A stretch of DNA of 64,000 nucleotides from Parerythrobacter jejuensis. Its GTDB lineage: Bacteria; Pseudomonadota; Alphaproteobacteria; Sphingomonadales; Sphingomonadaceae. The stretch spans positions 372,001 to 436,000 of the forward strand of contig NZ_BAAAZF010000001.1 in assembly GCF_039536765.1 (NCBI RefSeq). The letters are read 5' to 3'. The position numbers and the translations under genes are program-made. How positions within the stretch are numbered: position 1 is the first letter of the stretch; each line of letters opens with the position of its first letter. The notes beneath the pieces were generated by a model. The model was given only the letters and a program-made list of their open reading frames with translations. It made no database searches and was not told the DNA's origin. Positions 1 through 64,000 of the stretch are shown piece after piece.

Positions 1-238
1 TGGCCTGCGCAGGCGCCGCACCAGCACGTTGGGTGATCACCGACATACTCTCTTCGTTGGCCCGGGCCTGCGCGGCTCTTTGCTCTTCGACTTGTTGGGC
101 AACTTCTTCGCGTACTGTCTGCTGCGCGTCCTCGTCTGCCATAAGCGCAACGCTGGCTGTCACTAGGACAGTGACAACGGCAAAATGGCGATACATCTTC
201 GCCATGCTAATGGGCTTCTTTTTGCGGTTCCGGACCAT
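1..238 (-). CDS. Secreted protein of unknown function, N-terminal part only
   Basis: The frame runs off the left edge, so only the first 79 residues are visible. They show a basic start (RNRKKKP), a hydrophobic stretch at about residues 19-34 (FAVVTVLVTASVALMA) and then a charged, Gln/Glu/Ala-rich helix-like segment, which together look like a signal peptide or membrane anchor followed by a periplasmic coiled region. A second in-frame ATG at 205 would give a shorter but still functional signal sequence. Neither start has a strong ribosome binding site. The function cannot be told from this fragment. Confidence 0.55.
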   Translation of the reverse strand, partial: MVRNRKKKPISMAKMYRHFAVVTVLVTASVALMADEDAQQTVREEVAQQVEEQRAAQARANEESMSVITQRAGAAPAQA

Positions 239-293
239 TCCGGCGGCTTAGCAGCAGGTGGTTAATCAATCGCGAGGAGGTGCCGGACAAATA

Positions 294-327
294 ACGGCCG
301 CCGGAAGGTTTCCCCTCCGACGGCCGT
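294..327 (-). terminator. Stem-loop downstream of aceA and the 57-aa gene
   Basis: On the minus strand the arms ACGGCCGtCGGAgGG and CCtTCCGgCGGCCGT form a stem of about 14 pairs around a short loop and are followed by TTATTTG. It lies 30 bases after the stop of the small gene at 359-532. The T-tract is short, so termination may be incomplete. Confidence 0.6.
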
Positions 328-358
328 GTCTCCTCCCCAGGAGATGGTGTGCGTCGCC

Positions 359-532
359 TTAGCTGTAATTGCCGAGGCGATGGTGCAGCGCATTGATCTT
401 GGCCAATTCATCGCGATCCTCGATCGTCTTGGCATGGCTTTCCAATGCGCGGCGCAGCAATTTGAAATCTGCGGTGGAGAGCAGGGCGCGTGCGCGACCC
501 GGCTCTTTGGGTGCAGTGGCGTTATCCGTCAT
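359..532 (-). CDS. Small hypothetical protein (57 aa) downstream of isocitrate lyase
   Basis: This short frame begins 11 bases after the aceA stop, has a plausible ribosome binding site (GGGAGAGA) just upstream of its ATG and ends before a stem-loop, so it is probably cotranscribed with aceA. The product starts MTDNATAPKEPG and is largely charged and helical (for example KTIEDRDELAKIN), with no signal peptide, membrane segment or cysteine. I do not recognise a family. Position and translation signals argue for a real gene, but the length makes this less certain. Confidence 0.55.
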   Translation of the reverse strand: MTDNATAPKEPGRARALLSTADFKLLRRALESHAKTIEDRDELAKINALHHRLGNYS

Positions 533-543
533 TAGTTCTCTCC

Positions 544-2142
544 CTATGCAGCTTCGAACTGGCTCATGGTGTTGTCCTTGCCGCCGGCTTTCAGCGCGGC
601 TTCACCGGCGAAGTATTCCTTGTGATCATCGCCAATGTCGGAACCGGCCATGTTCTGGTGCTTCACGCAAGCGATGCCCTGGCGGATCTCTTCGCGTTGT
701 ACGTTCTTTACGTAGCCCAGCATGCCTTCGTCTCCGAAGTAGCGCTTGGCCAGGTTGTCGGTGCTGAGCGCAGCCGTATGATACGTCGGTAGCGTAATCA
801 GATGATGGAAGATGCCGGCCTGGGCTGCTGCATCACGCTGGAAGGTCCGGATGCGTTCATCGGCTTCTGCAGCCAACTCGGTATCGTCATAATCCATGCT
901 CATCAGCTTGTCGCGATCGAACGCCGAGACATCCTTGCCGGCTTCCTGCCACGCATCGAACACCTGCTGGCGAAAGTTAAGCGTCCAGTTGAAGCTGGGC
1001 GAGTTGTTGTAGACGAGTTTGGCATTCGGGATCACTTCGCGGATCCGGTCAACCATCCCGCCGATCTGGCCGATATGAGGCTTCTCGGTTTCGATCCAGA
1101 GCAGATCAGCGCCATTTTCCAGGGCGGTGATGCAGTCCAGAACACACCGATCTTCACCGGTACCGGCACGGAACTGGTACAGGTTGGAGGGGAGACGCTT
1201 GGGCCGCAGCAGCTTGCCTTCGCGACCAAGGAAGACGTCGCCATTCTTGATGTTAGCGGGATCAATCTCTTCGCAATCGAGGAAGCTATTATACTGGTCG
1301 CCGAGATCACCTTCTTCCTTGGTCACAGCGATTTGCTTGGTCAGGCCGGCACCTAGCGAGTCTGTCCGTGCGACGATGATGCCATCCTCGACACCAAGCT
1401 CCAGGAAGGCATAGCGGATGGCACGGATCTTCTGCAGGAAGTCTTCATGCGGGACGGTCACCTTGCCATCCTGGTGGCCGCACTGCTTCTCGTCGGAAAC
1501 CTGGTTCTCGATCTGAAGTGCGCAGGCGCCCGCTTCGATCATTTTCTTGGCCAGCAAGTAAGTGGCTTCCGCGTTGCCGAACCCGGCGTCGATATCGGCG
1601 ATAATCGGAACAACATGCGTTTCATGGTTGTCGATCGCGGTTTCGATCCGCTTAGCTTCGACCGCGTCGCCATTGTCGCGTGCTGCATCCAGATCGCGGA
1701 ACATGCCGCCCAGTTCGCGCGCATCAGCCTGCTTGAGGAATGTGTAGAGCTCCTCGATCAGGCCGGGAACCGTCGTCTTCTCGTGCATGGACTGATCGGG
1801 CAGGGGGCCGAAATCGCTGCGCAGAGCGGCGACCATCCAGCCCGAAAGGTAGAGGTAACGGCGCTTCGTATTGCCGAAATGCTTCTTGATCGAAATCATC
1901 TTCTGCTGGGCAATGAACCCGTGCCAGCAGCCGAGTGACTGCGTGTAGTTGGCTGGATCTGCATCATACGCATCCATGTCTTCGCGCATGATTTTTGCAG
2001 TGTAGCGGGCAATGTCGATGCCAGTCGGGAAGCGATTCTGGATTTGCATCCGAGCAGCCGATTCACCGTCAATGGCATTCCAGGGTGCGCCCTGGGTGCC
2101 GATGGTGTCGTTGAGCTCGTTGATCTTGGTCTGGTACGTCAT
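544..2142 (-). CDS. aceA: Isocitrate lyase
   Basis: The product (532 aa) splits isocitrate into succinate and glyoxylate in the glyoxylate shunt and allows growth on acetate and fatty acids. The active-site motif KQCGH lies at residues 219-223 and the metal-binding region ADIDAGFGN at 182-190. The length and the KQCGH form fit the longer isocitrate lyase subgroup rather than the 430-aa E. coli type. The start at 2142 is chosen because AGGAG sits six bases upstream and the sequence MTYQTKINEL begins there; the frame is open further upstream but without support. It is divergent from an ScfR/RamB-type regulator, and no malate synthase gene is in the window. Confidence 0.95.
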   Translation of the reverse strand: MTYQTKINELNDTIGTQGAPWNAIDGESAARMQIQNRFPTGIDIARYTAKIMREDMDAYDADPANYTQSLGCWHGFIAQQKMISIKKHFGNTKRRYLYLSGWMVAALRSDFGPLPDQSMHEKTTVPGLIEELYTFLKQADARELGGMFRDLDAARDNGDAVEAKRIETAIDNHETHVVPIIADIDAGFGNAEATYLLAKKMIEAGACALQIENQVSDEKQCGHQDGKVTVPHEDFLQKIRAIRYAFLELGVEDGIIVARTDSLGAGLTKQIAVTKEEGDLGDQYNSFLDCEEIDPANIKNGDVFLGREGKLLRPKRLPSNLYQFRAGTGEDRCVLDCITALENGADLLWIETEKPHIGQIGGMVDRIREVIPNAKLVYNNSPSFNWTLNFRQQVFDAWQEAGKDVSAFDRDKLMSMDYDDTELAAEADERIRTFQRDAAAQAGIFHHLITLPTYHTAALSTDNLAKRYFGDEGMLGYVKNVQREEIRQGIACVKHQNMAGSDIGDDHKEYFAGEAALKAGGKDNTMSQFEAA

Positions 2143-2264
2143 GGCGAATCTCCTGAGGGGATATGGCATCGCTGCCTTCCCCACTCTGATCGCACTCGCG
2201 GCGGCAAATTGACACGAATAATTACAAACATTCTTGTCTTCTGGGAGGATTTGCGGCATCTATG

Positions 2265-2281
2265 CTTGTCATGTTGTCAAG
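2265..2281. promoter_or_regulatory. Imperfect palindrome between aceA and its putative regulator
   Basis: The sequence CTTGTCATGTTGTCAAG has matching CTTG and CAAG ends and inner CA/TG pairs. It lies nine bases before the regulator ATG and about 120 bases before the aceA start. A role as operator for the neighbouring regulator is inferred from position and symmetry only. Confidence 0.3.
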
Positions 2282-2290
2282 AAAGTTACA

Positions 2291-3670
2291 ATGACAGATC
2301 AATCCCTCTTTGCCGGTGCGGCACTGCGCCGGCTCCGCAAACGTGAAGGTATGACCCAGGCCGTGATGGCTGAGCGGATCGGTATATCACCTAGCTATCT
2401 CAACCTTATCGAGCGTAACCAAAGGCCGGTTTCGGCGCGGGTTATCATGCAACTGGTCGATGTGTTCGACTTCGATCCGCGGCGGCTGCGGGAAGACGAA
2501 TCCATTGGCGGCATCGATGGTTTGTTCCGCCGCCTCAATGATGAGCAGTTTGCCGATTTGGGCATTGATCGTGACGAGGCCAACGAACTGCTGGCAAGTG
2601 CTCCGCAAGCAGCTGCTGCCTTCGCGCGGTTGTTCGATGCGAAGTCGAACACTGTCGAAGCGCGTTACGACCCGCTGGTCGCATCGCGGCGAGAAATTGA
2701 ACGCTGGCGCAACCACTTTGCCGATCTCGACGCTGCCGCCGAGGAACTCGCTGACGAAATGCGGCTTTCCCGGGCAGATTTTGGTGCAGCGATGACCGAA
2801 CGGTTGAGGGAGAAGCACCAACTTGCGATCCGTATTCTGCCGCGTGAGGTAATGCCGGATGCCAATCGCCGTCTCGATTTCCATGCGCGCCAGGTCCAAT
2901 TGGCCGAGACTTTGCCGCCAGCCTCCCGCAACTTCCAGATGGCATTGCAAATTGCAGAGCTGGAACAGGGCGACGCGATTTCCGCTCTCGCTGCGGGATC
3001 GAGCTTTGAAGAAGAAACCGCTAGGCGCTTCTTCGAACGTCATTTGACAGGCTATTTCGCAGCAGCGATGATGATGCCGTATGGGCGTTTCCTGAGAGCC
3101 TGCGATGCAACCGGATACGATCTACGCGTGCTGGTCCGCAGGTTCGGCGCGAGTATTGAACAGGTGGCGCATCGGCTGACGACCCTTCAGCGGGTCGGGC
3201 AGAGAGGCTTACCTTTTTTCATGGCCCGGGTTGATCGGGCGGGGCAATTCTCGAAACGCTTTGCCGGGGCGAGTGGGACGACATTGCTGGAAAGCGAATA
3301 TGGCTGCCCACTATGGAAAGCCCATCAGGCGTTTGACCAACCGGATCGCTGGCATGTCCAGGCCGTAGATTTGGAAGAGATGGCGGGCGGGCCGTCACAT
3401 TGGCTGACCATGAGCCATGCGATTTCCTCGCTGGAGGGAAGCGAAGCAGGGCAGTTCTCGATCGTTCTTGGCCTTGAGGCACGCCTGGCGAAAGACCTGG
3501 CGCAAGCCCGATCGGTATCGCTGGAGGAGAATGCTGCGACGATGATCGGATTGGGCTGCGCCAGATGTCATCGCCTGGATTGCCTGCAGCGCTCGTTACC
3601 ACCACGAGGGACGAGCCTACGTTTCGACCGTGTTTCCCGCGCCAAGACGCCCTTTTCCTTCGGCAATTGA
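2291..3670 (+). CDS. XRE-family regulator of the ScfR/RamB (short-chain acyl) type
   Basis: The product (459 aa) has an N-terminal helix-turn-helix of the Cro/C1 type at about residues 9-63 (MTQAVMAERIGISPSYLNLIER) and a long C-terminal part that ends in a cysteine cluster of the form CxxCxxxxC followed by PP, as in the short-chain fatty acyl regulator family that includes ScfR and RamB. Such proteins control acetate and propionate genes, and RamB represses aceA in Corynebacterium. Its head-to-head position with aceA suggests it controls the glyoxylate shunt here. ATG at 2291 is preferred because the conserved domain begins directly after it; the open frame extends to 2234. Confidence 0.85.
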   Translation: MTDQSLFAGAALRRLRKREGMTQAVMAERIGISPSYLNLIERNQRPVSARVIMQLVDVFDFDPRRLREDESIGGIDGLFRRLNDEQFADLGIDRDEANELLASAPQAAAAFARLFDAKSNTVEARYDPLVASRREIERWRNHFADLDAAAEELADEMRLSRADFGAAMTERLREKHQLAIRILPREVMPDANRRLDFHARQVQLAETLPPASRNFQMALQIAELEQGDAISALAAGSSFEEETARRFFERHLTGYFAAAMMMPYGRFLRACDATGYDLRVLVRRFGASIEQVAHRLTTLQRVGQRGLPFFMARVDRAGQFSKRFAGASGTTLLESEYGCPLWKAHQAFDQPDRWHVQAVDLEEMAGGPSHWLTMSHAISSLEGSEAGQFSIVLGLEARLAKDLAQARSVSLEENAATMIGLGCARCHRLDCLQRSLPPRGTSLRFDRVSRAKTPFSFGN

Positions 3671-3821
3671 TCGCGGAGTCAGAATGCTCACAACGGAAAC
3701 CCGGCCTTAACCATCCAGACTGCGAGACTTCGGGCGAAAATTGCTCGCTGTAAAATTTACCGACATTTCACAACTTGTCCCTAATCCGGCCCTTCATGGA
3801 AAAGGATTGCCGGACGGAACA

Positions 3822-5207
3822 ATGATCCGCCTGTTCAAACACTATATTCCCCACGCGGTCCTGCTTCTGGGCCTGCTTGATGTTGCGTTGCTCATCCTTG
3901 CGGGCGAGATCGCATGGCAATTCCGTGCAACCCAGATCGGCATGGATCCAGGCTCGCTGGTGGAACGCTGGTGGCTGCTTGGCGGGTTTGCAGTCGTCGT
4001 GTGGACAGCCATGATCGCGGTTGGTGTCTACGGCGCCGAGGCGCTCCGCTCCATGCGCTTTGCCGGAGCACGCTTGCTGGTTGCCATCAGTCTGGGGATC
4101 ATCGCGTTATCAGTGATCGAGTTTATCCTGCCAGGGGCGAACTTCTGGCGCTCCACCTTGCTCTACACCATGATCCTCACCATCGGTTTCCTGATGGCCA
4201 TGCGTGTCTTGCTCAGCGGTTTGCTGGGTTCGTCTGCCTTCCGGCGCAGGGTCGTGGTACTGGGGGCCGGATCGCGGGCTGACCGCCTGCGTTCGCTGGC
4301 CCAGAGGCCAGAAAGCGGTTTCGTGATCGTGGCCTACATCGCCATGACGGAGAATCTGCGCGAAGTGCCGGAAGCGATTGTTCGCGATGCGATCCATGAT
4401 TTGGGCCAATTCGTCGAAAACCTGGGCGCCAGCGAAGTTGTCCTGGCGCTTGAAGAACGGCGGAATTCGCTACCCTTGAAAGACTTGCTGCGCATCAAGA
4501 CCATGGGCGTGCATGTTAATGAATTCAGCAGCTTTCTGGAACGGGAAACCGGGCGTGTTGACCTGGACACGGTCAATCCCAGCTGGCTGATTTTTTCCGA
4601 TGGTTTCAGTTCGGCCCGGATGATTTCCAGCGGCGCGAAGCGCATTTTCGACATCGTCGCAAGCGGCTTGCTGCTGATCCTGACCCTGCCCATTATCGCG
4701 CTGTTCGCGGCGTTGGTGAAGATGGACAGCAAGGGTCCGGCTTTCTTCCGGCAGCCGCGTGTCGGCCTTTATGGTCAGACCTTCGACGTGATCAAACTTC
4801 GTTCCATGCGGACGGATGCCGAGAAAGACGGCGTGAAGTGGGCGACGGAGGATGATCCCCGCATCACGCGCCTCGGCAAATTTATCCGCAAGGTCCGGAT
4901 CGACGAATTGCCCCAGACCTGGAGCGTGCTGAAAGGCGAGATGAGCTTTGTCGGCCCGCGTCCGGAAGTGCCACAATTCGTAACGGATCTGGAAGACAAG
5001 CTGCCCTATTATGCCGAGCGTCACATGGTGAAGCCGGGCATTACGGGTTGGGCCCAGATTAACTATCCGTATGGCGCGAGTATCGAGGATTCCCGCCACA
5101 AGCTGGAATATGATCTCTACTATGCGAAGAATTACACGCCGTTCCTTGATCTTCTGATCCTGCTGCAAACCCTGCGCGTGATCCTGTGGCCGGAAGGGGC
5201 ACGGTAG
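3822..5207 (+). CDS. XrtA/PEP-CTERM-type exopolysaccharide sugar transferase (EpsB-like)
   Basis: The product (461 aa) is a polyprenyl-phosphate sugar transferase that would add the first sugar of a repeat unit to the lipid carrier at the inner membrane. Four hydrophobic segments occupy about residues 9-130, a nucleotide-binding-like domain starting VVVLGAGSRA follows, and another membrane segment near residue 280 leads into the bacterial sugar transferase domain with KLRSMRTDAE, RIDELPQ and SFVGPRPE. Genes directly downstream encode PrsK, PrsR and PrsT, which places it in an XrtA-linked exopolysaccharide locus. The start at 3822 is chosen for a GGA element and for matching the family; a TTG-started frame reaches back to 3741. 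Confidence 0.87.
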   Translation: MIRLFKHYIPHAVLLLGLLDVALLILAGEIAWQFRATQIGMDPGSLVERWWLLGGFAVVVWTAMIAVGVYGAEALRSMRFAGARLLVAISLGIIALSVIEFILPGANFWRSTLLYTMILTIGFLMAMRVLLSGLLGSSAFRRRVVVLGAGSRADRLRSLAQRPESGFVIVAYIAMTENLREVPEAIVRDAIHDLGQFVENLGASEVVLALEERRNSLPLKDLLRIKTMGVHVNEFSSFLERETGRVDLDTVNPSWLIFSDGFSSARMISSGAKRIFDIVASGLLLILTLPIIALFAALVKMDSKGPAFFRQPRVGLYGQTFDVIKLRSMRTDAEKDGVKWATEDDPRITRLGKFIRKVRIDELPQTWSVLKGEMSFVGPRPEVPQFVTDLEDKLPYYAERHMVKPGITGWAQINYPYGASIEDSRHKLEYDLYYAKNYTPFLDLLILLQTLRVILWPEGAR

Positions 5208-7315
5208 TGGAGGGCGCGTCAATCTGGATGCAGGTCTCTGTGATCTTGCACATTCTGGGTGCGGTCGGTTGCGCAGCCGGAGCTATCTGGGTGGCGCAGC
5301 GGCCGGTTGCCAAACGCAGCGATCGCCTTCCCACCATCGTTGCCCTTGTACTGACCGGAGTCTGGTCAGGCATCGTCGCAGCGTTCGGCTCCTTCGCGGA
5401 AATTACTTCTCTTGCCGAGACCTGGCGCAATATGGCCTGGCTGCTGGTGATCTATCGGCTGTTTGCGAATGACGGGCGCGATCGGTCCATGGTGGCTGTG
5501 CGACCGGTAGTGCTGGCACTCGGGTTCGTGGAATGCCTCCAACCGGTATTGGTGTTCTTGAGCCGCGAGTATGCGGTCACGGCCGATCTCACGGCAATGT
5601 TCCTGCAAACTTCGGCGATGTTCCGGATCCTGCTGTCGATTGGCGCGCTGGTGTTGCTGCACAATCTCTATGTCGGTGCCAGCCGATCAACGCGCGATGT
5701 AATACGATGGAGTGCGGCAGGTATCGCCGGGTTCTGGGCCTTCGAACTGAATTTCTACGTCGTGGCCTATCTGGGCCAGCAGCCGTCGGCAGAATTCGCC
5801 GCAATGCGCGGCCTGATGGTGGCGATCATGGCAGTGCCGCTGGCAGCCGGCGCCAGCAATGGATTGGCTGGCCGCAAACTTCAGGCCAGCCGGACGGTCG
5901 CTTTCCAGACGCTCTCGCTCTTGGTCATTGGCGGGTATCTCATCGCCATGTTCGGGACGGCCCAGCTGTTCTCTCTTTGGGATGGCAATATTGGTCGTAT
6001 CGCGCAGGTCGGCTTCATCGTTGCGGCTGCAACCGTGGCGTTGCTCTGGTTGCCTTCGCAACGTTTGCGGGCGCATCTTCGCGTCACTGCGCTCAAACAT
6101 CTATTCCAGCACCGCTACGACTATCGCGAAGAATGGCTGCGGTTCACGCGCACGATTGGCCATGCGGAAGAAGACGTCGCGACGCTTCAGCAACGCGTAG
6201 GCAAGGCGATGGCGGACATCACCGATAGCCCGGCGGCCTTGCTGTTCCTGCCTGGTGAAGATGGTCGTTTCGAAGAAGGTGCAAATTGGAACTGGCTGCA
6301 TGATGCAGCCGGTGTCGAGACTTTGCCCTCGGAACTGACTGCGAAGCTGGAGCGCGAGAATTTCGTGGTCGAGCTCGATCGGGTTCGCTCGGCCAATCGC
6401 GCTGACGAGATGTCCGAATTTGTGCCAGTTTGGCTGACCGGAGACGAGCGCTGCTGGGTTGTTGTGCCCTTGCTGCATTTCGATCGCCTGGTCGCAGTCC
6501 TGGTGCTGGCGCGGCCGCCTCTGGCGAGAAGCCTCGACTGGGAAGACTTCGACCTCCTGAAGATCGTTGCCCGCCAGCTCGCGAGCTACCTCGCCGAGCA
6601 TGAGGGGCAGCAAGCTCTGATGGAGTCCGCGCAGTTCGATGATTTCAACCGGCGCATGGCTTTCGTCATGCACGACATCAAGAATCTCGCCAGCCAGCTG
6701 TCCTTGCTGGCCCGCAATGCCGAGACTCACGCCGAGAATCCCGAGTTCCGCAAGGATATGCTGGTTACGCTGCGCAGCAGTGCAGACAAGCTGAACGGCA
6801 TGCTGGCGCGCTTGGGACGCTACGGCAGCCAGTCAACTGTCGATCTACAGCCGGTCGATATGGTCGAATTGGGGCAGCGATTGTCTCAGCGCTTCAGTGG
6901 GGAGCACCCTGTTTCCATGACACGCCTCGATCCCTGTACGGTTCTTGCCGACCAGGAAGGGCTGGAACAGGCACTGGTGCACTTGGTCCAGAATGCCATC
7001 GATACCAGCACGTCGGAAATGCCGGTCTATATCGACGTGTCGGCTGACGGTCTGAATGGTCGAATTGACGTGGTTGATACGGGTGACGGCATGGACGCTG
7101 AATTTGTGCGCAACCGCCTGTTCAAGCCGTTTGTGTCGTCCAAGACTGACGGGTTCGGCATCGGAGCATTCGAAGCGCGGGAAATGATCCGCGGCATGGG
7201 CGGCAGAGTCGATGTCCAGTCGCGTCCCGGACTTGGCACACGCTTTACTATCGAATTGCCGTTGGCCGAGGCTGCGCGGTTCATTGCAGCACAAGACAAT
7301 CAAGAGGTCGCATAA
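5207..7315 (+). CDS. prsK: XrtA/PEP-CTERM system histidine kinase PrsK
   Basis: The product (702 aa) has about nine N-terminal membrane segments, a cytoplasmic GAF-like region (about residues 310-470), a phosphoacceptor segment with MHDIKN (His489) and an ATPase domain with DTGDGMD and GFGIGAFEA. This arrangement is that of PrsK, the kinase partner of PrsR in PEP-CTERM/exosortase systems. GTG at 5207 is preferred: it overlaps the upstream stop by one base and follows GGAAGGGG by seven bases. ATG codons at 5186 and 5228 are alternatives. Its stop overlaps the prsR start (TAATG), so the two should be translationally coupled. Confidence 0.88.
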   Translation: MEGASIWMQVSVILHILGAVGCAAGAIWVAQRPVAKRSDRLPTIVALVLTGVWSGIVAAFGSFAEITSLAETWRNMAWLLVIYRLFANDGRDRSMVAVRPVVLALGFVECLQPVLVFLSREYAVTADLTAMFLQTSAMFRILLSIGALVLLHNLYVGASRSTRDVIRWSAAGIAGFWAFELNFYVVAYLGQQPSAEFAAMRGLMVAIMAVPLAAGASNGLAGRKLQASRTVAFQTLSLLVIGGYLIAMFGTAQLFSLWDGNIGRIAQVGFIVAAATVALLWLPSQRLRAHLRVTALKHLFQHRYDYREEWLRFTRTIGHAEEDVATLQQRVGKAMADITDSPAALLFLPGEDGRFEEGANWNWLHDAAGVETLPSELTAKLERENFVVELDRVRSANRADEMSEFVPVWLTGDERCWVVVPLLHFDRLVAVLVLARPPLARSLDWEDFDLLKIVARQLASYLAEHEGQQALMESAQFDDFNRRMAFVMHDIKNLASQLSLLARNAETHAENPEFRKDMLVTLRSSADKLNGMLARLGRYGSQSTVDLQPVDMVELGQRLSQRFSGEHPVSMTRLDPCTVLADQEGLEQALVHLVQNAIDTSTSEMPVYIDVSADGLNGRIDVVDTGDGMDAEFVRNRLFKPFVSSKTDGFGIGAFEAREMIRGMGGRVDVQSRPGLGTRFTIELPLAEAARFIAAQDNQEVA

Positions 7316-8679
7316 TGGCTGAAAGCAAACCCAAACTCCTGATTGTGGAAGATGATGAGGGGCTGCAGGCGCAGTTGAAATGGGCCTATGAGGATTTTGA
7401 TGTCGTCATCGCGGGAAATCGCGATCAGGCATTGGCGTCGCTGCGGTCTGATGAACCTGCAGTGGTGACCCTCGATCTGGGACTGCCGCCTGATCCCGAT
7501 GGCACCACCGAAGGCTTTGCAGTTCTTGACGCAATCATGGCGATCAAGCCGGATACCAAGGTGATCGTGGCATCGGGCCATGGCTCACGCGATAGTGCGT
7601 TGCAGGCGATCGCTCGTGGAGCCTATGATTTCTACCAGAAGCCGGTGAATATTGATGATCTGGGCCTGATCGTAAGGCGGGCATTCAATCTACACGCGAT
7701 CGAGCAAGAGAACTTGCGCCTTGCCGACCAGGTTGGCGATGATCGCAAAGTGCTGGGCACACTCATCACCGGTGCACCTGAAATGGCGAAAGTGGCGCGC
7801 ACGATCGAACGTGTGGCCAATACTGATGTGTCGGTCATGCTGTTGGGTGCCAGCGGGACCGGCAAGGAATTGCTGGCCAAGGGTTTGCATGATGCCAGCG
7901 ACAGGCGTGAGGCGGCTTTCGTCGCGATTAACTGTGCAGCGATCCCGGAAAACCTGCTGGAAAGCGAGTTGTTCGGGCATGAGAAAGGCGCCTTTACAGG
8001 TGCTGTGAAGACCACCGAAGGCAAGATCGAGCAGGCTCATGGTGGCACGCTGTTCCTTGACGAGGTGGGCGACATTCCTCTGCCGCTACAGGTGAAATTG
8101 CTGCGCTTCCTTCAGGAACGCACCATCGAGCGCATTGGCGGCCGGAAACAAATCTCTGTCGACACCAGGATTGTTTGTGCAACGCACCAGGATCTGGAGG
8201 CAATGACGGGCGAGGGGACTTTCCGTGAGGACCTGTTTTATCGTCTGGCGGAGATCGTGGTGAAAATTCCCGCCCTGGCGGAGCGTCCGGGAGATGCCAC
8301 GCTGCTGGCAAAGGCTTTCCTCAACCGCTTTGCAAAAGAGATGAATCCGCAAGTCAAAGGATTCGCACCCGATGCGCTTGCGGCGATCGATGGCTGGGCA
8401 TGGCCGGGCAATGTCCGCGAATTGGAAAACCGGGTGAAACGCGCGGTCATCATGTCGGACGGGCGTTTGATTGGTGCTGACGATCTCGACCTCTCGCCCG
8501 AGGGGGATGAGGACGACCAGGTCCTGAACCTCAAGAGCGCACGTGAAATGGCGGATCGCCGTGTTATCCGACACGCCCTTGCGCGCAGCGAGGGGAACAT
8601 CTCCAGCACCGCCAAGATGCTCGGTATTAGTCGGCCGACCTTGTATGATTTGCTCAAGCAGTATGATCTCCACGCCTGA
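7315..8679 (+). CDS. prsR: Sigma-54-dependent response regulator PrsR
   Basis: The product (454 aa) contains a receiver domain with the phosphate-accepting Asp54, an AAA+ domain with a Walker A motif GASGTGKE and the sigma-54 contact loop GAFTGA, and a Fis-type helix-turn-helix at the C-terminus. It is the DNA-binding partner of the kinase encoded just upstream and in the family activates PEP-CTERM protein genes from sigma-54 promoters. It overlaps prsK by one base at its start, and prsT starts inside its last codons. I found no correctly spaced sigma-54 promoter inside this cluster, so its targets are probably elsewhere. Confidence 0.9.
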   Translation: MAESKPKLLIVEDDEGLQAQLKWAYEDFDVVIAGNRDQALASLRSDEPAVVTLDLGLPPDPDGTTEGFAVLDAIMAIKPDTKVIVASGHGSRDSALQAIARGAYDFYQKPVNIDDLGLIVRRAFNLHAIEQENLRLADQVGDDRKVLGTLITGAPEMAKVARTIERVANTDVSVMLLGASGTGKELLAKGLHDASDRREAAFVAINCAAIPENLLESELFGHEKGAFTGAVKTTEGKIEQAHGGTLFLDEVGDIPLPLQVKLLRFLQERTIERIGGRKQISVDTRIVCATHQDLEAMTGEGTFREDLFYRLAEIVVKIPALAERPGDATLLAKAFLNRFAKEMNPQVKGFAPDALAAIDGWAWPGNVRELENRVKRAVIMSDGRLIGADDLDLSPEGDEDDQVLNLKSAREMADRRVIRHALARSEGNISSTAKMLGISRPTLYDLLKQYDLHA

Positions 8680-10447
8680 CCTTCCCCGCAGGTTCTGGCT
8701 GATTGCTGCCGCATGCGTGTCGCTTGCAGCCTGCAGTGAGGCAGAGCCGGACGTGCCTCCATTGGAGGGCGCGCTGGCGGCCCTGGAAGAAGGCGATGGT
8801 TTCGGGGCAGAGGTGTTACTGCGCGATATGCTCTCCTCGGGAACACCCAAACCGCAGGTTGCTGCCTATCTGGGTGAAGCCGAACTGCTGCAAGGCCAGC
8901 CGGTGGAAGCGCGAAGGTGGCTGGGCGAGGGGCAATTCAGCGACGAGACCGCCGGGCGTGGTTTCCATATGCTCGGTCGGCTTGAAATGCGCGAGGGCAA
9001 TTTGCCCGCAGCCGGTACCGCATTTGACCGTTCCATTGCCTTCACCCCGGACGCGCCGCGGCTCTGGGTCGATATCGGAAGATTGCGCTATCGCGGCGGC
9101 GAACAATCGCAGGCGGTCGATGCTGCGGAGAGGGCAGTTGAGCTTGGGCCTGACGATCCGGAAGCGTTGCTCTTTCGTGGGCAACTGGCCCGGGATTCAG
9201 AGGGTATGGCGGCCGCATTGCCGTGGTTTGAACAGGCACTGCAGCACAAGCCCGACCAGCTCGACCTGCTCGCCGAATATGCTGCAACGCTGGGGGAGCT
9301 CGGGGAGGCACAGGACATGCTGAGCGTCGTTCGGCACATGGCCAACCTAAATCCGGGCTACTTGCGGGGCTACTATTTGCAAGCGGTTGTGGCGGCACGG
9401 GCCGGTCAGTTCGATCTCGCGCGCAAGCTCCTTTTCCGCAGCGGCGAGTTCGCAAACGACGCACCGGCGGGAATCATGCTGGCAGGTGTGATTGATCTTG
9501 AGACGGGCAATTATGCAAGCGCTGCCCAGGCCTTTGATAAGCTGTTCAGGCAGCAACCTGAGAACCGCCGCGTGCGGGAACTGCTAGCCCGTGCGTTGGC
9601 ATTGGGGGGTAATCACCGCGAAATGCTACACCGCTTCGGCGAAGCAGCGAAGAAGTCCAGTGCATCCCCATATCTGCGCACCTTGGTCGCGCGATCGCAT
9701 GAGGCGCTGGGTGACCGGCAAAGCGCCGGGGCCTTGCTTGATGTGGCGGCCAAGAAGCAGAGTGGCAATCTCGTGGCTCTGCGGCCGACGGGCGATTTCG
9801 AAAGTGCCGGCACCCGGGATGCCCGCAGCGGCGACGATGCGCTGTCATTGGTTCGGAACTTGATTGTCGAAGGCAATCGCAGCGAAGCGCTACGGGTTGC
9901 AGAGGGGTTTCGAGAGCGATTTGACGGGTCTGCCGATGCACTTGCTCTGGCAGGAGATGCAAACCTCGCCGCCCGCAGGGTCAGCAGGGCAATGTCGCTG
10001 TACCGGCAATCCGCTCGCATTCGGCAGCCATGGCCCTTGGCGCGGCGGCAATATGCAGCAATGAAGTCAAGCGGTGACACAAACGCAGCGATTGCATTGC
10101 TGCAACGTCATTTGCAGGGGCATCCATCAGCAGTCGAGCCGACGGTGATCCTGGCACGCGCACAGTATGATCGTGGCAACCTGCCACGTGCCGCTCTGCT
10201 GTTGGACCAGGCCCTGGCGTTTGGCGGTGACCGAGATCCAGAAGTACTGGCGCTCAGGGCGGTGACAGCTATGCGGATGGGTGACGATGCCCTGGCACAG
10301 CGGATTGCGCAGAGGGCGATGGCCTTGCAGCCGACAAATCCAGTCTCGCTGCAGGCTCTGGCCATGGTCAGTGGTGAGGCGGAATCTCAGGCCTTGATGG
10401 CCAAGCTGGGCAATCTTGGCGGAGCTGTGGCAGTCGCCAATCGCTAG
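8663..10447 (+). CDS. prsT: XrtA/PEP-CTERM system TPR lipoprotein PrsT
   Basis: The product (594 aa) begins with a lipoprotein signal peptide ending in the lipobox LAAC near residue 24 and then consists almost entirely of tetratricopeptide-type helical repeats (for example AAGTAFDRSIAFTPDAPRLW). It should be lipid-anchored in the periplasm or outer membrane and is the third member of the PrsK-PrsR-PrsT set. It starts 17 bases inside prsR, which indicates coupling. I recall PrsT proteins from other groups as considerably longer, so this may be a compact form. No exosortase gene follows; the next gene is an unrelated transporter. Confidence 0.82.
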   Translation: MISTPDLPRRFWLIAAACVSLAACSEAEPDVPPLEGALAALEEGDGFGAEVLLRDMLSSGTPKPQVAAYLGEAELLQGQPVEARRWLGEGQFSDETAGRGFHMLGRLEMREGNLPAAGTAFDRSIAFTPDAPRLWVDIGRLRYRGGEQSQAVDAAERAVELGPDDPEALLFRGQLARDSEGMAAALPWFEQALQHKPDQLDLLAEYAATLGELGEAQDMLSVVRHMANLNPGYLRGYYLQAVVAARAGQFDLARKLLFRSGEFANDAPAGIMLAGVIDLETGNYASAAQAFDKLFRQQPENRRVRELLARALALGGNHREMLHRFGEAAKKSSASPYLRTLVARSHEALGDRQSAGALLDVAAKKQSGNLVALRPTGDFESAGTRDARSGDDALSLVRNLIVEGNRSEALRVAEGFRERFDGSADALALAGDANLAARRVSRAMSLYRQSARIRQPWPLARRQYAAMKSSGDTNAAIALLQRHLQGHPSAVEPTVILARAQYDRGNLPRAALLLDQALAFGGDRDPEVLALRAVTAMRMGDDALAQRIAQRAMALQPTNPVSLQALAMVSGEAESQALMAKLGNLGGAVAVANR

Positions 10448-10493
10448 CGACCTTTTGCTCGACTCGCGAAGCGTGTGAGGGCAGGGCGCGCGA

Positions 10494-11462
10494 ATGCGAT
10501 CTTTGGTATCCGCCATTTTTGACCCGATGATACGGGTGCTTCTTATTGCCACCGGCCTGGCCGTGATCCTGCCTGCAACCGGGGATGCGCGCGGCGTGGT
10601 TCAGACAATCTCGAACTTCGCGATCTTTGTGCTTTTTCTCGTCAACGGAATGCGGATTGCCCGCGCAGATATCTTCAAGGGCTTCACCAATTGGCACTTC
10701 TTCCTACCGCTCGGCATCTGGGTGTTCGGAGTGATGGCCATGGCAGGGCTTGGCTTTTCGATGTTGGCCCAGAACGGGCTGCCACCGCTTATCGCCCTTG
10801 GCTTCCTCTATCTGGGCACCTTGCCGTCGACGATCCAGTCGGCAACATCTTACACCACGATTGCAGGTGGGAATGTTGCTCTGTCTGTGATCGGTGCTGC
10901 CCTTATCAATATTGCGGGTGTGTTCATCACAGCACCGCTGTTCGGGTTCTTGGGCGGGGGAGCTGTCGCGGATACGGGCCCGGATGTGATCGTCCGGATC
11001 GCGTTGCTTCTCGTTTTGCCCTTTGTCATCGGACAGGCAGTGCAGGGTTGGACCTTCGATTGGATCAAGCAACGCCGGGACCGGATTGTCTGGCTCGATA
11101 GGATCGTTATCGCGATTGCTGTCTATGTGGCTTTTTCAGGGGCCGTAGAACAAGGCATAGGTCGAGACCTATCCCTTACCGGCATGGCGTGGTTGGTCGG
11201 CCTGACCATCGCGTTTCTGTTGGTTGCGAATGCGGGGGCATGGCTTGCCTCGGCGGCACTTGGCCTGAAACTGGGCGACAGGATCGCCTTCTTGTTTGCA
11301 GGGAGCCAGAAAAGTGTCGCCATCGGGGCTCCGCTGGCAGCGCTGCTGTTTCCGCCAGAGGCCGCAGGTTTCGTCATTGCGCCCTTGCTGCTTTATCACT
11401 TGCTGCAGCTGATGATCGCGGCGCCTGTGTCGAGCAGGTTGGCTAGTTTGGCTCGGAATTGA
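10494..11462 (+). CDS. SBF-like (bile acid:sodium symporter family) transporter
   Basis: The product (322 aa) is an integral membrane protein with about ten hydrophobic segments. The sequences FLVNGMRIARADI, LGTLPSTIQSATSYT and GSQKSVAIGAPLAALLF match the SBF-like group of the sodium/bile acid symporter superfamily. The substrate cannot be told; members of this group are commonly annotated only by fold. It ends convergently with the DUF475 gene and overlaps that gene's last 20 bases. Confidence 0.8.
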   Translation: MRSLVSAIFDPMIRVLLIATGLAVILPATGDARGVVQTISNFAIFVLFLVNGMRIARADIFKGFTNWHFFLPLGIWVFGVMAMAGLGFSMLAQNGLPPLIALGFLYLGTLPSTIQSATSYTTIAGGNVALSVIGAALINIAGVFITAPLFGFLGGGAVADTGPDVIVRIALLLVLPFVIGQAVQGWTFDWIKQRRDRIVWLDRIVIAIAVYVAFSGAVEQGIGRDLSLTGMAWLVGLTIAFLLVANAGAWLASAALGLKLGDRIAFLFAGSQKSVAIGAPLAALLFPPEAAGFVIAPLLLYHLLQLMIAAPVSSRLASLARN

Positions 11463-12522
11463 CGGGCGTATCATCGCCGCGTGCTGCTACGCGATTGTGC
11501 CGGATTGACCACCACAAGGACAAGCCGATCAGAACGGCGCCTATCAGGCCGGTGATAGTTTCCGGAATGTGGATATTGGCCGAGAGCAACATGATAACAC
11601 CGAGCACAATGATCGCCCAGAATGCCCCGTGCTCCAGATAGCGATACTGGGCGAGCGTACCTTGTTCGACCAAGTGGATTGTCATCGAGCGTACAAACAT
11701 GGCACCCACCGACAGGCCCAGTGCAATGATGATCATGTTGTTAGACAGTGCAAACGCTCCGATCACACCGTCGAAGCTGAAAGACGCATCGAGAACTTCC
11801 AGATAGAGAAAGCCGCCCAGGCCGGAGCGGACAATCTCGCCCGCAGCCTTCTTGCGGGCTTCGCGCTGCTCGATAATCGCGCCTAGGGCGTTGACGCCGA
11901 TATAGGTCACGAGGCCAAGAATGGCAGCCGTAAGGAAGACTAGCGAGTCAGCTTCTGTGAGCGTCGTCGAGATCCCGTAGACCAGTGCCAGCACAAAGCC
12001 GATTTCTATGGCCGGCACGCTGGAGAAGCGATTGATGACGCGCTCTATGGACGCGATCCAGTGCACGTCCTTGTCTGCGCTGAAGAAGAAGGAAAGGCCG
12101 ACCATGGCCAGAAAAGCCCCGCCAAAGCCTGCAATGCCGAGATGGGCATCGGAGACGATACGTTCATACTCTTCAGGCTCGTTCAGCGAGAGCGTAACTG
12201 CTTCGACCGGCCCCAAATTTGCGGCAATGGCGACAATGGCGATCGGGAAGACAATCCGCATGCCGAATACGGCAATAAGGATGCCGATCGTCAAGAACCG
12301 CCGCTGCCAGACCGGGTCCATTTCTCGCAAGACGGTTGCGTTGACCACTGCATTGTCGAAGCTGAGCGACACTTCGAGGATAGAGAGCACGAATACGATC
12401 CACAGGATCGACAGCGTGCCGACGAGGGTTCCCGTGCTGGCCCAGCCGTACCAGCCCGCGAGAATGAAACAGATCGCGGTAAAAACCAGCGAGAAGGTGT
12501 AAAAGCGCAGCAGCGTTGCCAT
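11443..12522 (-). CDS. TerC/DUF475-type membrane protein
   Basis: The product (359 aa) has about nine membrane segments and two acidic TerC-type signatures, SLSFDNAVVNA near the N-terminus and ASFSFDGVIGAFALS in the second half, consistent with a duplicated TerC-like fold. TerC relatives are linked to tellurite resistance and metal ion export, but the DUF475 branch has no firm function. The Asp residues in both signatures are the likely ion-binding positions. It stands alone on this strand between a transporter and panB. Confidence 0.8.
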   Translation of the reverse strand: MATLLRFYTFSLVFTAICFILAGWYGWASTGTLVGTLSILWIVFVLSILEVSLSFDNAVVNATVLREMDPVWQRRFLTIGILIAVFGMRIVFPIAIVAIAANLGPVEAVTLSLNEPEEYERIVSDAHLGIAGFGGAFLAMVGLSFFFSADKDVHWIASIERVINRFSSVPAIEIGFVLALVYGISTTLTEADSLVFLTAAILGLVTYIGVNALGAIIEQREARKKAAGEIVRSGLGGFLYLEVLDASFSFDGVIGAFALSNNMIIIALGLSVGAMFVRSMTIHLVEQGTLAQYRYLEHGAFWAIIVLGVIMLLSANIHIPETITGLIGAVLIGLSLWWSIRHNRVAARGDDTPVNSEPN

Positions 12523-12592
12523 GAAAGACCCTGTTTTCGATTGTCGCGCCCGCTAGGCGATCCGCGTTGTGCCTGCAAGCAGCCTTGTGGCC

Positions 12593-13462
12593 CTATTTGG
12601 GTTGGTAGGTCTGGTCTTCGGTCGGGAAGCTCCGCTCCCTGACTTCTTGTGCATATTTCTGAGCGGTCTGTTCGATAGTCTCGGCGATATTGCCGTACTT
12701 CTTCACAAAGCGCGGCACCCGCTCGAACATGCCGAGCATATCCTCGGTCACCAGCACCTGTCCGTCACATTGGGCTGATGCGCCAATCCCTATCGTGGGC
12801 GCCGCCACTGCCTGCGTTGCCGCGATTGCTATGGGCTCAACGACCCCTTCGATAACGATGGAGAAGGCACCCGCTTCGTCAAGGGCCTTCGCATCGCCAA
12901 CGATCTTGTCGGCCTCCGCATCGCTCCTGCCACGGGCAGCATAGCCGCCCAGGACATTCACCGCTTGCGGCGTAAGGCCAACATGACCCATGACAGGAAT
13001 ACCGCGCTGGCTCAGGAAGGCGACGGTTTCGGCCATCGCCTCACCCCCTTCGAGCTTTACTGCCGCTGCACCACTTTCCTTGAGTAGGAAGGACGCGCTC
13101 TCGAAGGCTTTTTGGGGCGATTCTTCATAGCTGCCGAACGGCATGTCGACGACAACGACGGCGTGATAGCTGCCTCTCACGACAGCTGCGGCGTGATCGG
13201 CCATCATGCGCAAGGTGACCGGAATCGTCGATGGCAATCCATAGATCACCTGCCCCAGCGAATCCCCGACCAGCAGCAAATCGCAATGGGAATCGAGCAA
13301 TTGCGCCTGCCGCGCGGTGTAGGCTGTGAGCATGACCAGCGGCGTCTCGGTCTCGCCGTCTTTCTTCCGCGCCCGGATCCTGGGCACCGTCAGCCGCTTC
13401 ATCGGGGCAGGCGTCGGATTTGCACGGCTTGTGCTCGTATCGAGCTGGAAGGTCGTAGACAT
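12593..13462 (-). CDS. panB: 3-methyl-2-oxobutanoate hydroxymethyltransferase
   Basis: The product (289 aa) adds a hydroxymethyl group from methylene-tetrahydrofolate to 2-oxoisovalerate, the first committed step to pantothenate and coenzyme A. The TIM-barrel enzyme is recognised by LLVGDSLGQV, VVVDMPFGSY, AAAVKLEGGE and GHVGLTPQ, with Mg-binding Asp residues in the first two. The start at 13462 (MSTTFQLD) is preferred to the open frame reaching 13498, which lacks family support. The oxoisovalerate substrate comes from the branched-chain pathway whose ilvBNC genes are also in this window. Confidence 0.95.
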   Translation of the reverse strand: MSTTFQLDTSTSRANPTPAPMKRLTVPRIRARKKDGETETPLVMLTAYTARQAQLLDSHCDLLLVGDSLGQVIYGLPSTIPVTLRMMADHAAAVVRGSYHAVVVVDMPFGSYEESPQKAFESASFLLKESGAAAVKLEGGEAMAETVAFLSQRGIPVMGHVGLTPQAVNVLGGYAARGRSDAEADKIVGDAKALDEAGAFSIVIEGVVEPIAIAATQAVAAPTIGIGASAQCDGQVLVTEDMLGMFERVPRFVKKYGNIAETIEQTAQKYAQEVRERSFPTEDQTYQPK

Positions 13463-13587
13463 GAGCCACCGATTAGCGGTGTGAGCGGGCAAAGGCAAAG
13501 CTTGCCCCTTGGCGGGGGCGGATTTTCCATGCAGAAGGGCCGCCTGTTTGGCGCGGGGGGCCGCGCGGTGAGAGGGCTTTTTCTGAT

Positions 13588-15018
13588 ATGGTTGCCACTA
13601 CGGGTTCTGATGGCGTTACGCCGCGCGAAGGCTGGTCCTCGCGTTCGGCCTTCATTCTTGCTGCGGTCGGCTCTGCCGTTGGGCTCGGCAATATGTGGCG
13701 CTTCCCTGCAGAGGCAGGGGCCAATGGCGGCGGCGCGTTTGTGCTGTTCTACATTTTTTGTGTCGTCCTGATCGGCCTTCCGATCCTGCTTTCGGAGACT
13801 TTGATCGGTCGCCACGGGCAAGCATCCGCGCCTGAGAGCGTGCGCAAGATCGCGGCGGAATCGGGCAAGTCGTCACATTGGGACACTTTGGCCTCTTTCG
13901 GAGTGACCGGTGCATTCATTGTGCTGAGTTTCTACTGCGTCGTCGGTGGCTGGGTGCTGTATTATGTCGGCGTTTTTGCCAGCGATCTGGTGGCCACGGG
14001 GCTGACCGGAGGTGCGTTCGAAGGTCGTCCGGCCGAAGATGTGGAAGCATTGTTGCCGGGCTTGTTTGGCAATGCAGGCCTGATGGTGGGGCTGCACGCC
14101 CTGTTCATCGCCATCACGTTCTATTTCGTTTCGCGCGGCGTCTCGAGCGGGATCGAATGGGTGGCAACCTGGCTGATGCCAGCGTTTTTCTTCCTGTTCC
14201 TGGCAATCACGATTTATGGTGCCTTCACCGGGGCTTTCAGCGAAGCGGTGGCGTATTTGTTTACCTTCGATGCTTCAAAGCTGACCGGGCCTGTCATGCT
14301 GGCGGCGGTAGGGCAGGCGTTTTTCTCCCTGTCGCTCGGCGTTGCGGGCATGATGACTTACGGTGCCTATGTCGGCCGTGATGTGAACCTGGCGGGCACG
14401 TCAGGGATCATTGCCGGGGCGGATACCGCCGTTGCCCTGATTGCGGGTCTGGCGATTTTCCCGATTGTATTTGCCGCCGGGCTGGAGCCGAATGCAGGCC
14501 CTGGCCTGATGTTCCAGTCCTTGCCGATCGGCTTCCAGAATATGCCGTTTGGTTCGCTGGTCGGGCTGCTGTTCTTCGTGATGGTGTTCTTCGCGGCGCT
14601 GACCAGCTCGGTCTCACTGATGGAAGCGCCGACAGCGTGGTTGAAGGAGAAGGCCAATCTTGGACGTCCGGTCGCAACGCTTATCGTGACAGTGGCAGCA
14701 GCGCTGCTCGGGGTCCTGGCGGCGCTTTCGTTTAACACCATGTCAGACTTCCAGCCTCTGGGCTTCCTGCCTTTGTTTGAAGGGCAGGGCATGTTCGATG
14801 TGCTGGACACTGTGACCAGCAAAATCCTGATGCCAGTCGGCGCGATCCTTACGGCGGTGTTCGTGGGCTGGATAGCAGAGCGGCGTTTGATTGATTCCGA
14901 GAATGGCTTGAGTGGTCCGCTGGAGAGATTCTGGCTGTTTCTTGTCCGCTGGCTGTGTCCGGCTGCACTCACTGTGATCCTGATCGTGGGGATCTTCCCC
15001 TCGATCCTGGGCGAGTAG
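13588..15018 (+). CDS. Sodium-dependent transporter, NSS (SNF) family
   Basis: The product (476 aa) is a membrane protein with about 11-12 helices. The first helix carries the sodium and substrate signature GSAVGLGNMWRFP, and later segments (SLSLGVAGMMTYGAYV, LTSSVSLMEA) match bacterial neurotransmitter:sodium symporters of the LeuT type. It probably imports an amino acid or related amine with sodium. It is a single gene closed by a strong hairpin terminator shared with the convergent gene downstream. Confidence 0.9.
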   Translation: MVATTGSDGVTPREGWSSRSAFILAAVGSAVGLGNMWRFPAEAGANGGGAFVLFYIFCVVLIGLPILLSETLIGRHGQASAPESVRKIAAESGKSSHWDTLASFGVTGAFIVLSFYCVVGGWVLYYVGVFASDLVATGLTGGAFEGRPAEDVEALLPGLFGNAGLMVGLHALFIAITFYFVSRGVSSGIEWVATWLMPAFFFLFLAITIYGAFTGAFSEAVAYLFTFDASKLTGPVMLAAVGQAFFSLSLGVAGMMTYGAYVGRDVNLAGTSGIIAGADTAVALIAGLAIFPIVFAAGLEPNAGPGLMFQSLPIGFQNMPFGSLVGLLFFVMVFFAALTSSVSLMEAPTAWLKEKANLGRPVATLIVTVAAALLGVLAALSFNTMSDFQPLGFLPLFEGQGMFDVLDTVTSKILMPVGAILTAVFVGWIAERRLIDSENGLSGPLERFWLFLVRWLCPAALTVILIVGIFPSILGE

Positions 15019-15037
15019 ATCAGCCTATCCGATAGCA

Positions 15038-15065
15038 AAAGGGCCGCCCATGAAGGCGGCCCTTT
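15038..15065. terminator. Bidirectional intrinsic terminator
   Basis: A perfect 11-bp stem (AAAGGGCCGCC and GGCGGCCCTTT) encloses a six-base loop. It has A residues on the left and T residues on the right, so it can stop transcription of the transporter gene on the plus strand and of the convergent gene ending at 15092 on the minus strand. Confidence 0.85.
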
Positions 15066-15091
15066 CTATTTCGGCGCGTGTTTGGCTTGGT

Positions 15092-15574
15092 TTAGAGTGC
15101 GGTTTCGACGTGTTCTTCGCGGGCTTCGTCGCGTACATCTTTGCCCATCAGCATCTTTGCCGTAGCCATGATGCCCAGATCGCTGTTCCAGATTTCGGCA
15201 TTGCCCAAATCCATTCGCAGCATGATCAGATTGGGATCATCTTTCCCGCCAGGGAACCAGGCTTCGACCACTTTGCTCCACTGCTTCTCCAGCCGCTCAC
15301 GGCTGTTTTCGCGGGCCAGTGTACCTTCGATCCGGGCAAAAATGCTGTGATCCTTTCCGGCAAAGGTCGCAACGGCGGGGCCCATTTGGGCGAGGTCATG
15401 ATCCTTGGTCGTGAAGAACCAGATTGCGCTGTCGGCGTCCTTGTCCAGCTGCGCCGTCATGACGACGGCATCGTCGCGTGCATCCGTGCGTTCGAGGAAC
15501 ACGAAGGGCGAATCGGCGAGTGCGTGCCAGAATTTGGCTTTAAGTTCGTCGGCGTTGCCTTGGTTGTAATTCAT
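15092..15574 (-). CDS. Pyridoxamine 5'-phosphate oxidase-like (general stress FMN-binding) protein
   Basis: The product (160 aa) has the split-barrel flavin-binding fold of general stress proteins: VMTAQLDKDADSAIWFFTTKD near the start, then FARIEGTLARE and W-rich VVEAWFPGGKDDPN, followed by LIMLRMDLGNAEIW. Such proteins bind FMN or FAD and are induced by stress in several bacteria; an enzymatic activity is usually not known. It has a GGAG-type site before its ATG and is a single gene between two converging or diverging neighbours. Confidence 0.85.
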   Translation of the reverse strand: MNYNQGNADELKAKFWHALADSPFVFLERTDARDDAVVMTAQLDKDADSAIWFFTTKDHDLAQMGPAVATFAGKDHSIFARIEGTLARENSRERLEKQWSKVVEAWFPGGKDDPNLIMLRMDLGNAEIWNSDLGIMATAKMLMGKDVRDEAREEHVETAL

Positions 15575-15661
15575 ATTGGGGGTCTCCTTCTTCGCCTAAC
15601 CAACGGGTCGAGAAGGAAATTTGTTCCGAGAGACAGGAGCATTGCGTCCCAATCGAATATG

Positions 15662-15676
15662 GAACATAAATAGAAC
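15662..15676 (+). promoter_or_regulatory. SOS box upstream of imuA
   Basis: The direct repeat GAAC-N7-GAAC (spacer ATAAATA) is the known LexA recognition sequence of alphaproteobacteria. It ends 17 bases before the imuA ATG. A TTGCGT followed after 17 bases by CATAAA could be the promoter, and the box would then overlap its -10 element, as expected for repression. Confidence 0.85.
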
Positions 15677-15693
15677 ATGCGATTCTACTGACT

Positions 15694-16491
15694 ATGGCAA
15701 AGCAAAATCTCTCACCCGCGCTCCCGACTTTGGGAAGCGCCGATATCGCCGCGCTTTCGGCTGCGCGAAGCAGTCGCTGGCGCCCGGGCCTTGCACAGCA
15801 AGGGCACTTCGCACGCCATAGCGAGGTTTTTGCCAATGGACGCGAAGCAAGCGGGGCGGGGCTGGCGCTTGCGCTGGCGTTGGATGAACTACGGTCCCGG
15901 AGGGCTGGCGCAAGCGCCGAGGCGGAGGACCGTCGCGCAATCCTGTGGGTTCAGGATCGCGCTGCGGTCAGGCTCAACGGCAGACCTTATCGCCCGGGCT
16001 TGCCTGAAGAAATCCGCCATCGGGTGATCCATGTGATGGCCAACAAGCCTAAAGATGCCCTGTTCGCGTTGGAGGAGGGGTTGCGTTGCCGCGATCTTGC
16101 CTGCGTGATCGGGGAACTCGCGGGCAATCCCAAACCGCTCGATTTCACTGCTTCGCGGCGCCTTAGCCTTACCGCAGAAAAGCATGGCGTGCCCTTGTGG
16201 CTGGTGCGGCACGATGCCGGGCGTGACCTTTCCTCGGCACGGTTGCGGTGGGAAGCCCATAGCGCCGTGTCCGCGAAGCCGGACTGGAATGGGCAAGCCC
16301 CCGGTGTACCTGGCTGGCAGGCCGAACTGTTCCGGGCTCGCAGCCACGCTCCCGGCAAATGGACAATGCATGATGACGGCACAGGACTTGTCGCCAGACC
16401 TGCGGCCCACAGGGAAAGGCCAAACGCCGCCACGGCGAATCCTTTCCATCTGGTGCGCGCGTCTCGCGATCGATCGCTGGCGGCTTGCTGA
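15694..16491 (+). CDS. imuA: ImuA, RecA-like accessory protein of the SOS mutasome
   Basis: The product (265 aa) belongs to the ImuA family, distant RecA/SulA-like proteins that work with ImuB and DnaE2 in damage-induced mutagenesis. Family features are the region with RAILWVQDRAA, the segment ALFALEEGLRCRDLACVIGEL and LSLTAEKHGVPLWLVRHDA. No Walker A motif for ATP binding is visible. An SOS box lies just upstream, and imuB begins within the last 122 bases of this gene in another frame. In many bacteria dnaE2 follows imuB directly; here it lies 3.8 kb away. Confidence 0.9.
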   Translation: MAKQNLSPALPTLGSADIAALSAARSSRWRPGLAQQGHFARHSEVFANGREASGAGLALALALDELRSRRAGASAEAEDRRAILWVQDRAAVRLNGRPYRPGLPEEIRHRVIHVMANKPKDALFALEEGLRCRDLACVIGELAGNPKPLDFTASRRLSLTAEKHGVPLWLVRHDAGRDLSSARLRWEAHSAVSAKPDWNGQAPGVPGWQAELFRARSHAPGKWTMHDDGTGLVARPAAHRERPNAATANPFHLVRASRDRSLAAC

Positions 16492-17992
16492 AGGCGCGCT
16501 GCGCGGGGAAGGGGTGGATGCCGACCCGCTGGCGCTGATCACCGAGACTGCCCATGGCCCACGGATCGATGCGGCCAATGATGCAGGTGCCGCAGCCGGC
16601 GCTCGCAAAGGCATGATGCTGGCCGATGCGCGGACATTGTGCCCTGAACTTAAAGTCGCCCCCAGTGATGCGGCGGGAGATATCGATGCGCTGGAGAAGC
16701 TGGCAGAGTGGGCCCAGCGATGGGGGCCGTGGTCTGCGCTCGATCCGCCTGACGGGGTACTCGTCGATGTGACGGCGGTTGCGCATCTGTTTGGCGGCGA
16801 AGCCAGGTTGCTATCCGATGCCCAGGCCATGTTTGCCAAACGCGGTGTCACGGCGTGTTTTGCCATTGCGCCCACTGCCGGTGCCGCCTGGGCGCTGTCC
16901 CATTTCGGCCCGCCATGCAGCATCCTGTCGAGCGATGACGATATGGAGGCGCGCCTGTCCGAATTGCCGGTCGCTGCTCTGCGGCTTGACGAGGATGTGA
17001 TCACCATCCTGCGACGGCTCGGCCTCAAGACACTCGGTGAACTGGGCAAGGTCGAGCATGAGGGAGGCGGCCGCGATGCAATCATGCGGCGTTTCCGCAA
17101 CCGTCGGTCACCCGCAGCCAATCCACTTGTGCGGATGGACCAGTTGCTGGGCAAAATTCCCGAGCCGCTATTGCCCGTGGTCCCGCACGAAATGCCACTG
17201 GTGCAGCGCCGTCTGGCCGAACCCATCCGGCATCGGGACCTGCTGGACCAGGTGCTCCGCGATCTTGCCGCCGATCTGGCGCGGGAATTGGAGGGGAAGG
17301 GCGAAGGCGCGCGCAGGCTGGAGCTGGGATTGTGGCGGGTCGATGGCGAGGTGACAGTCCGGCGGCTTGAACTGTCTGCAGCGACACGCGCGGCGGAGCA
17401 TATGTGCCGCCTGTTTGCCGAGAAGCTTGATGATGTCGATGCCGGCTTCGGGATCGAGACTGTGCGCCTGCGTGCCAGCTGGGCAGAGCCGCTTGCACTT
17501 GCGCAAGGTGATATCGAAGCCGCAGCTGAAGAACACGGAACATCCCTTGCAGCCTGTATTGACCGGCTGACCACCCGGCTTGGCCCGCGTGCCGTGCGTC
17601 GGCCAATTCCGTTTGGCAGCCACATTCCGGAGCGTGCACAACGCTGGCAACCTCCGTTGGAGCCTCCGCCTGCGGCACAGGAAGAGCTGCGTTTCCATGC
17701 CCGCCCGCTCAAACTGCTCGACCGGGCCGAACCGATCGCGGTCCTTTATGCGACGCCTGACGGATATCCCCGCCGTTTCCGGTGGCGGGGCGAAGTGCAC
17801 GAAGTGGTGCGGGTAGAGGGGCCGGAGCGGATCGCGCCGGAATGGTGGCGTGAACGCTCCACCGTGCGGTTGCGCGATTATTATCGTATCGAAGATGATC
17901 GGGGCCGCCGTTACTGGATCTATCGCCACGGCCTGATCGGTGATGGTCGAGGTGGCTTGCCGGACTGGTACTTGCAGGGGCTATGCGCCTGA
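16370..17992 (+). CDS. imuB: ImuB, inactive Y-family polymerase-like mutasome subunit
   Basis: The product (540 aa) is a Y-family DNA polymerase homologue. The opening ILSIWCARLAIDRWRL and the segment VLVDVTAVAHLFGGE match ImuB proteins, in which the catalytic acidic residues of true Y-family polymerases are missing; ImuB serves as a hub that joins DnaE2 to the sliding clamp. The C-terminal third carries FRWRGEVHEVVRVEGPERI and RDYYRIEDD, typical of the family. ATG at 16370 (or 16373) is the most likely start because the conserved domain begins soon after; this gives a long overlap with imuA. The frame is open back to 16184. Confidence 0.9.
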   Translation: MMTAQDLSPDLRPTGKGQTPPRRILSIWCARLAIDRWRLAEGALRGEGVDADPLALITETAHGPRIDAANDAGAAAGARKGMMLADARTLCPELKVAPSDAAGDIDALEKLAEWAQRWGPWSALDPPDGVLVDVTAVAHLFGGEARLLSDAQAMFAKRGVTACFAIAPTAGAAWALSHFGPPCSILSSDDDMEARLSELPVAALRLDEDVITILRRLGLKTLGELGKVEHEGGGRDAIMRRFRNRRSPAANPLVRMDQLLGKIPEPLLPVVPHEMPLVQRRLAEPIRHRDLLDQVLRDLAADLARELEGKGEGARRLELGLWRVDGEVTVRRLELSAATRAAEHMCRLFAEKLDDVDAGFGIETVRLRASWAEPLALAQGDIEAAAEEHGTSLAACIDRLTTRLGPRAVRRPIPFGSHIPERAQRWQPPLEPPPAAQEELRFHARPLKLLDRAEPIAVLYATPDGYPRRFRWRGEVHEVVRVEGPERIAPEWWRERSTVRLRDYYRIEDDRGRRYWIYRHGLIGDGRGGLPDWYLQGLCA

Positions 17993-18016
17993 ATATCCAG
18001 TTGTTGGAAACAGAAA

Positions 18017-18041
18017 AGGCGCGCCTCTGCGAGACGCGCCT
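18017..18041 (-). terminator. Terminator hairpin after the carbonic anhydrase gene
   Basis: On the minus strand AGGCGCG pairs with CGCGCCT, with an inner TCT/AGA pairing around GCG, and the stem is followed directly by TTTTCTG. It lies 25 bases after the carbonic anhydrase stop and also 25 bases after the imuB stop on the other strand. Confidence 0.75.
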
Positions 18042-18066
18042 CCTCAGTGCTAGATTTTTGGAGGCC

Positions 18067-18786
18067 TTACTCCGGCGCAACCAGCAAGCGGCCACCAAGC
18101 GGCTGCACCGTGCGGGCGCTGTCACCCAAGAGCTCGTACAAGGCTGCAATCTGCTCTGCACTGGCAGTCATCGTGGACTTGGACACATGCCAATTAACGC
18201 CTTCGCTGCAGGGCGGTGTCGTAAGCGAGCCCATGTAACGGAACACCGATACGTCATCAGGCAGCATGTCGTTCACGTCGAAGGAAACAGCGGTGCCATT
18301 GCCTGAACCGGCAGCGTCAATCACGCTTTGCAGTGCGCCATTGGCTTCGCCTTCTTCGAACATGATACCCAGCACGCCCAGTTCACCACCTTCGGTAGCA
18401 TGGACGAAGTGGCCGACTAGCGGGTGACGTTCACCGTTGATCGCATGCTCGGCCGGGGTGTGGAAATGAACCTGGACCAGGCCGAATGCCTTATCGCCCG
18501 AGGTCATACCCATGCCGGGCTGGAAATCGACCTGCACCTTCTCATCGCCAAGGGCGATAGCACCGGTGGTCTGGCCGTAATTGGTGGAAACTTTGACATT
18601 GCCGATGGCATTGGCATTGCCAAGATCGATCGGCGACTGGGTCAGGCCTGCATCGCATAGTGCATAAGCGCTGTTGACGGTGGACCAACGCTCGGGCGTG
18701 GTGCCATCACCGAAATTCCAGTCTTTTTGTGCTAAGGCGGGGGTGGCAGCCAGCGAGGCGACGGCCAGAAAAGCAAGGGTTTTCAT
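18067..18786 (-). CDS. Alpha-type carbonic anhydrase, periplasmic
   Basis: The product (239 aa) interconverts carbon dioxide and bicarbonate. A signal peptide ending in ATPALA at about residue 19 directs it to the periplasm. The three zinc ligands of alpha carbonic anhydrases are present: His107 and His109 in VHFHTPAEH and His129 in GHFVHAT. The segment SLTTPPCSEGVNW and an early cysteine (Cys44) supply the conserved active-site threonine and a likely disulphide. ATG at 18786 is chosen because AGGAG lies six bases upstream. The gene lies on the opposite strand between two SOS-controlled units and shows no link to DNA repair. Confidence 0.93.
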   Translation of the reverse strand: MKTLAFLAVASLAATPALAQKDWNFGDGTTPERWSTVNSAYALCDAGLTQSPIDLGNANAIGNVKVSTNYGQTTGAIALGDEKVQVDFQPGMGMTSGDKAFGLVQVHFHTPAEHAINGERHPLVGHFVHATEGGELGVLGIMFEEGEANGALQSVIDAAGSGNGTAVSFDVNDMLPDDVSVFRYMGSLTTPPCSEGVNWHVSKSTMTASAEQIAALYELLGDSARTVQPLGGRLLVAPE

Positions 18787-19064
18787 ATCCAACTCCTGAA
18801 CTTGCGTGGCGCGTTCAGCTATGCTGCGGCGCGCCTCGCGAAATATAGTGGCAACCCTGTTTGAAATTGCGGGCCACCTGTTGCGATACGTCCGACATCA
18901 CGAATGCTTTTGCATTCGCCAGAGGGGCCCGGTCCGTGCAGCTATTACGGTCTGCCAGCGATCTGGTTCCTGCCAAGGCCGTAAACTGTACGAGATAGTT
19001 CACATGAGGCGGTACTGACTGGCGCAATGAGTTGCAGAGTTTGCACTAGATGAAAAGTGTGATG

Positions 19065-19079
19065 GAACATATACAGAAC
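19065..19079 (+). promoter_or_regulatory. SOS box upstream of the radical SAM/UdgX/dnaE2 operon
   Basis: GAAC-N7-GAAC (spacer ATATACA) matches the alphaproteobacterial LexA site and closely resembles the box before imuA. It ends only two bases before the ATG of the radical SAM gene, leaving no room for a ribosome binding site, so the transcript may be leaderless. The 272 bases between this box and the carbonic anhydrase gene hold no convincing gene. Confidence 0.85.
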
Positions 19080-19081
19080 AT

Positions 19082-20326
19082 ATGCCTCATCAGACGATTC
19101 TGCAAAAGCTTGAGATCCTTGCCGACGCGGCGAAGTATGATGCTTCCTGCGCCTCCTCCGGCACGGCGAAGAAGAATTCGCTGGGCGGGAAAGGTATGGG
19201 CTCGACCGAGGGTATGGGAATCTGCCACGCCTATGCGCCTGATGGCCGGTGCATCAGCCTGCTGAAGGTGCTGCTGACCAATCACTGCATTTTCGATTGC
19301 CATTATTGCATCAACCGCAAGAGCAGCAATGTCCGCCGCGCGCGCTTTACGCCTCAGGAAGTCGCGGACCTGACTCTGAGCTTCTACAAACGCAATTACA
19401 TCGAGGGACTGTTCCTCTCCTCCGGCATCATCAAGAGCTCCAACCATACGATGGAGCAGATGGTGGAAACAGCGCGGATCCTGCGCGAGGAGCATGATTT
19501 TCGCGGCTATATTCACCTGAAGACCATTCCCGAGGCTGATCCGGAATTAATCCGGCAGGCCGGCCTTTACGCCGACCGTCTGTCGATCAATGTGGAGCTG
19601 CCAACCGATGCGGGCCTCACACGGCTCGCGCCGGACAAGGATGCGCGCCAGATCGAAGGGGCCATGGGTGGCACCAAGATGGCGATTGTAGAGGCCAAGG
19701 ATGCGAAGAAGCGCTTCAAACACGCGCCGCGTTTTGCCCCGGCAGGCCAGTCGACCCAGATGATTGTCGGCGCGGATGCTGCCAGCGATGCCGATATCGT
19801 TGGCAAGGCAAGCCGTCTGTATGACAATTTCCGCCTGCGACGGGTCTACTATTCGGCTTTCAGCCCGATTCCTGATGCCAGCGCGGTGCTGCCTTTGAAG
19901 CGTCCGCCGCTGATTCGTGAGCACCGGCTTTACCAGTCCGACTGGCTGATGCGGTTTTATGGCTATCAACCGGGTGAGATCATGCAGGCGACGGGAGCGG
20001 ACGGGAACTTGCCGCTGGACATCGATCCCAAGCTGGCCTGGGCCCTGAAATTCCGGGAACAGTTCCCGGTTGATGTGCAGCGTGCGAGCAAGGAGCAATT
20101 GCTGCGCGTGCCGGGGCTGGGTGTGAAGGCGGTGAGCAGGATCCTGATTGCCCGACGGCACCGGACGTTGCGGCTTGATGATATCGCCAAGCTGACGGTG
20201 TCTCTCGGCAAAATCCGCCCTTTCATTGTGACGTGTGACTGGCGCCCGACGCTGCTGACGGACCGTGCGGACCTGCGCCGCCTGCTGGCTCCCAAGCAGG
20301 AGCAACTGGAGCTGTTTGCGGCATGA
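19082..20326 (+). CDS. Putative DNA modification/repair radical SAM protein
   Basis: The product (414 aa) carries the radical SAM cluster motif CxxxCxxC at Cys69, Cys73 and Cys76, preceded by the family-specific ICHAYAPDGRCISLLKVLLTN. Near the C-terminus LRVPGLGVKAVSRIL is a helix-hairpin-helix typical of DNA binding. This matches the family annotated as putative DNA modification/repair radical SAM protein, which is regularly found next to DUF4130/UdgX genes; its substrate is unknown. The start at 19082 fits the conserved N-terminus (LEILADAAKYDASCASSG). An SOS box lies immediately upstream and the next gene overlaps by four bases (ATGA). Confidence 0.9.
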   Translation: MPHQTILQKLEILADAAKYDASCASSGTAKKNSLGGKGMGSTEGMGICHAYAPDGRCISLLKVLLTNHCIFDCHYCINRKSSNVRRARFTPQEVADLTLSFYKRNYIEGLFLSSGIIKSSNHTMEQMVETARILREEHDFRGYIHLKTIPEADPELIRQAGLYADRLSINVELPTDAGLTRLAPDKDARQIEGAMGGTKMAIVEAKDAKKRFKHAPRFAPAGQSTQMIVGADAASDADIVGKASRLYDNFRLRRVYYSAFSPIPDASAVLPLKRPPLIREHRLYQSDWLMRFYGYQPGEIMQATGADGNLPLDIDPKLAWALKFREQFPVDVQRASKEQLLRVPGLGVKAVSRILIARRHRTLRLDDIAKLTVSLGKIRPFIVTCDWRPTLLTDRADLRRLLAPKQEQLELFAA

Positions 20327-21756
20327 CCACGATGCAGAATGTCCGCCTCGGCGCCTATTACGCAGTGCATATCCCGCGTCCGGACGATTTTGCTTTCTGG
20401 CGGGAGCGGGCGCGGATGCTGGTGCAATGCGATGTGCCGCCAGACCGGGTCGCGTGGACCGAGCCCGGCAGTTCTGGCGATCTGTTTGCAGGCGGCGATA
20501 CCCGCTTGCCGGTGCCGGATAGGGATGCGCGGCCGATCCGGGCCAGCAAACGCTTCCTGAGTCTGGCAAGGAATGCTGTCCTGCATTCCGATTCGGAGCG
20601 GTTTGCGCTGCTCTATCGTCTCGTCTGGCGCCAGCAAACGCAGCCGCGGATCACGGAAGACAAGACCGATCCCGATGTGCGCAAGCTGGAGGAGCTGGAC
20701 AAGAATGTGCGGCGTGACAGCCACAAGATGCATGCCTTTGTCCGCTTCCGGCAGGTGAAGGAGCAGGATGGCGAAGAGCATTATGTCGCATGGTTCGAGC
20801 CCGACCATCATATCCTGCGCGCCAATGCCGGCTTTTTCAAACGCCGTTTCGCCAATATGCGCTGGTCGATCCTGACCCCGCGCGGCACGCTGCATTGGGA
20901 TGGCAGCACAATGCGCGAAGGTCCTCCGGCGCAAAAAGGCGATGCGCCGCAGGGCGATCCGGCGGAGGATCTGTGGAAGACTTACTACGCCTCCATCTTC
21001 AACCCGGCACGGCTGAAAGTGGGCGCAATGCTTTCCGAAATGCCCAAGAAGTATTGGAAGAACTTGCCCGAAGCCTCTCTTATTCCAGACCTTATTGCTG
21101 GGGCGCAGTCGCGTGAAGCGATGATGGTCGCGGCCGGGGAGCGCGCTGCTTCGGACCGGCCGGAAACGCTGGAGGCGATTGACCGTGCGATCCACCAGTG
21201 TCGCCAATGCCCGATTGGTGGGCTCGATAACCAGGCAGTGATGGGTGAGGGCCCTGCCGGGGCCGCCCTGATGATCGTGGGTGAGCAGCCGGGTGATCAG
21301 GAAGACCGGGCGGGTCGACCTTTTGTCGGGCCTGCCGGGCAGCTGCTTGATCGTTATATCGAGCAAGCAGGGATCGAGCGGCGCAGCGCCTATGTCACCA
21401 ATGCCGTAAAGCACTTCAAATTTGTGCAGCGTGGCAAGCGGCGGCTGCACCAGTCCCCGACAGCGAAGGAAATCGACACTTGCCGGTGGTGGCTCGAGAG
21501 CGAGCGCGCTCTGGTGCAACCGAAGATCGTCCTGGCGCTGGGGGCAAGTGCGGCGCGCGGGATACTCGGCAAGACGGTGAGCATGGCCAAGGTTCGCGGT
21601 GCCCCGATCCCGCTGGAGGATGGCAGCGAATTATGGGTCACGGCGCATCCAGCTTACCTGCTCAGGCTGGATGGCGCGGCGCATGAGGAGCAAGCGGCTT
21701 TGTTCGCGCGCGATCTTGCTGCAGTGAAGAAGCGATTGGCGGGGTTGGAGGCGTGA
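20323..21756 (+). CDS. DUF4130-UdgX fusion, uracil-DNA glycosylase superfamily
   Basis: The product (477 aa) joins an N-terminal DUF4130 domain (about residues 5-245) to a C-terminal UdgX domain (about 275-475). The glycosylase motif GEQPGDQED lies at 320-328 and the UdgX-specific loop KRRLH at 372-376, whose His376 corresponds to the residue that in characterised UdgX forms a covalent bond with DNA after uracil removal. Cys293 and Cys296 form a CxxC consistent with the iron-sulphur cluster of the family. It overlaps the radical SAM gene by four bases and is followed one base later by dnaE2, so the three proteins should be made together. Confidence 0.92.
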   Translation: MTTMQNVRLGAYYAVHIPRPDDFAFWRERARMLVQCDVPPDRVAWTEPGSSGDLFAGGDTRLPVPDRDARPIRASKRFLSLARNAVLHSDSERFALLYRLVWRQQTQPRITEDKTDPDVRKLEELDKNVRRDSHKMHAFVRFRQVKEQDGEEHYVAWFEPDHHILRANAGFFKRRFANMRWSILTPRGTLHWDGSTMREGPPAQKGDAPQGDPAEDLWKTYYASIFNPARLKVGAMLSEMPKKYWKNLPEASLIPDLIAGAQSREAMMVAAGERAASDRPETLEAIDRAIHQCRQCPIGGLDNQAVMGEGPAGAALMIVGEQPGDQEDRAGRPFVGPAGQLLDRYIEQAGIERRSAYVTNAVKHFKFVQRGKRRLHQSPTAKEIDTCRWWLESERALVQPKIVLALGASAARGILGKTVSMAKVRGAPIPLEDGSELWVTAHPAYLLRLDGAAHEEQAALFARDLAAVKKRLAGLEA

Positions 21757-21757
21757 G

Positions 21758-24700
21758 ATGCCCGACGCACCGCTCACGCCAGACAAGCGCCGGATCGAGA
21801 TCGATCCCGATGCGATAGAGCCCCCACCGCGCGCGCCCTTTGTCGAGCTCGGGCTGCTCAGTTGTTTCAGCTTCCTGCGCGGGGCGAGCGACGCGGTGGA
21901 CTTGGTTCTGGCAGCGCATCTGGCAGGCTATGATGCAATCGGGATTGCCGATGCCAACACCATGGCCGGGGTGGTGCGCATTCATACCGAGGCGACAACG
22001 CTCAAGCTGCGTCCGGTGATCGGGACGCGGATAGAGACGGTGGAGGGGTTGGCCTTCCTCGCCTATCCTCGCGATCGTGCAGCTTATGGCCGTCTATGCC
22101 GCCTGATCAGCGCAGGCCGAATGGCGAAGCTGGACGGCCAATGGCAGGACAAGGGGCAGTGCGACATCTCGCTCTCCATGTTGGCCGGGCATAGCGAGGG
22201 CGTGCAATTGATCCTGCTCCCCCCGCGTGACCTGTCCGCCATGTTCACCATCGAACATACGGGCAATGTGGTGGGTCTGGACGGGGCGGCGCTGCAAGAG
22301 ACAGTGACAGCTACGTTGCCGGACCTGCTTGCGTATCTGGTGCAGGCGCTTCCGACGCTGCGTCACCTCGCTGCCAGCTACCTCCATATGGGTGACGATA
22401 TCGCCCGGATAGACCGGCTCGACTCTCTGGCCACAGACAATGGGCTGGGCCTGCTGGCGACGAATGACGTGCATTACCATGTGCCCGAGCGCCGCCCCTT
22501 GCAGGATGTGATGACCGCGATCCGTCACAAGACGACCGTCGCACGGGCAGGCCATCTGCTCCACGGCAATGGTGAGCGGTATCTGAAATCACCCGAAGTG
22601 ATGGTGCATCTGTTTGCCCGCTGGCCCCATGCGATCACGGCAGCGCGCGAAGTCGCCGATGCGTGTCGCTTCAGCCTGGATGAGCTGCGCTACGAGTACC
22701 CGCAAGAGATATATCCTGACGGCATGACGCCACAGCAATATCTTGAAAAAGAGACGTTTTGTGGTGCGGAATGGCGCTATCCCACCGGCGTCCCTGTGAT
22801 CGTGCGGGATACTCTGAAACGGGAATTGGCGTTGATCGCAAAGCTCGATCTGGCGCGCTATTTCCTCACCATCAAGGATATCGTCGACTTTGCCCGCAAC
22901 GATGTCGATCCGCCGATCCTGTGCCAAGGGCGGGGCAGTGCGGCCAATTCGGCGGTATGTTTCTGCCTTGGCATCACCAGTGTCGATCCAGCCAAGCACC
23001 AGCTGCTGTTCGACCGCTTCATTTCGGAGGAGCGCAAGGAACCGCCCGATATCGATGTCGATTTCGAGCATGAGCGGCGCGAAGAGGTGATCCAGCACAT
23101 TTACGCCAAATATGGGCGCCATCGGGCCGGGCTGACTGCAACAGTGATCCACTATCGCCCGCGTATGGCAATCCGCGAAGTCGGCAAGGCGATGGGTTTG
23201 AGCGAGGATGTGACATCCGCTCTGTCGCGTACGGTGTGGGGCGGTCACGGGCGCGAGATAGGGGAAACCCATGTGGCGGAAACCGGCATGGATTTGGCCG
23301 ATCCACAGTTGAAACGCGTATTGAATCTCACCCAGCAAATGATTGGAATGCCAAGGCATTTGTCCCAGCACGTCGGGGGCTTCATCCTGACAGAGGGCGC
23401 GCTGACGGAAACGGTGCCGATCGGGAATGGCGCTATGCCGGATCGCAGTTTCATCGAATGGGACAAGGATGATATCGAAGCGCTCGGCATCCTGAAAGTC
23501 GATGTGCTGGCATTGGGGATGCTTACCTGCATCAAGAAATGCCTTGATCTGCTTGAAAATCATCATGAAAGGCAACTCGATCTTGCCACCGTCCCGCGCG
23601 AGGATCCGGAAACCTATGCGATGCTGCGCAAGGGGGATTCGCTGGGTGTTTTCCAGGTAGAAAGCCGAGCGCAGATGAACATGCTGCCGCGTTTGCGCCC
23701 GCGTGAATTCTACGACTTGGTGATCCAGGTGGCGATTGTTCGTCCTGGCCCGATCCAGGGCGACATGGTGCATCCCTACTTGAAGCGGCGCAGGGGAGCA
23801 GAGAAGGTCGTGATACCGGCCCCGAGCCCCGAATATGGGCCGCCTGACGAACTCTCCTCTATTCTCGAACGCACGCTGGGGGTCCCGATCTTCCAGGAAC
23901 AGGCGATGAAGATCGCACTGGATGCGGCCAAATTCTCCTCATTGGAGGCAAATCGCCTGCGCAAGGCAATGGCGACGTTCCGCAGTCGCGGGATGGTGGA
24001 TGAATTGCAGGATATGATGGTCGAGCGGATGGTGACGCGCGGCTACGAGCGCGATTTTGCCGAGCGGTGCTTCAACCAGATCCGCGGCTTTGGCGAATAT
24101 GGCTTTCCGGAAAGCCATGCGGCCAGCTTTGCGCATCTGGTGTATGTGTCGAGCTGGCTCAAATGCCATTTCCCGGCGGCCTTCGCCTGTGGCCTGCTCA
24201 ATTCACAACCGATGGGGTTCTATGCGCCCGCCCAGATCGTGCGCGATGCGGCCGAGCACGGGGTGCAGGTGCTGCCGGCGGACGTCAATGAGTCGCAGTG
24301 GGACTGCACGCTGGAGGAGGTCTCTGCGCCGACACGTCAGCAAGGCGAGGAGGGCCGGCTCGACACCCATATCGCCTTGCGGCTTGGCCTGCGGCAGGTT
24401 GACGGGTTTCCCGAGCATATCGCGGCGCAGATGGTTGCCGAACGCGAGGACAATGGAGCCTTCGCGGACGTCAGGGCGCTGCGTGATCGTGCCGGTATCA
24501 GTCCCGCCCATGCCGAACGGCTTGCCAGTGCCGATTGCTTCACCTCGATGGGGTTGCCGCGCAGGCAGGCGTTGTGGGATGCCCGCAGCCTGGTTGCAGG
24601 GCCGGACCTGCCGCTGTTCCGCGCCGCTGCAGAGCGTGATGAAGGGGCAGAGCGTAAACAGACGATGCTCCCCGCCATGCCACTCTCCGAAGAGGTTGTG

Positions 24701-25318
24701 GCCGATTACCAGACCACGCGGCTCAGCCTGAAAGCCCATCCGATGGCGTTTCTGCGCCCTGAACTGGCCCAGCGAGGCTTTGTGCGTGCCTGCGACCTGC
24801 GCGACCGCAAGATGCGGAGCATGGTGCAAGTCGCCGGTGTGGTTCTGATCCGGCAGCGACCCGGCAGCGCCAAGGGTGTCTGTTTCATCACGCTGGAGGA
24901 TGAAACCGGCGTGGTAAACCTAGTCGTGTGGCCGGACCTGAAGGAAAAACAGCGCAAAGTCGTGATGGGATCACGCCTGATGGAAGTGCGCGGGCGAGTG
25001 GAGTATGATGACGAAGTGATCCATGTCATCGCCCATCATATGACCGATGCGACCCATCAACTGGCCAAGTTATCCGACGATATGATGCCGACCCCGATCG
25101 CCCGGGCCGATCACGTCAATAATCCCCTGCCGGACAAGCACAGCACGCCCGGCAGAAAGCAGGCCGTCGCAGATACCCCCTATCAGCCGATTGAGCCATG
25201 GCAGGAAGGGCCGGCAGATACCAAGATCCGCCCGCGCGAACTGATCGATGAATTGCCACCATCGAGGGGGCATCCGCGCAATGCCCGGATCATTCCCAAA
25301 TCACGAGATTTTCATTGA
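21758..25318 (+). CDS. dnaE2: Error-prone DNA polymerase III alpha subunit DnaE2
   Basis: The product (1186 aa) is the C-family polymerase of the ImuA-ImuB-DnaE2 mutasome, which copies damaged DNA at the price of mutations. The catalytic motif PDIDVDF lies at residues 430-436 (Asp433 and Asp435), the helix-hairpin-helix region and an OB-fold (VAGVVLIRQRPGSAKG) follow. In the N-terminal PHP domain the usual metal-binding His-x-His of the first motif is absent (ELGLLSCFSFL at 30-40). The gene is the third in an SOS-controlled operon rather than following imuB, which is unusual compared with the common imuA-imuB-dnaE2 order. The C-terminal tail of about 70 residues is poorly conserved-looking. 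Confidence 0.95.
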   Translation: MPDAPLTPDKRRIEIDPDAIEPPPRAPFVELGLLSCFSFLRGASDAVDLVLAAHLAGYDAIGIADANTMAGVVRIHTEATTLKLRPVIGTRIETVEGLAFLAYPRDRAAYGRLCRLISAGRMAKLDGQWQDKGQCDISLSMLAGHSEGVQLILLPPRDLSAMFTIEHTGNVVGLDGAALQETVTATLPDLLAYLVQALPTLRHLAASYLHMGDDIARIDRLDSLATDNGLGLLATNDVHYHVPERRPLQDVMTAIRHKTTVARAGHLLHGNGERYLKSPEVMVHLFARWPHAITAAREVADACRFSLDELRYEYPQEIYPDGMTPQQYLEKETFCGAEWRYPTGVPVIVRDTLKRELALIAKLDLARYFLTIKDIVDFARNDVDPPILCQGRGSAANSAVCFCLGITSVDPAKHQLLFDRFISEERKEPPDIDVDFEHERREEVIQHIYAKYGRHRAGLTATVIHYRPRMAIREVGKAMGLSEDVTSALSRTVWGGHGREIGETHVAETGMDLADPQLKRVLNLTQQMIGMPRHLSQHVGGFILTEGALTETVPIGNGAMPDRSFIEWDKDDIEALGILKVDVLALGMLTCIKKCLDLLENHHERQLDLATVPREDPETYAMLRKGDSLGVFQVESRAQMNMLPRLRPREFYDLVIQVAIVRPGPIQGDMVHPYLKRRRGAEKVVIPAPSPEYGPPDELSSILERTLGVPIFQEQAMKIALDAAKFSSLEANRLRKAMATFRSRGMVDELQDMMVERMVTRGYERDFAERCFNQIRGFGEYGFPESHAASFAHLVYVSSWLKCHFPAAFACGLLNSQPMGFYAPAQIVRDAAEHGVQVLPADVNESQWDCTLEEVSAPTRQQGEEGRLDTHIALRLGLRQVDGFPEHIAAQMVAEREDNGAFADVRALRDRAGISPAHAERLASADCFTSMGLPRRQALWDARSLVAGPDLPLFRAAAERDEGAERKQTMLPAMPLSEEVVADYQTTRLSLKAHPMAFLRPELAQRGFVRACDLRDRKMRSMVQVAGVVLIRQRPGSAKGVCFITLEDETGVVNLVVWPDLKEKQRKVVMGSRLMEVRGRVEYDDEVIHVIAHHMTDATHQLAKLSDDMMPTPIARADHVNNPLPDKHSTPGRKQAVADTPYQPIEPWQEGPADTKIRPRELIDELPPSRGHPRNARIIPKSRDFH

Positions 25319-26064
25319 GCAAGCGGCCGCCAAAGTTGAACTGGAGCATCCGTCGCAGCATCGGGAAACTGCGCTGGGATCGCTACGCCTTGCTAGCCCT
25401 ATTGTGCTTCGCCGCTGCCATCGGGGGCTGGAACTGGCTACAGGACAACCCCGGCTCGAACCCCTGGGCCCCTCTCGACCTGCGCGATCCCCCGGGTTGG
25501 GCAACAGAACGCAAACTAGTCAGCCTGCGTGAGAATCCTGCCCAATGCCGCGCTGTTCTGGAACGCAGCGCTGTTGCCTTCTCCACACTCCCATCGGCAG
25601 GCGAAGGCCCATGTCGCCGCGCCGATCCGACGCGTCTCGAACAATTCCCGTTCACGCCTTCATCCCCGGCGACAAGTTGCGCAGTGGCTGCTGGATTGGA
25701 AATCTGGCTGGAACAGGGTGTTCAACCCGCGGCCAGAGAGATTTACGGCCAGAAAGTCGCGGGAATAGAGCATCTTGGAGCCTATAATTGCAGGCGTATC
25801 TACGGCGCGGATGAAGGGCCGTGGAGCGAACATGCCACTGCTAATGCCATCGATATCGCGGCGTTTGTGCTGGAGGATGGCAGCCGTATCAGCCTGCTCA
25901 ATAACTGGGATGATCAGGACGACGACGCGAAGTTTCTAAGGCGCGGGCGCGACACAGCATGCGATGTGTTCGGAACGGTCTTGTCGCCCGACTATAACGC
26001 TGCCCACCGTGACCATTTCCACTTCGACCAGAAGGGATGGGGTTTTGGCGGGGCCTGCCGCTAG
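25315..26064 (+). CDS. Extensin-like C-terminal domain protein
   Basis: The product (249 aa) has one N-terminal membrane segment (YALLALLCFAAAIGGWNWL) and a periplasmic extensin-like domain of the bacterial type, with LGAYNCRRIYG, SEHATANAIDIAAF and AAHRDHFHFD. The SEHATANAIDI and HRDHFH motifs resemble metal-dependent D-Ala-D-Ala peptidases of the LAS group, so a cell wall role is possible but unproven. The most likely start is TTG at 25315, which overlaps the dnaE2 stop (TTGA); no ATG lies before the membrane segment. It could therefore be the fourth gene of the SOS operon. Its stop overlaps the convergent phoB stop in CTAG. Confidence 0.8.
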   Translation: MSKRPPKLNWSIRRSIGKLRWDRYALLALLCFAAAIGGWNWLQDNPGSNPWAPLDLRDPPGWATERKLVSLRENPAQCRAVLERSAVAFSTLPSAGEGPCRRADPTRLEQFPFTPSSPATSCAVAAGLEIWLEQGVQPAAREIYGQKVAGIEHLGAYNCRRIYGADEGPWSEHATANAIDIAAFVLEDGSRISLLNNWDDQDDDAKFLRRGRDTACDVFGTVLSPDYNAAHRDHFHFDQKGWGFGGACR

Positions 26065-26750
26065 GTCGCTTCCAGCCCATACCCGGCAGAGCGCACGGTG
26101 CGGATCGGATCTTTCGCCCCTTCCATCTCGATCGCCTTACGCAGCCGGCGGATATGCACGTCCACGGTACGCAATTCGATATCGCTGCCTGTGCCCCACA
26201 CACCATCGAGCAATTGTCCGCGACTGAACACTCGTCCCGGGCTTTCCATAAAGAACTTGAGCAGACGATACTCCGTAGGCCCCAATTGTAGGACCGTTCC
26301 GCGCCGGCTGACCTTGTGGGCAACCGGATCGAGCATGATGTCGCCGACTTGCACAGATTCCCCGGCCAGCGCGGGGCGAATGCGCCGCATGACTGCAGCG
26401 ACCCGTGCCAGCAACTCGCGCGGGCTGAAGGGTTTGGTCACATAGTCATCAGCACCGGTATCGAGGCCCCTGATCCGGTCATCCTCTGCCTCGCGGGCGG
26501 TGAGCATGATGATCGGAACATGCGCTGTGTGCTTGTCGCGGCGCAGACGACGGCAAACCTCTATGCCGCTGGTCCCTTCGATCATCCAATCAAGCAGGAT
26601 CAGGTCGGGCAACTCCTCACTCGCCAAGAGCAGGGCTTCATCACCATCCGCGGTAACCCGCACCTGATACCCTTCGTTGGTGAAACGATATTCAAGCAGC
26701 TCTGACAGAGCCGGATCATCCTCTACCAGAAGGAGCTTTGCTGAAGGCAC
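26061..26750 (-). CDS. phoB: Phosphate regulon response regulator PhoB
   Basis: The product (229 aa) has a receiver domain with phosphate-accepting Asp54 and the switch residues T and K (MLTARE, YVTKPFSP), followed by an OmpR-type winged helix (LLKFFMESPGRVFSRGQLLDGVWG). It is the DNA-binding partner of PhoR and activates phosphate-starvation genes. GTG at 26750 is preferred because GGAG lies eight bases upstream; a GTG at 26759 is closer to that site than normal. It is the last gene of the phoR-pstCAB-phoU-phoB cluster, about 80 bases after phoU. Confidence 0.93.
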   Translation of the reverse strand: MPSAKLLLVEDDPALSELLEYRFTNEGYQVRVTADGDEALLLASEELPDLILLDWMIEGTSGIEVCRRLRRDKHTAHVPIIMLTAREAEDDRIRGLDTGADDYVTKPFSPRELLARVAAVMRRIRPALAGESVQVGDIMLDPVAHKVSRRGTVLQLGPTEYRLLKFFMESPGRVFSRGQLLDGVWGTGSDIELRTVDVHIRRLRKAIEMEGAKDPIRTVRSAGYGLEAT

Positions 26751-26829
26751 GTCTACCACTCCGCAACGTTAGCGTCGGGACGAGTAGTATGGCAATGATG
26801 GGTCAGATTTGTTTCAAGCCTGACAATTT

Positions 26830-27498
26830 TTAGTCATCGTCAGGGGGATAATCGCCGGTCGCGGCGAAATGCACCATTTCTGCCACATTGGTCGCATGAT
26901 CACCGATCCGTTCGATGTTCTTGGCCACGAACAGCAGTTGCGCGGCGCTCGAAATGGTGGCCGGATTCTCCACCATGTGGCTGACAAGGTTGCGGAAGAT
27001 GCTGTTGTAAAAGGCATCGACCTTCTCGTCTGTCGCGATCACTTCGAGTGCCAGGACAGGGTCGCGCGCCGAGTACGCGGTCAGCACGTCATGAACCATT
27101 TCGGTTGCGATATCGGCCATGGCCGGCAGCAAGGTCAGCGGTTCAAAGCGGTCGCGACCTTCGACCTTGCCGACCCGCTTTGCGATGTTCTTCGAATAGT
27201 CGCCAATCCGCTCCACAACACCGGCAATCTTCAAAGCTGCGATCACTTCGCGCAGATCGTCTGCCATGGGCGCGCGCAGGGCGATGATGCGGACCGCCAG
27301 CTTGTCGACCTCTGATTCCAGGACGTCGATTTCCTTGTCACGACGGACCACTTCGCGGGCCATATCCTGATCGCCCGAAATCAGCGCCTCGAGTGAGTTC
27401 TGCAAGGCGACTTCGGATAGGCCGCCCATCTCTGCAATCAGCCCGCGCAGACGCGTGATGTCCTCGTCGAAGGCTTTGACTGTGTGTTCGTTGTTCAT
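26830..27498 (-). CDS. phoU: Phosphate transport regulator PhoU
   Basis: The product (222 aa) is made of two repeats of a three-helix bundle, with the repeated metal-binding motif ExxxxD seen as [14 protein letters not shown] in the first and [14 protein letters not shown] in the second. PhoU restrains signalling by PhoR when phosphate is plentiful and acts at the membrane with the PstSCAB transporter. The start at 27498 overlaps the pstB stop (ATGA), which indicates coupling; the frame is open further upstream but only inside pstB. Confidence 0.95.
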
Positions 27499-28283
27499 CC
27501 GTAGCGGCCAGTTATGTAATCCTTGGTGCGTTCTTCCAAGGGGTTGGTGAAGATTTCGCTGGTCGGGCCATATTCTACCATCGTGCCCAGATGGAAAAAT
27601 GCGGTCCGCTGTGAAACGCGCGCAGCCTGCTGCATGGAGTGGGTGACAATAACGATAGCATATTTGCCGGTAAGTTCGGCAATCAGCTCTTCGATCTTTG
27701 CCGTGGCAATCGGATCCAGTGCGGAGCAGGGCTCGTCCATAAGGATCACTTCCGGATCGACAGCGATGGCGCGCGCGATGCACAGGCGCTGTTGCTGGCC
27801 GCCCGACAATGCTGTGCCCGATTCAGTCAGTCGATCCTTGACCTCGTTCCACAAGCCGGCGCGTTGCAGGGATCGCTCGACGATCTCGTCCAGCTCACCT
27901 TTGCCCTCCGCCAGGCCGTGAATGCTGGGGCCATAGGCGATGTTGTCATAGATCGATTTGGGGAAGGGGTTGGGCTTCTGGAACACCATCCCGACCCGGG
28001 CCCTGAGCTGAACGACATCCATCTTGCTGGAATAGATATCCTCTCCCTCCAGCTCGATCGTACCTTCCACTCGCGCGGTCGGAATCGTATCGTTCATGCG
28101 GTTGAGGGTGCGCAGAAAAGTGGATTTGCCACAACCCGACGGGCCGATGAAGGCGGTCACAAACTCAGCCGGGATGTCGATCGACACATCGTCGATGGCC
28201 ATCTTGTCACCGTAGAAGACAGACACGCCTTGCGTCCGCATCTTCGGATTGGTGGGGGTTTCCATTTCGTGGATGACTGTCAC
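27495..28283 (-). CDS. pstB: Phosphate ABC transporter ATP-binding protein
   Basis: The product (262 aa) is the ATPase of the high-affinity phosphate importer, with Walker [10 protein letters not shown], signature LSGGQQQR, Walker [14 protein letters not shown] and the switch His in [11 protein letters not shown] at 28283 overlaps the pstA stop (GTGA) and is preferred for coupling; ATG at 28265, six residues later, is the alternative. phoU overlaps its end by four bases. Confidence 0.94.
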
Positions 28284-29542
28284 CAGCTTTTCTCGAATTT
28301 GTTGCGCAGGTAGATTGCGAGGCCGTTCATCAGCAGGAGGAACAGCAGTAGCACGATAATGGCGGCACTGGTCCGCTCTATAAAGCCGCGGTCGATCTCG
28401 TCGGACCACAGGAAGATTTGCACCGGCAGGACAGTCGCGGGGGATGTGAACCCGTCAGGCGGCGTCGCGACGAAAGCGCGCATCCCGATCATCAGCAATG
28501 GCGCTGTCTCGCCCAGAGCCCGGGCCATGCCGATAATTGTCCCAGTGAGAATGCCTGGCAAAGCCAATGGGAGAACGTGGTGAAACACGACCTGTACGGG
28601 GGATGCACCCACAGCGAGCGCACCGTCACGGATCGAGGGCGGAACCGCCTTGATCGCATTCCTGCCTGATATGACGATCACGGGCATTGTCATCAGGGCC
28701 AGCGTCATGCCGCCAATAATCGGTGCCGAGCGGAAATTGGGGAACATCCACAGGAACACTGCAAGGCCAAGCAAACCGAAAATGATCGAGGGAACCGCAG
28801 CCAAATTGTTGATCGAAACCTCGAGCACATCGGTCCAGCGGTTCTTGGGGGCGTATTCCTCAAGATACAGGGCCGCCAACACGCCGATCGGGAAAGCGAG
28901 GAGCAAGGTAACGATCATGGTCAGGATCGAGCCCTTGAGCGCGCCCCATATACCCACTTGTTGGGGGTCGGTGGCGTCAGAGCGGGTCAGGAACCCGAAG
29001 TCGAAATTGCTTTCGAGGTGGCCGTTGGCTTGCAACTGCTCGGCCAATTGCTGGATTTCGGGCGAACCCTCTCCGTTTACTCCTTGCGCAAGATCGCCGG
29101 ACGCCGCGAGCCAGAAGGTCGTTTCTTCACTTAGGAGAGCGGGGTTCGCGATGACCCGGTCAGCGACTTCACGCCAGCCCTCGGCACTGATCTGTTGCGC
29201 CCCTTCCGCTCCCAAAGACTGCTCTGCCGCGAACGAGACAACGTCAGGCAGACCCTGAAGCTCCAGCGACTGGACGGCGTTGGGAAGGGCGAGGGTGTTG
29301 GAATCTCCGCTGATACCCGATTCAGCCAGGTTGACCGTAACGCGCAGCTCATCGCGCTGGAAACCCGCGACGCCATTGTAGAGCATGTTCCCGAGCAGGA
29401 CGACGAGGACCATCACCGAGAAGGTGATTGCCGCGAGCCCCAGGAACTTGAACCGCTTCTCCGCAGAATAGCGTTCGGCCAGCCTTTTCTCGAAAGCCGC
29501 CTTGCGCTTTTCTGCATCGGGTGAGGGTGCAGTGTTATTCAT
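28280..29542 (-). CDS. pstA: Phosphate ABC transporter permease PstA
   Basis: The product (420 aa) is one of the two membrane channels of the phosphate importer. The permease core with the ABC loop occupies the C-terminal half ([52 protein letters not shown]). The N-terminal part has one membrane helix and about 150 periplasmic residues, an extension (DUF3333 type) common in alphaproteobacterial PstA and absent from the 290-residue E. coli protein. It starts inside the end of pstC and overlaps pstB, so it is part of a continuous operon. Confidence 0.93.
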
Positions 29543-30920
29543 AGGCTTCACGGAACCGCTTGACGACGCGCAGCGCGAAGAAATTCAGCGCGAGGGTCAC
29601 CATGAAAAGGACAAGCCCGAGCGCGAAGGCACTTAGGGTGGCGGGGTGATCGAAACTGCCTTCGCCGGTCAGCTGGGCAACGATCTGGACGGTCACGGTT
29701 GTCATGGCCTCCAATGGATTGGCGGTCAGGTTTGCAGCGGTTGACGCTGCCATCACAACGATCATGGTTTCGCCAATCGCACGGCTGATGGCGAGCATGA
29801 CGCCGGCAACAATTCCGGGCAGGGCGGCAGGAACCAGAACGCGCTTGATCGTCTCCGACTTGGTTGCGCCCATAGCCAGGCTGCCATCACGCATAGCCTG
29901 CGGTACGGCGGCAATACTGTCGTCAGCCATCGAAGAAACGAACGGAATGATCATTACGCCCATGACCAAACCTGCGGCCAGCGCGCTCTCGCTCGACGCG
30001 TTGGAAATCCCCAAAGATAGAGCAAGGTCACGAATGAAGGGGGCCACTGTCAGCGCGGCGAAATATCCATAGACGACCGTCGGGACACCGGCGAGAATTT
30101 CCAGGGCCGGTTTCAGCCACCGACGCCAGGTCGGGCTGGCATATTGGGTCAGGTAGATCGCGCTCATCAGGCCAAGCGGGATAGCCACGATCATCGCAAT
30201 GATCGCACCGATGAAGATCGTGCCCCAAAACAGCGGGATCGCGCCATAGCGATCGCCTTGCGGTGCTTCGGGATTGGCCATCGGGTCCGGATTCCAGTGG
30301 GTTCCGAACAGAAAATCGATCGGCGAGACCATGCCGAAGAAGCGGATCGTTTCGAAGATCAGGCTGGCGAGGATGCCAAAAGTCGTCAGGATCGCGACAA
30401 GCGAAGCTAGCAGCAGGATCGCCATGACGGCCCGTTCCACCCTGACGCGCGCCGTAAATTGCGGATTGAGCCTTGTGTAAGACCAGATCCCCGTGATCAG
30501 CGACATCGCCAAAGCGAGGCCGCCGCCCATAATGTTGTAGCGCGTTATCGCATCGCGGAATGGCTCGACCAGTTCAGCCGCAGCCGGATTGAAGACGCTG
30601 GTGGCATTGCCCAGCGCGACCGCCTTGGCCTCGGCCAGAATAGCATCACGCTGGAAACCGAATTGCGGCAAGGCTTCGGCAGCACTGCTGGCGAGAACCG
30701 ATTGGAGAATCAGAGCTGGCGAAAATGTCGCCCAGATGACCGCAAACAAAAGCAGGGGGATCCCCACCCACAAGGCAACATACCACGCGTGGTAAGTCGG
30801 GCGGGCCACAACGCGTTTCTCTTCCGAAGCACGCAGGAAGCTCCAAGCGCGTGCCCGGCCAGCCAGCCAGCCAGCCAGACCAAGGCCCAGCGCTAGCAGG
30901 ATGAGGAAGACTGGCGACAT
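29535..30920 (-). CDS. pstC: Phosphate ABC transporter permease PstC
   Basis: The product (461 aa) is the second channel subunit, with permease motifs IPLFWGTIFIGAIIAMIVAI, KRVLVPAALPGIVAGVMLA and ISRAIGETMIVVMAA in the C-terminal 250 residues. About 190 extra N-terminal residues with further membrane helices precede the core, as is usual for the alphaproteobacterial form. Residues 15-21 are encoded by five GCCA/TGGC tetranucleotide repeats. The 151 bases upstream, after phoR, show no convincing Pho box. No pstS gene for the periplasmic binding protein occurs in the window. Confidence 0.93.
   Translation of the reverse strand: MSPVFLILLALGLGLAGWLAGRARAWSFLRASEEKRVVARPTYHAWYVALWVGIPLLLFAVIWATFSPALILQSVLASSAAEALPQFGFQRDAILAEAKAVALGNATSVFNPAAAELVEPFRDAITRYNIMGGGLALAMSLITGIWSYTRLNPQFTARVRVERAVMAILLLASLVAILTTFGILASLIFETIRFFGMVSPIDFLFGTHWNPDPMANPEAPQGDRYGAIPLFWGTIFIGAIIAMIVAIPLGLMSAIYLTQYASPTWRRWLKPALEILAGVPTVVYGYFAALTVAPFIRDLALSLGISNASSESALAAGLVMGVMIIPFVSSMADDSIAAVPQAMRDGSLAMGATKSETIKRVLVPAALPGIVAGVMLAISRAIGETMIVVMAASTAANLTANPLEAMTTVTVQIVAQLTGEGSFDHPATLSAFALGLVLFMVTLALNFFALRVVKRFREAYE
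30858..30877 (+). repeat. Tetranucleotide repeat (GCCA)5 in the start of pstC
   Basis: Five perfect copies of GCCA (TGGC on the coding strand) encode residues 15-21 of PstC within its first membrane segment. Loss or gain of one unit would shift the frame. Five copies is short for a contingency locus. Confidence 0.8.
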
Positions 30921-31071
30921 GTCTTAGGTTCGATTCCGATTTGGCGTGTGTGCAGTCGGTGAAAGCCGGATCAGGCTTGCGGTTTTTTGCCCCGTAGCGT
31001 TGCTCTGGCGAGAGAACAAGGAACGGCACCGCGTTGCTGAAGATATATGGCAGATTGATGACATTGGCGGC

Positions 31072-32307
31072 CTATACCTCGCTCTCAATTTCAGGTGCCG
31101 AGCGAGGGTCGGTGCTGCGCGCCATATCGTCACGCCATTGCGGTATCCGGGCGGTCACAACTGTGCCGACTCCAGCCTTGCTCTCTATATCCAAGCGCCC
31201 GCGATGCCGCTGCACAATGTGTTTGACGATCGCCAGCCCCAACCCGGTGCCACCAGAGGCCCGGCTGCGCCCCGGATCGGTGCGGTAAAACCGCCGGGTC
31301 AGGTGGGGGATATGCTCGTCAGGAATGCCTTCACCCTGATCGGCGACTTCCAGTTTCGCGTCGCCATTGGCGGCTTCGCTCAGGCTGACTCGAACCGGCG
31401 TGTCGTGATGGCCGTATTTGAATGCGTTATCGACCAAGTTGCGGATCATTTGCTCAAGCTGCTGGACATCGCCCGCAATCTGGAAATCACGCGCAAGGTC
31501 GAACTCGAGGCGCCCTGCGCGATCCGGCGTCGAAGCCGCATCCTTGGCCGCCCTTTCCACAAGATTTCGCAGCTCGACCTTAACCGACGGGCTTTCATGC
31601 TTTTCGGCCTCAATGCGCGATAGCGACATCAAATCTCCGACCAGGCTCTGCAACCGACGCCCCTCACGGTGGATCGTGTCGAGAAACTTCGCAGCTATAG
31701 GTGTGTCGAGACTTGCCGGGTCCTCGCTCAGGGTCTCGACATAGCCGATAATTGATGCGAGCGGCGTGCGCAGCTCGTGACTAGCATTGGCGACAAAATC
31801 GGTGTGCGCGCGGCTGATATCCACCTCCGCAGTGCGGCTTACGAGCTCGATCACAGAGACATCGTCATTCATCCGGTACCGGCTCATCTTCCAGATGTCT
31901 TTCGGGCGCACCAGCCCGGTCACCGTCGCTTCGCCTGAGGCGGGTCGATCCATCAGGGCAATCGCCTCCGGATGACGCATCGCCACGCGCGAATCCTGCC
32001 CTATGATGTGCGCGCCGAGCAATTCGCGTGCGGCGCGATTGGCAATGATGATCCGTCCGCGCTCGCTAAGCATCAGGGGTATGCCCGAATGCTCGATCAT
32101 ATCGGCCATACCTTCGCGGGAAAAAGCGCTGGGAGCTTCTGCTTTTGCCAAGTCTGTCGGAGGAGGCTGGACCAGCCACAAAGAGCCGATCCAAACAATC
32201 AGCAGGAGCACAGCGTAAAAGAAACCGAGCCCCGCAATGGCAAGGATGACGGTTGTTCCGGCTGCCAGGATAATACCCGGCCAGGGAAATGTCTCGTCAG
32301 ACGCCAT
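31072..32307 (-). CDS. phoR: Phosphate regulon sensor kinase PhoR
   Basis: The product (411 aa) has two N-terminal membrane helices (WPGIILAAGTTVILAIAGLGFFYAVLLLI), a PAS-like region (GIPLMLSERGRIIIANRAARELLG), the H-box DFVANASHELRTPLASI and ATPase boxes NLVDNAFKYG, VADQGEGIP and SGGTGLGLAI. It phosphorylates PhoB under phosphate limitation. It heads the pst operon with a 151-base gap to pstC. ATG at 32307 is used because the membrane region follows closely; ATG at 32388 would add 27 basic residues. Neither has a good ribosome binding site. Confidence 0.92.
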   Translation of the reverse strand: MASDETFPWPGIILAAGTTVILAIAGLGFFYAVLLLIVWIGSLWLVQPPPTDLAKAEAPSAFSREGMADMIEHSGIPLMLSERGRIIIANRAARELLGAHIIGQDSRVAMRHPEAIALMDRPASGEATVTGLVRPKDIWKMSRYRMNDDVSVIELVSRTAEVDISRAHTDFVANASHELRTPLASIIGYVETLSEDPASLDTPIAAKFLDTIHREGRRLQSLVGDLMSLSRIEAEKHESPSVKVELRNLVERAAKDAASTPDRAGRLEFDLARDFQIAGDVQQLEQMIRNLVDNAFKYGHHDTPVRVSLSEAANGDAKLEVADQGEGIPDEHIPHLTRRFYRTDPGRSRASGGTGLGLAIVKHIVQRHRGRLDIESKAGVGTVVTARIPQWRDDMARSTDPRSAPEIESEV

Positions 32308-32409
32308 GCGCGAGCGTGTAGAGCGTATCCGGAAGCGCTGCCAGCCCGATCCGGCAAGGATCGCGCAGAAATGCACAGCTCGCTGCATGACCGATCAATT
32401 GTAGTGAAG

Positions 32410-32518
32410 CGCCTCCGGGGTGGTGACCCCTACGGGAATCGAACCCGTGTTTCAGCCGTGAAAGGGCCGCGTCCTAACCGCTAGACGAAGGGGCCATAAA
32501 TGGTCCATCCCGGAGGCG
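32410..32518. repeat. 10-bp perfect inverted repeat bracketing the tRNA-Glu gene
   Basis: CGCCTCCGGG at 32410-32419 is the exact complement of CCCGGAGGCG at 32509-32518. The arms lie immediately beyond the CCA end and 13 bases before the 5' end of the tRNA, so the precursor transcript could fold its leader against its trailer as a long stem carrying the tRNA. Confidence 0.7.
32421..32495 (-). tRNA. tRNA-Glu (anticodon TTC)
   Basis: A 75-base cloverleaf reads on the minus strand. The acceptor stem GGCCCCT pairs with AGGGGTC, the anticodon arm contains CCTTTCACGG with TTC at the anticodon, the T arm contains GGGTTCGATTCCC and the CCA end is encoded (32423-32421). It lies between recJ and phoR. 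Confidence 0.95.
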
Positions 32519-32588
32519 AGCCGCGCATCTAGTGGCGGTAATCGTGACGGTCAAGCCCAAGTTTGCAGATGGGCATGATCTTTCCGGG

Positions 32589-34376
32589 TCAATCGGCCCA
32601 GGCCGCATCTTCCAGGTGAAGCTCGGCAGCAGGGCGGGCTCCCCAGTCGTCGATCTTGGCCCGACCAGCGAGCCAGAGTTTCCTGCCGCGAGTAGAATGG
32701 AGCAGGGCCTGGCCCCACTCGGTCGACGCAGCGCGAAACGCAATTGCCTTTAGCGAGCCACCGTCGGGCGAACCGGCAATTAACCGCAGGTGATCGTTCC
32801 CGACTATATCGGCTTTGACAATATGGACCGGCCCCACAGCCACCCGCGGGCCAGGCCAGCCTACGCCATATGGACCTGCTCGCTCCAGCGACTCGACGAG
32901 AGCCGGGGTAAGACCGGAAGGCCCGACTGCGAGATCCAGCGTCAACATTTGTTCGGCCATTGCCCGGCTTACCGGACCCTCCAGGCGGGTATCGAGCCAG
33001 TCTCCGAATTTCTCCAGCATGTCGCCTTCGATAGTCAGTCCCGCTGCCATCGCGTGGCCGCCACCGGCGACGAGCAAGCCTTCTTCGCGCGCGGCAATAA
33101 TCGCAGCGCCCAAGTCCACGCCAGCTATGGATCGCCCCGAGCCCTTGCCTTGGCCCGTTGCAGGATCGAGAGCGATAACGATAGTCGGCTTGCCGCTCTT
33201 CTCCTTGATCCTCCCCGCGACGATACCGATCACTCCCGGGTGCCAGCCTTCGCCGGCAATCAGGTGAATGGCGCGATTGTGCTGGGCGGCCAGTTGCTCT
33301 TCAGCAGCCTCTTGTACTGCTGCTTCGATGGCACGGCGTTCCTCGTTTAAGGCGGAAAGCTGTGCCGAGATGTCGCGCGCTTCGTCTGGATCGTGTGTCG
33401 TGAGCAAACGCACGCCCAAGGTCGATTCCCCCACTCTTCCTCCGGCATTGATCCGGGGGCCGAGCGCAAAGCCCAGATCACCGCAAGCCGGGGCACGCTT
33501 GAGCCGGCTCGCATCGATCAAAGCGCTCATGCCGGTATTGTCGCGCTTGGCCATCACCTTCAGGCCCTGCGCGACAAACGCCCGGTTGAGGCCATGAAGC
33601 GCCGCGACATCGGCCACCGTTCCCAACGCGACCAGATCGAGCAAGCCGCGAATATCGGGTTCGGGCCGATCGTTGAAATGTCCGCGCTCACGCAGTGTTC
33701 GCACGACGGCAATGGCTAGAAGGAAAGCGACCCCCACAGCCGCCAGATGGCCATGGGCGGCCGCTGCATCGCTCTCGTCGAGCCGGTTGGGATTTACCAA
33801 TGCTACAGCGGGGGGCAGGTCAGGCGGGCATTTGTGGTGATCGACCACGATCACATCGACGCCCGCATCGCGTGCCATCGCTAGGGCTTCCTGTGCCATC
33901 GCGCCGCAGTCAACGGTGACGATCAGGCTCGAGCCCTGTTGTCCCAGTTTGACAAGCGCCTCTCCGCTCGGGCCGTAACCTTCCAGCAACCGGTCCGGAA
34001 TGTAATAGTGCGCTTTGTGGCCGAGCATTTCCAGAAGGCGGATCAGCAGGGCAGCGCTGGTCGCCCCGTCAACATCGTAATCGCCATAAACCGTGACGGT
34101 CTCTTTCGTGAGAATGGCCTGGACGATCCGCTCCGCAGCATTGTCCATGTCCTGAAAGCTGGACGGATCAGGCAGGAAGCCACGCAAGGTCGGGTTACGG
34201 TGCCGGTCAAGATCGTCGCGCTCTACGCCGCGTGCCAGCAGAAGCTGGGTAACGATGTCATCTTCCAGCCCGATGGCGCCGCCCTGGATATCCATGTTGC
34301 CGCCACGCCATTTCCAGGCGCGACCGGATAGCGATTGCGAAACGCCATGAACGTAGCTGAGTGCCTGTGATGCCAT
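32589..34376 (-). CDS. recJ: Single-stranded-DNA-specific exonuclease RecJ
   Basis: The product (595 aa) degrades single-stranded DNA 5' to 3' in recombination and mismatch repair. The DHH-family metal motifs are present: GDYDVDG at residues 98-104 (Asp99, Asp101, Asp103), VTVDCG near 154-159 and DHH at 179-181. The DHHA1 domain follows with AGEGWHPGVIGIVAGRIKE and GGGHAMAAGL, then an OB-like C-terminal domain (GPVHIVKADIVGNDHLRL). Its length is near that of E. coli RecJ. A tRNA-Glu gene lies 94 bases downstream on the same strand. Confidence 0.95.
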   Translation of the reverse strand: MASQALSYVHGVSQSLSGRAWKWRGGNMDIQGGAIGLEDDIVTQLLLARGVERDDLDRHRNPTLRGFLPDPSSFQDMDNAAERIVQAILTKETVTVYGDYDVDGATSAALLIRLLEMLGHKAHYYIPDRLLEGYGPSGEALVKLGQQGSSLIVTVDCGAMAQEALAMARDAGVDVIVVDHHKCPPDLPPAVALVNPNRLDESDAAAAHGHLAAVGVAFLLAIAVVRTLRERGHFNDRPEPDIRGLLDLVALGTVADVAALHGLNRAFVAQGLKVMAKRDNTGMSALIDASRLKRAPACGDLGFALGPRINAGGRVGESTLGVRLLTTHDPDEARDISAQLSALNEERRAIEAAVQEAAEEQLAAQHNRAIHLIAGEGWHPGVIGIVAGRIKEKSGKPTIVIALDPATGQGKGSGRSIAGVDLGAAIIAAREEGLLVAGGGHAMAAGLTIEGDMLEKFGDWLDTRLEGPVSRAMAEQMLTLDLAVGPSGLTPALVESLERAGPYGVGWPGPRVAVGPVHIVKADIVGNDHLRLIAGSPDGGSLKAIAFRAASTEWGQALLHSTRGRKLWLAGRAKIDDWGARPAAELHLEDAAWAD

Positions 34377-34459
34377 GGCCTCATCATTAGGGCACAGTTA
34401 CGCAGGAGCAAATGCCCCGGTGTTGACTTTCGACAGGGCTGGGCGAACGTATCAGTTCG

Positions 34460-34948
34460 ATGAGTGAAGAAGCGCCTCTCTTGATTGCATGGCACAGCCG
34501 TACTGGAGCCAGCGAAGCCATGGCGGACGCTGTTGCCAGTGGCGCGCAAGGGGAAGGGTTCTTGTTGCGCGCAGACCAGGTAGAGCCGGATCATATCCTC
34601 GCCGCGTCGGGTTATGTCTTCGTTTGTCCGGAAAACCTCGCGACCATGAGCGGGTTGATGAAAGAGATGTTTGACCGCTGCTACTACCCGGTTCTGGGTC
34701 GCATCGAGGGACGTCCTTTTGCCACAGCTATTGCGGCAGGCTCTGATGGCGAGGGCGCACAGCGGCAGATCGACCGGATTGCGAAAGGCTGGCGATTGCG
34801 GCGTGTAGCCGATCCGATAATTGTGCCCACATTCGCCCAGACACCCGAAGAAATACTCGCGCCCAAAGCTCTGTCGCACGAAGAGTTGCGCAAGTGCCGA
34901 ATGTTGGGTCAGGCGTTCGCGGAAGGACTGTCGATGGGTGTCTTTTGA
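34460..34948 (+). CDS. Flavodoxin-like protein
   Basis: The product (162 aa) has a flavodoxin-like opening, LLIAWHSRTGASEAMADAVASG, in which HSRTGASE would form the FMN phosphate loop, and a following YVFVCPENLATMSGLMKEMFDRCYY typical of NAD(P)H-dependent reductase folds. It probably carries FMN and moves electrons; the partner is unknown. A possible promoter, TTGACT at 34423 followed after 17 bases by AACGTA, lies close to the start, which has no clear ribosome binding site. Confidence 0.78.
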   Translation: MSEEAPLLIAWHSRTGASEAMADAVASGAQGEGFLLRADQVEPDHILAASGYVFVCPENLATMSGLMKEMFDRCYYPVLGRIEGRPFATAIAAGSDGEGAQRQIDRIAKGWRLRRVADPIIVPTFAQTPEEILAPKALSHEELRKCRMLGQAFAEGLSMGVF

Positions 34949-35014
34949 ACAATTACCTCCATTATTGAGGCAATTGACTGTCTCTGACTCGACTGTGAGA
35001 GTGTTTCACGCCAG

Positions 35015-35815
35015 ATGTTCGAGCGAAAGGGTAGGGGGCTCGCAATCGCCGACATAAAATCACGGTCGCAAGATCGCAGTCCAGAACCGGAAATTCTGTT
35101 CCTCTTTCCGGAAGGCAAGGGGCCTGATGCGCGCGAGATAGCTGGCGCAATCGAGGCGGTCGAAGGTGCTTCGATCAGCCTGGATTCGCTTCCAGCCCAA
35201 GCCGGCTTTGAATCCTGGTTCGAGGTCCAGCGCAATGGCCTGACATATGAACTTGCCGGTCCGGAAACCGGTGCCGCATCGTACAATCTTCAACCTGACC
35301 GGTTGATTGGTCTGGACGCGACTGATGCGCATGCTCCGATGCATACTATCGAACTGGCGTTGGGGCCTCATATTGCCAGCGGTCGGGCGAGCCTGCCAAT
35401 CGTCCAGGAGTATCTTAATCTTGGTCGGCATATTGCCGAAGGTCTGGACGGTTTGTCCGCCGTGTTCTGGAGGCCGTCGCGCGTAGCCATGGACGTTTCC
35501 AGTTTTCACACAACGATCGGGCAGTGGGTGGATGGTGGCCAACTGCCGCTGACCATTTTCATCACGTTCCGCGATGTGTTGGGCGAAGGTTTGCAGAGCC
35601 GGGGCCTGTCCCACTTCACCGGTCAGGAATTGCGGATGGAAGCGGGTTTGATGCCGGAGCCGGAACAGTCCGAACAATTGGGGCAACGGCTCGCCGCGCA
35701 GCTTATCCATCAGGGCACGATCAGCGAACCACAAGAGATTGCTGGCCCGGACGGGCGACCGCTGCGCCTTGAGCCTTCCCGCAATGGCCGCTTCGTCCGC
35801 GTCTGGATGGGATAG
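35015..35815 (+). CDS. Hypothetical protein (266 aa), weak resemblance to DUF4261
   Basis: I do not firmly recognise this protein. It is soluble, acidic overall and has no signal peptide or membrane segment. The C-terminal half contains GLDGLSAVFWRPSRVAMD, QLPLTIFITFRDVLG and TGQELRMEAGLMPEPEQ, a pattern that resembles DUF4261 proteins, whose role is unknown; residues 20-120 have two repeats of an alternating beta/alpha character (EPEILFLFPEG, HTIELALGPHIASG). The start at 35015 lacks a good ribosome binding site. It follows the flavodoxin gene by 66 bases and may or may not share its transcript. Confidence 0.6.
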   Translation: MFERKGRGLAIADIKSRSQDRSPEPEILFLFPEGKGPDAREIAGAIEAVEGASISLDSLPAQAGFESWFEVQRNGLTYELAGPETGAASYNLQPDRLIGLDATDAHAPMHTIELALGPHIASGRASLPIVQEYLNLGRHIAEGLDGLSAVFWRPSRVAMDVSSFHTTIGQWVDGGQLPLTIFITFRDVLGEGLQSRGLSHFTGQELRMEAGLMPEPEQSEQLGQRLAAQLIHQGTISEPQEIAGPDGRPLRLEPSRNGRFVRVWMG

Positions 35816-35838
35816 CGCGCTTTCTGCGGCAGACGGGT

Positions 35839-36819
35839 TCAGTCCCCGTAGCCGGCGATATCCTCCATCATGGCATTTTTGGCCGCGACATATTCCGCTT
35901 CGAAGCGAGCCACCATTTCGTCGACCGTTCCGACCGACTTGATCGCCCCCACGCCCTGTCCAGAGCCCCAGATGTCTTTCCAGGCTTTGGCTTTTGTGTT
36001 GCCACCGCTGCCGAAGTTCATCTTGCTCGGATCGCTAACCGGCAGGTTCTCGGGATCGAGGCCAGCGTTTTCGATGGAGCTGCGCAGGTAGTTGCCGTGA
36101 ACCCCCGTGAACAGATTGGTGTAGACAATCCCTTCTGCGCTGCCTTCGACAATACCCTGCTTATAGCCCTGATCGGCATTGGCTTCCTCGGTCGCGATGA
36201 AGGCGCTGCCGATATAGGCGAAGTCTGCAGACAGAGCCTGTGCGGCCAGGATCGAGCGGCCATGGGCAATCGAACCGGACAGCGCGATCAGGCCATCGAA
36301 CCATTCGCGGATTTCCTGCATCAATGCGAAAGGCGAAGTGGCGCCTGCATGTCCACCGGCACCTGCCGCCACCGGGATGAGGCCGGTCGCACCTTTCTCG
36401 ATGGCCTTGTGGGCAAAGCGGTTATTGATCACATCGTGCATCGTGATGCCGCCCCAATTGTCGACCGCTTGGAAAATTTCCTCGCGGGCGCCGAGCGATG
36501 TTATCACCATCGGGACCTGCCATTTCTCGCAAGTCGCCATATCGGCCATCACACGGTCGTTCGATTTGTGCACGATCTGGTTGACGGCATAGGGGGCTGC
36601 CGGGCGGTCCGGATTTTCGCGATTATGCTTGGCGAGTTCCTCGGTGATCTGGTGCAGCCACTCGTCAAGCAAAGATTGCGGACGTGCATTGAGGGCAGGA
36701 AACGATCCGACGATTCCGGCCTTGCACTGGGCAATGACAAGTTCCGGACCTGATACGATGAACAGGGGTGACCCGATGACGGGCAGGCGCATTTTGTCGA
36801 ACGGGGCGGGAAGAGGCAT
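35839..36819 (-). CDS. Nitronate monooxygenase family protein
   Basis: The product (326 aa) is a TIM-barrel flavoprotein of the nitronate monooxygenase (2-nitropropane dioxygenase) type. Evidence is the start LPVIGSPLFIVSGPELVIA, the FMN-binding AAGAGGHAGA and the later ALSGSIAHGRSILAAQALSADFAYIGSAFIAT, where the family binds the flavin phosphate. Such enzymes oxidise alkyl nitronates, though many members have other or unknown substrates. A GGAG site precedes the ATG. The amidohydrolase gene upstream on the same strand ends 91 bases before it and the two may form a degradative unit. Confidence 0.88.
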   Translation of the reverse strand: MPLPAPFDKMRLPVIGSPLFIVSGPELVIAQCKAGIVGSFPALNARPQSLLDEWLHQITEELAKHNRENPDRPAAPYAVNQIVHKSNDRVMADMATCEKWQVPMVITSLGAREEIFQAVDNWGGITMHDVINNRFAHKAIEKGATGLIPVAAGAGGHAGATSPFALMQEIREWFDGLIALSGSIAHGRSILAAQALSADFAYIGSAFIATEEANADQGYKQGIVEGSAEGIVYTNLFTGVHGNYLRSSIENAGLDPENLPVSDPSKMNFGSGGNTKAKAWKDIWGSGQGVGAIKSVGTVDEMVARFEAEYVAAKNAMMEDIAGYGD

Positions 36820-36910
36820 CCAGAAACTCCGGTTTTGTTTTGCTATTGATCGGGGCGCTTATGCGGAGAATTCGGCTGTGTCGAGTGGCCCGAAGTACTA
36901 GGTCGTCCAA

Positions 36911-37963
36911 TCAGACCAGAACATCCTCGATCCCGTAGACCTTCGCAGCGGTGCCCGCGAAGAGCGCACGTTTCTCGTCGTCAGAATGGCCTTGGGCGAG
37001 CCGTTTGAAGGTGTTCCACAGCACGTCATAGCTCGCGCCCCAGCGATCGACGGGATAGTTGCTTTCGAACATACCGCGATCCGGCCCGAAGGCCTCGATG
37101 CAGGTTTCGATATACGGCCGCCACAGTGCGGCCAGATGCTCGGAGCCATAGCCGGCTGCGGGGCCATCCTCTGGCAAACCACAAAACGCCATCGCCAATC
37201 CGCCCAGTTTCACACTGACATTCTCGCATTCTGCCAGAGCATGGATGGAGGTCCGCCAGCGATCAAAATTCTCGTGCAGCTTGCCCTTGTAGGAAGCGAT
37301 GCCGAGCGGCGTGCCACAATGGTCGAGCACGATGGGTTGGTTGGGGAAGGCCCTGGCCAGATCGAGCACATCGCCCAATTGCGGTTCGAGCAACCAGGCA
37401 TCGAAGGTTAGGCCCAATTCGCCGACATGCTTGAACCCTTCACGGAACGTCGCATCGCGATAAAGGCCTTCAGGCGCATGGAAAGGAGGGCCGAGAACTT
37501 CCGGATCGGCATCCCATGCGGCGGCGTGGCGAATGCCCTTGAAACGCGGGCTCGCCGCCATCAGGGCTTCGAGCACCTCGCGGGCGCCATCGCCGTGGGT
37601 CAGGTCGGCATGGCCCAGGATCGCATGGCACGGGCGATATGCGCCGTAGAGCCCGCTAGCGCCCTGGGCTGCGACGCCATTGACCATCTCGACTTCGCCG
37701 ACGACCTTCTTCGCCTCGCCATAGGCCGGATTGTAATAGGCGCCACATTCCATGAAGCAGGTTGCAACGATGTTGTGGCCACCCTCAAGCCCGCCCTTTG
37801 TATCGGCCTGCAAGGCATCAAACCCGTAATAGGCGGCACCAGCGATAGCGGCGATGAAATCGTGCTGTGGTTCGGGGAAAGCCGGCACCATCGGGCGCAA
37901 ATCCCACAGATGGTGATGCGGATCGATGATCGGCAGATCGGGCTCGAGAATGGCTTCAGTCAT
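36911..37963 (-). CDS. Amidohydrolase family (amidohydro-2) protein
   Basis: The product (350 aa) is a metal-dependent TIM-barrel hydrolase. The metal-binding motif IDPHHHLWD lies near residue 14, a further histidine occurs in IVLDHCG and an Asp/Arg pair in MFESNYPVDRWG near the C-terminus. This group includes lactonases and decarboxylases acting on sugar-derived or aromatic acids; the substrate is unknown. ATG at 37963 is chosen because GGAGGGG lies nine bases upstream. It precedes the nitronate monooxygenase gene on the same strand. Confidence 0.87.
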   Translation of the reverse strand: MTEAILEPDLPIIDPHHHLWDLRPMVPAFPEPQHDFIAAIAGAAYYGFDALQADTKGGLEGGHNIVATCFMECGAYYNPAYGEAKKVVGEVEMVNGVAAQGASGLYGAYRPCHAILGHADLTHGDGAREVLEALMAASPRFKGIRHAAAWDADPEVLGPPFHAPEGLYRDATFREGFKHVGELGLTFDAWLLEPQLGDVLDLARAFPNQPIVLDHCGTPLGIASYKGKLHENFDRWRTSIHALAECENVSVKLGGLAMAFCGLPEDGPAAGYGSEHLAALWRPYIETCIEAFGPDRGMFESNYPVDRWGASYDVLWNTFKRLAQGHSDDEKRALFAGTAAKVYGIEDVLV

Positions 37964-38129
37964 TGTTGGGTTCCCCTCCGGCAAGTCCTACACGATGGAA
38001 CACATGGAACAGTGTCCTGACAAGGGAAAAGGAGAGCGGCAGGAAGTCGGGCACTAGAGTTGATAGAGAAGTGGCCAGGGTTCATCACCCCGTCGCTAGC
38101 ATTCGTGATTGAGGTAGGAAAACGCCGAG

Positions 38130-39512
38130 TCAGCCAGACGGGATAAGCGTAATCTCGGTTTGGCGTCCATCGAGGAATCGTACATTATCTCCGTCAAACA
38201 GTGCATCTTCCTCGGTCCTGAAATCGACTTGCTGACCATCCCATTCGGGCACGTCGTTGTACGTCGTCAATTCGATTGACCATGTGGTGTTCGCGCGAAG
38301 GCGATACTCACTGCGCGGATCACCATCCTGATTGTCCCAGAAGCCAATGGCCGTTCCTGCACCATGCCCATGAAAGCCAATGGGATGGCTGTAGATCGAA
38401 GGTCGATAGCCTGCCGCCAGCGCCTTCGCACGTGCGTCGGCAAGAATCTCGTTGCCCGCTAATCCGGCCTTGAAACTGGACCGGAGGATGTCTGTGACAG
38501 CATTTGTATTGCGAAGGCCCTGGGCCAGTCCGGCAGGCACCCTGGTCTCACTAGGCTTCAAAACGTAGGCGAGATGTTGGGTGTCGGTATTGAGGCGCAA
38601 ATAGGTGATGCCGAAATCAGTCCAGAGCAGATCACCTGGTTCGATCACAGTGTCGCCGCGCAACATGCCGTCTGCGCCTTTGCGCTGAATGCCGATTGAG
38701 GGATGGAACCAGACTTTGAGGCCGAGTTCGGATACCTTCTCGCGCATCCACCACTGCACATCAGCCGCTGTCGTCTTGCCCGGTGTAATGACATCGGGGG
38801 AGAAGGCCTGAGCGATAATGGCGTGGGCAGTCCGCACAACTGATGGATAGATCTCGAGCTCTGCCGCAGACCGGCTCTCAAGCCAACGCAGCGCGAGGGT
38901 CTCCCCGGATACGATCCGGTCTTCATAGGCATCCGGAAGCGCAGCCATCATCAAGCGATACTGGCTCAATGTCATCCCGTCTCCGAACGCCTTGAGATCG
39001 GAATAGTTGATCGCAATTTTCGATGGATCTCGCTCCGCTATAATGTTGGCAACGGCTTTCCACTGGTCAGGCTCGACCGCCGGGTCCCATGCAGGCTCGA
39101 ACAGTCCGGCAAGGCCATAGCGGCTGACGGTAAGGCGTTCGAACGGCTGACCGCCACCGGGATCGTGGAAGATCAAAATAGTGCGGCGTCGCGCGGCCAT
39201 GCTCTTGCCATCAAGCATGGTCGCAATCACCGGATCCTCAAAATACTCCCGCGCCATGAGCAGCCACGTGGAAACACCTTGTTCGCGCATGATTACAGGA
39301 ACGATGGTCTCGAGCCGGTGTTCGAGATTTCGATCAATCCACTCGGCCTGCTGGCGCAGGGAAAGCAGTTCCGGAACGGCCGGTCTGACTTCCTCCTGAT
39401 CGCTCAACGGGATCGACAATTGCGCTGCCGCAGGGTGTGCGACAAAGCTGGTCAGCAACAAGGCCATCAACATGCGCATCGCGCGGGCGGTCAGCAGGTC
39501 TAGATGAATCAT
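38130..39512 (-). CDS. Secreted M24 family metallopeptidase (Xaa-Pro aminopeptidase-like)
   Basis: The product (460 aa) starts with a signal peptide (MLMALLLTSFVAHPAAA) and has an N-terminal creatinase-like domain followed by the pita-bread M24 fold. All five expected metal ligands are visible: the two Asp residues in TDFGITYLRLNTD, the His in SHPIGFHGHG, the Glu in SIELTTY and the Glu in FRTEEDALF. It should remove N-terminal residues, perhaps before proline, in the periplasm. Methionines at residues 12 and 14 are alternative starts. It is a single gene, about 165 bases from its upstream and 40 bases from its downstream neighbour. Confidence 0.88.
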   Translation of the reverse strand: MIHLDLLTARAMRMLMALLLTSFVAHPAAAQLSIPLSDQEEVRPAVPELLSLRQQAEWIDRNLEHRLETIVPVIMREQGVSTWLLMAREYFEDPVIATMLDGKSMAARRRTILIFHDPGGGQPFERLTVSRYGLAGLFEPAWDPAVEPDQWKAVANIIAERDPSKIAINYSDLKAFGDGMTLSQYRLMMAALPDAYEDRIVSGETLALRWLESRSAAELEIYPSVVRTAHAIIAQAFSPDVITPGKTTAADVQWWMREKVSELGLKVWFHPSIGIQRKGADGMLRGDTVIEPGDLLWTDFGITYLRLNTDTQHLAYVLKPSETRVPAGLAQGLRNTNAVTDILRSSFKAGLAGNEILADARAKALAAGYRPSIYSHPIGFHGHGAGTAIGFWDNQDGDPRSEYRLRANTTWSIELTTYNDVPEWDGQQVDFRTEEDALFDGDNVRFLDGRQTEITLIPSG

Positions 39513-39553
39513 CGCGGCACGATAGACATGCCCCGCGAAAGCGCAATTTGTGC

Positions 39554-41245
39554 CTATGTATGCAGTGCCCCATTCGCTGCACTCAACACCGCCCTAACAC
39601 TCGCCGTTGCGACGTCTTCATCGATTCCGCAGCCCCAGACGGTGCGCCCGTCCGGCGTGCGGCAATCGAGATAGGCAGCGGCATTGGCATCGGTGCCGGT
39701 GCCCAATGCGTGTTCGGTATAGTCGACCACTTCTAGCTCTACCCCGAACGCTTCGCGCAAGGTGGCCATCACGCTTGAGATAAGGCCGTTTCCGCGCCCG
39801 CTCACGCTCTGCTCTTTGCCCTCGACAGCTATAGTGCCGGCGAACAGGCGGGTGCCGTCTGCGGCGCGGCTTTCTTCGTAGCTAACAAGCTGGAAACGCT
39901 TGTTCGGCGTCTGCACGTGATAGGCCGTGCGGAAAGTTTGCCAGATATCCTCGGCATTAAGCTCGCGGCCAAGCTTGTCTGCCATATCCTGCACATAGGG
40001 CGAAAAATCGGCCTGCATCTTCTTGGGCAGTTTGAGGCCCTGATCCTGCTCCAGCACCCAGGCGAAGCCGCCTTTCCCGCTTTGCGAATTGACGCGGATG
40101 ACCGCTTCATAATTGCGCCCGATGTCCGCCGGGTCAATCGGCAGATAGGGCACGCGCCAGCGCTCGTCATTCTGGCCTTCACGCGCGCCGAAGCCTTTCT
40201 TGATCGCGTCCTGGTGGCTGCCCGAAAAGGCGGTGTAGACCAGTTCGCCGCCATAGGGGTGGCGTTGGTGCACGGGCAGCTGGTTGCAGTATTCAACCGT
40301 CTCGATCACGCGATCGATGTCGGAGAAGTCGAGCCCCGGATGGACGCCCTGCGTGTACATGTTCAGCGCCATGGTCACGAGACAGCAATTGCCGGTCCGT
40401 TCGCCATTGCCGAACAGGCACCCCTCCACCCGGTCGGCCCCGGCCATTAGTCCCAGTTCCGCCGCAGCCACACCGGTGCCCCGGTCGTTATGGGTGTGCA
40501 GGCTGATCACCGCGCTTTCGCGATTGGGCAGATGGCGGCAGAAATACTCGATCTGGTCGGCATAGATATTCGGCGTCGCGGCCTCGACCGTGGCAGGCAG
40601 GTTGAGGATGATCGGCTTGTCCGGTGTGGGCTGGAGAACTTCCATCACCGCTGCGCAAACCTCGATGCTGAAATCGATTTCAGCGGTCGAGAAGGTTTCG
40701 GGCGAGTATTGAAAATGCCAGTCGGTGGCGGGACGTTTGCCAGCCTCGTCGCGCAACACTTTGGCGCCATCGACTGCCACCTGGATCACTTGCTGCGGAG
40801 TCATCCCGAACACAATCTCGCGCCAGGCCGGGCTGACGGCGTTGTAGAGATGGACGATGGCGGAATGTGCGCCGTCAAGGCTCTCGAAACTTGTCCGGAT
40901 CAATTCTTCGCGGCTCTGGGTCAGCACCTGGACGGTAACATCCTCGGGAATCCGGCCAGACCGGACGAGGCCGTTGATGAAATCGAACTCGGTCGCGCCC
41001 GCACTGGGGAAGCCGATCTCGATTTCTTTCACACCCACTTCTACCAGCAGATCGAAGAAACGGTTCTTCTTCACACCATCCATCGGATCAATGATCGATT
41101 GGTTGCCGTCGCGCAAATCGGTCGACAGCCAGCGTGGCGGAGCGGTGATTGTCCGGCTCGGCCACTGGCGATCAGGCAGATCGATCTGCGGAAACGCCTG
41201 ATACTTGGCGGAAGGGTCGCGCAGCATATTTCGCTGTTGGGTCAT
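39554..41245 (-). CDS. leuA: 2-isopropylmalate synthase
   Basis: The product (563 aa) condenses acetyl-CoA with 2-oxoisovalerate, the first step to leucine. The catalytic TDLRDGNQS lies at residues 42-50, metal ligands in SLHTHNDRG, and the C-terminal third is the regulatory domain for leucine feedback. The length and the start with [11 protein letters not shown] match the larger, fungal-like leuA type. ATG at 41245 is chosen to match this N-terminus; the frame is open to 41326. Upstream on the same strand are a 16-codon leader peptide rich in leucine and inverted repeats, which suggests control by leucine-tRNA supply. Confidence 0.95.
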
Positions 41246-41288
41246 GGGCTGGATAGTCTCGGTAAGGGTAGAAAGGCTGGCGGCGGGT

Positions 41289-41342
41289 CCCTTGGGCGCT
41301 GAGGCGCGCCGGTCAGGCCACGCCAAACGTCACGCCCAAGGG
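41289..41342 (-). promoter_or_regulatory. Possible leu attenuator structure
   Basis: Two 10-base arms (41333-41342 and 41289-41298) are perfectly complementary. The first covers the last sense codons of the leader peptide. The second overlaps a competing hairpin with GGCGC/GCGCC arms at 41295-41310, so the RNA can take either of two forms depending on where a ribosome stalls. No run of U follows, so the switch may act without an intrinsic terminator. Confidence 0.45.
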
Positions 41343-41380
41343 CGCGTAAGTCGTAGGATCAGGGCCAGTTTCGTTACCAT
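41330..41380 (-). CDS. leuL: Putative leu leader peptide (16 aa)
   Basis: The short frame MVTKLALILRLTRPWA ends in TGA. Five of its residues are leucine or isoleucine in the stretch LALILRL, four being leucine, and one leucine codon is CTA, which is rare in GC-rich genomes. It lies 84 bases upstream of leuA. TTTACA followed after 17 bases by CATACA lies directly in front, which would place transcription start at or next to the ATG and make the leader transcript leaderless. Leucine-rich leader peptides before leuA are known in alphaproteobacteria; this instance is inferred from sequence alone. Confidence 0.5.
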   Translation of the reverse strand: MVTKLALILRLTRPWA

Positions 41381-41470
41381 GCAGCCTGTATGCTGCTTCG
41401 CAGCAGGCTTGTAAAGGCAATGTATGGCGGGCATCGGGGGACATTATCTTTCGCAATGTCGAGGTTTTCC

Positions 41471-41902
41471 ATGTCCGATCATACACCGCCCATCCACCCG
41501 CTATACGAAACGATGGGATTGGTCCGGATCGTCGATCTTGATCCGGCGGGCAAGGCGACCATCGAGTATGAGGCGAAGCCGGGCATGTGTCACTCTGGCG
41601 GCGTGGTGCAGGGCGGTTTCATCTCGGGCTGGATCGACGCGGCCATGGCCCATGCTGCGATTGCCAAGAACGGGGAGGGTATCACGCCGATGTCGCTGGA
41701 GCTGAAAGTCAGCTTCTTCGCCCCGGCGCGCCCCGGCCTGGTCATCGCGGAAGGCTGGGTAGAGCGGCATGGCAAGCGCACCAGCTTCTATGAAGGGCAT
41801 CTCAAATCGCCGGACGGTACGATCTTGGCCAAGGCCACCAGCACGATTCTGCTGGCGGACCGAAGCCGGGTCGAGAAGTCAGCGAGGGATGCGCAGTCAT
41901 GA
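41471..41902 (+). CDS. PaaI-type hot-dog thioesterase
   Basis: The product (143 aa) has the hot-dog fold signature HSGGVVQGGFISGWIDAAMAHA, then LELKVSFFAPARPG and ATSTILLADR, as in acyl-CoA thioesterases of the PaaI/YdiI group. It should hydrolyse an acyl- or aryl-CoA ester in the cytoplasm. ATG at 41471 is chosen because GAGG lies upstream and the domain begins shortly after. The epoxide hydrolase gene overlaps its end by four bases (ATGA), so the two are coupled and may act in the same degradation route. Confidence 0.87.
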   Translation: MSDHTPPIHPLYETMGLVRIVDLDPAGKATIEYEAKPGMCHSGGVVQGGFISGWIDAAMAHAAIAKNGEGITPMSLELKVSFFAPARPGLVIAEGWVERHGKRTSFYEGHLKSPDGTILAKATSTILLADRSRVEKSARDAQS

Positions 41903-43023
41903 GCGATATCCGCGATTTCCATCTTGCCGTTCCCGAACCGGATCTGGCCGATCTCCATCTTCGCCTTGATATCGCGCGCTGGCCCGAGAAAGAGCCGGTG
42001 GAGGACTGGTCGCAAGGGACCCCGCTGGCGGCGCTGCAGGAGCTGTGCCGATATTGGCGCGAGGAGTATGACTGGCGCGCTTGCGAGGCCAAGCTCAACG
42101 CTTTCGGCCAGCATGTGACCACCATCGACGGGCTCGACATCCACTTCCTGCATGTCCGGTCTTCGCACGCAGATGCCTTGCCGATGGTCCTGACGCACGG
42201 GTGGCCAGGCTCCGTGCGCGAATTCTTCGAAGTGATACCCTTGCTCACCGAACCCGAGGACGGCGCGCAGGCCTTCCATCTGGTCATTCCTTCGCTGCCT
42301 GGCTTTGGGTTCTCGGGCAAGCCGACGCAGACAGGATGGACGACCGGCAAGACCGGCGAGGCATGGGGCACACTGATGCAACGTCTCGGATATGATCGGT
42401 GGGTCGCACAGGGCGGCGACTGGGGTTCTGTGGTGACGACGGAGATCGGCAAGCAGGCACCGGAAGGGTGTGTGGGCATTCACGTCAATATGCCGTTGGG
42501 CCAACCGACCGAGGAAGATTTGGCCAATCCGAGCCAGGCCGAGCTCGAAGCGTTGGGCCGCCTGGCACATTATCGTGATTGGGACTCCGGCTATTCGAAG
42601 CAGCAAAGCACGCGGCCGCAAACGATCGGGTATTCCCTAGTCGATTCGCCAGTCGGCCTTGCAGGGTGGATCTATGAGAAGATGTATGCCTGGACCGACA
42701 ATGACGGTTCGCCTCTCGATGCGCTATCGAAAGATGCGATCCTCGACAACATCATGATCTACTGGCTTACTGCGAGTGGAGCCTCGGCCGCACGGCTCTA
42801 TTGGGAAAGCTTCAGCAGGCCATCGCCGGGCGTTGTCAGCTTGCCTGCCGGCGTCAGCGCCTTTCCCAAAGAGATCATTCCCGCCCCGCGCAAATGGGCC
42901 GAGCGAGTCCTGACCAATATCACGCACTGGAACGACCTTCCCAAGGGCGGTCACTTCGCTGCGTGGGAGCAGCCGGAAATCTTCGCGCAAGAGCTTCGAG
43001 CCTGCTTCGCTCCCCTCCGGTAG
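41899..43023 (+). CDS. Epoxide hydrolase, alpha/beta-hydrolase fold
   Basis: The product (374 aa) has the N-terminal lid domain of microsomal-type epoxide hydrolases (FHLAVPEPDLADLHLRL) and an alpha/beta-hydrolase core. The oxyanion motif HGWPG starts at His100, the nucleophile Asp174 lies in GGDWGS and the catalytic His352 in GGHFAAWEQP. The two ring-opening tyrosines are not assigned with certainty. It should open epoxides to diols. It is translationally coupled to the thioesterase gene. Confidence 0.9.
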   Translation: MSDIRDFHLAVPEPDLADLHLRLDIARWPEKEPVEDWSQGTPLAALQELCRYWREEYDWRACEAKLNAFGQHVTTIDGLDIHFLHVRSSHADALPMVLTHGWPGSVREFFEVIPLLTEPEDGAQAFHLVIPSLPGFGFSGKPTQTGWTTGKTGEAWGTLMQRLGYDRWVAQGGDWGSVVTTEIGKQAPEGCVGIHVNMPLGQPTEEDLANPSQAELEALGRLAHYRDWDSGYSKQQSTRPQTIGYSLVDSPVGLAGWIYEKMYAWTDNDGSPLDALSKDAILDNIMIYWLTASGASAARLYWESFSRPSPGVVSLPAGVSAFPKEIIPAPRKWAERVLTNITHWNDLPKGGHFAAWEQPEIFAQELRACFAPLR

Positions 43024-43135
43024 CTGGAGCTCGATCAGGAATTTTCACAAGCGGCCGTAACCAACTGTAGGGCCTGCACGAAACGACCATCAGGTAGCAA
43101 ACTTGCCTTGCCGCCTGTTGTGAAAGGTCGTGACG

Positions 43136-43303
43136 ATGCACCCCCTTACTCCTGCAAACCACGCACCTTCCGATCCCGTCCTTGTTGCTCTGGGAGGCAG
43201 CCTGGGACGCGTCGCGCATTTCCTTGCGCGTCATCACGATGATGCATTGCCGGGCGAAGCCCCCTTTCATTCGGCAGCATCGCTAGCCCGATCCACAACC
43301 TGA
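43136..43303 (+). CDS. Possible small protein (55 aa) upstream of the cysteine-rich gene
   Basis: The frame starts MHPLTPANHAP, contains a modestly hydrophobic centre (PVLVALGGSLGRVAHFLARHH) and ends STT. An AAAGG element precedes its ATG at nearly the same spacing and in nearly the same context (TGAAAGG) as the one before the cysteine-rich gene 12 bases downstream. No family is recognised. The 112 bases before it, after the epoxide hydrolase stop, show nothing I can assign. It is listed because of the paired translation signals; codon evidence is weak. Confidence 0.35.
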   Translation: MHPLTPANHAPSDPVLVALGGSLGRVAHFLARHHDDALPGEAPFHSAASLARSTT

Positions 43304-43315
43304 AAGGACCTCCCG

Positions 43316-43651
43316 ATGTCAAAGACCAATACCCTGCGTGCCATGATGATTGTTGCCGGTGGCCTAGCCACTGCCACTACCGGTCCGGCTGCTCTCGCAA
43401 CTGCTCCGTGCGGCCCCTCCAACTCTTCTTACTCCAGCCGAATTGACCGCAGCAGCGTGGAAGATCGCAAAGCCAAGCGTGCCGAGCGCAAGGCTGCCCG
43501 GGCAGCCAAGAAGGCGGCCAAGGCCAATCAGTGCGCAGCGGCACAAGCGGCACCATGTGGAGCGAATCCGTGTGGCGCAGCCCCGTGTGGCCCTGCGAAA
43601 TGCGGCGCTGCCAAGTCCAAAGCTGAAAACTGCGGAGCTGCACCAGAATAG
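43316..43651 (+). CDS. Secreted cysteine-rich low-complexity protein (111 aa)
   Basis: A signal peptide (MMIVAGGLATATTGPAALA) is followed by a short linker, a very basic segment rich in Lys, Arg and Ala (residues 49-70) and a cysteine-rich tail in which CG pairs recur (PCGANPCGAAPCGPAKCGA, then NCG). This resembles in style the secreted metal-binding precursor peptides HvfA and the bufferins, which are modified by MNIO-type enzymes, but no such enzyme or its partner is encoded nearby. A metal-binding or structural role is only a guess. The upstream TGAAAGGA is a good ribosome binding site. Confidence 0.7.
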   Translation: MSKTNTLRAMMIVAGGLATATTGPAALATAPCGPSNSSYSSRIDRSSVEDRKAKRAERKAARAAKKAAKANQCAAAQAAPCGANPCGAAPCGPAKCGAAKSKAENCGAAPE

Positions 43652-43733
43652 GGCGATGTAACGGGACAAATCTGGCCGGATCTAACCCGTCCGGCAGGGC
43701 GAGTGGGGCCTCCCCATCCATGCCCGCTCGTCA

Positions 43734-43763
43734 GGGGCAGTCGGTCCACCCACCGGCTGCCCC
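43734..43763. terminator. Strong hairpin between convergent genes
   Basis: GGGGCAGtCGGT and ACCGgCTGCCCC form a 12-bp stem with one G-T pair around a six-base loop, between the cysteine-rich gene and the convergent dehydrogenase gene. No T-run follows on either strand, so it is either a weak terminator or a transcript-stabilising 3' structure. Confidence 0.5.
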
Positions 43764-43786
43764 GAACCGTCTCCGATAGTGCTAGG

Positions 43787-44935
43787 TCAACGCCAGCGTA
43801 GGCAATCCGATGTCAGTTGATCAACCGAAGTGACCCCCATCAGGCGCATTCCCCGCTCGATTTCATCTTTCAGAATGCCGATCGCACGTTCGACACCGTC
43901 TTGGCCTGCGGCAGCAAGTGCATACAGGTAGAGCCTGCCTCCCGAGGCAGCGGTTGCTCCCGCGGACACCGATTTGAGCGCATGGGTGCCGCGGCGGACA
44001 CCGCCATCGCAAATGATCTCTATTTCGCTGCCGACGGCATCGACAATCTCGCGCAATTGATCGAACGGTGCGCGGCTGCCATCCAGCTGGCGCCCGCCAT
44101 GGTTGGAAATCATGATCGCATCCGCGCCGATCTCTACCGCACGACGTGCATCACCGGCGCTCATCACGCCCTTTAGGCAGAACGTGCCACCCCAGTCCTG
44201 GCGTATCTGCGCGGCCGTGTCCCAATCCATCGACGTGTCGAGCATCGTGTTGAAATATTCGGCGATGCTCACGGCCTCGCTCGATCCTTCGGCCACATGC
44301 GTATCGAGATTGGGAAGGCTGAATTTCTCGCGCAACAGATAGTCGAGCGTCCATTTTGGCCGGGTGGCGTAGCTCCACACAGCGCTTGGGGAGAAGCGGG
44401 GCGGAGTAGTGAAGCCGCTGCGCAGGCAGCGCTCCCGCTTGCCCGACACAATCGTGTCCACGGTCAGGGCAAGCGCGTCGAATTGCGATGCCTGGCACCG
44501 CTCGATCATGGACCGGTTCAGGCCCTTGTCCTTGTGGACATAGAGTTGGAACAATTTGGGCCCGCTGGTCAGCGCTGCGATGTCTTCAATACTGCGGGTC
44601 GCCAGGCTGGATATGCCGAACCACAATCCGAATTTCTCCGCCGCTTTGGCCACCGCAGTCTCACCCTGCCAGTGAAAAGCCCGCTGAACCGCCGTGGGGC
44701 TGAGCATCAAGGGAAGCGCGCTGGTGCGACCCATGATGGTGCAGGATGTATCGATTTCGGCAACGCCGGCCAACACATCAGGCACGAGATCAGCGTCGTC
44801 GAAGGCGCTAGTATTGCGGGCCTTGGTCAGCTCGTCATCGGCGGCGCCGTCAATGTAGTCGAACACGGGCCAGGGCAGGCGAGCTTTGGCGAGCCTGCGG
44901 AAGTCGTCGATGTTGTGGCAATCGGACAGGCGCAC
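43787..44935 (-). CDS. FMN-dependent alpha-hydroxy acid dehydrogenase (LldD-like)
   Basis: The product (382 aa) is a TIM-barrel flavoenzyme that oxidises L-2-hydroxy acids such as lactate. The N-terminus DFRRLAKARLPWPVFDYIDGAADDE and the active-site SNHGGRQLDG, with the catalytic His, and the following CDGGVRRGTHALK match L-lactate dehydrogenase, glycolate oxidase and mandelate dehydrogenase. The exact substrate cannot be told apart from sequence. It starts three bases after the DUF6151 gene on the same strand, so both are probably one transcript. Confidence 0.9.
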   Translation of the reverse strand: MRLSDCHNIDDFRRLAKARLPWPVFDYIDGAADDELTKARNTSAFDDADLVPDVLAGVAEIDTSCTIMGRTSALPLMLSPTAVQRAFHWQGETAVAKAAEKFGLWFGISSLATRSIEDIAALTSGPKLFQLYVHKDKGLNRSMIERCQASQFDALALTVDTIVSGKRERCLRSGFTTPPRFSPSAVWSYATRPKWTLDYLLREKFSLPNLDTHVAEGSSEAVSIAEYFNTMLDTSMDWDTAAQIRQDWGGTFCLKGVMSAGDARRAVEIGADAIMISNHGGRQLDGSRAPFDQLREIVDAVGSEIEIICDGGVRRGTHALKSVSAGATAASGGRLYLYALAAAGQDGVERAIGILKDEIERGMRLMGVTSVDQLTSDCLRWR

Positions 44936-44938
44936 GGC

Positions 44939-45541
44939 TTAGGCTTGATCCAGCCGAGTGCGTTCTTCTGCGGTAACACGTCTGGCTTCGGTGATAGGTT
45001 TCCTGGTTTCCATATCGAACAGGGGAGAAAGCTTCCAATCACCGCTCCAGGTGTCGCGAAATATTCGACGCATAACCCGGCTTAACATCCTGAAGTTCGA
45101 GACCGGTTTGGCGGATTGCAAAGGCGGCATAGCCTCTTGCGCCGAGACGTCACCTCTCGATGGGCCGAGTACGGAGTCGCGGCGCTCGGCATCGCAACAC
45201 TCGGTGATCACGCTCAGGAAGGGAGGTTTTGCCTTGTTGATGGTATTGAAAAAGGGCGTGTTGCAGCATGCGGCGTACCAACGTGTCGTAGGTTTTTGCG
45301 TCAGACGCACCGTCGCCAACTTGTCGATGCCAGTATTCAGCTCCAGCTTAGCCACCCGGGTCTGATAGACAGCGGTGCCGCCATGGGCGTCCAGAACGTC
45401 ATCCTGGCGCCCCAGCAAGTGGATGAAATCCCGGCAATCGCTGCAATAGCACACATAGCGGTCACCCTTGTCGGGGCCGACATCGTGCAAGGTTCCGGTC
45501 ACTTCCCCGCACTTGCATGAAATCGCCAGGCTATCGCTCAT
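44939..45541 (-). CDS. GFA/CENP-V-like zinc protein (DUF6151)
   Basis: The product (200 aa) has a zinc-binding pattern of the glutathione-dependent formaldehyde-activating fold: Cys9 and Cys11 (SCKCGEV), Cys31, Cys33 and Cys36 (CYCSDC) and a later pair in AACCNTPFF. It corresponds to the DUF6151 branch, which has no known activity. It lies just upstream of the alpha-hydroxy acid dehydrogenase gene and 45 bases downstream of ilvC, so read-through from the ilv operon is possible. Confidence 0.78.
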   Translation of the reverse strand: MSDSLAISCKCGEVTGTLHDVGPDKGDRYVCYCSDCRDFIHLLGRQDDVLDAHGGTAVYQTRVAKLELNTGIDKLATVRLTQKPTTRWYAACCNTPFFNTINKAKPPFLSVITECCDAERRDSVLGPSRGDVSAQEAMPPLQSAKPVSNFRMLSRVMRRIFRDTWSGDWKLSPLFDMETRKPITEARRVTAEERTRLDQA

Positions 45542-45586
45542 GCCAACAGCCTAGCTGATCTCACGCAACGGGGACAAGGTGCGGGC

Positions 45587-47138
<1,552 letters not shown>

Positions 47139-47150
47139 TGCGGGCGTCCC

Positions 47151-48905
47151 TTACACCAAAGCCTTCGCTTCGTCGTCCATCGTGCCTTCGACCTGGTCCC
47201 CATACAGCAGCATGTCGGTATGCGCCGCGCCGCTGGGGATCATCGGGAAACAGTTGGCTTCTTTGGACACCTGGCAATCGACGATGACCGGCCCATCGGC
47301 ATCCAGCATAGCCTGGATCCCTGCATCCAGCCCGGCTTCGTCTTCAATCCGGATGCCGGTCCAGCCGTAGCTTTCGGCCAGCTTCACAAAATCGGGCAGA
47401 CTGTCGGAATAGCTGTTCGAATAGCGGCTTTCATAGGTCAGTTCCTGCCACTGGCGGACCATCCCCATATATTCATTGTTGAGGATGAATATCTTGACCG
47501 GCAGGCGATACTGGCTCGCCGTACCCAGTTCCTGGATGTTCATCTGGATCGAGGCTTCTCCAGCAATATCGATCACGAGGCTCTCGGGATTGCCCAATTG
47601 CGCACCGATGGCGGCCGGCAGGCCATAGCCCATCGTGCCCAGACCGCCGCTGGTGAGCCATTTGTTCGGGCCGAAGAAATGGAAATACTGCGCAGCCCAC
47701 ATCTGGTGCTGGCCCACCTCGGTGGTGATGATGGGGTCATGGGCCTTGGTCAGCGCAAACAGTCGCTCGACTGCCTTTTGCGGCATGATCGCTTCGCCGC
47801 GATCGGGATAGGCCAGACATTCCCGCGCGCGCCACCCGGCGATCCGGGCTTTCCATTCGCCCATGTCATGGGGCTTGCGCGCGCCCCACGCGGCAACAAG
47901 CTGTTCCAGCACCGTGGCGCAATCGCCGACAATACCGAGGTCGACCGGAACGATCTTGTTGATGCTGGCCCGATCGATATCGATGTGGATTTTCTTGGCA
48001 TTTGGCGCAAAGGCATCGAGTCGACCGGTCACGCGATCATCGAACCGCGCACCGATGGCCACGATCAAATCCGCCTTGTTCATCGCCATATTGGCCTCGA
48101 ATGTGCCATGCATGCCCAGCATGCCCAGCCAATCAGGATGATCGGCGGGAAACGCACCAAGGCCCATCAAGGTCGATGTCAGCGGTGCACTGGTAAGCTC
48201 TTGCAGCGTGCGCAGATGCGCGCTGGCCTCCGGGCCGGAATTGATCACACCACCGCCGGTGTAGAAGACGGGCCGCTCTGCATTGGCGAGCATTGCGATG
48301 GCCTCGGCGATTTCCTCTGCCGGTGCGACCATGCGCGGCTGATAGCGTGACGAGGCGAGAGGTGCGCGATCGCCCGCACCATTCGATGCCATCGCGATCT
48401 GTACGTCTTTGGGGATATCGACCAGGACGGGGCCGGGCCTGCCAGTCGTGGCAATGCGGAATGCTTCGGTAAGGATGGGGCCGAGTTCTTCGGGGTCCTT
48501 CACCAGGTAATTGTGCTTGGTACAATGGCGGGTAATGCCAACGGTGTCAGCTTCCTGGAAGGCGTCGGTTCCGATCAGCGGGGTCGGGACCTGGCCGGTA
48601 ATCACCACCAACGGGATCGAATCCATGTAAGCGTCGGCAATGCCGGTAACCGCGTTGGTTGCGCCCGGGCCGCTTGTCACGAGGACAACACCGGGCTTGC
48701 CGGTGCTGCGGGCATATCCTTCTGCCGCATGGGCTGCGCCAGCTTCATGGCGGACGAGGATATGACGGATACGCTCATTGTCGAACAACTCGTCATAGAT
48801 CGGCAAGACAGCGCCGCCGGGATAACCGAAGACGAACTCCACGCCCTCGCGCACCAGACAGTCGACGAGGATCGCCGCTCCGCTGCGTTCGGTAGGGGTG
48901 GTCAT
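47151..48905 (-). CDS. ilvB: Acetolactate synthase large subunit
   Basis: The product (584 aa) is the thiamine diphosphate and FAD enzyme that starts branched-chain amino acid synthesis. The catalytic glutamate lies in [16 protein letters not shown], and the thiamine motif begins [15 protein letters not shown] and ends [10 protein letters not shown]. In most thiamine enzymes this motif begins GDG, as in many IlvB proteins with GDASF; here it reads GEAS, with Glu replacing the first Asp. ATG at 48905 is chosen because GGGAG lies upstream; the frame is open to 49007. A terminator-like hairpin lies just before the ribosome binding site. Confidence 0.96.
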
Positions 48906-48920
48906 TGTTGTTCTCCCGTC

Positions 48921-48959
48921 AAAAGCAGGGCCCGGCGCTCTGATGAGAACGTCGGGCCC
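48921..48959 (-). promoter_or_regulatory. Terminator-like hairpin in the ilvB leader (possible attenuator)
   Basis: On the minus strand GGGCCCGaCGTTCT and AGAGCGcCGGGCCC form a stem of about 13 pairs around CATC, followed by TGCTTTT. It lies between the miaA stop and the ilvB ribosome binding site. A weak promoter (TTGACA at 49007-49002, TAACCA after 17 bases) would start transcription upstream of it. It may be the miaA terminator, an ilvB attenuator or both; no convincing leader peptide was found. Confidence 0.5.
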
Positions 48960-49010
48960 AAGGGGTTTGTCCAAGGGCTGGTTACGAGTCTCAATATGTC
49001 TTGTCAAACG

Positions 49011-49970
49011 CTAAGATTGAAATAATCGTGCCCAAACATCATCCGAATTGTAATTCATATCATCCACCCGCCGCCATTCCTCGGGCGGCTGACGGCGGAA
49101 CCAAGTATATTGCCGCTTGGCATAGTTGCGTGTCGACTGCTGGCCAGATGCGATCATTTGGTCACGGTCAATCTTGCCTTTCAACCACGCCGTGATCTCG
49201 GGCACCCCTATCGCGCGCATAACAGGCAGGTCTGGCGACAGGTCACGCGCCAATAGCGCTTCAACCTCGGCAATCGCGCCCTGTTTCAGCATTTGCTCGA
49301 AGCGCATGTCACAACGTGCATAAAGGCGCTGGCGTTCAGGCAGCAGGAGGAGAGGATGCAGGGAAACTTCGTCTCCAATGCCGCCAGCCTTGCTATTTTG
49401 CCACTGGCCCATTGTTACGCCAGTCGATCGCACCACCTCGAGGGCACGAGCAATGCGCTGGCTATCGCCAGCATCGAGTTTGGCATGCCGGTCGGGATCT
49501 TCGGTCGCGAGAGCGGCGTACGCCTCTTCGCGTGGTAGCGCCCGTACTGTCTCACGAATGGCCGGATCAATCGGGGGGATGTCTGCAATTCCTTCCAGCA
49601 AGGTCTTGATATACATGCCCGTTCCTCCGACCAGGATCGGTATCTCGCCCGCCGTATGGGCCCGTGCAATTTCCCGTTTCGCGTGCGCCGACCAGTCCGC
49701 AGCGGAGCAGGGCGTGGCTCCATCCCACGTGCCGAACAGGCAGTGAGGAATGCCTTGCATCTCGGTCTCAGTCGGGCGGGCGCTCAAGACCGATAGTTCA
49801 GCGTAAACTTGCGCGCTATCCGCATTGATGACGACGGCCGACTTGCCGGCTTTGCCAAGGGCAAGCGCCAGCTTTACTGCCACATCGCTCTTGCCGCTCG
49901 CGGTTGGCCCTGCAATGAGCGCCAACGGTGGCCGCGTGCCCAGATCTGTTGGAGAATCCCACATGCTCAT
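49011..49970 (-). CDS. miaA: tRNA dimethylallyltransferase
   Basis: The product (319 aa) attaches a dimethylallyl group to adenosine 37 of tRNAs that read codons starting with U. The P-loop GPTASGKS lies near the start, followed by [20 protein letters not shown] and the substrate loop [27 protein letters not shown] near the C-terminus matches the family. ATG at 49970 or 49964 are the candidate starts; either overlaps the serB start on the other strand. The isoprenoid donor comes from the pathway of ispA, also in this window. Confidence 0.95.
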
Positions 49971-50853
49971 CGCCCGCGTGATAGCAGACCCTGAGGGGTT
50001 GCAAACACGCATAGATGCCTTGCTGGCCGTGTTGGCGGAGACCGGCATGGTGCCCACCGCATCGCATGCGCTGGAGAGCAATACCGCAGTGTGGGAATTG
50101 CGCTTCGCCAAGGGTGACGCTGGTAAACTGCGCGAGCTGATCGATCAGCATCTCGGGCCGAGCGATGGCATGGTGACGGAGCGCGAGATCGCGCTGCCCA
50201 AACTGTTCATTTCCGACATGGATTCCACCATGATAGGTCAGGAATGTATCGACGAGCTGGCGGATTTCGCCGGACTGAAGGAGCGGATTTCAGACATCAC
50301 CGAAAGAGCCATGCAGGGTGAGCTCGATTTCGAGGCAGCACTGCGCGAACGGGTCGGCTTGCTCGCAGGGCTTGAGGAAGGAGCAATCCAGCGTTGCCTC
50401 GATGAGCGCATCCGCCCCAATCCTGGCGCGCGCACCCTGGTTCAAACATTGAAGGCGCATGGCAGCGACACGGTGCTGGTCACCGGCGGGTTCCACCATT
50501 TCGCAGACCCGGTCGCCGAACAGATCGGATTTGTTGACGCGGTCGGCAACCGGCTCGAAGTCAATGATGGTGTGCTGACAGGAGGCCTTGCTGGCCCGGT
50601 CGTTGATAGCAGCGTCAAGAAAGCTGTCTTGAACGAGCGCATGGCGGGCCATGAAGCAGATGCTGCCAGTGTGGCGGCAGGAGACGGGGCGAACGATATT
50701 CCCATGCTCGAGTCAGCCACATTGGGAGTGGCCTATTTTGCCAAGCCCAAAGCACGCGCAGCGGCAAACTGCTGGATTGATCGCGGCGACCTGACATCTG
50801 TGCTAGCGTTGTTGGGCATTCCGGAAGGTGAATGGGTGAGGGATCGTCAGTGA
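49963..50853 (+). CDS. serB: Phosphoserine phosphatase
   Basis: The product (296 aa) makes serine from phosphoserine. It belongs to the HAD family: [10 protein letters not shown] holds the nucleophile and general acid Asp, [10 protein letters not shown] the second motif, and [10 protein letters not shown] the metal-binding motif. The first 75 residues form an ACT-like domain as in other SerB proteins. ATG at 49963 follows GGAG by eight bases. The start codon overlaps that of miaA on the opposite strand, so each gene must have its promoter inside the other. Confidence 0.95.
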
Positions 50854-50870
50854 TGGCGTGTTCATCCTAT

Positions 50871-50890
50871 GTTGACATAGGTGTCAGTAG
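50871..50890 (+). promoter_or_regulatory. Palindromic operator-like element A before a COQ4-like gene
   Basis: GTTGACATAGGTGTCAGTAG contains TGACA-N4-TGTCA and a built-in TTGACA. Eighteen of 20 bases are the same as in element B at 52531-52550, which precedes the paralogous gene. A repressor site of the TetR type overlapping the -35 element is the simplest reading. Confidence 0.6.
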
Positions 50891-50928
50891 TAACAGGGCT
50901 AACGTCCCTCTAACGATGTCGCCGAACC

Positions 50929-51771
50929 ATGAACCAAGAAAGCTCCCGCACTGCGCAAATGCACCCGATTGAAGCGGGGCGCGACGGCACCATTTTCCGG
51001 CATCCGGATCGACCTGTTCCCAAACGCAATCTTGGCGCAGCGCTCAGGCACTTTCAGGAATTGCTGAAAGACAAGGAAGACACCACCCATGTCTTCAAGA
51101 TCTTCGAAGCGCTTCCGTCCAGAAACTTCCTGCCCGATGCCAAGCGTTTCTCGCTGAGCGCGCAAGGTGAAAGTGTCCGCTCGACAGAGCCCTATTTGCC
51201 ACCGATCCTGGATGATCATGACGCGCTGCGGGACATGCCTGCCGGGAGCGTGGCGCAGGCCTATTGCGATTTCATGGAAAGCGAAGGTCTCACCGCTGCC
51301 GGCCTCGTAGAAGAGGCTGACAGGACTTGGCCCGATCGCCCGAAATATGGCGACCTTGTAGAATGGTATGCCCACCGTCGGCGCGACACCCATGATCTGT
51401 TGCACGTACTGACCGGGTACGGCCGTGACGCACTGGGCGAACAATGCGTTTTGGCCTTTACCCACGGCCAGAATGGTGGGTTTGCGCACCTCTTCATCGC
51501 CTATCTTGGCGCGATCAATGTGAAGAAAGGGATCAAGAGCAGCGCCCCGGTATTGCGTGCCGTGCGTCAGGCACACCGCGCAGGTCAGGGTGCCCCGCGG
51601 ATTTGCGAAATGCCGGTGCGTCACTTGCTCAAGATGCCGCTTAGCGAGGCGCGTGAACTTCTTCGCGTGGGTGAGCCGACACACTATGAGCGATGCCATC
51701 AAATCTGGCGTGCCCGCGGTGTTGACCCTTACGATCTTCTCGGAAACGCTGGCGAAGTTGCGTCTGCCTAG
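50929..51771 (+). CDS. COQ4-like protein, paralogue A
   Basis: The product (280 aa) belongs to the Coq4 family, which in mitochondria organises ubiquinone synthesis and has recently been tied to ring decarboxylation and hydroxylation. The zinc motif HDxxHx11E is exact: His155, Asp156, His159 and Glu171 in THDLLH and the following Glu. A hydrophobic lipid-binding surface is expected in the flanking helices. It shares about half its core residues with the gene at 52586, including GLTAAGLVEE and LTGYGRD. ATG at 50959 is an alternative start. Element A lies 38 bases upstream. Confidence 0.87.
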   Translation: MNQESSRTAQMHPIEAGRDGTIFRHPDRPVPKRNLGAALRHFQELLKDKEDTTHVFKIFEALPSRNFLPDAKRFSLSAQGESVRSTEPYLPPILDDHDALRDMPAGSVAQAYCDFMESEGLTAAGLVEEADRTWPDRPKYGDLVEWYAHRRRDTHDLLHVLTGYGRDALGEQCVLAFTHGQNGGFAHLFIAYLGAINVKKGIKSSAPVLRAVRQAHRAGQGAPRICEMPVRHLLKMPLSEARELLRVGEPTHYERCHQIWRARGVDPYDLLGNAGEVASA

Positions 51772-51795
51772 AACCTGCTGGCTTAGCCCCGCAAT

Positions 51796-52482
51796 CTAGA
51801 TCCAGCTGGCGATCTGCTCGATCGGTTTTTTACGAATGGCATGGGTGGGCACGGTCGCCCCTTCGGCCGGTTGGCCTACCACCACGATCATCAAGGGTTT
51901 TTCATGCTCGGGCCGGCCGCATAACTCGCGCAGGAAGCCCATCGGCGAGGGCGTGTGGGTCAAGGTTGCCAGGCCTGCCTCGTGCAGGGTGGCGATCATC
52001 ATGCCGCAGGCGATGCCGACGCTTTCGTTGACATAGTAGTTTTGCGTCTTGCCGTCCTCCTCGATCCCGCCCTTGCGCTGGGCAAAGACCACGATCAGCC
52101 ACGGTGCTGTTTCGAGGAAAGGCTTGTCCTGGTCTGTCCCGATGGGCGCGAGTGCATCCAGCCATTCTTCGCTCGCCTTCGGTTTGCCACCGTCGGCGCC
52201 ATAGAACCGGCGTTCTTCTTCCTCGGCTGCTTCGCGAACTGCCCGCTTGTTCTCTGGCGAGCCGATAACGGTGAAATGCCAGGGTTGGTGGTTCGCACCA
52301 TTGGGGGCGCTTCCGGCGGCCAATATGGCCTGCTCAATCACTTCACGCGGAACGGCCGCATCGGAGAAATAGCGACAGGTGCGGCGCTGCGAGAGCTTTT
52401 CGCGCATCGCAGTCGCGCGTTGAACACGTTCAGCGTCATCCATCGGGGGAAGCGAGTACGGTACGGAATCGTGATGTTTCAT
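51796..52482 (-). CDS. Nitroreductase family protein
   Basis: The product (228 aa) is an FMN-dependent oxidoreductase: QRRTCRYFSDAAVPREVIEQAILAAGSAPNGANHQPW forms the flavin-binding N-terminus, with the conserved SR-like basic pair as RR, and GIACGMMIATLHEAGLATLTHTP the second. The type is nearest to the BluB/iodotyrosine deiodinase-like branch, but the substrate is unknown. It is convergent with COQ4-like gene A and divergent from gene B; operator-like element B lies in the 103-base divergent region and could control both directions. Confidence 0.88.
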   Translation of the reverse strand: MKHHDSVPYSLPPMDDAERVQRATAMREKLSQRRTCRYFSDAAVPREVIEQAILAAGSAPNGANHQPWHFTVIGSPENKRAVREAAEEEERRFYGADGGKPKASEEWLDALAPIGTDQDKPFLETAPWLIVVFAQRKGGIEEDGKTQNYYVNESVGIACGMMIATLHEAGLATLTHTPSPMGFLRELCGRPEHEKPLMIVVVGQPAEGATVPTHAIRKKPIEQIASWI

Positions 52483-52530
52483 GGCGCGCCCTATCGGCGG
52501 TCTTGGCGCGAATGGAAAGCCCGCAGCGTT

Positions 52531-52550
52531 GTTGACATGCGTGTCAGTAG
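52531..52550 (+). promoter_or_regulatory. Palindromic operator-like element B in the nitroreductase/COQ4 divergent region
   Basis: GTTGACATGCGTGTCAGTAG contains TGACA-N4-TGTCA, matching element A at 18 of 20 positions. TTGACA at 52532 is followed after 18 bases by AAATTA, a fair promoter for the plus-strand gene. The symmetric core would let one dimeric repressor cover both divergent promoters. Confidence 0.6.
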
Positions 52551-52585
52551 GGCGCAAATTACGCGCGGATAGAGGAACAGCGTCC

Positions 52586-53380
52586 ATGGCATTGATTGAT
52601 CGTCCCGTCGTGCACCCCGATCGCAAGGTGGTAGGATTTCGGCCCGTGAAGGCCTTGCGCCATTTCGGCAAGCTGGTGGCCGACAAAGAAGACACCGAGC
52701 AGGTATTCCACATCATCGACGCGCTCAAGGGCAAGAAGAGCCTGCGCCAGATGGAGGGTTTCGTAGCTACGTCCGAGGCGCAGACCTTGCTCGAACGGAA
52801 CGAAGAATTGCCCGCGATTCTGGATGATCATGCCCGATGGACTGAGTGCGCGCCCAATTCGCTGGCCCGCAATTATGTGCGCTTTATGGAGCGCGAAGGC
52901 CTGACGGCTGCCGGGCTGGTCGAAGAAAGCCGGAAGTTCAAACCCGAGAGCGAGCTCTTTCACGACCTCTATGAATGGTATGTCGAACGGCTGCGAGATA
53001 CGCATGATCTGTTCCACGTTTTGACCGGATACGGGCGGGACCCGCTGGGGGAAGTGTCCCTACTGGGGTTCAGTTACGAACAGAACCATTCACCGGGCGT
53101 GCTGTTCATCGCCTATATGGGCACGCGGCAGGTGAGGAAAGAAAGCGGGACCAATGCCCCCGTTTTCGAAGCTTTGCGCGAGGGCCGCAAACTCGGGCGC
53201 GAGGCCAAGAAACTGGCCCATCAGGATCTGATGGCATTGATGCCGCGCGACATTGACGAAGTGCGTGCCGAACTGAACCTTGGCGAGCCACGGATCTACA
53301 AGGAATGCCTGCGCCAGCTGGAGGCCGAAAACTACGAAGGTCTTGTGGTCGAAGGCGTAGGCGAAAAAGCCGCCGCCTGA
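52586..53380 (+). CDS. COQ4-like protein, paralogue B
   Basis: The product (264 aa) has the same Coq4 fold and an exact HDxxHx11E motif (His140, Asp141, His144, Glu156) with THDLFHVLTGYGRD around it. Clear differences from paralogue A, for example LLGFSYEQNHSPGVLFIAYMGTRQV in place of LAFTHGQNGGFAHLFIAYLGAINV, indicate an old duplication. ATG at 52586 is chosen for the AGAGGAA site nine bases upstream; the frame is open to 52481. Operator-like element B lies 35 bases upstream. Its stop abuts that of the convergent DUF3052 gene. Confidence 0.88.
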   Translation: MALIDRPVVHPDRKVVGFRPVKALRHFGKLVADKEDTEQVFHIIDALKGKKSLRQMEGFVATSEAQTLLERNEELPAILDDHARWTECAPNSLARNYVRFMEREGLTAAGLVEESRKFKPESELFHDLYEWYVERLRDTHDLFHVLTGYGRDPLGEVSLLGFSYEQNHSPGVLFIAYMGTRQVRKESGTNAPVFEALREGRKLGREAKKLAHQDLMALMPRDIDEVRAELNLGEPRIYKECLRQLEAENYEGLVVEGVGEKAAA

Positions 53381-53788
53381 TCAGCGATCTTCCTTGGGGA
53401 TCACGAATTTCAGGCCAGACCATATCTCGTCTACCGCGCATTTCTTGGTGTCGATGAACCCGCTGGCGATCCCGATACTCTGGACCTCGGCCTGGTCGAG
53501 CGCCGTTTCTTGGCCTGAACCCTTCTTGGGCCAGCTCACCCAGACTTGTCCGTCCTTCGCGATGTGCTGACGCAAGCTGGCAAGCTTATTCGCCAGATCA
53601 TCGGCACCCGTGACGAAGATATGCGCGGCATCGATGCCTTCATCGGGCGTGCCTACAAAGATCAGCTCAAGCGCATATTCGTCGATCTCGTCCGCGATAT
53701 TCTCCGGCATGGCATCGAACCAGACCCGCTGCTCATCACGCAGTGACAGCTTCTTGGCGAGCGGCGTATCGGAATAGCCAGCCGTCAA
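53381..53788 (-). CDS. DUF3052 family protein
   Basis: The product (135 aa) begins with the family pattern AGYSDTPLAKKLSL and contains AHIFVTGADDLANKLASLRQHIAKDGQVWVSWPKKGSG and VDEIWSGLKFV, all typical of DUF3052 proteins. These are small cytoplasmic proteins without known function; distant resemblance to methyltransferase folds has been suggested for some. It starts three bases after the purL stop on the same strand and so is probably cotranscribed with purL. Confidence 0.85.
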   Translation of the reverse strand: MTAGYSDTPLAKKLSLRDEQRVWFDAMPENIADEIDEYALELIFVGTPDEGIDAAHIFVTGADDLANKLASLRQHIAKDGQVWVSWPKKGSGQETALDQAEVQSIGIASGFIDTKKCAVDEIWSGLKFVIPKEDR

Positions 53789-53791
53789 GCG

Positions 53792-56005
53792 CTAGGCCTC
53801 CATCCAGTCACGTAAGAAGCTTGCATGGGCTTCGCGCAGGTCATCGAGAGAAACTGCGAAGCCTTCACCAGAGAGGGCGCCTCCGCCTACCGTTCCGATG
53901 GCGGCAACAAATACGCCAGCGTCTTTGCAGGCATCGAGAACAGCCTTGGCGTTGTCGGTCGTGACGATATAGCGCCCCTGATCTTCGCCAAAGTAGATCG
54001 CAGCGGGGTTGGGGACATCCGGGAGTGTCAATTGCGCGCCCAGACCCGAAGCGAGGCTCATTTCGGTGATGGCGACCAGAGCGCCCCCGTCCGAGCAGTC
54101 ATGTACGCTGGAGACATCGCGCCGTTTGACCAGTCCCTGGACAAGTTCTCCATGCCGGCGCTCGACCTCGAGATCGACTGGCGGTGGTGCCCCTGCTTCC
54201 TCGCCAGACTTCATCTTGTGCCACAGGCTTTGCCCAATATGACCTGAAGTGAAGCCGATCAGGAAGATTTGATCACCGTCTTTCGCTGCGCCGGGTGTGG
54301 CCATCGCCGTGTAGTCGTCAATAATCCCGACCCCGCCAATGGCAGGCGTCGGCAGAATGGCCGATCCGCCGCCGGTCGCCTTACTTTCGTTATAGAGACT
54401 GACATTGCCGCTCACGATCGGGAAATCCAGCGCGATGCAGGCTTCGCCCATGCCTTCAAGGCAACCGATGAACTGGGTCATGATTTCGGGCCGCTGCGGG
54501 TTACCGAAATTGAGGCAATTGGTGACAGCCAAGGGGCGGGCACCAACAGCACATAGATTGCGATAGGCCTCTGCGACGGCTTGCTTGCCGCCTTCATACG
54601 GGTCAGCATAGCAATAGCGCGGGGTGCAGTCGGTGCTGAGCGCAAGTGCCTTCTGCGTGCCATGCACACGCACGACGCCTGCATCTCCGCCGGTCTGGAG
54701 CGTATCAGCACCGACCTGGCTATCATATTGCTGCGCGATCCACGCGCGACTGGCCAGGGCAGGGCTCGCCATCAGGGTGAGCAGGTCTGCACCGATATCG
54801 CTGCTCTCCGGGACATCCCCGAGCGGCTTGACCTTGGCCCAGGCCTTGTACTGTTCCTTCGAGATCGTCGGGCGATCATAGAGCGGCGCACTGTCTGCCA
54901 GCGGGCCAAGCGGAATATCACACACTACTTCGCCACCGAATTCCAAGACCATGCGCTGGGTATCGGTGACCTCGCCAATGACCGCGAAATCAAGCTCCCA
55001 CTTTTCGAAGATTTCGGCCGCCATGGCCTCCTTGCCGGGCTGGAGCACCATGAGCATCCGCTCCTGGCTTTCGCTCAGCATCATCTCGTAAGGCGTCATC
55101 CCGTCTTCGCGGCACGGCACCATGTCCATGTCGAGCCGGATGCCGGTCTTGCCATTGGTCGCCATCTCGACGCTGGACGAAGTCAGGCCCGCTGCGCCCA
55201 TATCCTGAATGGCCACGATGGCATCGGTTGCCATCAATTCCAGACACGCTTCGATCAGCAGCTTTTCGGTGAAGGGATCACCCACTTGCACGGTGGGGCG
55301 CTTGGCATCGCTGTCCTCCTCGAAATCGGTCGAGGCCATGGTCGCGCCGTGAATTCCGTCACGCCCGGTCTTGGAGCCAACATAGACAATCGGATTGCCG
55401 ATGCCGGTTGCCGCAGAATAGAAGATCTTGTCCTGATCGGCGACGCCGACCGTCATCGCGTTGACGAGGATATTTCCGTCATAGGCAGGGTGAAAATTGG
55501 TCTCGCCGCACACAGTCGGCACGCCAACGCAATTGCCATAGCCGCCAATGCCGGCGACCACGCCCTGGACCAGATGCTTCATCTTGGGGTGTTCCGGCCG
55601 TCCGAAACGCAAGGCATTGGCATTTGCTACCGGGCGGGCACCCATGGTGAAGACATCGCGCAAAATCCCGCCAACGCCCGTGGCAGCGCCCTGATAGGGC
55701 TCGATGTAAGACGGGTGGTTGTGGCTCTCCATCTTGAAGATCGCTGCCTGACCATCGCCAATGTCGATCACACCGGCATTCTCACCGGGACCGCAGATTA
55801 CCCAAGGTGCTTCGGTTGGAAGCTTTTTCAGATGCAGGCGGGAACTCTTGTAGGAACAATGCTCGCTCCACATGACCGAAAAGATACCGAGCTCGACCAG
55901 GTTTGGCTCCCGGCCCAGCGCCTCGAGCAGGGTGCTATATTCTTCGGGCGACAAGCCGTGTGTTTCGACGACTTCTGGTGTGATCGGGCTGGGATTCTCT
56001 GACAT
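53792..56005 (-). CDS. purL: Phosphoribosylformylglycinamidine synthase, large subunit
   Basis: The product (737 aa) carries out the ATP-dependent amidation step of purine synthesis with the separate subunits PurQ and PurS, neither of which is in this window. The length is that of the small (three-component) Pur[16 protein letters not shown], the nucleotide-binding region [26 protein letters not shown] and the Gly-rich [11 protein letters not shown] near the C-terminus are conserved. It begins 10 bases after the membrane protein gene on the same strand and is followed by the DUF3052 gene. Confidence 0.97.
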
Positions 56006-56016
56006 GGCCAGCGCCT

Positions 56017-56697
56017 TTAACGGTGTGCGCTGGGGACTGCTAGCCCGACCTCCCGTTTATGCCAACGTGTTGATGCCACCCACGCTGCGAGCAGGGCGGC
56101 CAGCAGGAAGGAAACCAACGCAGTGACATACATTTCCAGCCCCGCTTCGGTGGGTTGCGGACCAAACCAGTTTATCGCCTGGATCAGCAACAGGAATCCA
56201 AGCAGGATGTAGGGCGGGGCAATCGGACCCTTGGTGCTGCGCATATATAGCGCAAAGGCGCCGACCAGCAGCAATAGCTCGAGCGGCATGGCAATCGCCG
56301 GGTTATTCCACAGCCCAAACCCGTAGGAAGGCGGCCGGCCATCGATGGTCAGATCGGGTCGATGGACCAAGAGGTCGATAAACCAGTGGGATATCACCAC
56401 CACTCCGCCGATGGCGGCGGTCACCAGATCGCGCCGCCACAGGAAAAGGATGGCCGCAAAGGCCAAGGCCCACACCGCTCCGCCCAACAGGCTGTGGGTG
56501 TAGGGCATGTCATACAGGTCCATCGGGTTCATAACCGTGGCACCAGGCTCGATCCGCATGTTCTCGACGCCGACAATGGCAAAGGCGAAGAAGCCCCAAT
56601 CCACCAGTTGCCCGGCGATAAACAACGTCCCCAGCTTGGGAGCGCGCGGAGTAGCGGCAGCAGCGAGGAAAGCCGGAGCCCAGTGGCCAATGAACAT
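56017..56697 (-). CDS. Multi-pass membrane protein, possibly DUF457-like metal-dependent hydrolase
   Basis: The product (226 aa) has six to seven membrane segments. Its start [15 protein letters not shown] and the segments [15 protein letters not shown] and [17 protein letters not shown] place conserved His and Asp residues next to the membrane, as in YdjM-like (DUF457) inner-membrane hydrolase families. The assignment is by pattern only. ATG at 56697 overlaps the stop of the DUF2177 gene by one base (TAATG), so the two are coupled, and purL follows. Confidence 0.7.
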
Positions 56698-57092
56698 TAA
56701 GTGAGACGTCCTGTGATCCAGGTTGCAGCAGCGGCGGCCGATCCGGTTGCGAAGGCCCCCCAGGCGATATCGGTCATTGATAGATGAGTTGGCCAGACTT
56801 TCAACGTTGCCTGGTTGGTCAATGCCCATGTTCCGTAACACAGTGCACCCAGGATCGCGCCATTGAGCGCTGCGGTGCCTACGCCGCTCGACAGACCAGG
56901 CTTGATCGCGAAATAGACCATTCCGCCGACGTAGAAGATATAGAAAACGACCGCGGGCATGATGCGAAAATCGTCCGCCATCAATTCACCGATATTGGGA
57001 CGGTAAAAATTGTTGCCCGCCCAACCCAGCCAGATGGCATCGAGGATGCCAAAGACAATGGCAGCGGCAACATATGCAATAATCCACGTCAT
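56697..57092 (-). CDS. DUF2177 family membrane protein
   Basis: The product (131 aa) has four membrane helices and the family features MTWIIAYVAAAIVFGILDAIWLGW, FYRPNIGELMADDF and GALCYGTWALTNQATLKVWP. The function is unknown. GAAGGA lies six bases before the ATG at 57092. It is the first of two coupled small membrane protein genes and lies 64 bases from the divergent xseB. Confidence 0.83.
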   Translation of the reverse strand: MTWIIAYVAAAIVFGILDAIWLGWAGNNFYRPNIGELMADDFRIMPAVVFYIFYVGGMVYFAIKPGLSSGVGTAALNGAILGALCYGTWALTNQATLKVWPTHLSMTDIAWGAFATGSAAAAATWITGRLT

Positions 57093-57156
57093 AATCGGTC
57101 CTTCACTGTGTCTCGCTGCTTGACCATCGCTGGGGCCGTGGTCAAAGCTGCAACCT

Positions 57157-57420
57157 ATGGATGAGGGACAAACCGCCGACGCGGCGAAAATATCCGAGAT
57201 GAGTTTCGAAGAGGCCCTGCGCGGCTTGGAACAGGTAGTGCGCCAGCTGGAAAGCGGCGAAGTTGCACTGGACCAGTCGATCACGCTGTATGAGCGTGGC
57301 GAAGAGCTGCGCAAGCATTGCCAGGCGCGGCTCGATGCAGCGCAAGCGCGGATTGAAGCTATCGTGCAGGATGGCGATGGCAATGCCAGTGGCACCAAAC
57401 CGTTTGACAGCGATGGGTGA
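57157..57420 (+). CDS. xseB: Exodeoxyribonuclease VII small subunit
   Basis: The product (87 aa) is the small helical subunit of the nuclease that turns single-stranded DNA into oligonucleotides. SFEEALRGLEQVVRQLESGEVALDQSITLYERGEELRKHC is the conserved coiled core. The length is normal. The next gene, ispA, begins two bases after the stop; this xseB-ispA order is widespread in proteobacteria. Confidence 0.94.
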   Translation: MDEGQTADAAKISEMSFEEALRGLEQVVRQLESGEVALDQSITLYERGEELRKHCQARLDAAQARIEAIVQDGDGNASGTKPFDSDG

Positions 57421-57421
57421 T

Positions 57422-58330
57422 ATGCAGCTCGTCGGAAGTGACAGTGCCAAACTGGCATCGGCTCTGACCCGCATCGAACGCGATGTAGATGCCGTGTTCG
57501 ATGCTCTGCTACCGGTTCCCGAAGATACGCGATCGTCCCTGGTCGAGGCGATGCGCTATTCCGCCATGGACGGCGGGAAGCGGGTACGCCCCTTGCTGCT
57601 GGTTGCAACAGCTGAGATGCTGGGTGTCAGCCGCGACCCTGCCTTGCGGGCGGCGTGTGCAGTGGAATCGATCCATGTCTATTCACTGATCCATGATGAT
57701 TTGCCCTGTATGGACGATGACGACATGCGCCGGGGCAAGCCGACGCTGCACAAGAAATTCGATGAGGCGACAGCCGTGTTGGCGGGCGATTCCCTCCATG
57801 CACTGGCGTTCGAAATCCTGACCGATCCCGCCACCACCACCGATCCTTTCACGCAGGCCGAACTCGTCCGTACCCTGGCCATGGCCAGCGGGATGAACGG
57901 CATGGCGGGCGGGCAGGTGATGGATATGGCCGCCGAAAGCGCGGATTATGATCTGCACACTATTACGAGGCTGCAACAGCTCAAAACTGGGGCATTGTTG
58001 GCCGCATCGGTAGAAATGGGCGCGATCCTGGGCAAATTGCCGCCCGAGGGACGCAGTCATTTGCGGGCCTATTCCCGCGACATCGGCCTTGCCTTCCAGA
58101 TCGCGGATGATCTGCTGGACGCAGAGGGCGACGAGGAGAAAGCGGGCAAGGCGCTGCGCAAGGATGATGCTCAGGGCAAGCAGACCTTTGTGAGCCTGAT
58201 GGGAGCCGATGCCGCGCGAGCGCAGGCCCATGCCTTGGTCGATCAAGCCGCCGGACATCTGGTGCAATATGGTGAAGACGCAGCAATCTTGCGAGCGCTT
58301 GCCGGCTACATCGTCGAGAGGGACAGGTAA
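57422..58330 (+). CDS. ispA: Farnesyl diphosphate synthase
   Basis: The product (302 aa) condenses isoprenoid diphosphates, supplying farnesyl diphosphate for quinones, carotenoids and undecaprenyl carriers. Both aspartate-rich motifs are present: DDLPCMDDDD and, later, DDLLDAEGD, with the basic GGKRVRP near residue 50. ATG at 57422 follows GGGTG; ATG at 57413 would overlap xseB by eight bases and is an alternative. The coaD start overlaps its stop. Confidence 0.94.
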   Translation: MQLVGSDSAKLASALTRIERDVDAVFDALLPVPEDTRSSLVEAMRYSAMDGGKRVRPLLLVATAEMLGVSRDPALRAACAVESIHVYSLIHDDLPCMDDDDMRRGKPTLHKKFDEATAVLAGDSLHALAFEILTDPATTTDPFTQAELVRTLAMASGMNGMAGGQVMDMAAESADYDLHTITRLQQLKTGALLAASVEMGAILGKLPPEGRSHLRAYSRDIGLAFQIADDLLDAEGDEEKAGKALRKDDAQGKQTFVSLMGADAARAQAHALVDQAAGHLVQYGEDAAILRALAGYIVERDR

Positions 58331-58842
58331 TGGGCGAGCGTATCGGCGTTTATCCGGGGACTTTCGATCCCATCACCCGCGGCCATCGCGACATTATCCG
58401 GCGCGGAGCCAAGCTGGTCGACAAGCTTATTATCGGTGTCACCACCAACCCTTCCAAGAACCCTATGTTCACGCCGGACGAGCGAATGGAAATGGTCACC
58501 AAAGAGCTGGCCGAAATGGGCATCGACAACACCGAGGTCGTTGGCTTCGATGCTCTGCTGATGAAATTCGCCCGCAAGCAGAATGCCAATGTGATCGTTC
58601 GCGGCCTGCGCGCGGTGGCAGATTTCGAATACGAGTACCAGATGGCCGGCATGAACCAGCAACTGGATGCGGAAATCGAAACCGTATTCCTGATGGCAGA
58701 TGTCTCACTGCAGCCGATTGCGTCCAAACTGGTCAAGGAAATCGCTCTTTATGGCGGAGATATCACGCCCTTTGTCAGCCCGGCTGTGCGTGAGCAGGTT
58801 AATGCAAGGGTGGAGGAAATCGGCCGCCGGGGTGACTACTAG
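58330..58842 (+). CDS. coaD: Phosphopantetheine adenylyltransferase
   Basis: The product (170 aa) makes dephospho-coenzyme A from phosphopantetheine and ATP. The nucleotidyltransferase motif YPGTFDPITRGH lies at residues 8-19 and the second motif near residue 128 reads PIASKLVKEIALYGGD. The length is normal. The start overlaps the ispA stop in TAATG. Confidence 0.96.
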   Translation: MGERIGVYPGTFDPITRGHRDIIRRGAKLVDKLIIGVTTNPSKNPMFTPDERMEMVTKELAEMGIDNTEVVGFDALLMKFARKQNANVIVRGLRAVADFEYEYQMAGMNQQLDAEIETVFLMADVSLQPIASKLVKEIALYGGDITPFVSPAVREQVNARVEEIGRRGDY

Positions 58843-58937
58843 GGCCGATCCGCTAGATTGCCGCTTATTCATTGAACCGACAGCGACGGACCGCTAACTG
58901 ACCGGCCAACGCAGACATGCACAAATTCGGAAACACC

Positions 58938-59636
58938 ATGACAAAACGTATTCTCGCCGCCGGAGCGCTTGCCGCGCTTGTTACCAGCCCGACCTATGCG
59001 CAGGACGAAGGCGATGTAGCTGTCGAAGACGCGATGGCAGCACCTGCCGAGCGGGCCCCACTGCAATATGCCAAGATCAATTATGATGTGCAGGAAGACC
59101 GCGACAATATCCTGCTGCTCGATCTTTCCAATGGTGAGCGGATTGCCATCCGGCTGATGCCGGACTGGGCGCCGGGTCATGTGGACCGGGTCAAGACGCT
59201 TACGCGCCAGGGCTTTTACGACGGTATCGTGTTTCACCGCGTAATCGAGGGTTTTATGGCGCAGACCGGTGATCCCACCGGCACCGGTCAGGGCGGATCG
59301 AGCCTTCCCGACCTGCAAGCCGAATTCAATCCTATGCCGCACGTGCGTGGCTCGGTTTCGATGGCCCGTTCCAATTCAGAAGACAGCGCCAACAGCCAGT
59401 TTTTCCTGGTCTTTTACCCGCGCTTCAATCTCGACAAGCGTTATACCAATTTTGGCCGAGTGATTTCGAACATGGCGGCGGTGGACGCGATCCAGCGTGG
59501 CGAGCCGCCCGCGAATCCGACACGGATCGTGCAGGCGTCCATCGCATCGGACAACAAGCCGCAGGCCATGCCGCAACCGGCCGCGCCGGAGCGTGAGATC
59601 ACTCTGGATGACCTGACTGCCCCGATCGAGGGGTGA
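58938..59636 (+). CDS. Periplasmic cyclophilin-type peptidyl-prolyl isomerase
   Basis: The product (232 aa) has a signal peptide ending near SPTYA at residue 20 and a cyclophilin domain with FYDGIVFHRVIEGFMAQTGDPTGTGQGG and SANSQFFLVF, where the catalytic Arg, Gln and Phe of cyclophilins lie. It should fold secreted proteins in the periplasm. ATG at 58938 has the signal peptide directly after it and a GGAA element; ATG at 58917 is an alternative. queA follows 33 bases later. Confidence 0.92.
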   Translation: MTKRILAAGALAALVTSPTYAQDEGDVAVEDAMAAPAERAPLQYAKINYDVQEDRDNILLLDLSNGERIAIRLMPDWAPGHVDRVKTLTRQGFYDGIVFHRVIEGFMAQTGDPTGTGQGGSSLPDLQAEFNPMPHVRGSVSMARSNSEDSANSQFFLVFYPRFNLDKRYTNFGRVISNMAAVDAIQRGEPPANPTRIVQASIASDNKPQAMPQPAAPEREITLDDLTAPIEG

Positions 59637-59669
59637 CGAGGGCACATTGCCCCGCTAGGCGCGCCTTCC

Positions 59670-60698
59670 ATGCGCGTTGACCTGTTCGATTTCGACCTTC
59701 CGCAAGACCTGATCGCTCTGCGACCGGCGAGCCCGCGGGACTCGTCGCGATTGCTCGTGGCTAAAGGCGGCACCGCGCTGGAAGATCACGTCACGCGTGA
59801 CCTCCCCGAGTTTCTCGATGCAGGCGATATCCTGGTCTTCAACGACACCCGGGTCATTCCCGCGCAACTGACTGGCAAACGCGGCGAAGCTACCATCGGC
59901 GCAACCTTGCACAAACGGATCGATTTGCGCCGCTGGCAAGCTTTCATCCGCAATGCCAAGCGGCTGCGTCCCGGCGATTTCATCGAATTCGGCAACGGAG
60001 TGACTGCCATTGCGGAAGAGCGCCATGATGACGGTAGTTTCACCCTGATGTTCGAAGGGGACGAGCCAGTCGAAGTCCTGCTGGAACGCGCCGGTACGAT
60101 GCCGCTCCCGCCCTATATCGCGGGCAAGCGCCCGACTGATGAGCGTGATCGTGAGGACTACCAAACGATTTTTGCCCGGGAAGACGGAGCAGTCGCCGCC
60201 CCCACCGCGGCACTCCACTTCACGCCAGAGCTGCTTGCGGCGCTGGTTCAGAAGGGAGTCGGACGCGAAACGCTCACCCTCCACGTTGGCGCAGGTACCT
60301 TTCTGCCCGTCAAAGCCTACGATACAGATGATCATCAGATGCATTCGGAGTGGGGCCGGATTGAACCCGATGTCGCAGAACGTCTGAATGCGGCGCGGGC
60401 CAGAGGCAATCGGGTCATTGCTGTCGGAACGACGAGCCTGCGCTTGCTCGAAAGCGCTGCGACGAGGGACGGGCAGGTCCGCGCCTTCGCGGGCGATACC
60501 GACATCTTCATCACCCCGGGATACCGCTTTCGCGTCGTCGATGGTTTGATGACCAATTTCCACCTCCCCAAATCGACCCTGATGATGCTCGTCAGCGCTC
60601 TGATGGGGCGCGAGCGGATGATGGAGGTCTACGACCACGCCATTGCTGCGAAGTATCGCTTCTACTCCTACGGCGATTCCTCGCTGTTGATTCCCTAG
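59670..60698 (+). CDS. queA: tRNA preQ1(34) S-adenosylmethionine ribosyltransferase-isomerase
   Basis: The product (342 aa) turns preQ1 in tRNA into epoxyqueuosine. The start [20 protein letters not shown], the region [25 protein letters not shown] and [12 protein letters not shown] are typical of QueA. The length is normal. An ABC transporter gene pair separates it from tgt, the preceding enzyme of the pathway. Confidence 0.97.
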
Positions 60699-60740
60699 CA
60701 GCGTGGTAGGTCTGCAATCGCAACCAAACGGGCGGGGCGA

Positions 60741-61685
60741 ATGAGCGACACGATTCTGGACATTTCCGGGCTGACGAAGGTCTATCCCGGCGGGCTCAAG
60801 GCGCTCGACGATGTATCCCTGCAGATTCGCCAGGGCGAGATTTTTGCCCTGCTGGGCCCCAATGGTGCTGGCAAGACGACGCTGATCGGCGCGGTCTGCG
60901 GATTGGTGCGCCCAACCGCCGGCAGCATTTCTGCCTTTGGCTTCGACATGGCAAAGGATTGGCGTCAGGGGCGCAGTCGCATCGGCCTGGTGCCGCAGGA
61001 ACTTTCCACCGACATGTTCGAGCCTGTGATCCGGGCGGTCAGCTACTCGCGCGGGCTATTCGGCCTGGCACCCGACAAGGCCAGGATCGAGGAGATACTG
61101 CGAGCTCTCAGCCTGTGGGACAAGCGCAATGATCGGATCATGACGCTGTCGGGCGGGATGAAGCGCAGGGTGCTGATCGCGAAAGCGCTGGCCCACGATC
61201 CTGACCTGCTGTTCCTCGACGAGCCGACCGCCGGTGTGGATGTAGAGCTGCGCAAAGGCATGTGGCAGCTGATCGGCGATATGCGCGCACGCGGGGTGAC
61301 GGTGATCCTGACGACGCATTACATCGAAGAGGCCGAGGAAATGGCTGACCGTGTGGGCATCATCAACCAGGGCAAGCTGCTTATGGTTGATGACAAGCAC
61401 GCGATGATGAACCGGCTCGGCCGGACAGAGGCTCACATCACTTTGGCGCAGGCTCTGCCCGCCCTGCCGGAAAGCCTCGCCCACTTCCCGGTAGAGATCG
61501 AGGATGGTGGTCTCTCGCTTTGCTATCGCGGAGGAGACGGGACGGGCAAGGGCAAGGCCGAAGTCGCCGAACTGACCAAAGCGCTGATTGGTGCCGGCAT
61601 TGACTTCACCGGGATCGATACGCGTGAGAGCAGCCTGGAGGATATTTTCGTTTCGCTCCTCGATGCCAAGGAGGATGCGGCATGA
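60741..61685 (+). CDS. ABC transporter ATP-binding protein (YadG-like)
   Basis: The product (314 aa) is a cytoplasmic ATPase with Walker A GPNGAGKTT, signature LSGGMKRR, Walker B LLFLDEPTAGVD and the switch His in TTHYIEEAEE, followed by an extra C-terminal regulatory region of about 90 residues. It pairs with the overlapping permease gene and resembles YadG of the YadGH exporter. Substrate unknown. A purine-rich site GGCGGGG precedes the ATG. Confidence 0.9.
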   Translation: MSDTILDISGLTKVYPGGLKALDDVSLQIRQGEIFALLGPNGAGKTTLIGAVCGLVRPTAGSISAFGFDMAKDWRQGRSRIGLVPQELSTDMFEPVIRAVSYSRGLFGLAPDKARIEEILRALSLWDKRNDRIMTLSGGMKRRVLIAKALAHDPDLLFLDEPTAGVDVELRKGMWQLIGDMRARGVTVILTTHYIEEAEEMADRVGIINQGKLLMVDDKHAMMNRLGRTEAHITLAQALPALPESLAHFPVEIEDGGLSLCYRGGDGTGKGKAEVAELTKALIGAGIDFTGIDTRESSLEDIFVSLLDAKEDAA

Positions 61686-62446
61686 TCAATCTGCGTTCGA
61701 CCTGGGCGATCTACACCCGCGAGCTGATGCGCTTCCTGCGCACTGCCTTTCAATCGGTGCTGGCGCCGGTCCTCACCACCTCGCTCTATTTCATTGTGTT
61801 TGGCGCCGCGATTGGCAGTCGCATGCCCGATTTGGGCGGCGTGGAGTATGGTGCGTTTATCATCCCGGGCTTGCTGATGCTGACCCTGCTGGGGGAAACC
61901 ACCAGCAATTCCAGTTTTGGCATCTACATGCCGCGCTTCACAGGCACGATCTACGAATTGCTAACGGCGCCCGTCGGTGTGGCGGAGACTCTGGTGGGGT
62001 TTGTCGGAGCGGCGGCGACCAAGAGCCTGATCCTTGCCGCCATCATCCTGCTGACCGCAGCACTGTTTGTCGATTACTCGATCGCACACCCGGTGTGGGC
62101 CTTCATCTATATCGTATTGGTCGCGTCCAGCTTCAGCCTGTTCGGCTTTATCCTCGGCATCTGGGCCGACAATTTCGAAAAGCTCGGGATTATCCCGTTG
62201 CTGTTTCTGACCCCGCTGACCTTTCTGGGCGGTACCTTTTATTCGATCGATATGCTGCCCAAGCCGTGGGACACGATCGCGCTTGCCAATCCGATCGTCT
62301 ACCTGGTCAGTGGGCTTCGCTGGACCTTCTATGGCAGTGCGGATGTCGATTTCCGGATTTCTCTCGGCATCACGCTCGCTTTCCTTGCGGTTTGTGTCAC
62401 GATCATCGCTTATATCTTCAAGACCGGTTGGCGCCTTAGGGACTAG
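61682..62446 (+). CDS. ABC-2 type transporter permease (YadH-like)
   Basis: The product (254 aa) has six membrane helices of the ABC-2 type, with [20 protein letters not shown] as the signature segment near the C-terminus. It forms an exporter with the ATPase, whose gene it overlaps by four bases (ATGA). tgt begins four bases after its stop, so both transporter genes are embedded within queuosine tRNA-modification genes. Confidence 0.9.
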
Positions 62447-62450
62447 TGCC

Positions 62451-63611
62451 ATGGCGAGCGACGCGCTAGGCGCGGGCGCGATTATGACCAAGCGCTTCCA
62501 GTTCTCCATTCACGCGACCGACGGCAAGGCCCGGACGGGTACAATCGCGATGCAGCGCGGGGATATCCGCACGCCTGCCTTCATGCCGGTCGGCACTGCT
62601 GCGACGGTCAAGGCGATGAAACCGGAAAGCGTCCGCGAGACTGGCGCCGACATCATCCTGGGCAATACCTACCACCTGATGCTGCGCCCTGGCGCAGAGC
62701 GGATGGCGCGGCTTGGTGGCTTGCACCAGTTCATGAACTGGCAGCGCCCGATCCTGACAGACAGCGGCGGCTACCAGGTGATGAGCCTGTCCGAATTGCG
62801 CAAGCTGACCGAAGAAGGCGTGGAGTTCCGGAGCCATCTCGACGGCTCCAAACACATGTTGACCCCCGAACGATCGATGGAGATCCAGCGCTTGCTCGGC
62901 TCCGACATCGTGATGGCCTTTGACGAGTGCCCCCGCGCGGACCAGCCCCGCGATGTGATTGCGCAAAGCATGGAAATGTCGATGCGCTGGGCGCAGCGCA
63001 GCCGCGACGGCTTTGACAGCGGCGAAGAACATGCAGCACGCTCCGCGCTGTTCGGTATCCAACAGGGCGCCTTGGATGAGGAGCTGCGCAAGCGTTCTGC
63101 CGACGCTCTGATCGATATCGGTTTCGATGGCTATGCGATTGGCGGATTGGCCGTGGGGGAAGGGCAGGAGGCGATGTTCGCCACCCTCGAATTCGCTCCG
63201 GCGCAACTCCCTGAGGATCGCCCGCGCTACCTGATGGGGGTCGGCAAGCCCGATGATCTGGTCGGCGCGGTAGAACGCGGTGTCGATATGTTCGATTGCG
63301 TGCTCCCCAGTCGCTCGGGCCGGAATGGTCAGGCCTTCACCTGGAACGGCCCGATCAATATGCGCAATGCGCGCTTTGCAGAGGATCAGGGGCCGCTCGA
63401 CGAGCGCTGCACCTGCCCGACATGCGCGACCTATAGCCGGGCCTATCTACATCACCTCGTCAAATCGCAGGAGATCCTCGGCGCAATGCTGATGACCGAA
63501 CACAATATCGGGTTCTACCAGCAGCTGATGCAGGCCATGCGCGATGCAATTGGCGCGGGCCAATTCGCCGGTTTCGCAAAGCAGTTCCGGGCAGATTACT
63601 TGAACAAGTAA
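62451..63611 (+). CDS. tgt: tRNA-guanine transglycosylase
   Basis: The product (386 aa) exchanges guanine 34 of tRNAs for preQ1, the step before QueA. The general base lies in [11 protein letters not shown], the nucleophile Asp in [15 protein letters not shown] and the zinc site in CTCPTC with a later His in AYLHHL. ATG at 62451 has AGGGA eight bases upstream; ATG at 62484 is closer to the N-terminus seen in other members and would shorten the protein by 11 residues. Confidence 0.96.
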
Positions 63612-63691
63612 CCGTTCCGCCTCGGCCCTTTTCAAACCTGCCTGTTGCGCTATTCTGATGGGCGTTACTTTGGGGAAATAGGGGTTTTTCA

Positions 63692-64000
63692 ATGCGTTTG
63701 ACGACGACGCTCACTGCGTTGGCTGCGGTACTCGCGGCGACACCAGCCATGGCTCAAACCTTGGCGGAGGATGCTGCGGTCTTTGGAGCGCGGCAGTCGG
63801 TCGAAGACGTTTCTATCTCCCCGTCCGGAGACCAGCTGCTCTACATCCAGCCCGGCGCGCAGGCGGATGAGACGATCTACGTTGTCAACTTGAAGACCGG
63901 CGGCGAGCCCACGCCAGTCATCACGATGAACGAAGCGAGGGCACGGCTCCAATGGTGCGCGTGGGCGACCGAGCAACGGATCGTGTGCAGCCTGTTTGGC
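63692..64000 (+). CDS. S9-type peptidase, N-terminal part only
   Basis: The frame continues past the right edge. The first 103 residues show a signal peptide (LTALAAVLAATPAMA) and the start of a beta-propeller of the prolyl oligopeptidase type (SVEDVSISPSGDQLLYIQPGAQADETIYVVNLKTGGEP). The catalytic domain lies beyond the window, so the S9 assignment rests on the propeller start. The 80 bases upstream hold no clear promoter. Confidence 0.7.
   Translation, partial: MRLTTTLTALAAVLAATPAMAQTLAEDAAVFGARQSVEDVSISPSGDQLLYIQPGAQADETIYVVNLKTGGEPTPVITMNEARARLQWCAWATEQRIVCSLFG

Follow-up and report, generated by a model that had tools for sequence, protein, structure and literature searches.

A palindromic candidate operator links two divergent COQ4-like genes to a distant TetR gene and to putative lipid oxidation genes in Parerythrobacter jejuensis and its relatives

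Two divergent COQ4-like genes of Parerythrobacter jejuensis are each preceded by the same palindromic element, which recurs at few other loci of the genome and is found in many related bacteria. We consider it probable that a distant, autoregulated repressor of the TetR family controls an oxidation of lipids or isoprenoids in which COQ4-like proteins are used. At the level of sequence, the candidate operator, its conservation, its putative target genes and its linkage to the TetR gene are established, and the regulon that they outline is well supported. The function of COQ4 was long unclear, and bacterial relatives have been named for ubiquinone by homology.

Two COQ4-like genes and a divergent flavoprotein gene

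The window, that is, the whole 64 kb stretch of DNA that was analysed, contains the following features:

50871..50890, no strand assigned: operator A, TTGACA-N4-TGTCAGTAG, located 5' of COQ4-A
50929..51771, plus strand: COQ4-A, divergent Coq4 family protein of 280 aa (PF05019, 35.6 bits; HDxxHx11E)
51796..52482, minus strand: nitroreductase-superfamily flavoprotein of the iodotyrosine deiodinase (IYD) type, 228 aa (PF00881)
52531..52550, no strand assigned: operator B, common to COQ4-B (plus strand) and the divergent flavin gene (minus strand)
52586..53380, plus strand: COQ4-B, divergent Coq4 family protein of 264 aa (PF05019, 44.8 bits; HDxxHx11E)

An initial annotation had described elements A (GTTGACATAGGTGTCAGTAG, 50871-50890) and B (GTTGACATGCGTGTCAGTAG, 52531-52550) as identical at 18 of 20 positions and as both holding TGACA-N4-TGTCA; the window search agrees and finds this pattern at these two elements only. 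The annotation was also right in placing a COQ4-like gene after each element, as both products exceed the Pfam gathering score for PF05019 (22.9 bits) and contain the HD-x2-H-x11-E metal motif, the H, D, H and E of which are invariant across 22 aligned rows. PF05019 matches were found in the genome for these two genes only. The start of COQ4-B is best placed at 52586.

COQ4-A and COQ4-B are 41% identical and fall into separate clades of the COQ4 tree (supports 99/96 and 93/99; two rows, one from genome G006 and one from Cupriavidus, were left out of the tree), and therefore look like old paralogues. The structure predicted for COQ4-B (pLDDT 83.6, pTM 0.81) matched Nostoc Alr8543 (6e12) with a Z-score of 19.6 (rmsd 2.9, 204 aligned residues) and 3msq with a Z-score of 17.5, the next row among the matches listed having 2.5; the predicted fold of COQ4-B is that of Coq4. 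The structure 6e12 contains oleic acid and magnesium. With the COQ4 family, including animal COQ4 and Alr8543, the window proteins share the domain, the metal motif and, as predicted for COQ4-B, the fold, but they form a divergent subfamily with two paralogues, a TetR-linked operator and an association with lipid oxidation genes.

The gene between the two had been annotated as a nitroreductase divergent at element B. The PF00881 match and the arrangement hold, element B lying 48 bp upstream if the ATG at 52482 is taken as the start (minus strand; the open frame extends further), but the protein resembles iodotyrosine deiodinases. Five solved sequences reached an E-value of 1e-30 or lower; four of these are named iodotyrosine dehalogenase or deiodinase, among them the IYD entry 4ttb (153 bits). 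The highest score (207 bits) belongs to 5ko7, which is named Nitroreductase and which we take to be a bacterial IYD. A Glu, a Tyr and a Lys that presumably bind the substrate in human IYD are kept in both alignments to solved relatives. What sets the protein apart from the IYD branch, besides the name of its top match, is the apparent co-regulation of its gene with COQ4-B; its dehalogenase activity is putative.

Distribution of the element in the genome and the genus

TTGACA-N4-TGTCA is found at four places of the 2.9 Mb genome, and at none when the pattern is written backward as a control. Three of the exact sites belong to COQ4-A, COQ4-B and a gene for a CYP153-type cytochrome P450 (operator at C1:2009750); the fourth place is between the genes for a TetR protein and a PF10118 protein. 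When up to two mismatches were allowed, seven loci were found, six of which are common to all four genomes of the genus that were compared (P. jejuensis, G158, G096 and G002; a fifth, G199, 73% complete, was left out of the element search). The six shared loci are the TetR/PF10118 gap, COQ4-A, COQ4-B with the IYD-like gene, the CYP153-type gene, a FadD-type acyl-CoA ligase gene and a gene for a protein of ~100 residues, for which no match was obtained in Pfam or NCBIfam. P. jejuensis has a second P450 gene in addition, and G002 an outer-membrane protein gene and one further site, while every site of G158 and G096 falls within the same six loci. The operator is kept 5' of COQ4-A in all three other genomes of the genus examined.

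The leading solved relatives of the regulon P450 are 6hqw (named Cytochrome P450), 5h1z (CYP153D17) and 3rwl (CYP153A7). The closest solved relatives of this putative CYP153 enzyme are therefore of the CYP153 group of alkane hydroxylases, from which it differs in that its gene stands under a TetR-linked operator. At seven of nine ligase loci the operator spans the called start codon, a position that fits repression by steric block. A 4HBT thioesterase gene of P. jejuensis has a weaker site across its start, with two mismatches to a different form of the pattern and beyond the limit used above.

Across twelve genomes chosen for holding COQ4 or the operator, TWTTGACANNNNTGTMARTA at up to two mismatches gave 129 strand-wise matches against 7 for the control. 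Sorting the sites by neighbouring gene gave 70 site clusters in 16 genomes, 61 of them in seven gene classes seen in at least two genomes, three in classes seen in one genome and six without a recognised class; this count is biased upward, because the clusters come from 64 chosen loci, eight weaker sites (two mismatches each) in ten of the twelve genomes were left out, and the gene classes were drawn up from these same sites. It contains no sites of G006 and G019, and covers G054, G169, G108, G128, G195 and G142 only in part.

The TTGACA overlapping the palindrome had been read as a -35 box, and this reading was rejected: no sigma-70-like promoter was found at the elements (mean of 0.6 in shuffles), and the left half-site in relatives is often TTAACA, TTTACA or CTGACA, so that it is the palindrome that is kept and not the hexamer.

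Conservation of the element across the family

In the family, TATTGACANNNNTGTCARTA at up to one mismatch was found in 115 of 199 genomes, against two control matches in all 199, and the exact sequence TTGACANNNGTGTCA is present in 51 of the 199 (64 rows), against eight control matches. Two operator variants, TGTCAGTA and TGTAAGTA, occur among the matches listed. A chance repeat was rejected as an explanation, since genome-wide and family-wide counts are far above those of the controls.

A second comparison used 134 COQ4 genes from named relatives, the best 80 of 480 loci in a public collection of genomes. They are labelled Erythrobacter, Porphyrobacter, Qipengyuania, Altererythrobacter, Pontixanthobacter, Parerythrobacter or as members of the same order or class without a name. 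A looser form of the operator (up to two mismatches), the consensus of which was written after the result with a stricter pattern, lies 5' of 117 of the 134 genes; the fair comparison is with the backward control, which gave 0 of 134, since the regions were aligned on the best operator match and the information content of the half-sites arises in part by construction. The stricter pattern, at up to four mismatches, had matched 110 of the 134, with none for its control. The element is thus present in relatives, and its sites, rather than being spread over many unrelated places, are few and mostly consistent.

The looser operator was found at all 61 COQ4-B genes with a divergent IYD-like gene, at all six COQ4-B genes in other settings, and at 46 of 55 COQ4-A genes, being absent from nine. 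Twelve COQ4-B genes stand in tandem after COQ4-A; eight of these have no operator, and every operator-less COQ4-B gene among the named relatives is such a tandem copy. Transcription from the COQ4-A promoter likely extends into the tandem copies and would account for the loss of their own operator.

A distant TetR gene with operators of its own

The initial annotation had noted that no regulator gene is adjacent to the COQ4 loci, which is the case, and had predicted a TetR-type gene bearing the element. Such a gene was found by the genome search on the same contig, ~2.45 Mb away:

C1:2872831-2873430, divergent from the PF10118 gene: TetR gene (TetR_N, 30.6 bits against a cut-off of 24)

The gap between the TetR and PF10118 genes of P. 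jejuensis holds two tandem palindromes 25 bp apart. The site survey sampled this gap in 14 of its 16 genomes, and all 14 have an operator cluster there. Searches with named TetR models returned weak matches, all far below cut-off. A search of solved structures with the TetR profile gave no relative at E up to 1e-5, and the PF10118 protein had chance-level matches only.

With a TetR profile built from 11 rows and orthologues defined by E up to 1e-20, an orthologue is present in 156 of the 199 family genomes. The operator (up to one mismatch) occurs in 113 of these 156 and in 2 of the 43 genomes that lack the TetR gene (Fisher 1e-16, uncorrected for kinship and thus overstating independence, because the genomes are related); 43 TetR-containing genomes have no site at this limit. 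COQ4 of the regulon type, defined by a profile E up to 1e-90, a cut chosen after the score gap had been seen, was found in 79 of the 156 genomes with TetR and in none of the 43 without, and 76 of these 79 contain the operator (up to one mismatch) somewhere. Among the 26 genomes that have only other types of COQ4, 14 lack TetR and 10 contain the operator.

FasR- and PsrA-type proteins are TetR-family repressors of autoregulated regulons for lipid metabolism. The present system resembles theirs in the TetR_N domain and in a palindrome that lies both in the divergent promoter region of the regulator and at targets scattered over the genome; it differs in that COQ4 and an IYD-like protein are among these targets.

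It is rather unlikely, in our estimate, that the operator belongs instead to several paralogous TetR regulators with similar recognition helices and overlapping regulons. G004 (genus g4) encodes another TetR of the subfamily, which carries SHANVLHHFGSA and has its own operator with two mismatches, so that the operator may be read by more than one regulator; two TetR matches were also obtained in a few further genomes, and the two operator variants could be taken for the sites of two proteins. Against this, the TetR profile matches only once in P. jejuensis at E up to 1e-8, and the two variants are each represented in the genus among the sites of COQ4-B, of the ligase gene and of the TetR gap, and therefore do not mark two separate target sets.

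COQ4 relatives in other settings

A comparable arrangement is found in another family of the same order (f5). Its genomes G203, G215 and G220 encode canonical COQ4 proteins (87-104 bits), and the best relative of the TetR gene stands divergent beside COQ4 in each of them (E 6.7e-25 to 8.2e-18). In these three of the four f5 genomes the gap between COQ4 and TetR holds a similar palindrome, TATTGACA-N4-TGTCGATA; the fourth, G209, has COQ4 with neither such a TetR gene nor the palindrome, and no palindrome was found at the second COQ4 gene of G220.

COQ4 relatives that are ~36-37% identical lie inside gene clusters on two plasmids, one of Sphingobium and one of Sphingopyxis. In these clusters, genes for a P450, a ferredoxin and a thioesterase occupy one strand, and the strand of COQ4 encodes two acyl-CoA dehydrogenases, an acyl-CoA synthetase and an FAD-dependent oxidoreductase. 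An annotated 'transporter' of the Sphingobium cluster and its neighbour are a thiolase and an OB-fold protein similar to ChsH2, which belongs to steroid side-chain degradation. The third COQ4 gene of G158, a member of the same genus as P. jejuensis, is surrounded by a similar gene set. Mycobacteria are not known to make ubiquinone. A table in PMC11925935 assigns a Coq4 gene of Mycobacterium abscessus to one probable operon together with genes for an epoxide hydrolase, a luciferase-like monooxygenase and an alcohol dehydrogenase.

The ubiquinone question

Neither UbiD nor UbiX was found in the P. jejuensis genome. Both are absent from 33 of 35 family genomes, with a weak UbiX match in G029 taken as absent; the exceptions are G011, which matches both, and G030, which matches UbiX and has UbiD below cut-off. 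In other families of the order, UbiD was found in 21 and UbiX in 23 of 24 genomes. Animal COQ4 is reported to carry out a zinc-dependent decarboxylation at C1 (PMC7615680).

These observations, together with the HDxxHx11E motif kept in both window proteins, speak for a role in ubiquinone synthesis, in which COQ4-like proteins would supply the C1 decarboxylation of UbiD/UbiX and TetR would tune the quinone supply to lipid oxidation. We regard this as unlikely to be the main explanation. Eighteen of the 35 family genomes, 14 of them at least 90% complete, have no PF05019 match, and the same 18 have neither UbiD nor UbiX above cut-off (G029 being the weak case); another decarboxylation route must therefore exist there. 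UbiD, UbiX and a TetR-linked COQ4 occur side by side in three f5 genomes, so that the TetR-linked COQ4 of that family is not a plain substitute for UbiD/UbiX. The genes apparently regulated alongside COQ4 are those of lipid oxidation.

Weakest of all is the suggestion that the element, containing TTGACA, is no more than a promoter sequence that the genes have in common, or a repeat that arose by chance, which is highly improbable given its presence in 115 of 199 genomes against two control matches, its position upstream of 117 of 134 COQ4 genes against none for the backward consensus, and a hexamer that varies with no sigma-70-like promoter found at the elements.

A proposed regulon for lipid oxidation

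The reading that we favour is that of a single TetR regulon. The TetR protein would bind TATTGACA-N4-TGTCAGTA palindromes and repress its own promoter region together with a dispersed set of genes: those for COQ4-A, for COQ4-B with the IYD-like flavoprotein, for the CYP153-type P450, for the FadD-type acyl-CoA ligase, for the PF10118 protein and for the ~100-residue protein. A hydrophobic ligand derived from a fatty acid, an alkane or an isoprenoid might release it. The P450 would then hydroxylate and the ligase activate the lipid, and the COQ4-like proteins, as metalloproteins with a lipid pocket of the Alr8543 type, may bind an intermediate that is prenylated or has a long chain, or may decarboxylate it. 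That the COQ4-like proteins act on lipids or isoprenoids is suggested by the Alr8543 fold, the catabolic clusters, the M. abscessus operon and the decarboxylation by animal COQ4.

The initial annotation had proposed a small regulon under one repressor. A single repressor is strongly supported by sequence comparison, as the TetR gene itself bears the element and co-occurs with it and with this type of COQ4 over 199 genomes, but the regulon is larger than had been stated. The annotation had further proposed an inducible use of COQ4-like proteins beyond ubiquinone synthesis; the co-regulated genes and the catabolic clusters make a use beyond that synthesis likely, and the absence of UbiD and UbiX from the P. 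jejuensis genome leaves room for a ubiquinone role.

A wider reading can be offered only tentatively. The bacterial COQ4 family may be largely unconnected with ubiquinone and consist of inducible lipid-pocket metalloenzymes of hydrocarbon, isoprenoid and steroid-like oxidation, with dedicated TetR control that in part predates the split of these Sphingomonadales families. COQ4-B and the IYD-like protein could then act as a pair that decarboxylates and reductively dehalogenates a long-chain or prenylated, possibly halogenated phenol.

A limited literature search found no description of COQ4 under a TetR regulator; TetR regulons are known, and one that combines COQ4 with an IYD-like protein appears to be new. 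These bacteria probably switch COQ4-like proteins on for oily molecules and not only for the synthesis of coenzyme Q. With UbiD and UbiX missing, the decarboxylation step of ubiquinone synthesis seems to be unaccounted for in much of the family. For environmental bacteria of a large group, the element provides a defined candidate operator of TetR type, and the link of COQ4-like proteins to a CYP153-type P450, an acyl-CoA ligase and a dehalogenase-like flavoprotein offers a testable setting in which their substrates may be sought.

Placement of the operator at genes of the proposed regulon

At seven loci of the FadD-type acyl-CoA ligase (L128, L135, L140, L145, L150, L157 and L162) the candidate TetR operator spans the called start codon, and the first residues of the ligase, MDVS or MDVN, are encoded by the operator itself. 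Two further placements were found:

L009:5710-5754, palindrome pair, 25 bp apart, between the TetR and PF10118 genes
L014:1512-2449, weaker operator and 4HBT thioesterase gene, with the operator at the gene start

One palindrome of the TetR/PF10118 gap is of the TGTAAGTA type and the other of the TGTCAGTA type; paired palindromes of this kind were seen again in relatives. The thioesterase gene is followed by a reading frame that, from its look, is putatively carotene-hydroxylase-like.

The gene of a ~100-residue protein (MSVAGTYDTVVKSPMGDQ...) stands under the operator in seven genomes, and the protein's copy in the genome under study has no match in Pfam or NCBIfam:

L127:2645-2944, own genome
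L134, L139, L144, L151, L159 and L167, relatives

COQ4 genes in other settings

In the named Qipengyuania loci L235, L239, L247, L253, L256 and L261 no recognisable operator is present at COQ4-A, yet it is kept at COQ4-B, which in the window is adjoined by:

53381-53788, minus strand, DUF3052 protein gene

Another COQ4 subfamily is clustered with a thiolase, a ChsH2-like protein, acyl-CoA dehydrogenases and a P450 in a genus mate (L275) and on plasmids (L277 and L278). In genome G011, which measures 6.9 Mb and matches PF05019 seven times, a further COQ4 type lies beside a different regulator-like gene:

L280:5171-6563, divergent arrangement, the regulator a putative TetR by look

UbiD and UbiX in the family

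Elsewhere in the order, UbiD was found in 21 and UbiX in 23 of 24 genomes from other families. Within the organism's own family (G000 and 34 others), a UbiD match is absent from 33 of the 35 genomes and a UbiX match from 32, one more having only a weak UbiX match. In much of this family no enzyme is apparent that would carry out the C1 decarboxylation in ubiquinone synthesis.
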